From Astropecten irregularis (taxonomy: Eukaryota; Echinodermata; Asteroidea; Paxillosida; Astropectinidae): a stretch of 64,000 nucleotides of DNA. The number at the start of each line of letters is the position of its first letter. Position 1 is the first letter of the stretch. The stretch is taken from positions 8,990,001-9,054,000 of the forward strand of contig OZ020254.1 in assembly GCA_963971285.1 (NCBI GenBank). Direction: 5' to 3'. The position numbers were made by a program, and so were the translations under genes. Below the pieces are notes generated by a model. It did no database searches and was not told where the DNA came from. It was given only the letters and a program-made list of their open reading frames with translations. Of the stretch, positions 1-64,000 are shown one piece after another.

Positions 1-479
1 TCCCCGTTCACGTTGTCGTACTTCTCCGTGTCCTGTCCCGGCGGGAGGTTGACCACGCACTGGAAGAAGTCGAACATCTTCGGGATGGTGCCGCTCCGGA
101 ACAGGTAGTCCAGGAGGTAGGACACAACCACGATGCTGGTCAGGGACACCAGCATGGACAAGGTTTTGTAGGGGAATAGCTGTCCATCTACGGGATTGTA
201 ATACGGATACTTGATGAACGGCGAAATGCCCAGCACCGTGTCGCCGCCTCCCAAGCGCAGTAGGAGGGCCAGCATGTAGCCCACTAACGACCCGTACGTG
301 TTGCACTTGGAGAAATACACCACGCAGAACAGCTGGGGGAACAGGACCACGTAGACAAAGTCCGAGCATAAGAACCAGAGTTCGTAGACGGAGGTGATGA
401 CCAGTCCCAGTATAGTTGCCACGATACCCACTGCAACGATACCGCCACGCATGACCCATAGAAGCTCATTCTCACTAGC
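1..479 (-). CDS. SLC5A7: CHT exon 8, partial (residues 362-520, runs off left edge)
   Basis: The acceptor is TATCAACAG at 480-481. The frame stays open for 159 codons to the window edge. It encodes [20 protein letters not shown], then [20 protein letters not shown], then [20 protein letters not shown], ending around [18 protein letters not shown]. These are the last membrane helices and the start of the cytoplasmic tail. The stop codon and 3' UTR are outside the window. Confidence 0.94.
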
Positions 480-3400
480 CTGTTGATATGAACACACACA
501 AACAAAAAACAGCATTAATAATAATAATAATTTGGGACGCTAATAATCCTTACTCGCAGCTGGGGTGCTGAATTGCGAAGGATGTGGGTACAACAACGAG
601 TAGCAGGCTTTCATGGGCGCCCTTGGCTGCCAGCCAAATCAACCCATATATGATCACGGAGCACAGCCTAAGATCGAAAGTATTTGATTTTTGTGGAGGG
701 AGGAAAACCCGAGAACCCGGAGAAAAAACCTTGGAGCATAGGAGAGAACCAACGCACAACTCTACTCACATATGACCCAAACTGGGATCAAACCCGGGCC
801 ACATTGGTGAGAGGTGAGTCCTAACACACTTGCCACCTAAGCCTCTGTAATGCGTACATACTGTACGAGTTTGCCGAAGGATTTCGGCATGATGCTCATT
901 ACATATTGCAAGGGATTAAAACTAACAAGATTTGACACACAAAAAACAATGAATGTCAAAATCTGATCCATTATACAGCAGTACCTGATGGTAGATAAAC
1001 ATCTCTCGCTTGTATTCTTCTGTTTTTCAAGAGCTTTTTCGATAAAACTGTTAACCATTTGGGGGCTTTGGTTTCCTCCAAACTGATGGGTCTGAAAGCA
1101 GTTACCAAATTGAAACGGCTCAAAACAATGGTAGACTTTTGACTAACCATTGTTAACCTCAAGAGGGCGCCATTCACTGTTCTTCGGATTAAAATTGCAC
1201 AGACATAAATAACCCATAGACCGACAGCGCCCTATTCAAATGCATGGCGGGGTACCGTAATTGTGACGGCACCCGACTATTGCAAAACTATGGGCAAAAA
1301 GAGTTACTTTTACGCACGATTGAATAGAGAGGATTGATTCAAATGGGAAATTCTAGATGAAAACGAATTGGTATCAACTTTAAACCCATTGGAGCATTAG
1401 GCTTACCTCACATACTATTGCACAGTAATATATTTTTCTCAAATAATGGAAAGATTGAATGAAAACTTTTGTGTTTGAAATGTCATCTTGAGAGGGAACT
1501 AGCGCGAGATTACGTGCGCAACTGGCCTCTTTTAGAAACTGTGCGAGATTTTGAAATAAAATCAATTGTTTACGTGCGGCGCGCGCGCCTCGCGTACTGA
1601 GTGACGCGCACTTTGCCCATAGTTTTTTGAGATGGCGTCCGTTTTCAAAATTACGCCCTCTGCTGTCGGTCTATGGGTTATTTATGTCTATGTAAAATTG
1701 GCCTAAAAGTTAAAGAAGCTAAAAGTTAATTGTAAATGTCCTGAATTTAATGTTCACCTCATTATTTGACAAAGCGTGTACAAAAGTTTTCAGGAGAACG
1801 GTAGTTTGCTGCCCTCTATCGACAGCCCGCTCCAAAAGTCTCCCATGATAACCGTATAATAATCAGAGGAAGGCCACAGGAGGATGGCCAGAGTTTTTTA
1901 TTTTTATTGTCATGAAGGAATGCCCTGCTTTTACCTTCTGTCGGATGACCAATTTGTAGATGTTGCGCGTGAACATGGAGCTGGCTGAGAGAATCGAGGA
2001 ATCGGCCGAAGACATGACGGCGGCCGACACGGCCCCCAGACCGATGAAGGACACGACCTGTGGGGTCAAGTACTGAATGACCAACGGCAGTAAAAGGCTG
2101 GTTTGATTATACGGGTTTGTCTTCTCCAGATTCAGGCTTGTGGCATTCCAATCTGCAGAGAGAGAGAGAGAGAGAGAACAGTTATACAGAGATGACAACT
2201 GATCAGAGTCAAGACACAATTTGTCTTAGTGTCCGTGTGGCATCGACAGTGCTATTTTATTTTGTATATTATCATGATTATCATGACTCAACATCATCAT
2301 TGTTGCATTTTACAGGGCATATTTATAGTGATCAATGTCCCTTTCACCTGAAGTTCTACTCCAAATGTACGTTCATTTCAGCATGACATTAATGGTGCAA
2401 CTGAAGCTGCATGGATGCCACATAAACAAACCGTGCTCTGACTTGGTTGGACTAATTAGTGGCCTAAGGGGCAATCGCTAAAATTGCGCCCCTAATTACT
2501 CTACCTTCTGATGCCAATGACAAAAGTAAATCAGACAATTTGAAATTGAAATTTTTCTTTCTTTGTTCAAACTTCATCTGATTAGATTTCCAATAACTTC
2601 AACAGAACAGTTCCTTTTTTGCGGCCCCCCCCCCCCTAAAAAGTGGCGCCCAGGGATCGCCACAGCATAAACTTTGAGCGATTAAACTCAATCGACATGT
2701 GCGGAATATAGTGCTGTCTTTTTCAAAGCGGTGTCCGGTTTTCAAAAGCTCCGAAAATGCACAGCACTATCCTAGAGAACCACATTGCTTAGCAATTAAG
2801 ACTGATTCACAATTTATTAGATTCTTCTTCAGTGCTTCTACTGCTTCATGAAGTCGACCACAGGCATTGACAGGTCCAGAAAAGCCAATAATCAACAGCA
2901 AGAGGTCAACAAATCTAATCAAGTTTAAAAGGGAATGAAAATAAAAAAAAGAAAAAGAAAAAAGAAAACGGCAAGAGAGAACTGAAGTGGGAAACAGAAC
3001 AACTTTGTCTCACCTGTACTCGCTCCGATAGCACCAATGAGAATTGAAGGGATGGCCATTGAAATGCATCCAATGGCAGCAACAAAAGACAAAGCTTGAG
3101 CCCTCTCTGCCGTCTTGGAGGAGAGCACACGCTGGAAGTACACTTGCCATGGTATACCACCAAACACCTGCCAGACAAAACAAACGCCAATTAATAGAAG
3201 ATAGTAATAAACTGCTGCAAACTGCTCATCAGCCAAAACATTTATCAAATGCTTGGATTAAGGAGGGCCTGACGCATTTTAATCCTTGAAGGATCTTTTC
3301 AGCCTTGAGAAAGATCCTGCTAGGATCAAAACGCGTCAGGGCCTTCTAACTCCAAGCAATTAATAGAGGATTAGTTTCCTTTTCGACTTCTGACAGTTTA

Positions 3401-6400
3401 AACAAATTTCAAAGCATAATTTTTCTTTTATCGTCCAAATTATAGGACCGTATTAACATTAACAAATTCATTTTTACAGTACCTATTTAAGACTAACAAA
3501 GCGCTTACCGATACAAAAAATACATTGAACAACTTTAATTACATCATACATGATTGTGTACAACAACATAAACACAGAACAATGATTATGATACTAAACT
3601 AGAGACTCAATTTAAAGAAATATGAAGATAAATGACAAATGTACGTACAAATAACACATGTGGGTCCTGTGATATCAAATTAAAAGAGACGAGCCTTAAA
3701 TAGTTTCTCTTGACATTACAGTTAGGACCTTATCAACGGTACCATTCATGCGAATTCTTCGGTCTTTCTTTTTATTTCCACTTGTACATCTACTGTGTTG
3801 TTCTCTTCAGTAGAGTGGTGTGAACGTTGACCTCATTCATGTCAACCACAAAATGCGAGAATGTCGTGATGAACGTCAAAATTGTACATTTTGCGTCCTC
3901 GACTCATTCAGACAATGTTGGTGAAGACTTGACGCATGCGCAAAGACTCGGTTTGACGCAATCACGTATCAGTCGAAGTAGTCAACGTGGAAAGCAAACG
4001 CTTCCTAATGTCTATGTTACATCCGTAAATATAATATAATATCGGACATTTATATTGCGCAGCTACTATAAGAAAATACTCTACTGCGCATTACAAATTT
4101 ATTATTATCCCTGGTCATCGGGCAATAATTTACATTCCTGAAACTATCTTAACTCCCTGGGGAGTATACAGCCCTGGCTGCCGTATTCAGCGCATAGAGG
4201 CTAATCAAACCACAAAGCCATCTCTATCCTCACAGGTACCTATTTACACCTGGGTGAAGAGGAGCAATATGTGAAAAAGCGTCTTGCCCAAGGACGTAAA
4301 CACCACTAACCCATGGCTGGATTCGAATCCACAATCTGTAGACTGACCACAAGACTTTAAGTTCAACACACCAGACCACGAGTCAGCTAGTCCACAGCCC
4401 CCTCCCCCAACAAACATGTACATCTACTTATAAAAGCTTCATTAACGCCATTGATGACTTCTCCTACCTAAAAACTCAATAAAGTGCAGAGTAATTCCAC
4501 ACCTACCGCAGAGACAGCTGCAAATGTGAACTCATTAGGACAATGATTAATACGTTTGCAAATGCAATTGCGGACCCCATCGCAAATCATGGCGAGGAAA
4601 TGGATGCTGGACTTACGAGTAGTAAAGCGGAGTCCACCCACACTCCCGCAAAGGTCGGGTCCCACACCCCGAGCCACCTGGTGGCCGTTAATCCTATGGG
4701 ATCCACGGCTTCGTTGGTCAGCGCAAATGGAATGCAGACCCACTATAAGCACCAAAAAATAAAACACAAAAATGACAAATGAGTTATTGTTTCATGATAC
4801 CTGGGGCCAAATTGGCAAAGCTACTATAAAGTGTGGCAAAATTAGCTGAGAAAACTTTAGACAGAAACCAATCAATACAACATGAACATATCCTAGTTTT
4901 TTTTAACAAGGAGTAATTTCTATGCTAAGCAAATTTCTGCATGCTTAATAAGCGAAGCCCAATTTCACGGTTTTGCGTACCATAAGCGTATAGATTCAAC
5001 GCTTACCAGGACAGAAGCAAGAAATTCTGTGCTTACAAGATCCTATATTATCATGAATTAGCAAGGAATTTTCAGTCCTGCGTGTCCATAGTTAGCAATT
5101 TCCCAAGTGTGGGCAGCCATACAGAACATTTTACCATGGTGATAATAACTAAGGATTTCTTGCTTACTCGGCTAGCATAGAAATTGGACGCAAGCCAAGT
5201 ATTAAACATTGAATGAAAATCATGAGCGCCGAATTCTACGGTAAGCAGAACCATGAAATTGGACCCAGGCCTGCGGCAAAATTGGCCCTCAGTACTGAGA
5301 TAATGTTATTAGTGCAGTTAAAGCACTGGAGAAGATTACCAGCTAAAAAATGGCAGGTAGTGCAGGGTTTAATAGGGACTGGTATCCCGTTCCGATTCAC
5401 GCCGGCGGTTGAATGTGCTTAGAGTCATGATCAGAGACAGATTTGTCTACGTGTCTGACTGCTGTGAAAGCAATTTGCGCTGGCAAAACACCCAGGAAAT
5501 TTGAGACAAAGTCACAAACAAACTGATTTTCGGAGATTATGCAGTGCGTGGCAATTACTTTTATACTAATAGTCCTGCAAATATCACAGTTTGAATGTAA
5601 GCCTATGAAAAAAAATGTCTAAAGGAATCAAAACTGCTAAGAATGAGAAAGGAAATTGAATTATCAAACACAATCATTTGAGAATGTTCCATTGAAAATG
5701 ATATCAATGTGAGAACCGTAAAATTGCATTACGATCACTTGGTTTTTGTAACCAGATAACATGAACCGGCCTGATGCCCACAAGGATCGGAATTTGAGTT
5801 TCAGCCCCCGAGTCTAGCCCAACTAGGAAAGCATAATTATCTGCTCTCACACATACATTTTGTAAACCGGGGGAGTATACATGGGAAACGAACGGCCGAG
5901 CCAGGGTCCTTATGCAAAACTGATAAGAAACAGAAGACCTGACACCTTTTCAAGATTGCAACCCGAAAAGCTAATTTGCGAAATGCGCATACACGTCGTC
6001 CATGTCGGGTTACAAGACCTTGCCCGACCGCCGGCAATACGATATGGCCAAGACTTGGGAAATCAGAAAAACAAAAAAAGAAAGAAAGAAAGGAAAGGGC
6101 AGGATAAAGAGAGAAACTCTTGCCACTTACCAGGCCAATAAATATGCAGATGAGTTGGACAACATCGGTGTAGGCGACCGAGTATAGACCGCCGAAGAAT
6201 GTGTAGAAGACCGCAATGCAGGCCGAAACAATCACGGAGATGCTCATGTCCAGCTCAAGCACCACGCTAATGGTTGACCCTGTCCATGAGAGAAAGAAGA
6301 ACAGTGCCAGCCGCTTGTAAAAAAAAAGGGCATTCTTGGAAAAACAAAGCTACAAATTACATCCATCAATATTCATTTACACACATACAGTAGGAACATT

Positions 6401-9400
6401 TCAGCGTGTGGGTAGCCAATTCACTATTGGGCTCAGAAATAGTCAGTGGACTGTGTGAAACTGAGTCCAGGGCATGGTGTTGGCCAGTGGGGAGTCTGGG
6501 CATCTTTTGTATAGTTTCCCTGTTTGCTATTTTTGAACACCAAATGAGTTTTGTAAGCACTTGACTCTGTGCATACCAATGAGCACTCTATCAGCTGAGC
6601 TGATCAAATTCCACAACAACAAAAATGAAATCTTGGGAAAAATCCCCCTCCTCCTTAGAAATGACCACACAAAAAAAAGACACAAAAAATTACAAAACCT
6701 TGAAAGATGCTATGGATAAAAACAAGACACTATAAAAAAAAGACACTTCATGAAATTTGTTGTTCATTTCAATCTCTAGCAGATTCCAATGGCACTCTAC
6801 TGTCCTGACTGTTGTTGTCATTTTAAACTAAAACAAACCCTTCTCCAATGAAATCTGCAGCTTCCTAATGCTCTCAGTGCCATTTTCTTGGTAGCCATTT
6901 ATTCTGAATAATTTGCATCCACTTAACCCATCGAGCACTCGGGAAATAGTATCATGTCACGTATGACCTTCTTTTTTTTTCCATTCTCTCTCTCTCTCAA
7001 GTAGAGTCCCTTTATCATTGATACAGGAGGTTCAAAAGTTGGATACTGACAAAATGGCCGATTATGAATTGGGGCACACAGGGTAAATTGGCCAATACTA
7101 TTAATGTTCACACTCTCATACCAAGTACGCATGGTGACCTGCCAAAGTGCGTTCAGATTCTGATGCTGTCACTTCATCACTCTCTTAAAACATGAAAGGT
7201 ATTCTGAGAGCTAATTGGCCATCATGAAAAATATACTGCCCTCTCAAACAGGAAGAATCTTCTTTAAGGACTCCCTATAGGCCTTACCGAGTGCATTCAA
7301 TATGGCTGCCGTCCAAAACAGCTCCCCCGTGAGGGCTGGAATGAAGAGAAGTCCTCCCATACGGGAGCCGTACTTCAACTGGAAGGGGTCCAGCATGGTG
7401 ACGTAACCCTGAGATCGCATGGCTTTAGCAAAGAGCAGGCCACCTGTTAGGAGAGACAGAGTCAGGGAGCTAGACTTTGAACGGAACTTGACTGGAATAA
7501 ATGCTCAGATATTATTATTATTATTATTATTAGACTGAATCAGTGGGTGACTTAATAATATGTCTAATAAAACAATTTGTAGACAAAACAAGTAACAAAG
7601 TGCTGCAAACAGCTCATCAGCCAAAATAATGACCTGAAATTGATAAAATGCTTGGAGTGACACATTTTGATCCTAGCAGGATCTTTATCTTTTTATATTT
7701 TTAGCTTTCAATAAAGATTCTGCTAGGATCAAAACGTGTCAGGCCCTCCTAATTCCAAGCAAAATTCTTATAGTTAGGAGGGCCTGACGTTTCGATCCAA
7801 GCAAGATCTTTCTCAAAGCTTGAGAAAGATCCTGCGCTAGGATCGAAACATCAGGCCCTCCTAACTATAAGCATTTTATATATTTCAGGTCATTATTTTT
7901 GTTGATGAGCAGTTTGTAGCAGTTTATTACTTGTATTGAATGTTAGGTTTGTTTGTTTGTTTTGGGGTTGTTGGTTTAGTACCTATGGAAACTGCCATTA
8001 TACAGATTAACATTTCAGCAAAAATTTTTGTTTTGACAATGTTTGAGATTCTGTATAAAGAAAGAAGCTTTTACATTGCTTTTATACTATCATTTCCATC
8101 ATTGTCAGAGTTTTCCCAGTCCTGAGACCCCAACCAAATTATTTTTCCTGTTATCAAATCAAAAAAACGTTTCGGAAGAGGACTAATTCATACCAGGGGT
8201 AAGCAATTAATGTGGTGGCTAAGGCCTAGACTATACGCCGTGCTACTGCCGTGCCAAACTCAAATGATTCAATTTCGGCACGGCAATAGCACAGCGTTTA
8301 GTGTGAATTTGGCTCGGCAAAATAAGTTCGGCATGGCAAGCTCTTTGGCTTGACAGGGTCTGCCATGCTATCGGTATTCGGAACGGCAGTGGCGCGACAA
8401 TTTTGATTAAGTTGGGCATATACATGTTGCACTACTGCCGTGCTATTGCTGCACTCATTTGATAATAAGTTTGGCAACGGCAGTAGCACGGCGTCTAGTC
8501 TTGGCCTAAGAGTTACATGTGGTAAGCCAATACTTGCAAATGTACAAATGCACACAACCGGCAGACAAGGGTAAAAAAAGAAGACAATAGCAAACCTAGA
8601 ATCAAGCTAGCTGCATATCCCCATGGTGCCTGGGTCCATATCAACCCATACTCAGGCTTGAAGACGTACTCTGCTGTTCCATTGATGTAACCTCCTCCCA
8701 CCCACGTAGCTGAGGAAAAAAGAAAGAAAGAATACAGACAAAATGATTAATGATACAAAAAAGCGAGTTCTTGATCATCGGAACTAATCAGCAGTCTAAG
8801 AAAATAAATATCGAGAACATCACTGTGAGTGACCAACTGCTAGATGCCTTGGATGTATCTCTCCAAAAGAAAGAGCCAAAATGTGTGAGACATATTAATG
8901 AAAGAAATGATAAGATCTGGAGCCAATTTCATGTAGCTGCTAAACACAAAAATTTGCTTAGCACAAAAATGGCTCGCCCAATAAAACAAACCACCATTCA
9001 TCTGATATTCATGGTCAGTGAACAACAGTCAAAGATTAATCACAAGCAAGACACAACACATGGAGATCTGGTTGTTAACCCTGTTTTTATGCAGACAGAA
9101 ATGTCATGCTTAGCAAATTTTTGTGCTAAGCAGCGCTGTGAAATTGGCCCCACGACTAAAGATGAGGCAAGCTATCATGTGTGCTCCACACAATAATTAG
9201 AAACTTCAAACGACATACTGTACAGTCCTATCCTTTGACATTACCACGATGACAAACAGACAACACCCCTGAGCTTTCCCAAAAAAAATCATCATAGACA
9301 TTTTGGTTTCATTACATGAAATCCTTTCCATCAGTTCCAACAAATTTGTATGGGAATCCATACAAATTTAATGCGTACTTCAATCACCAAGTATGCGATT

Positions 9401-12400
9401 AATTTTCAGAGCTGCGGGGAGCCGGAGACTTCCATCCGTTTGTCCGTGCACAGGGGCTGGGCCGAGAGTTGAAAGGGTCAGATATGTGTAGGCAAACATG
9501 GTTGGAAATCATCCAATCCAATCAATTATTCAGGGAACCGATCTCCCCGAAAGGACGAAAATAGAGATTTTGTTTTCCTTCTCAAAATTTTTGATGAAAA
9601 AGAAAATGAAGTCGATTGCAACGGGCATGGGAGGGTTGACATTTAAATATTATTTTGTGAAATTTTCAGAGTCAGTTATGAAGTACAGAGTGGCAATAGG
9701 AGACGTGAAATAATAGTTGTCTAATCAAGCTATCTATTGGATCAATCAATTTTGACTAAATTGTTGGTTTATAACTTTGTTTAAAATGTTATCACAGCTG
9801 TTTTTGTTTTTATTTCTAGAGGTTGGATACGACAACGGAAGCAGACAATTCAGTCCAGCAAAAATAAACATATTACAGATTTGAAGTAGTAATCAGAGCT
9901 AACATTATAACGTATACACCCACACATGCCTCGTTTATTTGACAAAATCATACCACACTTCACATTGTTAATAAAATGCGCTTTCATTAACTTGGGAAGA
10001 ATTTGATCAAACGTGAAGCACTTGATATCATCGGCCGAATAATGTTAAATGTGAAATTCATTACAGCTTAATAACTATTGCTTTAAAATGAACCTCACAT
10101 GATGGCCGATAAATATACGGACGATTAGTTGTCAAGTAATATTTACATCAATTTTCCTTTCTATTTTTCAAGTTGACAGTCTAACTCTTGTACAGAAGCT
10201 GAAAAGGGGGCAAGATTATTTGAAAATTCTGGTCTCAAACCACATAAAATTTACAGATTACGGCTGTCATATCATAAGGATTTTGTAGAAGTACTCATCG
10301 GTGATGAAAAAGCACTGGCGGCCTGCACAAGTGGAAACCGGTGAGATTTTGGAAGGAAATGATGATGCATGTTCGCTATGGCCCAATCAGTAAAGGGCAG
10401 GTACGGTGTGTGTGTGAGTGTTGCCACTTACGAAGGCACTCATCTTTACTGGCCGTCAGAGGCCGGCGGTGCAAAACAGTCACGAGTACCACTCCATCTG
10501 TCCATCTGTCTGAATATATACATCAACTGTTCTCCGACAATTCTTTTCAAGTCTTGTAGTCTAGTCTTTTCTTTCCTGCAAGGATCGAAATGCCTGTCGA
10601 GCCTTTGTAACTCTGAGCGATTTTCCTTTGTCTAGAATCATACCAAAAGGTTGTTGACTCATTGACAGCAGGCGGTTCCATCTACAAATGACATTTACAC
10701 TGTAAACATCACAAAGGTCCAAAATATAAGAAAAGAAATGCTGTAAGGACACAAGCATCTATAACCTTGACCTGGTTAGTTACCTTTGAATTCCAGCATG
10801 TATATATTTGCATTGGTTGTTTACACATCCCATTTTGGACTATAAAGGATAACAAGACCTTCAGTTATTGTGAATAACGTTTTCACTATGGCACAAATAT
10901 ACATGTATCTAGTCAAGTATTAAGTATCACATTTCAAAATGACAGATGAGTACTGATTACAGTCCAACACTAATTAACAAACTAATTAACAGTAAAAAAA
11001 TGTTCTTCCATGGATATTTTTATTCAACAAGAAGAAAGGTCTTGGCATAGTAAACAGTATGGGTTTACCCTCAAACTAAAAGTTAGGAGGGCCTGAACAT
11101 CATGATCTGAACCTCATGCCTCCTACATTATTAACTCCAAGCATTTTAATATATTTCAGGTCATTAGTATGATTAATGAGCAGTTTGCACCAGTTCATTA
11201 CTTGTATCAATTGACTCAAACTACACATGTTTTGTTCTCTGTCACTTTTTGATCTTTTGCAAGCTGCTTTAATACGTAAATGTACACATGATGTAAATGG
11301 CACCTCCAAGAAATCCTGTATGCTCAAGTGCTGTAGACTTTGTTTTTTCATGGAGCTTAAAGTGTAATGTTTGTTGAAGCTTATCTGTCTGCATGTTTTT
11401 CAGAGCGAGTACTTAAAGGAGTGAATATCATTTACCAGGAATCCATTTTGTTTTTTGAACAATTACAATATGCACGTATTTGGGGATTACTGAATCTTTT
11501 AACAGATTAGATAAACACTAAAATGTGAAACCCCTCCATTGTTTTTAAAAGCAAAACACCAATAGTGTGCACACCAATGCTAACCACACTGCCTTGGAAT
11601 CTATGAAATGATTCTCGAGTCTTTGAGTACACAGTTAATCCAACATCATTTACTGAGCCATTAGCAAGGTACATAACCAGCATATCACAATGGAAGCCTG
11701 CATGGACGTTTATGACTACAATTTTACCAATTATTCGCTTATTTTTCTTTTCAAGGTAAGCGTTCTGGTCTTTTGACATTACAGACCTCCATCTATGTAC
11801 GTGCAGCTTCCAAAAGAAAACCAATCCAGGTATTCTCTTATTTTGAAGGATCATGAGTTGGGAAAGACGACCACGACACAATGGTATTTACTGAAAATAG
11901 AACTGAAGTAGACTTGACGGAGGCATTTGTTGGTACAATTTTTCCATGAAATGTCAAATCCATTATGCAAACGTGTAGATACGGTTACAATGGGAATTTG
12001 GTCGAATTCCGCAAAACTGGGGAAGATAAAATTGATTTGTAGACAAACCAGACAAGCTAATATTAAAAACAAACACGCTAATTTTATATGCAGCACCAAA
12101 ACTAAAATTGGAAGAATTAACATGGCCTGTATGATTGACACACGATATGATTGACATTGTATAATTATAGAGCAAGGACGATATAATCTGGTACAAATGT
12201 TATAATGCATAACTCTGTATATTAACATCTGGTATACCCGGACTTGCAGGAGCTTGCCAAAGAACTCACTTTGTGAGTAGATTAACTGGATTACGGTAAT
12301 ACTGTACTACTGTCAGGGTACAAAGTTTCAAATTTGTCCTTGTGGTTCAGAAGTGTGGCACACAGTATTTCTCTGTCTTACTTGTCTAACTTATGTACTC

Positions 12401-15400
12401 ACTTCGTATCAATCAAGCAAAGTGAGACTCTAATCTTCTGATAATGAACTTCTGTCTATTCCTACTTGGTCAAAATCTTTCAGAGATCTATTATTTTCTA
12501 AAGCTGGTTCCAAACTGTGGAACTCTATCCCCATCAACATTAGGAATGCTCTTTCTGTCACGATATTCAGGAAACGACTTCAAACATTTTTCTTCTCGTA
12601 AACCGTGTCTTTGTCTTTTTGTTTGTCTGAATATTTTGTACAGCCCTTTGATCTTTTTGTAAAGGCACTTTATAAATTATGCCCGTTAATCATTTATCAT
12701 TGTTGCAGTGCCATGCTGAGATATGAAATTTTGATGTTCTGAAACAAGACAATGAATAATGAGAAATCGGTGATGAAAAAAAAAACAAAGGAAAAAGTTT
12801 TAATTATGAGAGAAACAAGTTTGATAAAGATCCTACTAGGATTGTAACGGCAGGCCCTCCAAACTTCACGTAATTTTAACAAATTGCAGTACATACTTAT
12901 TTAGTTGTATCCAGGTAAATAGAGCAATAGCACTCCACACTGGGCTATAATGAGCTATAAACGGACGCTCAAAAAAAATGACGTCACTCGACTACCACAC
13001 AGGATCTCGGACGAGATGTGTCAAATTTAGCAAAGTATCCACACACATCTCTCTCAACACAACAAATACAAACACACTTGCCAGACAGCCAAGTATTATT
13101 TTCTAATTAAAAGTGACGTCAAAGATAGTGGAGGAGGGGAGGGGTGGGGGGGGGGGGCAATATTGAATGATCTCATTTACCAAATCATTCCAGGAAATGA
13201 TGGATATAGTGTAATATGAAGCTCTTTCACACTGTCTGTGTCAATGTCAACACGGTCATTTCGTTGGTCAGTAACCGCCCGCTAAACTTCCTTTTTTTTT
13301 CTTCATTTCCGCATTTAATAATAAAACCACTTCCTTTGTAATACTCCTCTGACTTTAATAAGGAAAGTGATGTCACTGTGTGAGATCACTAATATCCATT
13401 ATAAAATCTAGGGAGTCCATTGGCCAGGGGGGAATAACGTAACCATATAGCCGGGCTATAGCTGCTATGGAGATTTGACGTAATATACCACAGACGCGTT
13501 GGTGTGGGCTGGCCGAGTGCACTATTGGTTTGCAACATCCAATTAGGTAAACCACATTAGCTGTGCGTGTGCGGTGGCTTCACTCTCCGCAGCCAATGAA
13601 ATTATCCAAATTGTTTCACTGAGATGTAGTCAATGGGTGAGGCCAGGCATTGGGGGTGGGAGGAGGGGGGGGATGTGGGGGAGGGGGGGGGGGGGGGGCT
13701 TCTGAACTGACACTCCCTGTGGGCCTCAAATTTTAGCTGGCAATCAAGACAACCGAGCTACAGACATGTACCATACACACCGAGGGCAGAAATACCCATC
13801 TAGCTCAAAGTTTCTACGTACATTACGGCTCGATTTCACCATTCACGGAGCTTTCTCATTTATCGTGCTATTTTATTTTCATCAGTTGTCAGTATCGCCA
13901 CGGTAATTTGTGACATTTGCTAGGCAATTAGAGTTAATGTGCATTTTAAGCTCATTCTTGCCGAACGGTCAAGCGGTGAGGATTTCACATTGATATAAAA
14001 CAAAATGGAAAGAAAATCAACTACTGTACTATTACTATCAAACTCACACAAAGCTGGGTGGCACTGGACTTGCGCACGGTTTATCAGATACAGAAAAACC
14101 AGTCCCTCCAATTGTAGCATTTTAACAGATGGACTTGGGCAAAAACAGTTAGAACACCATCATCAGGCCAGCAATATTTGTCACTGGATATCACAAAATA
14201 AACCTTAACTTGGTCCACCTTTAATTTTATAAGTGCATGAAAAAGAACACGTTCACCTGTTTATATAGGAATCTATCACTCCACACACCTGTATCAAGAC
14301 AGCACAAGGACATCTCAGTATATAGGAAGAACATCTCCAATGTTCAGTAATTTGGATTGTGAAAAATTATTTATTTAAAGGTAATATCATACTTTGGTGT
14401 TTGTCAAAGAAATGCAGATTCATGGGCAAAACTAAGGAAGAAACAGGAACAGTCATCTGTGTATTTTCCAGTCCCATACGGTGCCCAATTGTTGGGAAAA
14501 CAGTGAAAAACGGCCACAGTGTTTTAAAAATAATTTCTTTAAAAGATCAAAATTGCCTTTGTTCATTGGTTTTACTCTTTTCTGGATAAAAACAGCATTT
14601 CAGGCAGATAAATTGTAACGGTATGTTTCTACTATCACCATCTTTATATCCTGTAAGTTATAAAAAACTGTAACCATTTCTCTTTCGGTATGCTACCAAA
14701 GTATGATACTTTGAATAGTACCTAATATTATACCTTTAAAGGTACAGTTATACATGTACCCCTATACTAATAGGTGTAATACATCTGAACAAAAACTGAA
14801 TTTAAAAGCCTAGCTGATAAAAAGATAACAATACCAGTAAACAACAAATTGTAGCCAGCTAAAATAATAAACAGCGTACAAAAGCAGTTGGTTTCCACTG
14901 TGTACAAGGAGGCACTATTAAAATTACAACCACCATGCTTTATCTGCTAGCTCTGACCATATGGATTTAGCGTCCTCATAAAGTGGGAACCGTATGGTGC
15001 TGGAAATTTCATAGATAACTATTTCTATATCTTTCTTGATATTTTTGCCCATGAATCTGCATTTCTAAAACAAAACCCAACATATGAAGCTACCTTTAGG
15101 TTTGGCCTCTGTTTGACAACAAGATGGCATTATTGTACTGGCAAAATGAAATGTACATGTACATGTACATTTATAACTTGTTAAATTGTCTTCGTTCACA
15201 CCAAACTGTAAAAAGAAAAAACATCCTGAAAGAAACAAAACACAAGCAAAACCAAAAAAAAACAAAAAAAACCAAAGATAATAATCGCAGCGAAGGTGTT
15301 CAAAAAATGGATCGGGATTATTATTTCTTTAAGGGTATTAGAACCACGCCAATATTAAACAAATACTGGATAACGTTGTGATATGGGTAGTGTGCGTCGT

Positions 15401-18400
15401 GTGCACAAACACCCACTAAAACTAACCAAACACCCACAAGTAATCAAAACAGCAGGTCACTATTTGAAACAAGACACTGAGGGGAGCCGGGGAATTCTAA
15501 ACGGTTTTCACAGCTCGGGACTTGCAGGCCAAGTGAAATTCCCGTACTTTAATCTTCATGTCCATGTCCTCCCAAAGGGTATCCACACACACAAAATGAT
15601 AAGCCACGCCACGCCATGCCAAGAGAAAAGGGATGGACAACTGGTAAATAGGCCCCCGGGTTTTTTTTGAAATGCTAACCGAGCTAGACCAAGCGTAGTT
15701 GTGCCGTTGTCCAAGCGATGCTAGCTTTGCAGTCACAAGTGGATCGCTAAGGAGATATCTTAGTCGGGATACTTTGGTCTAGAGGGACAAAGAACGAGTA
15801 ATACCAAATGCAGATTATTTGCATATTCCCACTTGGAACTAGACTCTTGTACAGCGTTACAAGAGTGAACACATAATCTGTATATATGTTTATTGTAAAT
15901 CATCCAAGACACATTTTGGATAAGGCATACATTTGCTGCAGACTGCTTGACAACCGAAATGCTAATAAAATGCAGAGAGGACCTGACATTTTATTTGTAA
16001 CAGAATCTCTCTCAAATGCTTTTTATTTCAATTTTTGATCAAAACATTTTGATAAAAACAAATGTTGTGTGGCTTGCGCTTGTTGATGGTATGTGTACAA
16101 ATGTAATAGTCAACTCACATATCATTCCCAAGTTGGGGGGAAGATCTATCAACTAGAATTATAAGCATGGCAAAGTTTCGCTTAATAACAAAAACAGGTA
16201 ACCGACCAAAACTGCATGCACTGTACATATTGCTTGTGACTGGTTCCCAGCTTAAGTTTGCTGAGCAGTTTGTTTTTGCTAAGAAGCTCTGTCACATACA
16301 CATGGAAGATACTGCCCTAGTTGAATAATGAATAGTGAAGTTGCCCATGCTGTCGCAACTCTATACATGGCTACGTGCAGAGCGTACATCAGAATTTTGT
16401 GGCGTGTCTTTGGACTTTCATTATAGGGCACGCATTAGAACGTTTAATGCGCGTCAAAATCTCCCTTTGGCCAGGTTCTGCGAGATGATAAAAGAGAACA
16501 GCAAGTCTGAGAGATAGGGAGAGGGTGATGCAATCTGTTATATATCTGTAAGTGTTACCACACGCTGCAATGAGTGTGCAGTGAAACGGGAGGGAAAAGC
16601 TAGGGGGTTGGGGGAGTAAGGAGGGGGGTTGTCTGACAAGTGGGCCAAGCAGAATCAATGTTCTTTCTTCAGACTGACCGCTACTTCGGGATGTAGGCCA
16701 CAAAATGGGTCGAGAGAAATTGCGTGAACGACTACCATTCAACCTGTCCGAGTCAAAAACACATGTACACAACTGGAAGGTTGAGACAACACATGTACAC
16801 AACTGGAAGGTTGAGACAAAACAGTTAAAATGACAAAATGTATATTTGAAAGGAAGTATCTCAAAATCTAAATATATCTCCCCCATTGCCAATCCTACCA
16901 TGAATATTAAATAATTCACAATTGAGAGAATATTTCCTGTATGATAATGAAGTCATACTAATACAAATTTATCCCATCCCTAGGGTACATTTTGTTTTTC
17001 ATTTCTGGAAATCTTAAATGATTTTGCACTTTGGATCTCATTTTTTTTTTGCTTGGATAAGATCGATGAGCAATTTTTTTCCCTTCTTCTTTCTAATAAA
17101 CACTCTAGAGTATTTAATCCTGTCCCCCTACCCTAATCAAATTAGGTAAAAACCGATGACATCTTAAGCGGGTGAGTGAACCGCATTAGGTGAGAGAACC
17201 TTTCCTTGGTAGTGCACTGTTGGTTATTCCGTCTCCGGGACAGAAACCTTCAATGGCATTTTTTTTTTTTTTTTACCTTATTTGTCCAAGAAGATTTAAT
17301 TCAATTTTTTTTCACCCCAATCCAATTTGGGAAGGATGATTAATTATCATGAAGGGATAATAGGAACTGAGACAGAATTGTGAATGCTGGATTCTGAGCA
17401 GACTAATGGAAAATATTGGAAAGAGCGCTCGGGCTGCTCAGCAGGCAGACAACATTTCCAGACATGAGATGTATTTGAATTCCTTGAATTTGAATTTATT
17501 TAATAGTTCATGTGTACACAAGCATAATCGCAAACAAACAACATTCCGATCCAATCTGATTTGTTTTAAGATGATGAAAATCACTTAAACTTAGACAATT
17601 TTTTTTTTTTTCAAATCTCAGCATTTTTGAAAGACAATGCATTCAATTTGAAAAATTCGGATTCTATTTGACTTAAATCATATGCGTAATACTGTACCAC
17701 GGCCACTTTGACAGGCCCTAATTCCGAAACGACTTGGAGTTGAAATTTTTACTTTTGCATATGTTCATTATACATATAGATGATTGTTAGAAATGAATTT
17801 CAGCCAAATCGGAGAGGTGACCCGCAGCCCCATTGGTTGATTTGACATGGAATGAGTGACCCAAACACATATTTCAAATTGTCCAAAGTGATCGACTCAA
17901 AAGTGCAAAAATTACACATATATCAATTTTTAACATATCTCCATTAACTGTCAAATCAGAATTTCCTTAGCAATATCAGCATAACAACGTGTCAACTTTC
18001 ATATGGTTGTACAGGAATGAAAAACAAACAAATTCTGGCCATTATTTATTCCAGTCCACCAAACAAAACTGAAAAACAGCCAGGAATAAACACCTTGGGA
18101 GCCGTGACATAAAAAACACCTTCCCCTGGAGAGAATGTGCTGGAAAGAAGACCAGACTGTTATTTTTTCGTTATCATGCTTATTTGTCAGATTCAACACT
18201 CATCACTTCACTATCCCCTCTTGAACAATCCAAGAGGGAGAAGTGCAAGGGTGCAAGGGGTAGAGGAGGGGGAGGGATGGAGGAGGAGGGATGGATGGGG
18301 AAGGCTTTAGAATGTAATGGGATCTTTTCCTAATAAGATGACTGTTGGGTCATTCCATGTCAAATCAACCAAATTTTTGAAATGTTCCCAGGTGACCCTC

Positions 18401-21400
18401 TCAGATTTACTTGAAACTTGTTAAAATGTTCCACTATGGCCAAAATGAACACAAACAAAAAATTAACTTCATACTCCTTATCGTTTCCGAGATACAGACA
18501 TTTGAAATTTGCTCAAAACCCCCCTTTTTTAGCTCCGCCCACCTGGCCGGGTCGCGAAAACGCGTCATCATGCTTTTTTCCCAACTTTGAGAGCCCATAA
18601 CTTGATAACGGTAACAGCTACAGAGCTGGAAATTTGTATTCTTACTAACATTTGGCCCTAGATTCATAATCTGGCCTTAAATAGTAGATATTATGTCTGC
18701 ATTTCAAGTTACTTGCCCCTAAAATACACACTTTATTCTTGCCGGGAGTGATTTGAATAATTTTTGGGGTCACCCTGTGACCTCATCAGGGGTCACATGG
18801 ATCCCAAATTTCAGATAAATCATCTATAGGTGCATTTCTATCACCAAAATCAAATAGGACCAAAACAATCCATTTCTAAAGGATTGGCAATCATCCAAAT
18901 TTGGGTTCAGGTTAAAAAAAATCATAAAAGACCACAAAAGAGCCTTTCCGTCATGCGAGTGGTTCCCCCTGTGGACAGTTAACAAAATATTTTAAACTTT
19001 TAGTATTTAAACATGTACATTATATCTACTTACAAACCAAATTTCAGCTTTGGTACTCAACTCCTTCATGGTTAGGTTGCATTTTGAAAATTACACAGTT
19101 TTTCATGGTTTTCAATGATTTGACATACTTGCATGCACTATAAATGACCTAATTAACACACACAAGTGTCATAATTCATAAATGTATAACATTTAAATAC
19201 ATTTGTCTTCTTTATTGGACAAATTCAAGGTGATTTGTAGTTGTTAATATTGTATTGACTTGATTATCCTGATGCTGAAACATGAAATTGTTACAACAAA
19301 GAGTTTGACACAGACAAATCTTCAACAGATGAGGACTGCGATCTCATGAACACCTCACATGACTCTCTTAACACCAGCTCCTCATTGCTTGGGTGTTCTC
19401 CTCTCAAACCAGTCAGTCAGCGAGATAAAATTAGTTATGGCAATAGAAAAGTCAGAGAAATACATTCTGCACTAACAGCAAAGGTAGCAGAAGTCCTGGA
19501 TGTGTCAACAGAAGAATTACCGACTGCAGATATTAAGAAACTTTGTGACAAGTGTCAAGAGTCTCAAGACCTTGACATATTTGTTAAACTTAAAAAGACA
19601 AGTGTTGTAATGCCTCACAAAAAGAGAAAATGAAGCTACTTTCTCTTGTACCATCAAGCTGGACTATCAAGAAGACAATGGAGGAGTTCCAAGTTTCTCA
19701 ACATATGGTTAAGAGAGCATGGGCTGATAAAAACATCAAGGGCATCAAGTTCTTTTATGTAAAGCAATGGTGATGTGAAATCTAATGCAGATAAGTACAA
19801 GCTGGCTAATAGATTCCTCTCATCAAAGACTATATCAGGTACTAGATCACATCATAGTTTTGTTCCTGTGGCTGATGGGAAGAGGCAAATTAAGATGCGA
19901 CGACTCTCTGATGACGTTGATTACAGTATCGTTTCCATTGGAGATGATGCAGAAATAGATCATCAACATACTGATGCAACAGAGTACCAACCAGGTCGAT
20001 ACATTGCATGCATATATGACAATGAATGGTACATTGGCACCATAGTTGAGAGATCCGAGGAACAAAATGATGTCTTTGTGAAGTTCATGAGAAGAGCTAA
20101 GAAGTCAAATACACTCTCCTGGCCACACGACTCCTGCAGTGAGTGTTGGATACCATTTCAAGATGTGATATGTACTATCAGTGCTCCAGAACTGCAGGGA
20201 CGAGGGGGCCGCCAGTACACATTATCTAAAGCAGACTTCAATGACATTCAAGCCAACCTACCAGCATTTATTAAGTAAACCACTGCAACTAACAACATCT
20301 ATGCAGTATTCTGAAAGCAAGTTGCTAGAATATGGTAATTTTGTTGAATGCCTGGATCTAAAGTCACTTTTATATTTCCGAAAATGTGAAAAACTGTGTA
20401 ATTTTCAAAATGCAACCTAACCATGAAGGAGTTGAGTACCAAAGCTGAAATTTGGTTTGTAAGTAGATATAATGTACATGTTTAAATACTGAAAGTTTGA
20501 AATATTTAGTTAACTGTCCACAGGGGAACCACTCGCATGACGGAAAGGCTCGTTTGTGGTCTTTTATGATTTTTTTCCACCTGATCCCAAATTTGGATGA
20601 TTGCCAATCCTTTAGAAATGGATTGTTTTGGTCCTATTTGATTTATGTGATAGAAATGCACCTATAGATGATTTATCTGAGATTTGGGATCCATGTGACC
20701 CCTGATGAGGTCGCAGGGTGACCCCAAAAATCATTCAAATCACTCCCGGCAAGAATAAAGTGTGTATTTTAGGGGCAAGTAACTTGAAATGCAGACATAA
20801 TATCTACTATTTAAGGCCAAATGATGAATCTAGGGCCAAATGTTAGTAAGAATACAAATTTCCAGCCTGATAGCTGTTTCCGTTATCAAGTTATGGCCTC
20901 TCAAAGTTGGAAAAAAAGCACGATTACGCGTTTTCGTGACTCGGCCGGGTGGGCGGAGCTAAAAAAGGGGGGTTTTGAGCAAATTTCAAATGACTGTATC
21001 TCGGAAACGATAAGGAGTATGAAGTTAATTTTTTGTTTGTATCCATTTTGGCCATAGTGGAACATTATGACAAAGTTTCAAGTAAATCTGAGAGGGTCAC
21101 CTGGGGACCTCTGGTTGATTTGAAATGGAATGACCCTGTTGTCTCTGGATCCGGTTGTTTGCTTCCATAGCTCAGTCGTCACCAGACATGAAAATGCCGT
21201 TCTATAAAGACGGAGACGACTGCAAACGCAAAACTATATATATATATATTCAAGGGAAAATGGCCAAGAGAGTTTTTGTGCTAGTTGCCATGGAAACATG
21301 GCCCTAAAATCAAGCGACGGGCGGATTGTGCTATTGTCCATTCATAAAATTAAAGCCAATAAAACATTTTCAAGTTGAAAGAAACTTAAGTGCTGCACGT

Positions 21401-24400
21401 GATCCAAAAAAAGGTAAAGAAATAAAGAGACCTATTTTATGAAAAGATTTGATGACTCAATTTTGTAAAAGAAATAAATCTACAACAGAAGCAATTGAAA
21501 AACAAAACTGTGTAAGAATGTCTGGGCACGTACAGTTTCCACTGTGTCGCAGTGTATGCGAGCAGAAAATTGACAGTCGAGTTGAGCATGCAGCAGTAAA
21601 CTAATGCAGCTTTAATTAAAATGCAAATTAAGTAATTATTGATTTGCGCCTATCAAGTGTTCTGTAGAGCAGTGTAATTACGGGTGTACTTTGTACATTA
21701 CTCATCGGAATATTTGCAACTGCTCATGCGGCAAAACAGCTACATGTAAACAGTCAAGGGATGTATTGATGCCCTTTGTCGTAAATAAACGTCATAAAAA
21801 AAACTCTGAAGGATTCTGAAATGAGGCCCCGCCCCATCGTGATCTTCTCACTGTCCCTCCTATCCCATATCTACATTGCCAATGAACCATGAGAAACAAG
21901 ACACTGCGTGAGATGAACACATTATGTACTTTATCATCTCGGAAATAGTGGCGTCAGCAATAAAAGTACAGCAGATGTTTCAGAATAGGTTAAAATTCAG
22001 CCATGTCTACCCCACCTCCATCAAATGACGACAATAAAAGAACGGAAACAAACAACAAACTTGTCTACCACATTAATTAATGTAATTTTGGGTACTAGAA
22101 TTAACAGGAAGTGTACTAGTGAATGAAAAAAAAACCCACAGAGGCTACGGCATCAAACTGATATGCTGACAGGCTATTGGTAAAAAGAGCTTCACAACTA
22201 ATCACAAATCAGAATAAAAATTCTCCCCTCAATTTTGCTTTGTTTTTCTAATTCAGGAGGAGGAGGTCGCCCGTTCGAATCCCGCTCCAGTCAATTTGTC
22301 TTTGTTCACTTTTCAAGGACTTTAAATTCAGTCAGTTTCCCTTGTGGTTATTTGATGATTATTTTTTTAATTCAATTGTTTTAAAAATAAAACTCTGAAG
22401 CACAGACAGCTGAACAACTTTAAACATTTGCAGTATTTCAACCCTTTCAGTGGAATATCCGATTCATCTTTAGCCTTGCCAACATTAAACTTTTGAACCC
22501 CCTCTGCTAATTGAAGAGCTTCATTTTTCCAGAAACCTGAGACAATTGTGGTGCCTTGAAATGTCACAAATGTTCAGCTAGAATCCTCATGCTATTTGTG
22601 ACATTACATCTTCAAAGCTGAAGCCCCCCTCTTACTAAAAATAAAATGTAAAGAGAGATGCAAGAAACTTAAATCCTATTAAAAAAAATCATTCCCTTGT
22701 GTAATGTAGGCCTTTCTTTATGAACATATACATGTACATTGGCAGCATGCATCATATTCATAGGTATTAAACACGCATCCATGTACGCTAACATTAAGTA
22801 TTTCATATCTCATTAGAGCCATTCCCAAAAGGAATGCTGTAGCATTAGATGGATGCCAGTAAATAATAACCATTCGATAAGATATGACCACGGTGATCCC
22901 GAATAATGTAAGAAAAAACAAATTGCATACGCATAGTCGCATACATCTGTACATGTACATGTACACATTTGGATTGACTTAAAAAAAAAAAAAAACAGGA
23001 AAAGAAACAAAGAAATACTGGGTTTTTTTTTACATAGGGATGTGAATGGTCACACCATCATCAAAATCTGAAAACATGAAACAAAACAATTTGAAAGTTT
23101 GTATACTTTTTACAGAGCAGGTGTACAGACAAGCTGAAATTCTGAATTTAAATCTAAAAAAATAATCTGGTGAACTCTCGCATCCCTGTTTTTCATGCGG
23201 TAATTAATACAATGTACAGTAAAAACGACTGCACGACGATTGCAAATCTGAAATAATCATGTCTGTCCCATATTGGAGAGCTCCTTTCTTCTTTTTATAT
23301 TCACGGCTTCATGAAGGCAGTTTGCAATCGTCTCAGATCAGATACCCTTGGCACACCACGTCTAGTTGCCTTCTCCTAGACATTTTGATTTTCTAATGGA
23401 GGTGCCTGTTACCGAAAAGATAGAATTGCCACGGCCCCTCAGGGTGAGTAATCCAAGCGTCGGTTACCACGGCTCGCTTCCCGACATCCTAGGATGCCCT
23501 TTTTTTTTAACTTTCTGTTTTTTAAAGATGCACGTGTGTATGTATACACTTAGTCATCGGTGCTGCTACTACATCCATGTTTCTGTCTTTTTAAACAACG
23601 GAAATCTTTCCTGCGTATTTTGCCATGCCACGACATTCGATGACCCAGAGTGGTGAAAGCTTTGAAATCACACTGGGAATGAGTACTTTTTTCTTTCAAT
23701 ATTTCTTTTTCCTTTTCAATTGAGGTTTTCCAATAGCAATAGGCATGTTGACTGTGATCAATGGGTATATATATGTACGTAATCAGTGTTATCTTTTCAG
23801 TGAAAAGCTGGTTTGAGTACAGAGCACCCGCCGACAAAAAAAATGACACAACTTCGTTTGAAGAGGTTGTGACTGCAAATGCGCCTATACGGTAAGGGTG
23901 GATTACGTCGCTTTTTCTTGCTTGAAGATATACCATTGTTATTCTTTTGGTACTTTTGTCAAGGATTATTTTAATCATCTCCAAATACGCCGCCCGTACC
24001 GTACAAGTGCGGTGCAATGTGAGTAGGTTATGTGAGTATATTATTGTCTATCCTGAGGGCAGCAGCCAATATCAGTGTTTGTGCCGGAAAACCGGATACG
24101 TTGGCTTCTGGCCCTTTTTATTAATACATGTGTATAGATTGTATTGAAAAAATAAAAAAAGCCTTGTGTGTGAGGCGGGCCTTGGTACGAGGCTGCGAGC
24201 ATGTTGCAGTGCGTCTGTTCATTGCTACTTGTACTTGCGTGTATACAATGAACGTAAGGATACGCTGCTTCATGCGAGAAGTTCAGCATGTTGTGCACGA
24301 CAAGCCTCATAGGAAAACAGTAGGTACACGCACATAATATACCGTGTACTGTTGATACACGTACCATCACTCCAATAGGTACGTGCATGTGGCGCCTAAA

Positions 24401-27400
24401 ATACAGAATTTAAGGAATGGGCGAAGTCCCGCCAATATGCATATTGAGCTGTATGCACAGGTGCATACAGCCACCTGTGCATCATATGGGTCTGTTTGTG
24501 GTCATGATGGTGGTTTGCAAATTTGTCATGCGGGATCACGGTTTTGGTATTAAACACTTGCAATAGTAAGCAGGAAGTTGTGGGTTCATATCCCACCTGA
24601 GCTCTTACATGTACATGGAATTGATTTGGGTTGTAATACATACTGGGAGAAGAGCAATTAAACCTTTTAGAAAAACAAGCTAAGTCCATATTAAGTCTAT
24701 GTCCCGATAAGCATAACTTGCGCGCACAGTTGGACCTTTCCATCAATTTGTGCATGGCAATTATTAGGGCAAGAGGATTCTGCTCGCTACTGAAACTTAG
24801 CAGACGCCATGTAAAGAAAGGTTTGCCGCCGAAACCAAGTGTGAAATTACATCGATGAGATGAAGCGCTGGACCAAGTGACGTCGGTATAAAAACCCTGC
24901 CCTCACGACAATTTACTTAATTAACACCGTTTTGTGTTTTCCCATTTTGTAGTCTGAAGGGATTGATTTCAGACTGATTTAAAGAACAGATGCCACGGTA
25001 TTCTCATGTGCCCTGTGTGACCTTTTTCAGGGTGAAGGCAAGGTCTTGTCCGAGGTTGGGATTAAGATCATTTTCCTGCTGGCCTGAACAAGGGGTCAAT
25101 CCATGCTTCTTAGCTGACCCATCCCCAGCTTAATCAAACTTCAAACTTCTCTCTTCAAACTTTGAAGAGCTATACAATGTACTACATTGACAGTATATTG
25201 CACGCCAGCACGGTGAACTAAAAAACCTTCTAACTTTCCTTTGTCATGAATACTGAAAAACAAAAACAAAATCTAATTGAGGGCCAACTAAACTTTTGTG
25301 GCATGTTTTCGCTCAGCAGAATCGGTAAAAAAAAAAAAAAAAAAAAAAAAATACCCAATTTTTGAAAAGTGAACAAAGAAACATTCGAACCGGGATTCAA
25401 AGTTTTCGCACCACCAACCTCCGGAATACTGTACCTGCACTCTGCTAACCGAGCTATCCAGCCTATGTTGGTTGTGGCCCTAATAGTCAATTATCTTTCT
25501 TCATTTGGCAGCCAGAAATTACTCGAACAAGTGAACACCCTTTCAAAACAAAAGACATCTTCCCCCTTCCCAAAATGTTCTTCATCAGCGAGCAAGTAAA
25601 AAATACCAACATCAGTTCTACCTTCCCCCACTTAAGCTATAAATGTCTCTCCCGAAATAAGCAAACAGCTATAATATTGCATCAAACTGGTGGACGACGC
25701 ACCTTCTCAAGAGCCTCGTTCTGGGTTAACGGGGACCCGGCAGTGTGGGTTATAAACACTGATGCCAATGGCCACACCGAACAAGAGACGGACAAGTTAC
25801 AGGCCGTAAAATGTTGCTCCTGTGGCACGCTGATTAATGTCAACTGCATGTGCCATACAGAAATGCAATTAATCAGAACGAGGACCTTTCCCCACATCAA
25901 TCCTCTTTGTTCAGTATCACTTGCAGCCGTAAAAATAGTAATGAACCAACATAAAAAACAAAGACAAGAAAAAGCGGAAAGGGAAAAATGAGGCCGATCC
26001 TGTAACGTGAGTCGGGACTCCATAAATAGATATCAAATTGATTTTGTTCTCCTGGCCAGTGATGGGTCAATCAGGCAAAGTCGCTCTAGAAGGAAAGGGG
26101 AAAAAAAAAAACTAGCGCCAGGATCAATGAATGCACCAAGCACTGGAGTGCAATTTAGGTTACAGCAAGCAATTGACTCGCTTAAAGTAATAAGTATTCA
26201 AACGCCAAATTTATGGTGGCTTATACCATCACCTACAATGAAAAAAAAAGAGAGCTACCCAAATCGTATTAGTGGACATACCAAACTGTGCTATTTTCTT
26301 TTGCTGTAATTTTTGTTGGGATATCCTATTAAGATTATTTGCAAAGATTATGAGATACATATTTGGCAAAATTGATGAGGAAAGCGATGATTTCCTCTGG
26401 TGTTATCGGGTGTCACAAATTGCGGCAGGTGAAATCCACCAGGTGGAGAATATTCCGATTCCCAATTCCCCCTTCTTCCAATCCTGTCCCATCCCTCCAA
26501 TTCCTCTTCCCCTTTTTTAAAAAGAAAGTGGGCAGAATTGGGGAAAAAACACAGGAGCCCTTGACCGAGGTAAAACGCTGCGACTCGCGACAGTCAGACG
26601 AGACGATCTGCGACGATCCACGCCGGTGACGCCTAACCGCCGTACGTATACGTTTGAAGGCAAAACGGGAACCGAGACATTAGCTGAAGGTGCCAGAGCC
26701 TAATTGGTGGAAGGATTCCTTCCACTTCTGTAGACTCCGAGGCTGATCTGCAACACCCTGGATGACGTCAAATGGAGTTGTTTACCGTCCCATAAAAAAA
26801 AAGCACCGCTGTAACCAGCAACGGTTTATTACCACATGTAACTGCATTTCGGCATCGGCAATTTCCTCTCTGTTTTTTTCTTTTATGTTTCTTAAAATAT
26901 TTATTGCGGTATCATTAGGCAGATTTGTGGGAGTATTGTCAAATCCACTTTGGCGGCTTGCTCTAAATAAACGATTCAGGGACGATGCACAGGCTGTTTA
27001 CTCTGAAACTGGGGTAAATACGTCCCTTTAAGGAGGACATTTTCCAGCGCAGTTGCCACAGCGACCACAGCTGAGCAGTGGTGAGGAATTTCAGACTCAC
27101 CGTGGCGCCCCACTTAACGGTAAAAAATTGTTTCCACGTTGTTGAGCAATTTGAAAATAAGGCTATGCCAGAAAAAAATGTTTGGTCATTTTTATTCCCT
27201 AATTTTTCACGACATAATATTAAATACCGGTACGGATAAAACATTTTTTTAACGTTTTCACTACTGACTAAAAAAAAAATATTCATCTATATTTTTCATT
27301 CCACGAAATTTCTGCAATTTATGGCAAATTCCTGCACTAGATCCGAAACTGTTGTTTAGGATACCTGGGTCATAATAGTAGCAAAGAGATCACAATTTAA

Positions 27401-30400
27401 TGTAGACATTTCTTCCAATAATATTGCTAAATGTTGCACAATGTACAGATGTACAATGACAACGCATTGTGATTTGTCTTATCACTTGTACCTTTTCCCT
27501 ATAAACACACATTCATACTGTAAACACACATACTTGAATGTTACAAGGGTATTTTTTTAATTTAAAAGGACTTTCAAGCATGCAACTCAGACTGAACAAA
27601 AAACAAGAAAATTCTGAACTTAACACGTTTTTGTGCAGCGTTTTTCTATGTTTAATGGTGTGTGTGTGATGAGAAAAACAAGGAAATCAGCTGATCCGAA
27701 GGAAAAGTTGCATGCCTGTATATTGAGGCAAACAATGATACTTTTGTAATGATCTTCCACGTTCCCCTTCAGTCCAACATCACACCTGGTTTATTTTTAG
27801 TGACTTGATCATGAATGCCAGGACCAATGCGTCAATTAAAACATTCATGATTCACTCAATAGTGTCATTTTGTCAAAATCGATCCCGGCCAACACTTTGA
27901 TGCCACAACTGAATGCTGTTGAGATGTATTAAATTTCCCTGGTTCCCTGCGTCACATTCTCTGTCATCCATGCACTTCAATTGCTCCTTTTGTTTTTTTG
28001 CAAATCTGAAGCTAGGTCTGCTTGGCAAACGTGAGCAAACGTGAGCAAACGTGTGACGACAGGGGGGAGGGTAGGAGATTGTGTTTACTTTGGAAGCTTG
28101 CCCCTAAGTGTGGTGATTTCCGTTGCACTTGCTTTCCGGTATCCTGGCCATTTAATTAATATTGATCCGAACGGATTCACTCTTCGACAAATGCGGTTAT
28201 ACACCCCGGCCACTTTAGTAACCGGCCCACACTCAGTGCCAACGGGCAGAGGATTCTGCATAAATTTGGGTTCCAGCAAGACGTTCTTCTCGACAGACTG
28301 TGCTTAACACGAGAGAGGGAGGAAGAGAGAGGAAAAGAAAAAAAATCCAACAATAGGGAAAATACCAAGCAAGAAAACAACGGAAATTGTCAGACATGTC
28401 GGTTCTACTTTTGTCCCGAGAGTACGAGCGCGTTAAAATATGACACAGATCAATTGACTTTTCCATTCACTCTTGGAAACGTCTGCTTCACTTTATGTTA
28501 ATCGTAATTTACGTGAATCATGATTTTAGCTTTCATTCAGTTCATTGTTATTAAAGCTGTACAATACATGTATGTCCATGAAGAAGAAAATATTGGAAGA
28601 TTTTATCCGTCAGCAAAGGACCCTCAAGTCATCAGAGAAGAAATATTACAAAGGATAGCCAGTGCAGGAAAAATTATAGATGAAGCTTACTCCCCAAAAC
28701 ACTACCATTTCTTGAATTAAAAAAATAATAATAAAATACTCCTTTAACAACTTTAAAGTCAGTGGCTGTCCAGAGAAACAAATATTTTTTTGAGATTTCA
28801 AACTTGCCTTCCGCTGAAAGACCGTTTCAGTCATCAATGCAGACTTTGATGTACATGTATGTAAAGGAAGCCTACACTGTTCATAAGCTAGGTACTCAGG
28901 CTGATCAATTTTTATGTTCATGCTTTCAGAATTTCCCGTCAGAATATTTGTAACAAATTTTAACCAAAACAAGTCCATGTTTAAAGGTAATATCATACTT
29001 TGGTTTTTGTCAAAGAAATACAGATTCGTGGGCAAAAATATCAAGGAAGATACAGTAAAAGTAATCTGTGAAAATGTCAGTCCCATACGTTGTCCACTTT
29101 TTGAGAAAACAGCGAAAAACGGCCACAGTATTTCTTAAGTGTTTTCTCTTTTATTTTTGATCTTTTAAAAGATCAAAAAGATTTGTTGTCATTGTTTTAC
29201 TAATTTCTGGATAAATACACCATTTCAGGCGCAAAAATGTTAACAGTATGTTTCTACCACCACCATCTTCATACCCTGTAAGTTATACATAAATCTGTGA
29301 ACATTTCTGTTTTAGTCTCTTACCAAAGTATGATACTACCTTTAAATTGTTCGCAAACAAAACGTACTTAAATCCTTACAACCTTTTTCAACAATACAAA
29401 ACGTAAACCAGCTTGAACAATTTGAAATGAATAGGCATACCCCCACATGAATCCCAAGCAAAGTACATGAAAAAGGGTTCCAAGAAACTTAACTAACAAA
29501 AAAAAAGGTCGCAGCAATTTGAACATTTAACATAAGTCCCATACAAAGCAACAAAATGTGGTTACTTTATAAGCTACACACATTACCACCCACGCAAAAT
29601 TCAGACTTTACAAAGTATCCGGCGATTGAACTTCACAAAAATTTGTCATAAGAAAAATCCTTGATATGGATTATCGGAACCACGTTCGCGTCAAATTGCT
29701 TTTCCTGTCACCTGTGAGTAACAGAGATTCTGTTGATTTACTAAATTCCCAGAGTTATTGGAATTTCAGAAATGAATTTCAGCGTTGAGCTAGATTAGGA
29801 CTTTCCAAGCTTTTGAGGAGGGGTTGCTACCGACAATTTTTTAAGTGAAAGAATACAGTAAAATACAGGACTTTCCAAGCTTTTGAGTAGGGGTTGCTAC
29901 CGACAATTTTCAAAATGAATCAATACGGTAAAATACAACTGCAATTTAGTTTGAGGGGAAACAAGAGACAATCCCAATTAATAAAACAAAGAAACTTAGT
30001 ACAAACTTGTCCTCAATTTGAACCGCTGACCCACAAAAATCACATGTGGTAAGTGGATTTAGATCAAAATGGAGAAAAACAACTGGATTAATTTTCATCC
30101 TAGCTTGAGTATCAGCGGTTAACCAGAGGGTTGTTCTAGAATTTTAATACAAAAAACAGACTTCCTCCTAAAATACGAAGGTGTTATGCTCAAGTTCAGA
30201 GTTTTGTAATCTATAGCTTGACCGATATAATTTACATGCACATTTGATCCGACGTATAAGATGTTAAAAATGGCGGATAAAACCATTCTACAGGTGAATT
30301 CTCATTGAAGTTAAAGATGTTCTTGTAATTCCTACCCTATAGGGCTGTCAAATGATTTGTGAACTCAATATCCGGTAAACTGATCGTATTCTGCCATTAT

Positions 30401-33400
30401 AAAGGACTTTAGCAGTGTATCTATAAACCTTTCTGGCTGAGAAAGTTGATACCGTAAACCAGATCCTATTGCAAAGATACTGTCCACTGTTGAACTTATA
30501 AAAGTATAGCGGAATGCAGATCTGTGAATTTGTCACTAAAACCTACAGCATCATTGTGTTATCAAGGTGAAAGGAGTTTGGAAATTCATCTGTCTTTAAA
30601 ATTTAGCATTGGGCCAAAACAAAATGTGTTTGAGTGATCAAAATGACTAGGTTATACATGTATTAATGCTTCATCTCCTCACTTATTTGGGGTAGTTCTA
30701 GCAGGAAAAATATAGTGCGCACTGTCTTCTTGCAGTGTCACATTTTGATCAATGTTTGTCACCTCCCATTATCAACTGATTAAGGATGACTTTCCCGTTT
30801 AAAATGTGCCCTCTCCCTTCTCCCAAACCCATCATGGCAGGTGGTAACCTGAAGCTTGGCCGACTGACAAGATACCCGGTCAGGTCAGTGTCCGGAAAAA
30901 GGAAGATTAGCAGGATGACAAGAGACAAGAGACGGACAAACAAACAGGGACATGAGGCGGTGGGGATGTTGAGAGAGAGAGGGGGAGGGAGGGAAGAGAA
31001 ATAATGGCCTTTGACCGGAAATTTAACCAAAAGCTGGCAGTATCTTCTGAGTAAAAGGGTAGACAGATGACCGTACCCAGTCCCTCTCCCCAACCACCAA
31101 TCCCACCACATCTCAGTATCACCTCTGGGCCGCATGAGGAATTGGCATGAAACCGCCATTACATTCATCCGAGTGACGTACAGTATTTTTTTATTTTGAT
31201 TCCGGATTTATCAATCAGCGGATATTTCCGGCACTCTGATTGGCCGACCGGCCGGGGCGACGTCGTGCGGCTCACGACGAGCCACGATGAGTAACGTGTT
31301 TAGCTCATCCTTCGGTTAAATGTCAGACGGCAACGACGTACATGTATGCACGTGTGCGCAGTAAATTAAGAAGCGCCAGCATCCAATTTGGCCAACACCG
31401 AGATACAAGTTCTCTGGAAAGGATTATGTGTCGGAGGAATGTCATACTTTTAATCACAAAAGAGGGGCAGTGATTAAGTTGCTCGTGAGATCCAACTTGG
31501 CTTGGGCTTAATATCTTTTCTTCTTCTCTAGTTTTTTTTGCCGCTCGCAAACTCCACATAGCTCATTTCCCAGCGTTTCACGGATCACCAGTCCTACGGC
31601 GTCCTATATTTGGCCCAAAATCAATCACAGAAGTAATCAGTTTGAGACTGCAAAGATGACATACATATATTATAAGTTTATGTCTTCATCTTGACGATCA
31701 ATCCTCGTGTACCATCTACACAATTCCAACAATTGCCCACATTCTAGCATTCTATTTCTTTTCTTTGGATAAAAAATAAATGATGAATGTGAATATTTCC
31801 TCTGTTTGTTTCAAACTATTCAATGTTCTTTTTCATTAACATTAATGTTAATTATTCCAAAAAAGTAGTTTCTGTCGACGTATTCTGCCTACATCAGGAC
31901 TAGAATTTTGTGAAAAAAAGCACTGGACAGCCTGAGCAGGTCTAGTCACTGAAGCATTTCACTATAGACATGTGGCATTCATCTACATACTGTGCATGTA
32001 GGAAAACCGTAAAATGCAATATTGTGTCAAAAATCATCAATTTGGTACCACTTTATTTGTGCAAGGAAAACAAAATCATAAGACAGCTGGACTAGTGCAG
32101 TGCACACTTTACTACACCGACACTGAAATCACTAGACTCAGTTCACGGTCTAGTGGATATTTCAAGCCCTGCTACATGGGTTAATGGCACGATAGTTTCC
32201 ATTGCTAAAAGGTTTATGAAAATGTACCTGTAAGTGTATACATTCTTCATGATGGCTCCTATTTTGAAAGATGTTGGACCCGAGGATAAATCTACAAGAA
32301 CAGACGTCCCAGGTGGAGAGATTGGCTTGACTTTAATTTGATGAAGAACTGTGAATGTCCACTCATCATGGAAGATAATTGATGGTACATCTTCCTCAAT
32401 GTTACTCCAAGACAACGAGCCGAGATGACACCCTGCCCCGCCCCACCCTGCCCCGCCCCTTCCCCACCTCAAGCTTAAAATGTGGAAATGTTTGTCAATC
32501 TCCAGTATTAATTGTGCCAGCAACTTTGAGGCTAAAATGCTATTAAATCACAACAAGTTATTCAACGTGCAGTACACCCACTGGCATTAATCTTTACAGT
32601 GATTACTCGGGGGATGGTCGGGATCGATGGCGGGGGTGGGGGGCAGGGGAGGGGAAGAGTGGGCGGGGGCAGAAGAGGGGCTGTCTGCGCATCCCACGTC
32701 TACCACTCCTCAGCGCAACACCTTGTCCAGTCCGACAAGTACGCGGCAAATGTGACTTACAAGTGCCTGCATACCGTCGATCATCTTTCCCCCGAGCGAA
32801 GCACGCTCTGAAATTGAAATTTTGCCCCGGAGGTATCCCGGCACATGTTAAAATCACTTGGCCTTGCAAACTTGGCTTTCAACTTAACACTACATTAAAC
32901 TCAATTGCATGAAAGAAAGAGAAAAAAAAATGTGAAATACGTCATTCATGAATTTTTCATAATTTACACGAAGGTCCCGAGATGTCCAGAATTACGTCGC
33001 AAAATCCTTCCCATTTAAATTTTTTTTTTTTTGCTCACACAAAATTCTGCCGATTCAGAGAGAGAGAGAGAGAGTGAAAAATAAATTTCAACAAATCGAA
33101 TTGAGAAGGGTTTGCCGGCATAAACTGAGTGCTAATTCGTCAGAGTAGGCTTGCCGCTATTAAGCATTAGCCCGCAGTGCTGTGCTGTGCTGTCCAGAAA
33201 ATGTCCACTCCTCAAAACACGCCTCGGAAACGGGAAAGAAAAAAACAACAACCAAAAAGCGAAACGAAACGAGCTTGTGTTGATGACAGAGTGGATATAT
33301 ATAGAGAGAGATTTGGAGGGGGGGGGGGGGGGTAGGGAATTTCTTTGGCAAACGTCAGTGTGTCTTTGCTTTCATTGTAACCCGTTTGTTGAGCACTCAA

Positions 33401-36400
33401 GATGTGGTGTAATAATAGCTAATGGATTACGATATGTGTTTGTTCCTTCTCGGTCTTATTTATCAACGGAAGCCCGAGATTTATGCCGGAGAGGCCTACA
33501 TTTACACGGTTTATCAAAATAATGTTAAATGTTGTATTTTCAATGGACCTTTTTTTTTTTATGTTTGTACTGTACATAGCCTACTGGACCCACAAACCAG
33601 CCATCTACTTTGTAAGCACTGTTGACTGTGAACACATTTTCTGAAATGGCCCCAATTTTTCAACATCAATCAAAATTGATGAGGATTATTAACAGATATA
33701 CATGTATGATTAGTATGAATTTGGATGCTAGAACCTTTTGTGAACAGAAAAATAAAGATTCTCAGAATGTAATCCGTACACATAATTGCTCTTACTGAAA
33801 GATTGTCAGTGAGACATTGAAATTAGTTTACGTGAAGTGCGATTGCCAAATGCTTACAAGACAACCCATACCTGGCAAAAAAAATGGAAAAATGTTCACT
33901 GAAAATTTCTGAACATTTCATCAAATAAAACTCATTATCATGTTTCCTTTTATGTACAACCAAAATGAGAAACAATTTATGAAAAAGAAATACGGAATCA
34001 GTACAGATTACAGACGGTGTGCATTAAAATCTTTCTTTAATTAAGGAAAAGGTGTAAGCCAAGAGTAAAAAAATCCTGTTTATTTGAAGATGACCAATGT
34101 GAAAAAAAACAATCACAATCACCGACTCATCTACATGTAAACATCGGAATTGTTTCCTTTGAAACTGCCACCCGTCAGATTATGGCAAAACATCTTGACT
34201 CTAATGGAAATGGTACATCATCGACGTACTTGTAATAAATTAATCTAAGCTTCGTTCATCTGATATGTAGAAGTCCCGTCTCCTGCCGAATGCCGATGTA
34301 AGCTCGTAAAAAAAGCATCCTTAAAAGCCAGCGGCACGCCAGGCTTGTCAGTCAACTACAGACAATGAATGAACAAACGTTGCAACCAGATACCCCTACA
34401 CTTTGGTACAGTGGTACGTCATTATAACAAAAATGCCGGGATTCACAGAAATAGTTTGTTAGGCCTATAGTGATCGTTCATTATAGTGAACAATGTTCAG
34501 CAGGCATTTACATTATACAAAAAAAAATTGAGAGCCAAGGATGATGTTCGGTATAGCCAAATGTTTGGTATAGCAGTGTTTCTTATAGCAGCATTCCACA
34601 GAATCATCTTTTCTGTGGATACCACGCTCTGCTAATCTGAGCCCTTCGCCTAGTATCCTCTTCATCCCTAACAACTATAAGAAGACAAAATTGTATTCCA
34701 AGTTCACAATGTCAAGCATTCTACTGAGAATAAACTGTACCACCCACACTGTCTTAAGTTTTGAGAAAAATACCAGTCTTCCGAATGCCTGGTGCTCTAT
34801 CAGTCTATACGGAAACTCGCATGCTGTAATGCAGGACAGTAATGGGTCCCCTGTGTCTTCATACCATCATCCTTCACCGTAGTGTATATATTTGTGATCT
34901 TCAAACAGAGTGCAAGAAGCTATTTACAAAGATTAAGAGGAGCAAAATTACAGGAGAACAGACCCTACTTTGGCCTACACTGTTCATTAGAAGAGGATAA
35001 ATTGTACCCCAAAACAGGTGCAATGGGCTGTAGTCAAGCACATTGTCTTCTCCACAAATTTCCTCTCCCAATGTAAAATTGAGAAATTGAGGACAAAACA
35101 AATCCCGAAAACCAGAATTTTTGTTGACGAATCACACCCCTTGTCTGCTAAAGCAGGCATGTGACAGTTAGTGGCCACACAAAAAAACTCTGAAAACTCA
35201 AAGGAAAAAGATGAAATTTAAAAGTTCCTTTAGCTTTGTAAAGAGCAGATGTACAAAAAGCTGAAATTCTGAGTTAAAATCTAAATAAAAAGATTGGAAT
35301 TCAGATTTAAATCTGAAGTTTCACATCCGTGCAAAAGGTAGTTGTAAGACTGACAAGGCCCATGCTTTTTTGGTTCGGGAAGGGAAAGGTGCACGTGGAC
35401 AATTAAAATGTGATCAGCTTACCCGTCATGGTGAAGATTCCCACAAAGAGACCGATGTTCCTCCCCGCCAGCATCACATCCTCAGGATCTTTGGAGCCTT
35501 TGCTCTTACGGGCAGCCCAGAGCCCTACACCCAGGATCAGCAGATAGAAGACGACGATGGCTATGACGCCTCCCCAGTGGACCGCCATCTTGGTGGTTCT
35601 TTGGGCTCGGCCGAAGCTGGAAGATCAAAACACAGCCCGCGTTACGTATCCCAACCTGGCGTGGTGTGGCTTGTGCTACGTAGCTCCTGCAATATTACAA
35701 TCGTTCAGGTGCATTGAGCCATACATGTCATGAGTACCTGAACAGCCATATGGAGGGAGACAATTTACGATCCATGTCCATACGTTGACCAAAAGAAGAA
35801 AATCCTTGCAATATTACAAGCACAAAAAAAAAAACCCAAACCAGCATCTGATGAACCAAGATTTCCCATGGTGACTGTTTGCACTGTTTACGAACTGTTG
35901 AGTCCATTTTCTGTCTCAAACTCAATAATTTGTTTTTGGAGGCCTTGCAAATCCTATATGCTCCCTTTAAAAGCAAAACAGCAACTAAGGAATTGCCCCT
36001 GACTGGCGCCAACAAAGCAAATAATAAAACAAAACATTAAATATTGATCCAATGGCAAAGATATTGATTTCTTTCTTTTTCAGTACCAATCGATCTGTCA
36101 AATTCTTTACTGGCCCAAATATTTCAACAAACATACCTGGTATTTACAAATCAATCAAACGAACAATCAAACCCCGTTGAAGGTAGTATCATACTTTGGT
36201 ACCATACGAAACAGAAATCTCCACAGATTTAACTTGCAGGGTATAAAGATGGTGATGTTCAAGGGCGGCTGCAGTGCTTTTTTTAGTCAGGTTATTTTAT
36301 TGCCTTCATACAGAGAATATACTGACAAATAATGAATGGCAAGTCTTATTTTGGTTTCAAACCAGCATTTGGTTTTCTTTTGAACGGCTTTGCAAAATGG

Positions 36401-37950
36401 GGGATTTTCATGCATACTCATGTAGGGAACCAACAGCCAAAATATAATGAAAAAACATAAACAAATGAAGAGGCAATCATGACCCCCAGAAATTGTTTTT
36501 TCAAAAAAATTACACCACCAGTTGAGTGGAAGGAACATATTCAGCACAAAAAAACCCATTGAGGGGGAAAGTTTTGTCAGAAAACCTATAAAACAACCGC
36601 AACTTTTTGTGCACAAATCAATTGAGTTACTGCTCTCAGTTCCCCAGATGACATCACAGTTTTGCTCATGAATATGGAAATGCTAATTATCATACAAACT
36701 GAAAAACCTGTTTTTAAACCTGAATCAGTGTGAGGAAGTGGGTAAAATCACAATCCCCATGTACAGTTTTTTTGTTGGCACATGTTCAGGCCATAATATT
36801 CGCATTGCAGAGACCCTTTAAAAACATACTGTTAAAATGTTTCTGCCTGAAATGCTGTATTTATCCAGAGAGGAGTAAAACCAGTGACCAAAATTATTTT
36901 TGATCTTTCAAAGATCAAAAATAGAAGGGAAAAGACTGAAGAAATACTGTGGCCGTTTCTCAATTTTTTCTCAAAAAGTGGGCAGCGCATGGGACTGAAA
37001 TTGTCACAGATGACTGTTACTGTATCTTTCATGATAGTTTTGCCCACGAATCTGTATTTCTTTCATAAAAACCAAAGTATGATATTAGGTTTAAGTAAAC
37101 TTGGTATCAGAAGCAAGACAATCAGAGACCTCATCAACCAAGGCTGACACAACACTGACCCAACTGCCCAACACACAGAAACTACTGCTGTGTTGTTGCA
37201 TTCAAGATTGAAGATTACGGTAGTAACCTAATGGAATGTGAGATCAGAGAAATGCATCATCTCCACAATTTCAAAATTCTGAGAGAGTGTGATGATGAAA
37301 CAGCTTTATAGAAACAATAGGCCCCTATTCTTCCCACATTTCTCCTTCCAAGAAAACAGATGTGCTCCGCTTTTTGGAATGTATTTAAGCTATAGACATT
37401 ATGAAACCTTCCCAATAGACTTTACACCTGCGACAATTTTCTCCCAACAAATGAATACCCTTCCCCACATATTCCCTAAAAATGACACTCTCGATAAATT
37501 TTTCTCCAACTTGAAGTGCGTTCATTCTTTTTTTCTCCATCCATCAAAATTAACAGCTATGCTAGGATTGGGTTATTTGGGTATTCCTACCATAAAGATT
37601 AGCCAGAGAGATGTCTAAACTCCAAAGACCAGCTGGACACCAATGACTGCAGTTTGAGACGGTCAGTTGCATCTCATCTGCAGTTTGCATGCATTCAAAG
37701 GCATATAATTTGCAGGTGTGAAACTTACACACCCTGTTTTTCAATGCAAGTCCCTAAACTGAACGTTCTATCCGGTGACCCTATATCTGAGATCCTGGCT
37801 AAAAGTGAAAAAAAAAAAATGCCACAACCATGACGACAGAATGAGAGAAGAATCTGCCCCCAAAATGGACACAGAATGCACTTACCTGATCGGGTAGTTA
37901 AGCTCTCGTCTGTAGTCGGCCAGGCAGAATGATCAATTCACACTGTTTAT
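1..37950 (-). CDS. SLC5A7: High-affinity choline transporter (CHT1/SLC5A7), gene span, 3' end cut off
   Basis: Sodium- and chloride-dependent plasma-membrane symporter that brings choline into cholinergic nerve endings for acetylcholine synthesis. Eight coding exons with GT-AG junctions and matching phases give 520 residues; vertebrate CHT1 is about 580, so roughly the last 60 residues (cytoplasmic tail) lie left of position 1. Diagnostic segments are the N-terminal [11 protein letters not shown] stretch, [14 protein letters not shown] (56-69), the sodium:solute symporter signature [14 protein letters not shown] in exon 4, [16 protein letters not shown] in exon 6 and [20 protein letters not shown] in exon 7. 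The match runs along the whole protein with few gaps, so this is CHT rather than another SLC5 member. The start at 35588 has a good context (CCAAGATGG). Seven exons are compact, while intron 1 is 26.7 kb and holds most of the mobile DNA. No frameshift or stop was seen, so the gene looks functional. The span includes a proposed 5' UTR exon at 37886-37950. Confidence 0.95.
673..842 (-). mobile_element. tRNA-derived SINE-like repeat
   Basis: The sequence GAACCCGGAGAAAAAACC, with TCAAACCCGGGCCACATTGG and CTAACACACTTGCCACC, matches the layout of a short repeat common in marine invertebrate genomes. On the minus strand GGTTTGATCCC resembles a Pol III B box. It lies in CHT intron 7. Confidence 0.6.
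1187..1703. mobile_element. MITE with long imperfect TIRs in CHT intron 7
   Basis: The left end has GACATAAATAACCCATAGAC (about 1201-1220), and the inverse GTCTATGGGTTATTTATGTC lies at about 1671-1690. A second inverted pair, ACTATGGGCAAA (about 1289) and TTTGCCCATAGT (about 1613), sits inside. There is no ORF. The element nearly fills the 1.46 kb intron between CHT exons 7 and 8. Confidence 0.75.
1935..2152 (-). CDS. SLC5A7: CHT exon 7 (residues 289-361)
   Basis: The exon is 218 nt, with acceptor CTCTGCAG next to a (GA/TC)n run and donor CAGAAG|GTAAAA. It encodes [19 protein letters not shown], where the N-x-S/T sequons could be glycosylated in the extracellular loop, then [20 protein letters not shown] and [20 protein letters not shown]. 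The last segment is the second conserved signature of the family. Confidence 0.96.
2155..2178. repeat. (GA)n microsatellite next to the CHT exon 7 acceptor
   Basis: About eleven GA units; on the minus strand this is a (TC)n polypyrimidine tract that directly precedes CTGCAG of exon 7, so it also serves the splice site. Confidence 0.85.
3014..3167 (-). CDS. SLC5A7: CHT exon 6 (residues 238-288)
   Basis: The exon is 154 nt, with acceptor TCTGGCAG and donor AGTACAG|GTGAGA. It encodes [20 protein letters not shown], then [20 protein letters not shown] and LIGAIGAST. The match to CHT proteins is nearly residue for residue. It leaves one base to start the Asp codon completed in exon 7. Confidence 0.96.
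3209..3360. mobile_element. Palindromic fold-back element, partial copy
   Basis: It carries CTGCTCATCAGCCAAAA, TGCTTGGATTAAGGAGGGCC and then GATCCTGCTAGGATC in a hairpin closed by GGGCCTTCTAACTCCAAGC. It is the left part of the family whose full copy lies at 7586-7936; it sits in the intron between CHT exons 5 and 6. Confidence 0.75.
4039..4394 (-). mobile_element. SINE-like repeat in CHT intron 5
   Basis: On the minus strand GTGGTCTGGTGTGTTGAAC and GGATTCGAATCCA (B-box-like) are followed by CACCCAGGTGTAAATAGGTA and then a tail with short A/T runs. The TTACACCTGGGTG motif is common to SINEs of many marine invertebrates. Most of the intron between CHT exons 5 and 6 is this copy. Confidence 0.6.
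4617..4742 (-). CDS. SLC5A7: CHT exon 5 (residues 196-237)
   Basis: The exon is 126 nt (42 codons, phase 0 at both ends), with acceptor GCTTATAG and donor CTACTC|GTAAGT. It encodes [20 protein letters not shown] and then [20 protein letters not shown]. This corresponds to the less conserved extracellular loop and next helix of vertebrate CHT1 (there ending in DSFLLLML). Confidence 0.93.
4957..5266. mobile_element. MITE, GGCCCAATTTCATGG family copy
   Basis: It begins GCCCAATTTCACGGTTTTGC and ends with the inverse AGAACCATGAAATTGGACCC. The interior has TAAGCG/GCTTAC words as in the copies at 41668-41945 and 49699-50001. It lies in the intron between CHT exons 4 and 5. Confidence 0.75.
6131..6279 (-). 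CDS. SLC5A7: CHT exon 4 (residues 146-195)
   Basis: The exon is 149 nt, with acceptor ATGGACAG and donor GGCCTG|GTAAGT. It encodes [19 protein letters not shown] and the sodium:solute symporter signature [14 protein letters not shown], followed by ICIFIGL. It ends in phase 0; reading past the donor gives unrelated residues. Confidence 0.96.
7288..7443 (-). CDS. SLC5A7: CHT exon 3 (residues 94-145)
   Basis: The exon is 156 nt, with acceptor CCTAACAG and donor ACTCG|GTAAGG. It encodes [20 protein letters not shown], then a segment with [19 protein letters not shown]. Compared with vertebrate CHT1 this region has only conservative changes. No long open frame marks it because it is short and contains no early Met. 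Confidence 0.95.
7586..7936. mobile_element. Palindromic fold-back element, full copy with internal duplication
   Basis: Terminal inverted repeats run AGTAACAAAGTGCTGCAAAC ... CAGTTTGTAGCAGTTTATTA. Inside are two successive hairpins, each with an AAGGAGGGCCTGACG-type stem and a GATCC(T/A)GC(T/A)AGGATC core (about 7651-7763 and 7771-7875). Nearly the whole element can fold on itself. There is no ORF. It lies in the intron between CHT exons 2 and 3. Confidence 0.8.
8219..8510. mobile_element. MITE rich in TIR sequence (GCCGTGCTACTGCCGTG)
   Basis: The left end reads CTAAGGCCTAGACTATACGC and CGTGCTACTGCCGTGCC; the right end is its inverse, GGCAACGGCAGTAGCACGGC and TAGTCTTGGCCTAAG. Several further CGGCA(C/A)GGCA words repeat inside. 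It is 292 bp with no ORF, and lies just left of CHT exon 2. Confidence 0.75.
8596..8709 (-). CDS. SLC5A7: CHT exon 2 (residues 56-93)
   Basis: The acceptor is CCTCAG at 8710-8711 and the donor is CTAG|GTTTGC, 114 nt. It encodes [17 protein letters not shown] followed by [14 protein letters not shown], the most conserved stretch of CHT proteins. It follows the 26.7 kb intron 1. Both junction phases agree with the exons on each side. Confidence 0.96.
8919..9151. mobile_element. MITE, GGGGCCAATTTCAT family, copy 1
   Basis: It begins GGAGCCAATTTCATGTAGCT and ends CTGTGAAATTGGCCCC (inverse). The interior (AATAAAACAAACCACCATTC, ATATTCATGGTCAG and GGTTGTTAACCCTG) matches the copy at 53983-54219 in the opposite orientation. 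Confidence 0.82.
9152..11081. other. CHT intron 1 sequence without recognised features
   Basis: Mostly A+T-rich, with only short random frames (none with family resemblance or flanking splice sites). The hairpin at 9344-9371 is the sole structure noted. Confidence 0.6.
9344..9371. other. Short perfect hairpin
   Basis: AAATTTGTATGG is separated by 4 nt (GAAT) from its exact inverse CCATACAAATTT. It lies in CHT intron 1 with no adjacent gene, so a regulatory role is not supported. Confidence 0.6.
11082..11215. mobile_element. Palindromic fold-back element, partial copy
   Basis: It carries AGTTAGGAGGGCCTGA, then AACTCCAAGCATTTTAATAT, ATTTCAGGTCATTA and TGAGCAGTTTGCACCAGTTC. This is the right half of the family seen in full at 7586-7936, with the central GATCC core lost. 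Confidence 0.7.
12434..12601 (+). pseudogene. LINE reverse-transcriptase ORF, 3' tail only
   Basis: In one frame the text reads [20 protein letters not shown], then [20 protein letters not shown] and [14 protein letters not shown] before a TAA. The run LLxIP ... F(S)xAGSxLWNSIPxxIRxxxSxxxFRxxLQTxxF is the usual C-terminal end of non-LTR retrotransposon polyproteins of the CR1/L2 type. A TAA precedes it where an Arg is usual. The following 12602-12710 (GGCACTTTATAAATTATGCC) resembles the short 3' end of such elements. All upstream parts are missing, as in 5'-truncated insertions. Confidence 0.65.
12818..12872. mobile_element. Palindromic fold-back element, fragment
   Basis: AAGATCCTACTAGGATTG followed by GGCAGGCCCTCCAAACTTCA matches the core and one stem side of the 7586-7936 family; the outer TIRs are missing. 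Confidence 0.6.
12873..14373. other. CHT intron 1 sequence with G-runs
   Basis: Contains long G-runs (13142-13157 and 13676-13699) and otherwise ordinary A+T-rich intron text. No exon or element was recognised. Confidence 0.6.
14374..14740. mobile_element. MITE, TTTAAAGGTA family, copy 1
   Basis: It begins TTTAAAGGTAATATCATACT and ends with the inverse TATTATACCTTTAAA. The central part contains the shared TTTTGAGAAAACAG-like, ACGGCCACAGT and TCTGGATAAA words, and the right part has TTCAGGCAGAT and CACCATCTTTATATCCTG. Confidence 0.8.
14982..15078. mobile_element. MITE, TTTAAAGGTA family, fragment
   Basis: AACCGTATGGTGCTGGAAAT and GATATTTTTGCCCATGAATC match the left half of the family in inverted orientation; both termini are missing. 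Confidence 0.6.
15079..17639. other. CHT intron 1 sequence, no gene
   Basis: Contains the 30-bp tandem duplication and A/T-rich runs. A 176-codon minus-strand frame at 16389-16919 contains the duplication and looks like chance. Confidence 0.6.
16759..16819. repeat. Tandem duplication, 2 x about 30 bp
   Basis: ACACATGTACACAACTGGAA followed by GGTTGAGACA occurs twice in succession without change. Confidence 0.9.
17640..17862 (-). mobile_element. Isolated terminus related to the long-TIR transposon
   Basis: The segment ends GGTTGATTTGACATGGAATG, the same terminus as the right arm at 21136, after text (CCAAATCGGAGAGGTGACCC) that parallels the GAGAGGGTCACC part of the arm. The rest differs, so this is a diverged relative or a solo end lying about 480 bp left of the main element. 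Confidence 0.5.
18347..19104. repeat. Left terminal inverted repeat arm
   Basis: It begins GGGTCATTCCATGTCAAATC and ends near ATTACACAGTTTTTCA. Landmarks shared with the right arm in inverted orientation include AGCTCCGCCCACCTGGCCGG, the TTTGGCCCTAGATTCAT stretch, the ACTCGCATGACGGAAAGGC/ATGCGAGT block and the CCTTCATGGTTAGGTTGCAT block. Short frames inside it on either strand are mirror images of frames in the other arm and are not genes. Confidence 0.88.
19286..19633 (+). pseudogene. Transposon protein remnant, N-terminal part
   Basis: The frame is open from about 19286 (first Met at 19346) to a TGA at 19631-19633. It reads [20 protein letters not shown], then [20 protein letters not shown] and [19 protein letters not shown]. 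It is acidic at the start, then basic and helical, with a CDKCQESQD pair of cysteines. I recognise the layout from uncharacterised transposon-encoded proteins common in cnidarians, molluscs and echinoderms, not from a named family. A frameshift near 19625 passes the reading to the next block ([20 protein letters not shown], from 19627), which looks like a helix-turn-helix. Confidence 0.6.
19627..19773 (+). pseudogene. Transposon protein remnant, HTH-like block
   Basis: In the frame of the ATG at 19630 the sequence reads [20 protein letters not shown], then [20 protein letters not shown] and a TGA at about 19771. The pattern LxPxSWxIxKTxxEFxVSxxMVKxA is typical of a helix-turn-helix at the N-terminal side of the same invertebrate transposon proteins. 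It is one base out of frame with the preceding block. The several hundred residues that normally follow (the catalytic part) are absent here. Confidence 0.55.
19775..20278 (+). pseudogene. Transposon protein remnant, C-terminal domain (167 codons)
   Basis: This open frame reads [20 protein letters not shown], then [20 protein letters not shown] and [20 protein letters not shown], with [20 protein letters not shown] and [20 protein letters not shown] near the end. The pattern YxPGxYIACxYDxxWYIGxI, then VKFM, then WP...CWIPxxxVxxxI, then GRxYxLS is a small beta-rich domain found at the C-terminus of many uncharacterised proteins of marine invertebrates. It may bind nucleic acid or chromatin, but this is speculation. 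It is intact as an ORF but lacks the preceding catalytic region. Confidence 0.6.
20386..21136. repeat. Right terminal inverted repeat arm
   Basis: Inverted copy of 18347-19104, ending GATTTGAAATGGAATGACCC. Differences from the left arm are mostly single bases and short indels (for example CGCGTTTTCGTGACTCGGCC against its partner), so the two arms have diverged since the last transposition. Confidence 0.88.
22255..22330 (+). mobile_element. SINE fragment (B box and 3' part)
   Basis: GGTCGCCCGTTCGAATCCCG is B-box-like; it is followed by TTTGTTCACTTTTCAA, the same tail as the minus-strand copy at 25355-25480. The 5' part (A box) is missing. Confidence 0.6.
24520..24640 (+). mobile_element. tRNA-like SINE fragment
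   Basis: GTGGGTTCATATCCCACCTG resembles a T-arm. Upstream text has no clear A box and no cloverleaf can be drawn, so it is a decayed repeat, not a tRNA gene. Confidence 0.35.
25327..25480 (-). mobile_element. tRNA-derived SINE
   Basis: Read on the minus strand: TAGCTCGGTTAGCAGAGTGC (A-box-like) then CCGGTTCGAATGTTTCTTTG (B box) and TTGTTCACTTTTCAAAAATT, ending in a T-run of about 27 (25327-25353). The spacing between the boxes fits a tRNA-like head. It shares its tail with 22255-22330. Confidence 0.65.
28980..29346. mobile_element. MITE, TTTAAAGGTA family, best copy
   Basis: It begins TTTAAAGGTAATATCATACT and ends AAGTATGATACTACCTTTAA. The centre holds the palindrome GATCTTTTAAAAGATC. It is 367 bp, closely matching 63197-63560 throughout. 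Confidence 0.85.
29798..29937. repeat. Tandem duplication, 2 x 70 bp
   Basis: Both units start GGACTTTCCAAGCTTTTGAG, contain GGGGTTGCTACCGACAATTT and end GTAAAATACA. There are a handful of differences in the 3' part. Confidence 0.88.
34405..34605. mobile_element. Possible pogo/Tc1-like terminal fragment
   Basis: GGTACGTCATTATAACAAAA, TGATCGTTCATTATAGTGAA and TTCGGTATAGCCAAATGTTT repeat a TTATAgcgaA-type word, as in ends of pogo-like transposons. No terminus or coding part is identifiable. Confidence 0.25.
35423..35616 (-). CDS. SLC5A7: CHT exon with start codon (residues 1-55)
   Basis: The coding part is 35588 down to 35423 (166 nt). It encodes the extracellular N-terminus and first membrane segment ([18 protein letters not shown]) and ends GIFTMT. 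The donor reads ACGG|GTAAGC and leaves one base of the next codon. A splice acceptor (TTGATCTTCCAG) sits just upstream at 35617-35618, so 35616-35589 is 5' UTR joined to an upstream non-coding exon. Confidence 0.95.
35830..35972. repeat. Dispersed repeat (CAGCATCTGATGAACC), copy 1
   Basis: CCAGCATCTGATGAACCAAG, ATTTCCCATGGTGACTGTTT and GGAGGCCTTGCAAATCCTAT recur at 53540-53686 and 54890-54999. All three end in a CTCCCTTTAA-like boundary. This copy lies about 240 bp upstream of the CHT start-codon exon. Confidence 0.7.
36180..37095. mobile_element. MITE, TTTAAAGGTA family, split by a second element
   Basis: The part 36180-36257 (AGGTAGTATCATACTTTGGT ... GATGGTGATG) and the part 36823-37095 (AAACATACTGTTAAAATGTT ... 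ACCAAAGTATGATATTAGGT) together match one inverted family copy. The break falls exactly where the family sequence is continuous in other copies, and the gap is filled by 36258-36822. Confidence 0.78.
36258..36822. mobile_element. Element nested in the TTTAAAGGTA MITE
   Basis: About 565 bp. The left end is TTCAAGGGCGGCTGCAGTGC; the right end, read inverted, is TTTAAAGGGTCTCTGCAATG, so the two ends form an imperfect TIR. There is no ORF. It must be younger than the host MITE. Confidence 0.65.
37886..37950 (-). other. SLC5A7: Probable 5' UTR exon of CHT
   Basis: Read on the minus strand, a near-perfect donor ATCAG|GTAAGTG lies at 37886/37885, and TTTCCTGTGCAG gives a possible acceptor at 37951-37952. 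The start-codon exon has an acceptor in its own 5' UTR, so an upstream non-coding exon must exist; this is the best donor seen within a few kb. If the acceptor is not used, the exon could instead begin at a transcription start further upstream, around 38.0-38.3 kb. RNA evidence is lacking. Confidence 0.5.
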
Positions 37951-37999
37951 CTGCACAGGAAATAGATACAATGCTTCATTTAGTGCCAGTTAAGGCAGA

Positions 38000-38330
38000 G
38001 AGTATAACCGCATCGGACTGGGCTCCCGTCTCTTTGACAGGTAAAGTTAAGTGCTCACTGCATGGCTAATGCACCGAAGAAAGATTTTGCGCCCGTGACT
38101 CACAGCGGAGAAGAACTGTTGGGAAAGGAGTGGAGGAGGGGGTGGTGGGGAGGACGGAGAATACTGCAATTCCGTGGGTCTGCGGGGGCTTCGTGAGACT
38201 ATGACGGAGCTAATCGTCCGTTGCTTCAAATAATTGACTTCATTCATTTAGGCTCGGGTGGCAAATCCATCAATGCGGCGGACACACAGGATGGGGGGAA
38301 TCGGCACGAGCACAGGATGCCATCCAATTT
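38000..38330 (-). promoter_or_regulatory. Candidate CHT promoter region
   Basis: CpG-richer than its flanks and just upstream of the proposed 5' UTR exon, with a purine-rich tract (GGAGTGGAGGAGGGGGTGGT). No clear TATA box. The placement is by context only. Confidence 0.3.
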
Positions 38331-40559
38331 GCCACTAATTGATGCCTAACCCTTTAAGCGCAAATGGATTAAACAACCATCAAACCCTTTATTTGAAACA
38401 AGAGAAAAAAAATGCATTTTTATAGAAAATTGTACAGATCGAGCTACATATGTATACATCTTCAGTGCCAAATTCTCACACTTGCACATATTGATATTTT
38501 GAGGGCAATCAATACGGCCACTTTAGCAGTTTTACAGAGTAAAGGTGCAAATACATGTACGTTCCAGATGTACATACATGTACGTATGTATATGTACAAT
38601 GTGTAGACGCAGGTACCATACAATATGTACAGGCACATGGAATTGGTAATGAGGTGTTAGTTCCAACACAAACAATATGTCCCGTCTCTTGCTGTCCAGC
38701 AACAAATCAAGATTGTCAACGTTTATTTTCCTTTTTCACTGATTGTAATTTTTATTATTATGCACATAGCACAACAATATTATCAATTTACCACAAAAAC
38801 CTTGATGGTACGTGTTGCAATGCACAGAACCACTAAGTATTTTGACAAGTAGATCTAATCTTTTAATTCTGGGAAAGATGTCCTTGCGCTAAAGGCATGA
38901 AAGGTGACAAAAGGGAAAAACAAAGATCTGATGTATAAACGACATTGACGAGCTTATCAAAACCAAACGCACCCAATGTAGCAATAATGTGCCTGGCATC
39001 AATATCACAAATCTCTTTGACCTCAAGTTAAGATCAATCGTACGACTTTGAAGGCCTATGAATGATCCCTTTTTATTCCTTCATGTCATGATCAATCTCA
39101 GCAAAAATGAGCTCTTCAGCGCATTTTGCACAATTTGCGCATTTTTAGAGCTAAAGCCCGAAACTGTCATGTCTGTTCAGGAAAAGCTAGTATGTAACGA
39201 GAGTGACTATTGTGCTAAATACTGCTGTTTCATGGTTTGCCATCCATAACGTTTCTTTTCAAAACTAGAGCCAGTGATTACACCGCAATCCAAGATGGCT
39301 GACAAGATGTAAAAATGGGGCGAGCCCAGTGGCACGAAGACAGAGGAACAAAACACAAGCAGCTAAGCAATTTTTGATGGTCTCTTTCTATTGTTTAGTT
39401 GTTTTTGAACTTTAAATCTGAGGTCTTGCTTGATCTTCTCGCTAATGAAATAATCTGGTAGGTTTGGTTAAATGAGTCACTCTCTTTTATACTAAGACCC
39501 TGAAAACTTCTAATCAGCATGATGGCAACTTGCCAACAAATCCCGAAAAAACAATGTGTGAGACATTATTACACATGTATACCATTAAGCTATAAATATG
39601 TACATGTATGTATGATGTTGCACTGTCACAAAATCTGAAAAGTTGTTGACATGCACAGTACGTATTTTCCATGGTAACTGGAGTCACGACTGATTGTAGT
39701 GCTTTGTAAATCTGACATTTGAAATGCGCAAATGTCAGATGTACAGGTCCATGAATGTGCAATTGCATGCATGCATAGTTTCAGGACTCGGCTGAAATAT
39801 CAGCCAAAGAATACAGTCAGTCAACCTTTAGAGTTCTTCTCTTATGTCCACATCACATTGACTTGGGTGAAGTTCAATAGTTGGCTTGGTTTATTTTTGG
39901 CTGAAGTTCTTGTGTGTGTATCTCGTATTAAAGGGTATGTGAAATATTCAAGTGTGACAATAACTTGAAATTGGAAATGTAGGGCAAACAAACAGTGTAT
40001 GGACGTGTTGGTTCACAAGCTAGTTCCTCAGTGAAAATTGTATACCTGTGCGCAGTACATACATTGTCATACAAATACACATAATTTCATAAAGGATATA
40101 TATCTCCATGTTCATAAAACCCCAATATGGGGGTTTTGTAGTTGTTTGGTGGCTTGTTTGTGTAAATATGGAGACGGTAGAATTTTCACTCTTTGTAGGA
40201 TGTGATTTTGTGTCTGTCTGTCATTATTTTCACTGTTAATATTTTGGAAGTAATTGTTCATGTTTTGGTCATAATTGGTCACCATTTTGGCCCTGCATGA
40301 AATAAACAGCTACGTACACATATATATAACGTATAATTTCTTAGGTGTTGATCTGTCCTATCATATTTAGCAGTCTATATATATATCGTTACCAATCAGC
40401 ATGATCAGTGTTCCGACTTAATTTTGTTTAATCACATTCGCCAGGGAGTTGGATGGGTTTTCAGGAGTGATGAATGCGGCCAAGTGGCCAGGGTGAATGT
40501 CACGATAGAGGCGCAGTGCCGCGATTTCACCTGGTGATGAGATAAATGCTCAAAATAGA
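38331..40559. other. Intergenic sequence, no gene recognised
   Basis: A+T-rich, with ATGTAC-rich simple sequence near 38550-38600 and the hairpin at 39710-39740. Confidence 0.55.
39710..39740. other. Short perfect hairpin, 12-bp stem and 7-nt loop
   Basis: ATCTGACATTTG and its inverse CAAATGTCAGAT, spaced by 7 nt (AAATGCG). It is intergenic; no terminator-like U-run or other context follows. Confidence 0.6.
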
Positions 40560-41200
40560 AATTTGCATTTGCCACGGGGGAAATCAGCGGGGCTCAACGG
40601 GGCTGTCTTCCTTCCTATTGTTGGACTGTGTCTGTTTGTCGGTCGGGCCGGCCGTCTGACTGGCTGTCTGTCCCAATGACTGATACGTTCTCAAAGATGC
40701 GGAAAGTGTGAGACATCGCCCGACAGACGCGTCGCATCGCGTCGTGTCGTGCGCAAGGGTGGTCAGAAATTTAAGATTTAATGTCCCCGGACAAGCGAGC
40801 GGAGACCTAAATAGCCCCGTGGCATAACTGATTTTCACCCGGTGGCGGCGGTCGTCTCTACGAAAGAGGAAACACTCGTCAGTGAATTGACAGGTCCCTG
40901 CCCGCCGCTGTTGCTGCTGCTGCTGTGCGGTAACACAGTGCTGTGAACTGAACACCATCCCCCACGAAGAAGAGGAAAATCAATATGTAAATCGAGTGCA
41001 ACACTACGCGGGGAACATTAAGTGCCGTACATTGCACAGGTGCACGCTGTGTGTGTGACATTATTTCACAGAGAACAGAGAGTTTATCACAAGTCTACCG
41101 GTACCGTACGTACCTGCGTGTTTGTGTGTCACCCCCCGTGCACTCTGCATCACTATAAACGCGGATTGTTTTCATACTGCCAAAGTAGGCAATTTCGGGA
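40560..41200 (-). promoter_or_regulatory. CpG-rich block with a possible minus-strand first exon
   Basis: Many CpGs (GACAGACGCGTCGCATCGCG) and a CAG/CTG run at about 40906-40926. On the minus strand ACACGCAG|GTACGTAC at 41114 is a fair donor, with TTTATAG (from 41157) upstream as a weak TATA-like word. It could be an alternative CHT first exon or an independent promoter; the polyQ-containing frame at 40584-40958 shows no family resemblance. Confidence 0.3.
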
Positions 41201-41667
41201 CTGACAAAAAAAATTTGAAGATGACAGCCGTCCATTTTTCTTCTTCATCTTTTTCATAACGAGGAACAGGTTTACTCTTGCAACACTGCCGTAGTGTTAA
41301 AGTGCTCATCATATGTAATCTCGGGGGAACTCAAAGAATATAAAAAGAAAAATGATACAGGAAAAAGAAAGCAAAAAACTTCACCCCCCAAAAGCCTTAT
41401 TTTTTTCACTTTATCCGTCAAGTAATGATGGATGTAGGCAGCGTGATAGAGTATAGCACACTAACCACCTGTGCATTAAATTGTACCCTAATTTAATAAC
41501 TGATTCAATTCCCAATTGTAGCTAGTTAATTAATGCAAGTGCATTAATCAACATCTAAGTTCCTTCAGACAAAGAGACCTATCATTGTCTGGTTGCATAT
41601 TATTATTAAAGAGAGCGTCACGGTCCAGTGATTCACAATGAGATGAGAAAGCCTAAATGGTAACCAA

Positions 41668-41945
41668 GGCCCAATTTCAAGGCTTTGCTTACCGTAAGCG
41701 TAAATTCAGCGCTTACTACATCAGACAATCCTGTGCTTTATATACGAGATCCAATTTTATGAATTAGTTTTCCGTTACGCACATGCGTAGTTCACACAAC
41801 TAAGGATTCCCCACTTGCTCGTCTTGCCTAAATTCCATAAAATTTGGCGCTAGCCCTGTAAGCAGGTTAAGCAGAAAATGAGAATCATCATGTTAAGCGT
41901 AAAATTCTGCAGTAAGCACAATAAAAGAGCCATAAAATTGGGCCC
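41668..41945. mobile_element. MITE, GGGCCCAATTTCATGG family copy
   Basis: It begins GGCCCAATTTCAAGGCTTTG and ends GAGCCATAAAATTGGGCCC. The interior carries TTACCGTAAGCG and GTTAAGCGTAAAATTCTGC, as in the copies at 4957-5266 and 49699-50001. Confidence 0.78.
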
Positions 41946-42916
41946 AGATCATTATTACTTCTACAGCTGCTGTGTAAATATCCAAAGGCTCGGCCAGTAT
42001 CATGTGAAACAGGAAATACAGCAACAGTGCTTGGGAGAATTCAGGTTAAAAATTGTGCGCCGGCAAATGAAATAAAGTCGGCCTGCTAAACATTATAAAT
42101 ATGCAAATTTAAGCTTTTTTTTTCTTTTTCTTTATTTTTTTTTGCTCCAGGGTGAATCCAAGTACATCTGGCCCAAGTGGCAGGACAGTCAAAATGCCCC
42201 AGGGCACAGGGTTTACAGACAAATTAATTGTTTTATTTAATTTAAACTCCAAAATGTACAAATTCAAGTTGCTATTGAAACTACAGTGCACACACTGTAA
42301 TACAGTATACATGTATTCCCGGATTCAGGAACTAGTATCTATTTTTTTTTTGGGGGGGGGGAGGGAAACAAGTTGGCATCTAGAGGTACTTTCCTCACCT
42401 TCCACCTCAAGGGGTGCTGGGTTAAAATCCCACCCAGTCAGTGCAATACATGTATATGCAGATTGGGTTATCAGTTTGTCCATGATCTAACAAGGGTTTT
42501 TCCCCACAAAAATTTATTATCTGGAATTTTGCGTCCAACTTCTAAAAACTGTCATTTCCTTCCTTATTATTTCCCACAGGATCCTACTACACGTAGAAGA
42601 GACTTCTTTTCCAGGCTATCCCAGCAAAAAAAAAAAGATAATAAAAATAGTAATAAACAAGCAAAATGAATCATAAAATATGGGGATCGGTTTGCGGGAA
42701 CACAAATGTAACATTCGTTTAAGTACTTTAGCACAAGTTTCTTATTTCTTTGCACTTCTTGTTTGGTCTCAACGTTGGTATCAATGGTTCTCAACTAGCC
42801 TGCTTGAATTGAAATGAGGAATGTGTGGTCCTTTAATCATAAATACTCATTGTTTTAAAGCCTAGAGTACGGATGAATAGACAAAGGCCTTTAATGTCTT
42901 CTCTCTTTTGTTCTTA

Positions 42917-43020
42917 GGATCGAAACATCAGGCCCTCCTAACTCCAAACATTTGATATATTTCAGGTCATTATTTTGGTTGACATGGTTGATGAGAAGTG
43001 TACTGCATTTGTTAGTTGCA
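42917..43020. mobile_element. Palindromic fold-back element, right-half fragment
   Basis: AGGATCGAAACATCAGGCCC, then TCCTAACTCCAAACATTTGA and ATTTCAGGTCATTATTTTGG, then TGATGAGAAGTGTACTGC correspond to the right half of the 7586-7936 family. Confidence 0.68.
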
Positions 43021-44839
43021 TTTTTGTTTAGTATACTATAAAAAGTTTTTTTCAAATGCAGTCATCCAAATCATGACAAAATGATTTTGATTGTTATGGG
43101 GGCTTGCAAATAACTGTACCACTAGTGGCCACTATAAATCGATTTAGTAACAAGTAAACTATTTAGATACAAAAGATTGTCAATCCTGTTGTTCGATTTC
43201 TTTTCCCCGCTGAAAATTGGTACCATTTAGTTTAAAAAGGGGGGCGGGTTGGACGAGAAAACTCTATTGTCAGATTGTCAGACAACTCTGCTAAGCTATT
43301 AAACGTCCTCCCTTTCATATCCATAAATTTTCCTGACAATATTTCACCCCTGAAGGACAACCAATTACAATCCAAAATTGGACACTTCCCGTGTCCACAA
43401 ATTACCGTAAGCGTTTCGCCTTGAATTCTTAAGTGCGTGTATAGAATTCTTCGAAAAGCCGATGACGATTTCCCTTAGTAATTTTTTCTGGGACGCTGAA
43501 AAGGTAACACCACAATAAGCGTGTGACCAAAGCATTTTCCACCGGGATTTTGTGGCTTGCCTCCAAATCGTTGAGATAATTCAAGTACCTGTACCAATCC
43601 ATTTTTGGCACTTCTTTCAGAATCTTAAACAATTTTCTGTAGGATATTTATATGACTGGCATCAGTGGGGGCAGACAAGTATTTGGTATGTAAAATCCAA
43701 GTGCTGTCTGATTGTCAGAATACTACAAAATTTATATTCTACCAAAAAAGATTTTCTTTTACAGGAGAATTTTCTCTTTTGAGCGATCAAAACTGAGAGT
43801 TGAACAAGGAGCATACGGTACAATAACCATGCTACAAATGCGAAGAAAATTCACGACATGTATACACAAGTATTTACAAACAAGTTCGCAACTTCACAGG
43901 GTAGCCTAATCTGTTTTGTTTACAGTATACGTTTGGCTTTTAGAAAGACCATTACTCGATTTTTCCAGAAATATCACTATGTCACCAAATAATCACTACA
44001 GAACCACATACATGTGAGGACTAATTAATAGAGCCATTCATTCATTTGCATACAATATTTTATCAAATATATTTTCCAATTGCAAAGCCCCAGACAAACA
44101 TATTAATTACACACACAAAATCCAGTCAATTTACATTGATTGTCCGGTGGCAAAAGAAACCAAAGAATGTATTTTGTAAAATTAAGGCAAAGTTGACAGA
44201 CTGCGTCTCACAAAGAGGTGCCCACATGACTGGTACAATCAATACAATGGATTTCAAACACAAAAGCACAGTTGGAGGATCGAATGGAAGAAAAAAAAAA
44301 CACCAGGATTATATTGCAAAAGCGAATTCACAAGCACTCAATAGTTTTAGATCCAGCCTGAGCCTGATGACCTTCAAATCTCATCTTTCATCATGTACAT
44401 TTGTATGAATTCAACCTACATGTATACTCTCTCGTTCACAATGCTTACAAATACAGCGCTTAAATACAAGATATGGCTGCCTAATGGTACAGAATAAATA
44501 AACTAAAGACAGGGGAGATAATCACAAAAAATAAGGGCGCTACCGACCTCTCTCTCTCTCGCTTTCTATGTCAAGATTCCAACACTCTGTCCTCCATGCA
44601 TGCAGCTTACAGTACATGTACTACACTGCCCAGGCCGCAGCTCACATGCTTCCCAGCGAGTCTATATCTACAGTGTGACCGTGCCTGATTTACCGTGAAG
44701 AATTGCCCCGCGCACCTCAAGAGGAAACATAAATGCACTGTTACACGGCCGGTCGCCAGAGACGGAAAGACTGAGAGACAGTCAACTGTGAAACGCTATC
44801 ATCACCACCCAGTTAGAAAGAAAGAAAAGAAAGCAAGCC

Positions 44840-44871
<32 letters not shown>

Positions 44872-47800
44872 AGAGCCCAGCGCAGAATTCAATTTTGTTC
44901 AAGCCCCTTGGCCCATGCGTCAATATTCATTTCTTCTTGACGTCACGGCTAGTACGTCTCCCTCCCTCCCTCCTAAAACCAAATTGATTTCCACCCCGAC
45001 AGAATATGACGGAGAAACCGCTAATCAAACCTAATGAATTACAGTAGCAGTTGCTGACTCGGCCTAATAATAATTTATGGCCAGTTGGAGATTCCAACAA
45101 AATTGAGAGCCCGTTATTTTTTTTTTTTCTCTCTGCTTTTGCCCGTCGGTTGGACATCTTGGCAAATTGCGCAGCGCGGCAATAAAAATTGATTGGCCTA
45201 TCCCCCATGCCAAAGACAAGCTTGAGGAATCTAACGTACATGTACACATAACAGCCTTCAAAATGGCACGGTATTGACTTCAAACTGGCGCGTTGGCGAC
45301 GGTATTTCGTCCGACGAGGCGACCATGGTTACACATACCTCATAATTGTTGCTCAATACTGTGAGATGCCCACCTCCTTTCTGGTACTCTCATCTTAATG
45401 TACGTTCAAAAAAGCAAGACTTTTGGGTGAAAAATCTCCTGACGCTTGATATTTTAACTGATATTATCTCAAAACATACATGTAGGAAATAACTGGGTCT
45501 TTTTTTTAGTGGGGGCGTTAATCTGCATTTTGAGCAACAAGCACGCTTCCAATTAACAGATGGACAAGACCGGAATAATTTGAAATATCTTTGGATTCTC
45601 AGGATGTTCAACTGAAGCAGCTGCAAATTGATTAATTTATTCAAATGTTTTCCTTTCTACCTTATTAAAGCACTGGAAATGGAATGCCTTAATAATAGAA
45701 AGAGAATGGAAAAAGCATGCCAGGATGTTGGGCGGGATTCGAACCTGCCAATACTAACATTTCCACTACAAAAAGACTAGCAGTCGATTTCACGATACTT
45801 CAAATGTTGCGTATGCGCCATTTTGTGATATACAGTATAAAGAATCGTTTGAGGCAAGAGTGAACACACATATTGGAATGTACATATTTCACGTCCAGAA
45901 ATCAGCGTGCCATAACATTTGCATGTACCATCTGGCTACCTTTTTTTGCAAGTACTTTAAAATGTAATTAAATTGTATTTTTCGGGGGTGGCGGGTGGGG
46001 GGTGGGGGAAGTTAAGGGAAATATTTAAATGAATTTTTTTTTTTTGAGTTGTTAATTTGTTCAAACAAAATTGCAAATTTGTTCCCACAAATTCTTATTT
46101 ATAATTCACTGATTTAATCGTCCGCAAAATTACAAATTCTTAAATAATAATTACTAATTTTGGAACGAATTAGCAATTCAATGGGATGAATTAACAATTT
46201 GTGGAAGCAAAATTTAGCAAAAAAAAAACTGTATTCCTTCTGTCACTTCCCGGGCTTCAAATGAAGCCGGTAAAGCTAGAACGAGAGAATTTTACACCAA
46301 ACATTGATCTTTTGAGTTTTCAATATTACCATAGTGATTTGTGTTGTGACATCACACTTTGCTAAGCACTTTAATAAGACTGATTTGGTGATTTGCATAT
46401 TATGCTCATCAATGTCCGTGCTTCGGGAAAACCACCCTAGGTAGAGTGAATCAACGAGATGAAGCAATCAAAAACTCTTCCCCCCCCCAAAAAAAAAAAA
46501 AATAAAACTGCAAAGAATATCAAGAAGGCTTGCTGATGAACTGACTTTGTAAAATGTGAATAAAATAATGCAAAATATAATGGGGGAATTGGAATGTTTC
46601 GGTTCAACTCCTCAGTCTTAACTTAGATAGAGAGAATGTTTTGTTCTTAAATTGGTTAATAAGTAGAATTGAATCCACTCAACGCTGCTCTGGTGTAATT
46701 TAAAAAAAAAATAAAAAATTGATGCCTAGGTTGCATTCCACATCCCCATGATGCAATTTTTTTAAACATTCTTAATCTAAACATATTCCTGCTACACAAG
46801 TGAATCAAAAAATGTTGCATGCGTCTTGAGGGATGGCCACTTGTATGTCATTTACATAATTTGATGAATAATTCACAAAGTTTGAGACATCATTTGCTTT
46901 TATGTAAATCAATGCAACTTAATTCCATGCAATGATTTTAAAGGTCTAGTTCAACGCATAATTGTTCATGGCCTCACATATTTATAATGTGCAGGTGTAT
47001 ATATTACAGGTGTATATGTATCTAATTTGCATAATTGGACGGTAAATTTTTATCTTTAGTTCCGTTCAGAACTCCCAAAAAAAATCCCTTACAGCCAAAA
47101 ACAAAAAATACAATACTGAGAAACGGACCTACTTTTCTCTTAAACCGGTGCTGACATTCACCGCGAAATTATTAGCTGTTTCAATTTCGGCTTGCTTGCA
47201 TGCCTAATCAGCACGGTAGCGAGAGCCCCTTATCTCCCCTCATGAATTTCATCGATCCGTCTGACTTCAATCGCGGATTACCGTGCATGGGTTTAGACTC
47301 ACTGCTTAGGCAGCAGCGACTCTAGCGGAGGGGACATGTAATCCAATTAGGGGTCTCCCGCGCTCGCTACGATAATCCCAAGTTAAATTTGATCAGCGCA
47401 TCTCTCCGTCAAGTGCAGAGGTTTAAACTCGGCAAGGATTTTTTTTTTCTTTTTTTTTTAAACATGCGTAGTGTGTGTATATATAAATGTATGTGCGGCT
47501 ACCGTGCAACCTCCTCCATCAGTGACGGACGGCACATGAAGAAAAAAGAAATACATAGGGGGGGGGGGGTGACATTTAAAGAAGTCACTTATGTGATTAA
47601 GCGGACGGGGATTTAGGAACTTTACATTCCTGTGGTAGGGATTCCTTTTGGCACATATGTTATAATTTCCGAGGATTTTTATGATTATGAAGTCCTAAGG
47701 GATTTTTATGAATTGCAAAGCTGCTGTTATATATTGTTATAGGCATTTTTATTATTGTGTATGTAAAATTGTAAATGTACCTTTGTCACAGTTGACAGAT

Positions 47801-48894
47801 CATTATTTGTACAGATGGTCTAGCCAATTTTGCTACCTATGGGAATTTGACACAAATTACGTTGAAACAATGATACTACATCAAAGCAGAGATAGCTAAA
47901 AATGGCAGTGTTTCAATTTTTATGAGAGATAATTTTAAAATGTATTCTTTACATTGTACAGTATGTAGAAACACGTTTCAGTCTTTACACTGTGTCTGTA
48001 GCATCAGTTGTTCAGGCTGCAACATACATACACGTATGTACAAGAAATTCTCTAAAAGAAAAAGGGTTTCAGTCTGACCATAAACCTTGTAAAATAGTCG
48101 CTTCAACTGGAAAATCCAAATTGTATGATGGGTTCCACACGTAGAGGAGTACAACAAAACCAAGAGTCCAAGCCCAAGACAAAGGGCCATCCCTACCCTC
48201 TTCAATGAAATTCCAAAGCCCAGTCAGAGTAGTTCTTCCAGCAAACAGAAAACCCACTCCCCAAAGTCCCATCAATTCAAAATCATTTTTTTGTCAATTA
48301 TCGCCAGCGACGAAGAACATTTTTCCGGGGTACAATTGCAGCATGCCTAGACACACACGTGCCACACATGATGGGGGACCCGGACCGACCATGCGGGGGC
48401 CTATAATCAATTGATCAATCGTTTTGGATATGGGTGATTGATTAACTGACTTTAATTAAAAATATTTCCCGGAACAGATGGCAGGAGCACTCGGGAGCCT
48501 CGCGCCAACATTGATCGTGCATCATAACAACTCATGTTTAGAAGGAGATGGTTCTTGAGTAGAGCGATTTGTGCAAGGGTGGAGCCTAGGCCACCAATGC
48601 ACACATGTACCATACACATATGACTGTACACACACACCTGGCCTTGGCAATCCCAATCAAACATCGATAGTGGATGAAATATGCAAATAAAAAAACCTCA
48701 ACTTCATTTGAGAACATCCCATCAATGATTGTAAAGCTGGTGAATTCATGTTTAGACAAAAATGCAATGAATGTTATACAATAAACTTTGCATGCCAGAT
48801 TAGAGTGACCTCTTGGTGCTTTTAGCCAAAAGGGTACGTTACTGGATGACTTCTAAATGCCCTGTTTGCTGTTTGAGAGATTGAGACAATTGGT
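43021..48894. other. Intergenic sequence, no confident gene
   Basis: Contains the SINE fragment at 45715-45785 and CpG-richer text at 47140-47370 (ATCAGCACGGTAGCGAGAGC). The minus-strand frame 48069-48275 has hydrophobic content but no splice sites or family match. Nothing else was recognised. Confidence 0.5.
45715..45785 (-). mobile_element. tRNA-like SINE fragment
   Basis: On the minus strand GGCAGGTTCGAATCCCGCCC is a good T-arm/B-box match, followed by AACATCCTGGCATGC. The rest does not fold as a tRNA. Confidence 0.4.
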
Positions 48895-49250
48895 TTTTAA
48901 AGGTACAGTACAGGATTGGTAACACACCTAAACAGAAATGTTCACAGATTTACAAACAACTTTCAGGGTATGAAGATGGTGCTGAAACATACTGTTAGAA
49001 TATTTCCGCCTGAAATGCTGTATTTATCCAGAAATAAATAAAACAAAGACCAAAAACAGTTTTGACCTCGGGGCAAGATCATTCAAAACCATTCTTCATG
49101 TTTTAATAAGAAAAATGAGTCAGGTTTTTGCTGTTTTCTTGTGAATCAGCTGTCCAATTGAGTTCAAATGTTCATAGGTTTATCATTTCATTCATGCAAG
49201 AGTGAGTGCTGTTCCGTGACCTTTACCAATCATGCAATCTACTTTTAAAA
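48895..49250. mobile_element. MITE related to TTTAAAGGTA family (variant ends)
   Basis: It begins TTTTTAAAGGTACAGTACAG and ATTGGTAA and ends TTACCAATCATGCAATCTAC and TTTTAAAA. The interior shares GAAACATACTGTTAGAATAT and CCTGAAATGCTGTATTTATC with the main family, but the rest (AATCAGCTGTCCAATTGAGT) is distinct, so it looks like a recombinant subfamily. Partial relatives lie at 53118-53290 and 54595-54805. Confidence 0.68.
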
Positions 49251-49698
49251 TGCAATTATTTTCTTTTTTCACAATCTGCAATCGAATGGAACACAACCAT
49301 TTGTATGCCCAGTGTGCAGCTGGTGTCTGGGACATGGACACCATGATGTTTGCTGAAAAAAAAAAAATTCTAGACAGAAGTACAGTATTCGGATATTGCT
49401 AATTTTTTTGCAATAATTAGAAAATCATCATCTTTTGAGGAAACCAATTTCGGGCACCTGTCTTCAAATACTGGGGTGTAAGGCTACACACGTATGTACA
49501 TGTAGCATGTACAGCAGCATGTACAGCACACCTGTCCTGTATAAGCACTTAACCTTCAAGAAATTTACAAGCTCATTGACTAAGTAAATACTATACAGTG
49601 TGTGGACAGGGGAGCTGTCCTTCCTGCTGTGTAGGGCTAATACTGTGTTGTGCTGTTCAAAGTACATCTAGTGAATGGCACCAGTTGGCTCAGGCCCT

Positions 49699-50001
49699 GG
49701 GCCCAATTTCATGGAATCTGTTACCGTTAGCAAATATTCTTCACTTATGGTAGCAGAATTATTTTGGTTATGGTTAGCGTATTTCACGTAAGAGTTTCCT
49801 TTTTGGTAACGGTAAGCAAGGAATTTGTGCAGAATGCATACATGTACGACAGCCCGTTAGCAGAAAATGATGATCACGGTTACCCAAGAAATTCTTCGCT
49901 AACCGAGAGTCTTGCTTATGGATTCCATGAAATAGATTTCACGCGTAGCAGTGCCCCTTGGCACAAAAATAGGCCGTAACGGATTCCATGAAATTGGGCC
50001 C
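49699..50001. mobile_element. MITE, GGGCCCAATTTCATGG family, best copy
   Basis: Near-perfect TIRs of about 25 bp: GGGCCCAATTTCATGGAATC at the left and GATTCCATGAAATTGGGCCC at the right, 303 bp apart. The interior contains repeated TTACCGTTAGC-like words. There is no ORF. Confidence 0.85.
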
Positions 50002-52756
50002 TTGTCCATTAGCCATTTCTAAGTATGGCAGACACAATATAGGAGGGCTCTCTTTGAAGTGGGTAATTTGAGTCAAACACAAAATATTTTACCCAAACCT
50101 CACAATGGCCCTCACAATGGCCCCACACCTCACCAATGTATACACTACATTTTTTGCACAATCATGTACATAAATAAATGTATAGTACCTTAATACTCTA
50201 ATCTTGGCAAAATACTGCCTACATTACAACACAACCTGAACTAAGGCCTACATTTGATATAGTACGTGTATCTTTATTCAATTTCACTATCCAGATGTAA
50301 TTCAACTCATGCAGTTCAATTTCCGTTCCTTTCCAACACTGTATTTGTATTAGGGCCTATACATGTGTACAGTGCATATAAAAAAAAAAACGAAACACAC
50401 AAACAAACAAACATAAAATCAATAGATAGTTATAAATAAATATAACATAATTTACTGGATGTTATTGCTTTGGCTTGATACCATCTGTTTTAAGCCAATT
50501 TAAAAGTGAATAATTGTGAATGGACATCTGTTGAGCACTTAATTTTGTATTATTAAATGATTTAAATTACTCAAAATTCACTGACAGTGACTAATGATGT
50601 ATTTTCACGATCAACTTTTTATTTCAATCGCTTGAATTTCCCATTCAACTGCAAGCAAAGTTTGGCAGCAGTAGGTGGTGTATTGAGAGATGAGACTTAT
50701 TGAGAACGATTAATTAACGACTGTTACAAGCCTAAAGTTCAATGGTCGTTTTTTCGGTAAATGGTACTTAAAAAATTGTGGCTAGCAAAGCCTATTATAA
50801 AAGGGAAATAAAATAAAGCCAACACCAATGTCTATATAAAATGAATCACGCTTTTGAAGCTACAAGTAATTTTGGTCAGCACAGCAAAGAACCAGAAGAA
50901 TGGAAGTTCACACAGTGTAGTGTAGTCACGGCACCTGTTATATAAATTCAACAGAGAAAACTTGCCAACACAAAAAACAAAGTCTGCTTACATTTAATGT
51001 TTCTAAGGGCTCAGCAGACCACTTATTTATGGTCTTGTTATATTCAAGGGTTAACCAAATGTCTTCCTTTTTAAATTTGTAGAATTTTAACACTCTGCTG
51101 ACTATTATATAGTTTAACACACTTGTATATATTGTCCTGGTACATACATGTATTCTTCACAACACATTTGACATCTACACGTACCCATTTTGGTCTTAAA
51201 CACTGCTTATTTAGCAATAATAGACGGCTGATGGCTTGGAGAAAATCTAGGATTAAAAGGGCTCCTTGCCAAAGAGCTAGGTTCATTAGACTTTTATCTT
51301 TTAGACTTTAGATTTAGATCTTTTTTATGAGAAAGATCCTGCTAGAATCGAAACTGTCAAGCCCTCCTACAGTACACTAACTAAAAGCTTTTAGGCCTAT
51401 CTGTCATTAGTGGTGATGGGCTACAATGTAGGCCTATTGTACTCATGAATACATGTACAGTTGTATGCCCTACACCTACAGCAATACAGGTACATCATTG
51501 CTACAACAGTCTACAAAAAGCAGAACTTTTACCAATGACAAAGGGAAAGATAATCATAACAAAAACATAAATACGTACCTTATACAGCTTCAGAAAGCAT
51601 GCAGACTATCTAACAAGCGTGTTTACTGAGCAGGTTCAAGTTCACAGTAGGTGGAAGAATCTGATAACAACAGGTTTTATTATTAGTGCTCAGTTATTCG
51701 TGTATTTGACCCCATGGATATTAAAGATCACTGAAGGCCTACAAAGTCTGACGTATTTTTACAACTGAGGACAAGGTTTGTGAGGGTAGCAATTCCCATT
51801 ACAATTCACAAAACACATGGTGACCATTAAATTAATAGCAATTAGCAAAGTTTTGTTCTAGTTGACCTTGACCAGTGTATTAAAAAGCTGCCTGTTGTTC
51901 CCATAAAAACAAAAAATGAACACAAAACAAAAACATCTTTGATTAGGGCCTGTTGTGGTAATGGGTGTGGCCGATCAATTTCGGCAAACTGCACTGTAGG
52001 CCTATACAATATGTACAAATTTCTCTAAATAATTATTATTACTGTTATTTAATGTTTTGTTTAAAACTAACTAGTACTTAGTGACATGTTACTTGGTAAA
52101 TGGTAGATTTCCATACAAGTAGTCAAGTACTAGATACAAAAACTCTGTCAACAGGTTGTAGGGACTCTTAGTCCAGAGTGTTTCATGACTACTGGGGTAC
52201 ACAGTACAGTACCTGGTGCACAGCTCTGCATGCATTCTCTACAAAGACCCATAAACTTATCTGTGCACAATGATAATTCCACAATGTGCTGTATTTGAAC
52301 AAGCAGTATATTGAAGACAAGCTTTTGTAATATTATGTAAAAAGTGCTTTGACCTCTACAGAATCTCACTGTGGATTTAGTCCATGGGTCTGAACAGTCA
52401 TGTAATGTCAGGGACCATATAATACAGTACATGAACAGAATGTAAGGCTATAGGGCTGTGCACGTAGGTCCTATAAATGTTTCTTCAAGGTCATTGGTGG
52501 CTAAATGCAGTGTAGTGGGAAGTGTACTATGAGTTGCAAACGGACTGGAAAAATAGCTAGCTATGCACTCAAGTGGTACTGCCACAAGGCGTAATCCTTT
52601 TCAAACTTTGGATTTTGCTGGGGTGTCGGCAGTTGAATTATTAAAGGCATACAATTATTCATAATATTTATGAAAATAATCAATTGCTGAAAATCTACCA
52701 AATCGCAATGCAGCATTTTGTAAATTTATAACGATGGGGTAAGTGATTGACACTAT
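50002..52756. other. Intergenic sequence, no gene recognised
   Basis: A+T-rich; only the repeat fragment at 51325-51410 is identified. Confidence 0.55.
51325..51410. mobile_element. Palindromic fold-back element, fragment
   Basis: GAGAAAGATCCTGCTAGAAT, then CAAGCCCTCCTACAG, matches the core and one stem side of the 7586-7936 family, degraded. Confidence 0.55.
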
Positions 52757-53092
52757 TTTAAAGGAAATTCCATTCTTTGCTTTTTGACGAAGAAATGCAG
52801 ATATTCATGAGCAGAAATATCAAGAAAGTTATCTGTGAAATTTCCAGTCCCATATGGTGCCCACTTTTTGTGAAAACAGTGAAAAACGTCCACAGTATTT
52901 TAAAAATCTTTTCACTGTTATTTTTTATCTTTAAAAGATCAAAATTGTTTTTGGTCATTGGTTTTACTCTTTTCTTGATAAATACAGTTTATCAGGCAGA
53001 AAAACTTAAACGGTATGTTTGTACCATCACCATCTTTATGGTAAATTTGTGAAGATTTCTGTTTTGGTATGTTGAAGTATGATATTACAAAA
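52757..53092. mobile_element. MITE, TTTAAAGGTA family copy
   Basis: It begins TTTTAAAGGAAATTCCATTC and runs through TTTGTGAAAACAGTGAAAAA and CACCATCACCATCTTTATGG-like text to GTTGAAGTATGATATTAC. The small open frames on both strands inside it are mirror frames of the repeat, not genes. Confidence 0.75.
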
Positions 53093-53117
53093 GAAATCCA
53101 GTTAGACAGTAAGAATG

Positions 53118-53290
53118 GCTTAAAGGTACAATACATGATTGGTAAAGGACAGTACTCATACTTTGTCTGATCAAACATGTACATGAAATAATAAACCTCT
53201 GAAAATTTGAGCTCAATTGGACATCTGAGTCACAAGAAAACAGCTAAAACCCTATTCGTTTTTTCTTATAAAACATGAAGAATAGTTTAC
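53118..53290. mobile_element. Fragment of the variant-end MITE subfamily
   Basis: AAAGGTACAATACATGATTG, then TTGAGCTCAATTGGACATCT and GTCACAAGAAAACAGCTAAA parallels the right half of 48895-49250 in inverted orientation. It directly follows the copy at 52757-53092. Confidence 0.6.
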
Positions 53291-53686
53291 TTTATGTTTG
53301 TTCCAAAAATCGGACAACGATCTTTGGAAAAGACACTAAATCTTTATAAACTTCCTTACAGACGTTGTTTCATGCACCTTTTTACGCTTTGTTCATCTGG
53401 ATAGCAGAAATACGACCGAAATAATCTTGCCCCCCCCCCCCCCCCCCCCTTCCGTATCCTTCACAGTTACACCACGCTTTCGAAATGCTAAAAAGATTGT
53501 CTGGACGAACGATCTTTGGAAAAGACACTAAATCTTGATTTCCTTGAAAAACCCAGCATCTGATGAACCAAGATTTCCCATGGTGACTGTTTGCACTGTT
53601 TCCGAAATGTCGAGTCAATTTTCAGTCTCAAACTGAATATTTTTTTTTTTTGGAGGCCTTGCAAATCCTATATGCTCCCTTTAATG
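53284..53686. repeat. Dispersed repeat (CAGCATCTGATGAACC), copy with internal duplication
   Basis: It starts TTTGTTCCAAAAATCGGACA; the phrase GATCTTTGGAAAAGACACTA occurs twice (about 53321 and 53510). Between them is a C-run of about 20 (53430-53448). The remainder matches 35830-35972. Confidence 0.7.
53427..53449. repeat. Poly-C run
   Basis: About 20 consecutive C inside the dispersed repeat at 53284-53686. Other homopolymer runs are G at 13142-13157, 13676-13699 and 33319-33332, and A at 44840-44867. Confidence 0.85.
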
Positions 53687-53982
53687 ATCACAAGATTCTT
53701 CAAAATGGTTTAGGCCCCTACATGTATACATGTCTTGAATTACTGGCAATAAAGTGAGTGCCAATCCCACTCCAAATCCAAGTGGAAAAACATGGAAAGC
53801 CAGTTGAATTAAGTACATAAAGAAATCAACTGATAACTAAAAACCTAAATGACGAGAACTTAAGGAGAATATTCACAATATAGTCATACTCCACTCCTGA
53901 ACAAAGAATTTTAACACTCTCCACACAGGCCCGTAGCCACAGTAAATTCTTGCTAAAATAAAAGAGTAGGCCCTATGCATCT

Positions 53983-54219
53983 GGGGCCAATTTCATAAAA
54001 CTGTTCAGCACAAACATTTGCTAAGCATGACATTTCTGTCTTAATAAAAACAGGGTTAACAAATTTCCAAGTGTTGTGTATCACTTGTGATTGTTCTTTG
54101 GCTGTTGTTCGCTGACCATGAATATCAAATGGAATTTTCAATGGTGGTTTGTTTTATTGGGCAAGACATTTTTGCGCTAAGCAAATTTTTGTGCTGAACA
54201 GAATTATGAAATTGGCCCC
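53983..54219. mobile_element. MITE, GGGGCCAATTTCAT family, copy 2
   Basis: It begins GGGGCCAATTTCATAAAACT and ends ATTATGAAATTGGCCCCC. It is the inverted counterpart of 8919-9151 along its whole length, including the CATTGAAAA...CAATGGTGGTTTGTTTTATT stretch and the GGGTTAACAAA stretch. Confidence 0.82.
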
Positions 54220-54594
54220 CCAGTCTTGACCAATATGTGCCGCCTGGCTTACTCTTGCACACTGGTCACATAAGGTGATTACAGATTAGGCAAATGGACA
54301 GGATAATCAATGGTTGCAAGCGCTAACACTTTGTCTGTAACTGTCTATTTCCCGTAAAAAAAGCAACTACAGAAATGTTGTGGGTCAATTACAAAAATGA
54401 GACTGCACAAGCATAACGGATGCGGCATGAGGACCAGAAAAAAAACAATTCAGGCGAATTCACGATCTAGGAGTAGGAGGAGACAACTAAACATGCTAAA
54501 GAAAGGTACATGTAGGTGCTGCAATGTTTCACCCAAATGTTACATATTAATTGTTTTTTTTTCAAAACCCATAGCATTACGGCACCCTGAAAAG

Positions 54595-55280
54595 TGACAG
54601 TGAGATTAATCGAACATCGGAGTCACAAGAAGATAGCGAAAAATCTGAGTCAGTTTTTCTTAGAAAACGTAAAGAATGGCTTTGATCTTACCCCAAAATC
54701 AAATCTGTTTTCGGTCTTTGTTTTACTAATTTCTGGATAAATACAGCATTTCAGGCGGAAATATTTCAAAGGTATGTTTCTACCAGCACCATCTTCATAC
54801 CCTGAGTGAAAGGGGATAACTAAAACAACTCAAGTGAGGGTGTCCTCAATGTTTGTTCCAAAAATCTTTGGAAAAGACACTAAATCTTGATTTGCTTGAA
54901 AAATCCAGCATCTGATGAACCAATATTTCCCATGGTGAATGTTTGCACTGTTTACGAATGATTTTTTTGGAGGCCTTGCATTTGCAAATGCCCCCTTTAA
55001 AGGTAGTAAATACAGAGTCATGGAATCATGGGCAAAAATATCAAGACAGATACAGTATTACAGTCATCCGTGAACATTTCAGTCCCATACGGTGCCCATT
55101 TTTTGAGAAAACAGCGGAAAACAGCCACAGTATTTCTTAAGTCTTTTCTCTTTTATTTTTTATCTTTTAAAAGATCAAACAGATTTTCGGTCGTTGTTTG
55201 ACTAGTTTCTGGATAAGTACACTATTTCAGGCAGAAAAATTTTAACGATATGTTTCTACCACCACCATCTTCATACCATT
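54595..55280. mobile_element. Compound repeat: two MITE pieces and one further repeat
   Basis: 54595-54805 has ATCGGAGTCACAAGAAGATA, then TAATTTCTGGATAAATACAG (variant-end subfamily). 54848-54999 is a copy of the GGAAAAGACACTAAATC repeat. 54996-55280 is a TTTAAAGGTA family copy, with ATCATGGGCAAAAATATCAA and the GATCTTTTAAAAGATC-like core. The three abut, probably by successive insertion. Confidence 0.65.
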
Positions 55281-55313
55281 ATTAAGGTGAGCCTGGCTTA
55301 CAATGTAATCTAA

Positions 55314-55432
55314 GGCTGCATCCGAATCTGTTGTCTAGAGCTATGGCTAGGTCTATTGTCTAGGTGTCACCGCCTATTTCCAATGGAGCGAAGACCTAGA
55401 CCTAGCTCTAGACAACAGATTCGGATGAAGCC
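55314..55432. mobile_element. Short MITE/hairpin (GGCTGCATCCGAATCTG)
   Basis: The left half GGCTGCATCCGAATCTGTTG plus TCTAGAGCTA is inverted at the right as TAGCTCTAGACAACAGATTC and GGATGAAGCC. It is 119 bp, nearly all stem. Confidence 0.75.
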
Positions 55433-55677
55433 ATAATCTGGAAGTAAGCTGAGATATCGCCATCATAACCACGATAACTGGATAGATAACAACCACCATC
55501 CATGACCACTGAATCAGACAACCATTTTTACTGGTTCTACTTTAATTGTCTTATCTTAGTAATAAAGAGTATTAAATTTACCTTCACGAGACACCAATTC
55601 CTTCTTCCTGAATGTAACTGTTGGAGCAGGATCCAGTAGACAAATCTTCGGCGAATAATGCACCCAATACTCGTTCA

Positions 55678-55857
55678 GTAATATACAAATAATGAATGTT
55701 TATGAGTGGAATGGTAAAAATAATTTCATGAGGTGACAGATGGACTGTTCCATTTCACGAGGCGAAGCCGAGTGGAATGGAACAGTCCATCTGTCACCGA
55801 ATGAAATTATTTTTTCCATTCTACGAATGTGAAACATTCATTATTTGTTTTATATAA
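55678..55857. repeat. Long hairpin (GTGACAGATGGACTGTTCCA)
   Basis: The left arm 55678-55756 and right arm 55773-55857 are inverted copies: AAATAATGAATG ... GTGACAGATGGACTGTTCCA against GGAACAGTCCATCTGTCAC ... CATTCATTATTTG. The loop is about 16 nt. It adjoins the element at 55850-56222. Confidence 0.8.
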
Positions 55858-56222
55858 CATCTAAGTAGATCTTTGTCATTTGATTTTGATTGGAGGATAA
55901 CATTTTAAGAGTTAGCGAGACAAAAAAAACTTAAAATCTTGACAAACTATATTGCTCTTATTACAGTAACGCGCGTTGCACACCAACGCGTACGCGCGCG
56001 CGCACGCAGTGACAAATAAATGGAACGCCGCTTGACCAATCACGTATTAGAGTCCCTGGCGTGCAATGGTACAAATCGGATGGCACCAAAAATACACGGT
56101 GGATGGTACAAATTTCAACGGTTGTGACGTAAGCCATGAATTGGTCTATTTATCACATATCACGTGACATACAATCCTCCAATCAAATGACAAGGATCTA
56201 CTAAGGTGTTATATAATATGCA
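55850..56222. mobile_element. MITE with TIRs TTATATAACA(T/C)CT(A/T)AGTAG
   Basis: The left end TATATAACATCTAAGTAGAT and CTTTGTCATTTGATT is inverted at the right as AATCAAATGACAAGGATCTA and CTAAGGTGTTATATAA. The interior has a CGCG-rich stretch, ACGCGTACGCGCGCGCGCAC (about 55985). It lies about 0.4 kb upstream of the proposed LRP2BP promoter. Confidence 0.75.
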
Positions 56223-56660
56223 CTGATGCACTGATCGTGGTGGGAAAACAACAATCGAATGCTACATGCAGCTGCTATTCCATTCAAAGTGAATGAGATT
56301 TCCATAACGTGAAACACGTGCAAGTAATGTGGCGCCCTCAAGAGTGACGGACGACGAATTAATTATTTTTTTCGTCACAAGAAATAATTTGGTGGAAGCT
56401 TCGAAGACACATATTTTGCGGTGGCATTAAAAAATTATTCTGATGGCTTAATTTTTGGTTTTGTCGCGCTCATACATCGCTCTGTATTGATCTACAAAGT
56501 TATGTTGCACTTGAAAGTAAAACTTAGTCAAAACATGGTTAAAAATTTACAAAACTGTTATTAAAAGAATGGGAAAAGTCAGGCGAGAGGGCGTGCTTCC
56601 GTTTTTGTGGTGTACGTCTGGGATGGTCGCTATGCCAACATTCGTACACTGTTGGGTGTC

Positions 56661-56722
56661 ATGGCGCTGCCCATGGGAAGATTGCCGGGAAGTTTTGACC
56701 ACCTAGTCCTCCTAGCCTAGTA
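56661..56722 (+). promoter_or_regulatory. Possible end of LRP2BP first exon, with a 19-codon upstream ORF
   Basis: A consensus-like donor (GTAAGT) follows 56722, about 840 bp before the first LRP2BP acceptor. A short frame, ATG at 56661 to TAG at 56718-56720, begins MALPMGRLPG. The surrounding 56.5-56.9 kb is richer in CpG than its neighbours and contains NRF1/GC-like stretches, as in a housekeeping-type promoter. If this is the first exon, the short frame would be an upstream ORF. This is an inference from sequence alone. Confidence 0.3.
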
Positions 56723-56858
56723 GTAAGTCTAGTCAGATTTGATGCGATGAGATCCATGAATTAGTCTTGGGTGAGATCTTGTGCGAAAACTTTAGCTCCA
56801 GCAAACCTTAGCCTAGGTTACTGCGCGTACTGCAGTAGGTCTAAGTTACGTTAACGCT

Positions 56859-57035
56859 GGCGATTGTAAAGTTCGGGACCTTCCTCAGTTCCTGTGTTTT
56901 TAAATTTAAGTTTAACCATATAGAGGAAGGAAACACATGCCGGAACTTAAGTCGTCGAACAACCGTTGATACCTATCCGTTGCGCATGCTGTGCATATGA
57001 TAAGACACAGGAGGGTCCCAAACTTTACCATCGCC
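56859..57035. repeat. Inverted repeat between proposed LRP2BP exon 1 and exon 2
   Basis: GGCGATTGTAAAGTTCGGGA (56859) is inverted as TCCCAAACTTTACCATCGCC (57016-57035). Further inverted words (CAGTTCCTGTG and CACAGGAGG) continue the stem. It is probably another fold-back element. Confidence 0.65.
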
Positions 57036-57563
57036 TATGACTCCTAGCCTCCTAGACTTGGGCCTTGCCTTGATTACAATTTTGATTAGGCCTAGGCCCC
57101 TACTAACGTTAGGCCTATGTGACTGTGACTGTGAGTAGGCCTAGATGTCGTTTTGACATAGCCTTGACTTGAGGCTTGACCGATCGGATGCCATGGCACG
57201 ATATGCCATAGCCTAAGGCCTATATGCCATTACTGCGGTGTCCCCGTTCTTTTTTGTATCTGTATCTGTAATGTATCTGTCCATAACGTACAATTACCAT
57301 CGCTGTTTTTATGTGGCCACAAAGGAGTTTACGCTCTGCCGCACTCTTTACTGAACGGTATAGGTCCCCTTTTAGATGAAGGCCTACTAGGCCTACTTTA
57401 CTATTAAATAGGCCTACTAGTTTATTGCGAAAAATAGTAGGACCTATACTTGCACTAGACCAAATGTAGGCCCTACTATTACTTTTGTATTAGAAAAACT
57501 TAACAATAACAATAAATATCAGTAGACTCAGTATAACTGAATATAATTGATTGTATATTACAG

Positions 57564-57897
57564 AGATCCAGAACAAAGCAGCAGCATCCCTTCAAGGCCT
57601 TGAACATCCAGCTCTCCTGACCTACACACCCACCTATTACCCCGACCCAACAAGATGGAACACCAGTTGCAGAAGTCCCTGCCATCCGGCGAGCCCCTCC
57701 CACTCCCAGCCCGCACCCATAGCATCACCAGCGATGGCAGTGGACAGACGAAGAGCCTACACATCCTGGATGATGAGGCATGCAAGGAGAAGGAGCAGAG
57801 GGACTTGGACAACCGGGTTGAGCAGCTCCTTCTGGCTCAGATCAAGCAAGGAGACACCAACGCCTTGTTCCAGCTCGGCCAGTTTTACTTTGAGCAG
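57564..57897 (+). CDS. LRP2BP: LRP2BP coding exon 1 (5' UTR + residues 1-81)
   Basis: The acceptor is TATATTACAG at 57562-57563; 5' UTR runs to 57654, then the start codon at 57655. It encodes an N-terminal lead rich in Pro and Ser, an acidic/basic helix (DDEACKEKEQRDLDNRVEQ) and the first repeat helix GDTNALFQLGQFYFEQ. The donor is GAGCAG|GTAGGA. The existence of the acceptor means at least one non-coding exon lies upstream. Confidence 0.92.
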
Positions 57898-60800
57898 GTA
57901 GGAAAGAATCAGCTGTTCATCGACGAGTCACTATGGGGGTTTACGAAATGGAGGATCAGGCTCAGGCTCTGTCATCCTTGTGCTGAAAATATAGGTTTTG
58001 GTTTTTCATTGAAGCTGGAGCTCTGGTTTTCTCTAAACCAGAGAATCTACTTCTGAACCGCAGCCAAAAGCCTCTATTATGTTACCCGTTATTTTAAAAT
58101 GGATTTTCAAAATGGAGCCGGAGCCTGATCCCGAGCCTTCGTTTCGTAAACCATTCTGTCTTTGATGCAAGTTTCTATTGTGCCAGCAGATATATATATA
58201 TATTTATATGAGCTCTAATTTTCAACCTAGCTAGCTTGAGTTGCTGACAAATCAATCACCAAGGAGGTTTTTGCAACTTGCAAAGCTGGCGAAGTTAATG
58301 CAAAGTTGTTTCTGAGATCTAGACAGCTGCAAAGACTTCAATTCACCTAGCCAGTGCTTGCTGGACCTGCCTCTGGGTCTCTGGCTGATGATTCTTCCTT
58401 CTCACGCATTCTATGTACAGTATCTTTGTATTCTTTCCTGTAGGAATCTTACGAAGAGGCGGCAGTTTACTTCCAGAGAAGCGTTGACCAGTGCAAGGAC
58501 TACCAAGCTAGGTTCCAGCTGGGCATTATGTATTATGACGGACTTGGAGTCAGGGAAGACCATGTGAGTGCATCCTGTCAGCCTGCTAAGTGTTTTTTTA
58601 AGCAGAAAATGTCAACTTTATATAATTATGTCTAAAGTTGCAGTCTACACTGGACTGAAAGTAGTGACGGAACCTAAGATACCTCTTTTAAAAATCACAT
58701 GGAATTTTGTCTTGTTTACCATTTTTGGCTGCCCAGACATTTGCCCTCTTACCAAGATATGGATTAGATCCAAGCATGAGATGAGTAAAGGCAGAGAAAA
58801 GCAGCTAGTAAGATGATAAAGTCAACTTAGTTATGGTGGTATTCTGAAATGCTAATGTGTTGATATAAAAATGGATGAGAGGTAAAATCTGGGAAGCAGT
58901 TGGCTCTCCAGCGATTTCATCTCTAACACTCCCTCAACCTTCTTCCACCTAATAACCCCGTACAGAAGATTGGATTTTCTCACATGATGGCGATTGCCAG
59001 TTCCGAGAGCAAGAGAGCCAAGCACCTGGTCCCTTTTGCCCGATACAACGTGGCCCGGGCGTACTTCGAGGGTTACGGGGTCAAACAGTCGGACAGTGAG
59101 GCGGAGAGGTGGTGGCTACTGGCTGCTGATGATGGTAATCCAAATGCCAGCATCAAGGCACAGACAGTACTGGGAATGTACTACTCCAGAGACAGCAGTG
59201 TGAATCTAAAGAAGGTAAATACAATGGACTGTGCCCGTCAGCTGTTATAGGGGGGCGTTCAGACACAGTACTAAAAGTGGTCTATCTTCATTTTAAACTG
59301 AAAAGGGTCTACCCACTTGTGAATGCAAGTGGGGTACCTCAAAAGCATTGGAGCACTAAATTTTTGTTTGCCAAATGTTCCCCTTTGTACACTAACATCA
59401 TTTTTAAAATTAACGTTCATTTGAATGTTTCTGGTTATTAATGATTCAGAATGTTACAGCACTAGTTCGCCCTTAATTTAAGGAAAAATACAGGATGTGC
59501 ATGTCTTGAAAGAATCAGTCCAACTTGTATTCATGTGTTTCTATTTTCTATTTCCTTTTTTTTTTCCAGGCATTTTTCTGGCACTCGGAAGCAACTGGTA
59601 ATGGAAGCCTTGAATCACAGGGTATGTGAAAGATGTCTCATGCCAAAAAAAGACCCAACAAAATTTAAAAATTTGCGTGAATGAAAGAAAAGATCAAAAT
59701 ATGAAACCTCTAAATTTTTTTAAAGAATTTCCTCAAGCAATAAACCCTTAACTGAACACAAATTATTCATCAGATCCCAATCTGAGATAACTTTTACTTC
59801 AAGAAGTCTTGCAACGTGGCATTGAAAAAAGTTGTGAACTCAAGCGGCTAGGTGGTTGGGTAGGAGAAGCAAAGTTTTTCATTTGGCAGAACTTGGTCAT
59901 TATGAGCTCAATTATCTGAGCTACCAGTTTGTTACTTTTGAAGAGACTACGCGTATACTATAAGAAGTTGTGCAAGCATTAGACAGCATAATTTGGCCTG
60001 GCCAGGGGGAGCTCGTAGCTTGCTTATATCTGCCTTCTGACTTTGCCCAGCCTCTTGGTGATTGTCTTTATCTTGTTTCTGCAGGTGCCTTGGGTGTCAT
60101 GTACGAGACGGGACAAGGTTGTCGGGTGGATACCGACTCGGCCTTTGAGTGTCTGAAGGAGGCGTCGGAGAGGGGAAACGTCTATGCCATGGGGAACCTG
60201 GTCTCGCATTACTACGCCAAGAAGCTCTACACCAAAGCGGCCGAACTCGCTGCAAGGTACCAGCAACTAGTCCTCCCCTCCCATCAACATGCCCTCAATG
60301 CAAACCTCCTATACGTGTAATTTTACAGTATCATATGCAACATACCTTCCTCATGAAGCTGTTGGTAAGTCTCTGTGACATAAAGTGTACTTGCGTCTAG
60401 CAGGTGTCCATAAAGGTTATGCGATTGAGCTCCCTACATTTGAAATAAAATTTCCCCATTCATCCATCAGTTCTGAAAAGCACACAGGACTATATTGGCA
60501 TTACCTACAAATTATCCAGAGTTTAGAGAATAAAACATCCCATTGCAATTCCTGGATATTTACGTTTTCTCCTCATCGTTTGCTGCCTCCATAGAGTGTC
60601 GCAGTTGGACAACGTCGTGGAATTGTCCAAGGCCACGGACTGTCTTCCTTCATTCATTGCCAAGGGAATTGCCCTGGGTTGCTTCTACTACGCCCGCAGC
60701 CTCCATCTTGGCCACGGAGTCAAAAAGGACAAAGAGCTGGCTCAGAAATACTACTCCAGAGTAAGTATTTGTGCTGGAGTTTGTTTGTTTTCAACCGCTT

Positions 60801-61751
60801 TGGTTCTTGGGGGTAGGTTTGGTTTCTGTGGTGTCTGTTGTCCAACTTGGGTCATGGGAAGAACACTATATCCATTTGAAGCGGAACAGTAGCAGCATCT
60901 CAGACTACATTGGGAAGGAAAGTTAGTCTTGGCAGGCCTTCCTGGGGCCTGGCTGTTTTGATTTTAAGCAGCTCTGTGGTATTGAAGTTCAGATTTAGTA
61001 AAAGGAAGATTTCAGGCCCGGGCCTAGCCAGGCTTTTCAGTGGCTGGGCCCAACCAGTATGTAAGTTTCTCTTCCTTCAATTGAGAAAGGAGGGCTAGTC
61101 CCACTCCTTCCCTTACTCCTCCATACCTACCTAGGGACAACGTCATTGAGCTGCTTAAGCACTGTGGTAAATCCAATCAGCATGCCAGCCAAAACCCCTT
61201 GTGAATGTTACGCTCATCAAACAATGGCCAAATACAAGTCAAAAGCAGTGAACATCGCATGAAAATTGGGTTGGCAATCCTGTTTGATCAGGGAAGACTT
61301 TTCATGCTTAAGCAAATTTTGTTCTTGTGTCTCTTGGATTTGGATTTGGATTTGGATTTGAAATGGTTTATTCTCAATTTAGCCAAAGGCTGAATTGTGA
61401 TCAAGTTACATAGAGTATAAACACAATAGCAAGAATATTTACACGAAAATAATAAATAGTTTAATACACCTGGCACTAATGAATTACAAACAATATACAA
61501 CATCAACAACCACAATATAATATTACTCAGCAATTACAGACCATTACATCACATTACAGACCAAAACCTTATCCGGGAAAATGGGATACAATTATATTGC
61601 ACAGCATGTATAAAGTAAAACACCTAAATTATTAACCTGCTTATTAACACAAATTCCTATTGTTTCATACATTTCTGTTCTTCAGGCTTTTGAGTTTGAT
61701 GGGTCTATCGCACAGCGCCTGCAGGATCGAGTGACTCATGGAGAGATTTAA
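57564..61751 (+). CDS. LRP2BP: LRP2-binding protein, Sel1-repeat protein (complete gene)
   Basis: Cytosolic adaptor that binds the tail of megalin (LRP2); built of a TPR-like N-terminal unit and Sel1-like helical repeats. Seven coding exons (57655-57897, 58444-58563, 58966-59214, 59570-59621, 60085-60256, 60595-60760, 61686-61751) join in phase to 1068 nt, giving 355 residues against about 347 in human. Sel1-type units include YQARFQLGIMYYDGLGV (about 102-118), ARYNVARAYFEGYGV (146-160) with AERWWLLAADDGNPNAS, FWHSEATGNGSLESQGALG (207-225), and GVMYETGQGCRVDTDSA (225-241) with SERGNVYAMGNL. The C-terminal part has DCLPSFIAKGIALGCFYYAR. All introns are GT-AG. The Met at 57655 is chosen because an in-frame TGA (57601-57603) precedes it in the same exon. 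No breaks were seen. The function is taken from the vertebrate orthologue. Confidence 0.94.
57938..58152. mobile_element. MITE in LRP2BP intron 1 (GTTTACGAAATGGAGGATC)
   Basis: The left end GTTTACGAAATGGAGGATCA and GGCTCAGGCTC is inverted at the right as GAGCCTTCGTTTCGTAAAC with GGAGCCTGATCC. It starts 40 bp after the donor of coding exon 1, so read-through of that exon encodes unrelated residues. A related copy lies at about 63695-63895. Confidence 0.75.
58444..58563 (+). CDS. LRP2BP: LRP2BP coding exon 2 (residues 82-121)
   Basis: The exon is 120 nt (phase 0 at both ends), with acceptor TTTCCTGTAG and donor GACCAT|GTGAGT. It encodes ESYEEAAVYFQRSVDQCKDY followed by QARFQLGIMYYDGLGVREDH, i.e. 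a TPR-like helix pair and the first Sel1-like unit. Confidence 0.93.
58966..59214 (+). CDS. LRP2BP: LRP2BP coding exon 3 (residues 122-204)
   Basis: The exon is 249 nt (phase 0), with acceptor CCCGTACAG and donor AAGAAG|GTAAAT. It encodes KIGFSHMMAIASSESKRAKH and two Sel1-like units with ARAYFEGYGV and KAQTVLGMYYSRDSS. It is the longest coding exon of the gene and the best match to vertebrate LRP2BP. Confidence 0.95.
59570..59621 (+). CDS. LRP2BP: LRP2BP coding exon 4 (residues 205-221, plus 1 nt)
   Basis: A micro-exon of 52 nt, preceded by a long T-run and CCAG and ending CACAG G|GTATGTG. It encodes AFFWHSEATGNGSLESQ and the first base of a Gly codon. It is too short to be seen as an open frame alone, but is required for continuity. 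Confidence 0.93.
60085..60256 (+). CDS. LRP2BP: LRP2BP coding exon 5 (residues 222-279)
   Basis: The exon is 172 nt, with acceptor GTTTCTGCAG and donor GCAAG|GTACCA. It encodes GALGVMYETGQGCRVDTDSA, then CLKEASERGNVYAMGNLVSH and the basic end of the unit (KAAELAAR). It ends in phase 2, and the next exon supplies the last base of an Arg codon. Confidence 0.93.
60595..60760 (+). CDS. LRP2BP: LRP2BP coding exon 6 (residues 280-334)
   Basis: The exon is 166 nt, with acceptor CCTCCATAG and donor TCCAGA|GTAAGT. It encodes VSQLDNVVELSKATDCLPSF and IAKGIALGCFYYARSLHLGH, then a Sel1-like end (KDKELAQKYYSR). This corresponds to the DCLPEFIGRGMA region of human LRP2BP. Confidence 0.93.
61335..61362. 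repeat. Hexanucleotide microsatellite (TTGGAT)n
   Basis: Four units of TTGGAT and a partial fifth in the last LRP2BP intron. Confidence 0.9.
61686..61751 (+). CDS. LRP2BP: LRP2BP last coding exon (residues 335-355 and stop)
   Basis: The acceptor is TGTTCTTCAG at 61684-61685. It encodes AFEFDGSIAQRLQDRVTHGE plus Ile and a TAA stop at 61749-61751. The 3' UTR follows. No canonical AATAAA is present before about 62107, and that site lies inside an inverted repeat (62052-62231), so the cleavage site is uncertain. Confidence 0.9.
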   Translation, partial: AFEFDGSIAQRLQDRVTHGEI

Positions 61752-62051
61752 CATCGATTTCCTCGGCTCCAAGAATTATATATTTGCATGAATGAAATAC
61801 TGAACAGCCACAACGATATTGCCACCAACAATTAGGAAAAAGACCCCTTTCTTCCTGAATTCAATTTAGTTTACTTTGTGAATCTTCATGCTTATCAAAC
61901 AATTGTCCACAGAATTGGTTGATGGTCACCTCGTGGTCACAAGTAGTCATTTCCTTTAAAATTACAAAGCAATATGCACTACATACAGTTTTGGTCACTT
62001 GCCTTTACTTCAAAACATTTGGGATTTTTTCTCACTATGGGCCTTTAGAAA

Positions 62052-62231
62052 ATGAGGCTGGAGACTAGGATTTGGATTTATTTTGCTACCGCCATTTTGT
62101 GTCCTAAATAAATTGAAGGGATTGAGATACATGACGAAGCTGGAGCCTTTCTTCGGCATCGTAATGTGGCCAAATCCTTTGTGGGCCTCAAATGGCGGTA
62201 GTGAAATAAGTCCCAAGCCCAGCCTCAAGCC
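62052..62231. mobile_element. MITE downstream of LRP2BP
   Basis: GAGGCTGGAGACTAGGATTT and TGCTACCGCCATTTTG are inverted at the right as CAAATGGCGGTAGTG and AAGCCCAGCCTC. An AATAAA at 62107-62112 lies inside it, and could supply a poly(A) signal to LRP2BP. Confidence 0.65.
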
Positions 62232-63196
62232 TATAGTTAGGTCCTTTACATAGCATAATTTGTGTGTTCTAATGAGTACATTATGAATTGACCTTCAATG
62301 GAATATTAATACATGGAGAAATTATGAATGATTTTATTTCATTAGATGAAAGAGTTTGTAAATATCAGGGGAGTTTTGGGCATTGGGTATTATATAACGT
62401 GGGAGTCAACCCAATATACCATGTTTGTGCTTTGAGCAGGATAAGGAAATAGCCATAAAGTATAATGTTGATTACCAGCCAATTTTCCTCGTAATTTATA
62501 TTGCTGCCTTATGGTGACTGGTACTTGGCATATTTCTATTTACTGTAGGAAAAGTTTGCTTACCAATATGTTCGCGCTTAGCAGTTTCTGAAATAGGGCC
62601 ATGCCTTGTATCAGTCCAAAACAAAAATGCGGGCACATATAGGAATTTAAGGATTTTTATTATCAGAAATTAAAAATGTACCATTTTCGAAAAAAAAAGA
62701 ACATTATAAAAAAAAAATTAAAGCATACAGCTGGCTGACCTGACAGTCACAAATAGACGCTTCTGAGTGCTCAAAAATTGTAATTATCCTCATAAAATAT
62801 TCACAAACCCCCAAAACGACTCTCTACAATAATTAAAAGGCCACCCATTAACCAAAGCAAAACCTGTTTGCACCCGAAATTATTATAAAAACCTGCTGGC
62901 CTCCCATACTATTATACAGACTATCATGAAATATATATAGGCCTACAGATCAGTGATTATGTACATAGATGTAAAAAATTCATGTATAAAAACCATGGAA
63001 ACGTGTGGATAAAAAACTGTCTATTCAAACAATGCCTGCAATTTGTTTGGCCATATGTATGTTTTGGGTTTTTTTTTCAAGAAGGCCATAAATTGATTGG
63101 TCAAATTTTAAATTAATAATTATTGTTGGGGGAGGGGGTATGGGAGATTTGTTCTAGAAGTTTATTTGACCCGAAAGTAGTTTCTTGCTTGGCCTA
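62232..63196. other. Sequence downstream of LRP2BP, no gene recognised
   Basis: A+T-rich with short homopolymers. It may include LRP2BP 3' UTR, depending on where the transcript is cleaved. Confidence 0.5.
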
Positions 63197-63560
63197 GTTG
63201 TATCATACTTCGGTTTTTGTCAAAGAAATACAGATTCATGGGACAAAAATATCAAGGGAGATACAGTAACAGTCATCTGTGAAAATTTCAGTCACATACG
63301 AAGCCAACTTTTTGAGAAAACGGTGAAAAACGGCCACAGTATTTCTTAAGTCTTTTCTCTTTTAATTTTGATCTTTAAAAGATCAAAAATAATGTTAGTT
63401 ACTAGTTTTTCCCCTTTCTGGATAAATACAGCATTTCAGGCATAAACATGTAAATGGCATGTTTCTACCATCACCATCTTATTGATGTTAACCAAGTTAT
63501 AGGTAAATCTGTGAAGATTTCTGTTTTGGTATGCTACCAAAGTATGACATTACCTTTAAA
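63197..63560. mobile_element. MITE, TTTAAAGGTA family copy
   Basis: It begins GTATCATACTTCGGTTTTTG and ends CCAAAGTATGACATTACCTT, with the core GATCTTTAAAAGATC. It matches 28980-29346 along its length. Confidence 0.8.
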
Positions 63561-63694
63561 GTGTACAGTTACAGATCATCAGAATCATTTAGGCACTATA
63601 TACACTTATAGATACAAACAATTTGCTGAATAAAAATATACATGTACAGCTTTCAGTATAACATGGAATCAAATGTACATATCAGGGGCCTTTC

Positions 63695-63895
63695 TTATAG
63701 TTCGGTTCCGGCTCCGGCTCAGGCTCCGGCTCCGGCTCCGGCTCCATTTCGTGGATACCGTGATTCTAAAATTACGGGCTGTCAAAATAGAGGCTTTTGG
63801 CTGTGATTCGGAAGTAGATATCATGGTTTGAAAAGAAAACAGAGCTGCAGCTTCAATGAAATCCCACAACCTATATTTTCAGCATAATTATGGAT
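63695..63895. mobile_element. Second copy of the LRP2BP-intron MITE, with GGCTCC expansion
   Basis: CCATTTCGTGGATACCGTGA, then AGAGGCTTTTGGCTGTGATT, CAGCTTCAATGAAA and AACCTATATTTTCAGCA match 57938-58152 in inverted order. The left end carries a run of CGGCTC hexamers (about 63704-63745) that looks like microsatellite growth of the MITE end. Confidence 0.65.
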
Positions 63896-64000
63896 GCAAA
63901 AACTTGAGAAAGTCACCTAGTGTCGTGGGTCGTTTAGGCTGGGCAGTAGGCCTATGTTTGACGATGAAATTTGTTACAAGTGCACACGTAGGCCTACCGT

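Follow-up and report, generated by a model that had tools for sequence, protein, structure and literature searches.

A non-autonomous transposon family with long terminal inverted repeats, most likely of the Sola superfamily, in the genome of Astropecten irregularis

Introduction

Sola elements, according to the portion of a recent review that bears on them, encode a DDD transposase, generate 4-bp target site duplications (TSDs), carry terminal inverted repeats (TIRs) of 11–1,124 bp and are mostly 2–9 kb in size (PMC10741241). In the part of a report on slime moulds used here, the 4-bp duplications of Sola2 are AT-rich and its TIRs span just 12–21 bp (PMC3627910). Long TIRs such as those described below are also found in the Mutator-like elements (excerpts of PMC6446971) and in Galileo, a Drosophila element of the P superfamily that likewise forms a graded series of defective copies (excerpts of PMC4168063).

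Here, we analysed a 64,000-nucleotide stretch of the genome of Astropecten irregularis (the window; G000:C18:8990001-9054000) that contains a 2,790-bp element at positions 18347–21136. An earlier note, which described a transposon with long TIRs and a protein lacking its centre, proved right in these respects and had left the superfamily unassigned. Our analysis indicates that this element is most likely a cut-and-paste DNA transposon of the Sola superfamily that carries an internal deletion and is non-autonomous. The long TIRs of the window element (750–759 bp) differ from the short ones of slime-mould Sola2, and its catalytic region, which a Sola element would encode, is absent.

Structure of the element in the window

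The element and its parts are located in the window as follows.

18343..18346, left target site duplication, TGTT
18347..19105, plus strand, left TIR, 759 bp, tip GGGTCATTCCATGTCAAATCAACCA
19346..19716, plus strand, N-terminal piece of the transposase, reading frame broken in the window copy
19716..19717, plus strand, junction of the internal deletion, common to eight copies
19717..20278, plus strand, C-terminal piece of the transposase, with a 167-aa open frame at 19775–20278
20387..21136, minus strand, right TIR, 750 bp
21137..21140, right target site duplication, TGTT

The termini of the window copy are GGGTCATTCC...GGAATGACCC, and the outer ends given in the earlier note were correct to the base. 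The left arm and the inverted right arm are 94.2% identical over 761 columns when gaps are counted, which is far above the threshold of ∼80% over 700 bp that had been set beforehand for the claimed inverted arms, and 95.9% identical over 748 columns when gaps are excluded. A repeat search of the window split the arms into four blocks of 95–98% identity each, and the outermost 25 bp of the two arms are 96% identical. When the flanks of the window copy were joined and searched against the host genome for an empty site, the joined sequence matched its own two halves only. The window element is a real and well-preserved member of a non-autonomous transposon family of a known kind.

Copies and target site duplications

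A DNA search of the host genome (475.7 Mb in 168 contigs) yielded 157 matches, and 40 of the 154 candidates were scored, so that the copy numbers given here are lower bounds. The family numbers two dozen or more closely similar copies, and we examined 22 that retain both ends, confirming the expectation that both ends would recur elsewhere. These comprise 6 copies of the window type (type A) and 16 of another type (type B), and they range from 2,408 to 5,428 bp in length, some of the long ones containing inserts. The insert in L009 reads like the end of a putative non-LTR reverse transcriptase, as judged from its open frame.

Tabulation of the target duplications, which the earlier note had proposed, revealed an exact 4-bp duplication in 19 of the 22 copies, and the duplicated sequences mostly differ from each other. 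The exceptions are L013, L020, whose duplication is mismatched at one of the four bases, and L026, which is rearranged. The A+T content of the 19 duplications (76 bases) is 79%, compared with 64% for flanking sequence from 18 of the copies (p = 0.008), and a strict AWWT pattern is absent from them. The spread of the copies by segmental duplication or recombination instead of transposition is highly improbable, because exact duplications in these 19 copies stand beside flanks that differ over the 20 bases compared. What speaks for such a process is a group of five one-armed fragments on contig C11 (at G000:C11 7076095, 7098514, 7121906, 8304102 and 8332011; three of them lie in L029–L031), all of which span the same part of the element, positions 1607–2790. 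This pattern suggests the duplication of one fragment on that contig.

Two types of internal deletion

The transposase of the family was compared with that of a sister family in the same genome. The sister protein is encoded by two elements, on contigs C15 and C10, which are 98.8% identical over 3.46 kb. The element on C15 (L075 plus L063) is 3,889 bp long, is flanked by the duplication CTAT and carries arms of ∼477 bp that are 96.7% identical; its tip, GGGTCATTCCATATCAGACC, is nearly that of the window family. Between the proteins of the two families, sequence identity is 49–50% over 105 core residues, 46–64% in local matches of type B copies and 40–42% in a multiple alignment.

Type A is represented by eight copies, namely the window copy, L032–L035 and the partial copies L026, L027 and L011. 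In these copies, positions 942–1370 of the element run directly into position 1371. The spacing of the flanking parts is 83 bp in type A (element positions 1248–1373 and 1456–1569) versus 1,391 bp in the sister element (1762–1887 and 3278–3391), indicating that, compared with the sister element, ∼1.3 kb including the whole catalytic region is gone. The lost part contains all three putative catalytic aspartates, and the N- and C-terminal pieces of the protein are fused, as expected from the earlier description of a protein without its centre. The N-terminal piece contains a 42-aa stretch that is 48% identical to the sister protein and reaches approximately position 19719 of the window. The C-terminal piece shows a weak resemblance to the BRWD/PHIP ancillary domain (E = 0.0017, below the cut-off of Pfam), and an AlphaFold model of its 167 amino acids, built with no alignment, was poor (mean pLDDT, 45).

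The 16 type B copies (L009, L010 and L012–L025) consist of positions 1–941, followed by material that is missing from type A and then by position 1371 onward (1445 in L015). As seen in the aligned copies L016 and L017, type B lacks the N-terminal part of the protein and the first aspartate and keeps the second and third aspartates. In 15 of the 16 copies, similarity to the sister protein (493 residues) begins at residue 313 or beyond, past the first aspartate. In a search with the catalytic core, in which all 83 candidates were scored, matches of >80% identity were obtained at 15 loci, all of which are type B (L015 gave none). Thus, no complete copy that could serve as a master element was found in the assembly.

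Of the six type A copies examined for duplications, five possess one together with both ends. Therefore, the crippled form has itself multiplied. In both types, the junction is common to several separately duplicated sites, so that multiplication took place after the deletion and, as we infer, required an enzyme from elsewhere. Thus, the window copy was probably moved by a transposase supplied in trans.

These features most likely reflect the following course of events. A full-length ancestor would have encoded a DDD-type transposase, and its catalytic region would have been lost by a deletion, possibly through gap repair, that left both long arms in place. The transposase of another element may then have recognized the outer ends, excised the element and inserted it elsewhere with 4-bp target duplications, presumably by cut-and-paste chemistry. 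Copies bearing the type A junction reached at least five sites with their own duplications and number eight overall. The ∼4–5% divergence between the arms was already present before this spread, and stretches may occasionally have been copied from arm to arm, perhaps in gap repair after excision. A more specific version, which we put forward tentatively and consider improbable as a whole, is that the two crippled forms replaced the complete element, that both were spread by the ∼50% identical sister transposase recognizing only the shared tip of ∼16–32 bp and that the 750-bp arms stay similar through conversion of one arm by the other.

Superfamily assignment

In an alignment of six proteins of the host genome, including two from the window family, all six share two invariant aspartates, and a third, upstream aspartate is present in all four proteins that reach its position. 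The glutamate near the last aspartate varies among the six proteins. We read the three aspartates as a putative DDD triad; this is a reading rather than a result, because the four proteins that extend to this region also share a glutamate three residues downstream of the first aspartate.

The assignment to Sola is based on the 4-bp duplications, the three conserved aspartates and the size range of the TIRs. The exact 4-bp duplications in 19 of the 22 copies agree with the published description of Sola, and the TIRs and lengths of both the window element (750–759 bp in 2,790 bp) and the sister element (∼477 bp in 3,889 bp) are within the range given in the portion of the review cited above (PMC10741241). 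The 22 two-ended copies, at 2.4–5.4 kb with inserts in some of them, are also comparable to Sola elements in size. The family is therefore placed by described features and not by homology, at the level of Sola as a whole with Sola1 and Sola2 not separated. We hold this assignment to be likely rather than nearly certain.

Several other superfamilies share individual features with the window family. Galileo and the Mutator-like elements were set apart by their descriptions, and Pfam scans matched no transposase family. The target duplications of Galileo are longer than 4 bp. Ginger elements generate a 4-bp duplication and have TGT...ACA ends, whereas the ends found here are GGGTCATTCC...GGAATGACCC. 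Kolobok elements resemble the family as DDD/E transposons that generate 4-bp duplications and begin with purines (5'-RR), but they target TTAA, which is the sequence of none of the 19 duplications. The duplications of Mutator-like elements are 7–12 bp in the review excerpt (PMC10741241), in contrast to 4 bp in the present family.

It is unlikely that the element, while of the same non-autonomous kind, falls into a different DDE/D superfamily that generates 4-bp duplications, perhaps one without a name. This alternative is favoured by the outcome of the database searches. No Pfam model scored above its cut-off with three pieces of window-family proteins and four further proteins, and a sequence search of the PDB gave no match to the sister protein. 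Moreover, the link to Sola consists of the duplication length, the aspartates and the TIR range in the cited part of the review, not of homology. However, those published features of Sola, as given there, that could be tested agree with the family (PMC10741241). A search of viral contigs with the sister protein gave no useful name; in literature searches, the tip sequence retrieved no transposon paper among the matches listed, and five peptide motifs were not found. We retain Sola as the most likely superfamily.

Divergence of and exchange between the arms

The arms of the 22 copies were compared with each other in a gap-excluded alignment. Mean identity between arms of different copies is 98.15% for left versus left (231 pairs), 97.49% for right versus right (231 pairs) and 95.30% for left versus right (462 pairs), whereas the left and right arms of the same copy have a mean identity of 95.44% (22 copies; 93–97% in each of them). 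A wider alignment that runs into the interior (1,117 columns, 40 sites) gave similar values (98.1, 97.8 and 95.0% for left–left, right–right and left–right comparisons, respectively). Because left and right arms within a copy are scarcely more similar than those taken from different copies, the divergence between left and right arms predates the spread of the family.

At 26 arm-specific sites, which were selected from the same copies as were scored, the other arm's letter appears in 71 of 1,087 cells from 21 copies, and a third letter appears in 8. L026, whose right arm is broken, was excluded from this count; its inclusion gives 77 switched and 8 third-letter cells. The switched sites are clustered: runs of three or more occur nine times, whereas 2,000 column shuffles produced 0.78 such runs on average and never more than 4. 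Elsewhere in the arms, transitions (113) and transversions (130) are about even, so that chance changes should have yielded more third letters than were seen. As far as can be judged from the sequences, this pattern points to the occasional copying of stretches between arms, for which gap repair would be a possible route. The switched runs common to L012 and L018 and to L020 and L021 were probably inherited. Single switched sites could represent shared ancestral variation, an explanation that hardly suits the extended runs of L009 and L023. In the 22-copy alignment, the window copy itself has two switched sites. The 26 sites in 21 copies provide a natural record of exchange between arms, which could be used to test how long inverted repeats stay alike; apart from this record, we regard the family as an ordinary non-autonomous transposon family.

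Significance of the long arms

The arm length is not unusual for this lineage or for Sola elements, contrary to what had been supposed: arms in this lineage measure from ∼477 to ∼900 bp, and the cited part of the review gives 11–1,124 bp for Sola TIRs (PMC10741241). The proposal that the whole arm is needed for mobilization also finds no support, since the outer ∼32 bp alone are alike between this family and its sister and a search allowing up to 7 mismatches revealed no further occurrence of the tip inside. Searches at E values of up to 1 matched the DNA of the two families in the tip (32 bp at 81% and 23 bp at 87% identity) and in one 15-bp piece, and the likeness of their arms is limited to the outer ∼32 bp. 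Long TIRs thus recur in the Sola-like lineage, though the arms of the two compared families share the tip alone at the DNA level.

We consider it quite unlikely that the long arms are functional, either as arrays of transposase sites or as the source of a hairpin transcript giving rise to small RNAs that silence the family, although such functions would be compatible with our preferred explanation. The 93–97% identity between the arms within each of the 22 copies argues for a function, as does the number of 9-mer near-repeats in the left arm, which at 206 is above all 100 shuffles (mean, 134; sd, 20) and leaves room for scattered short sites. In addition, the long TIRs of Mutator-like elements are linked to siRNAs and contain promoters, according to excerpts of the relevant paper (PMC6446971). 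On the other hand, the arms of the sister family are alike over the outer ∼32 bp only, the 24-bp tip does not recur internally at up to 7 mismatches and the longer near-repeats are not clearly above the shuffles, as 6 of 100 shuffles attain the observed number of 11-mers and 7 of 100 that of 13-mers. The tip is the likely, putative recognition site, and we take the long arm to be a trait that may simply be carried along, with the element itself being the internally deleted, probably trans-mobilized transposon described above.

Elements sharing the tip

In the genome, 165 occurrences of the 16-base tip GGGTCATTCCATRTCA were counted (83 + 82), whereas the same pattern read backwards does not occur. 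Among 100 listed places, there are 29 convergent pairs of tips within 15 kb, and 12 of these pairs are copies of the window family. Three elements picked by their tips (L077–L079) have arms of ∼600–900 bp that are 88–98% identical and resemble those of the sister family, and they are flanked by the duplications ATGT, ATAT and ATAA. Long arms are present in every two-ended, tip-bearing element that we examined (the 22 copies, the element on C15 and L077–L079), with the right arm of L026 being broken. A candidate tip pair at C14:16083626-16083783 would run counter to a general rule, as its 158 bp are too short for long arms. Two convergent tip pairs, at G000:C10:4808814-4823414 and C9:13138562-13149999, are 14.6 and 11.4 kb apart; each may represent a large cargo-bearing element or have arisen by chance.

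Several further repeats were observed. At G000:C3:403348-427037, seven matches to the related transposase follow each other in steps of ∼3,841 bp, a spacing that suggests a transposon fragment repeated in tandem. L028, L036, L037 and L038 belong to another inverted-repeat family, whose arms of at least 570 bp are ∼93% identical and whose ends lie beyond the stretches analysed; pieces of this family, including its interior, are ∼76–82% identical to the arm of the window element. Within the window, positions 17806–17855 (minus strand) contain, in inverted orientation, 23 nucleotides that fully match the element's tip region, and the 50 nucleotides are 74% identical to its right end. Judged by this likeness, the stretch is a putative additional terminus, more diverged, belonging to a related element; its outermost bases differ from GGG, and a partner end was not found. 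The window also contains an inverted repeat of ∼118 nucleotides with 77% identity, at positions 14376–14490 and 14981–15098.
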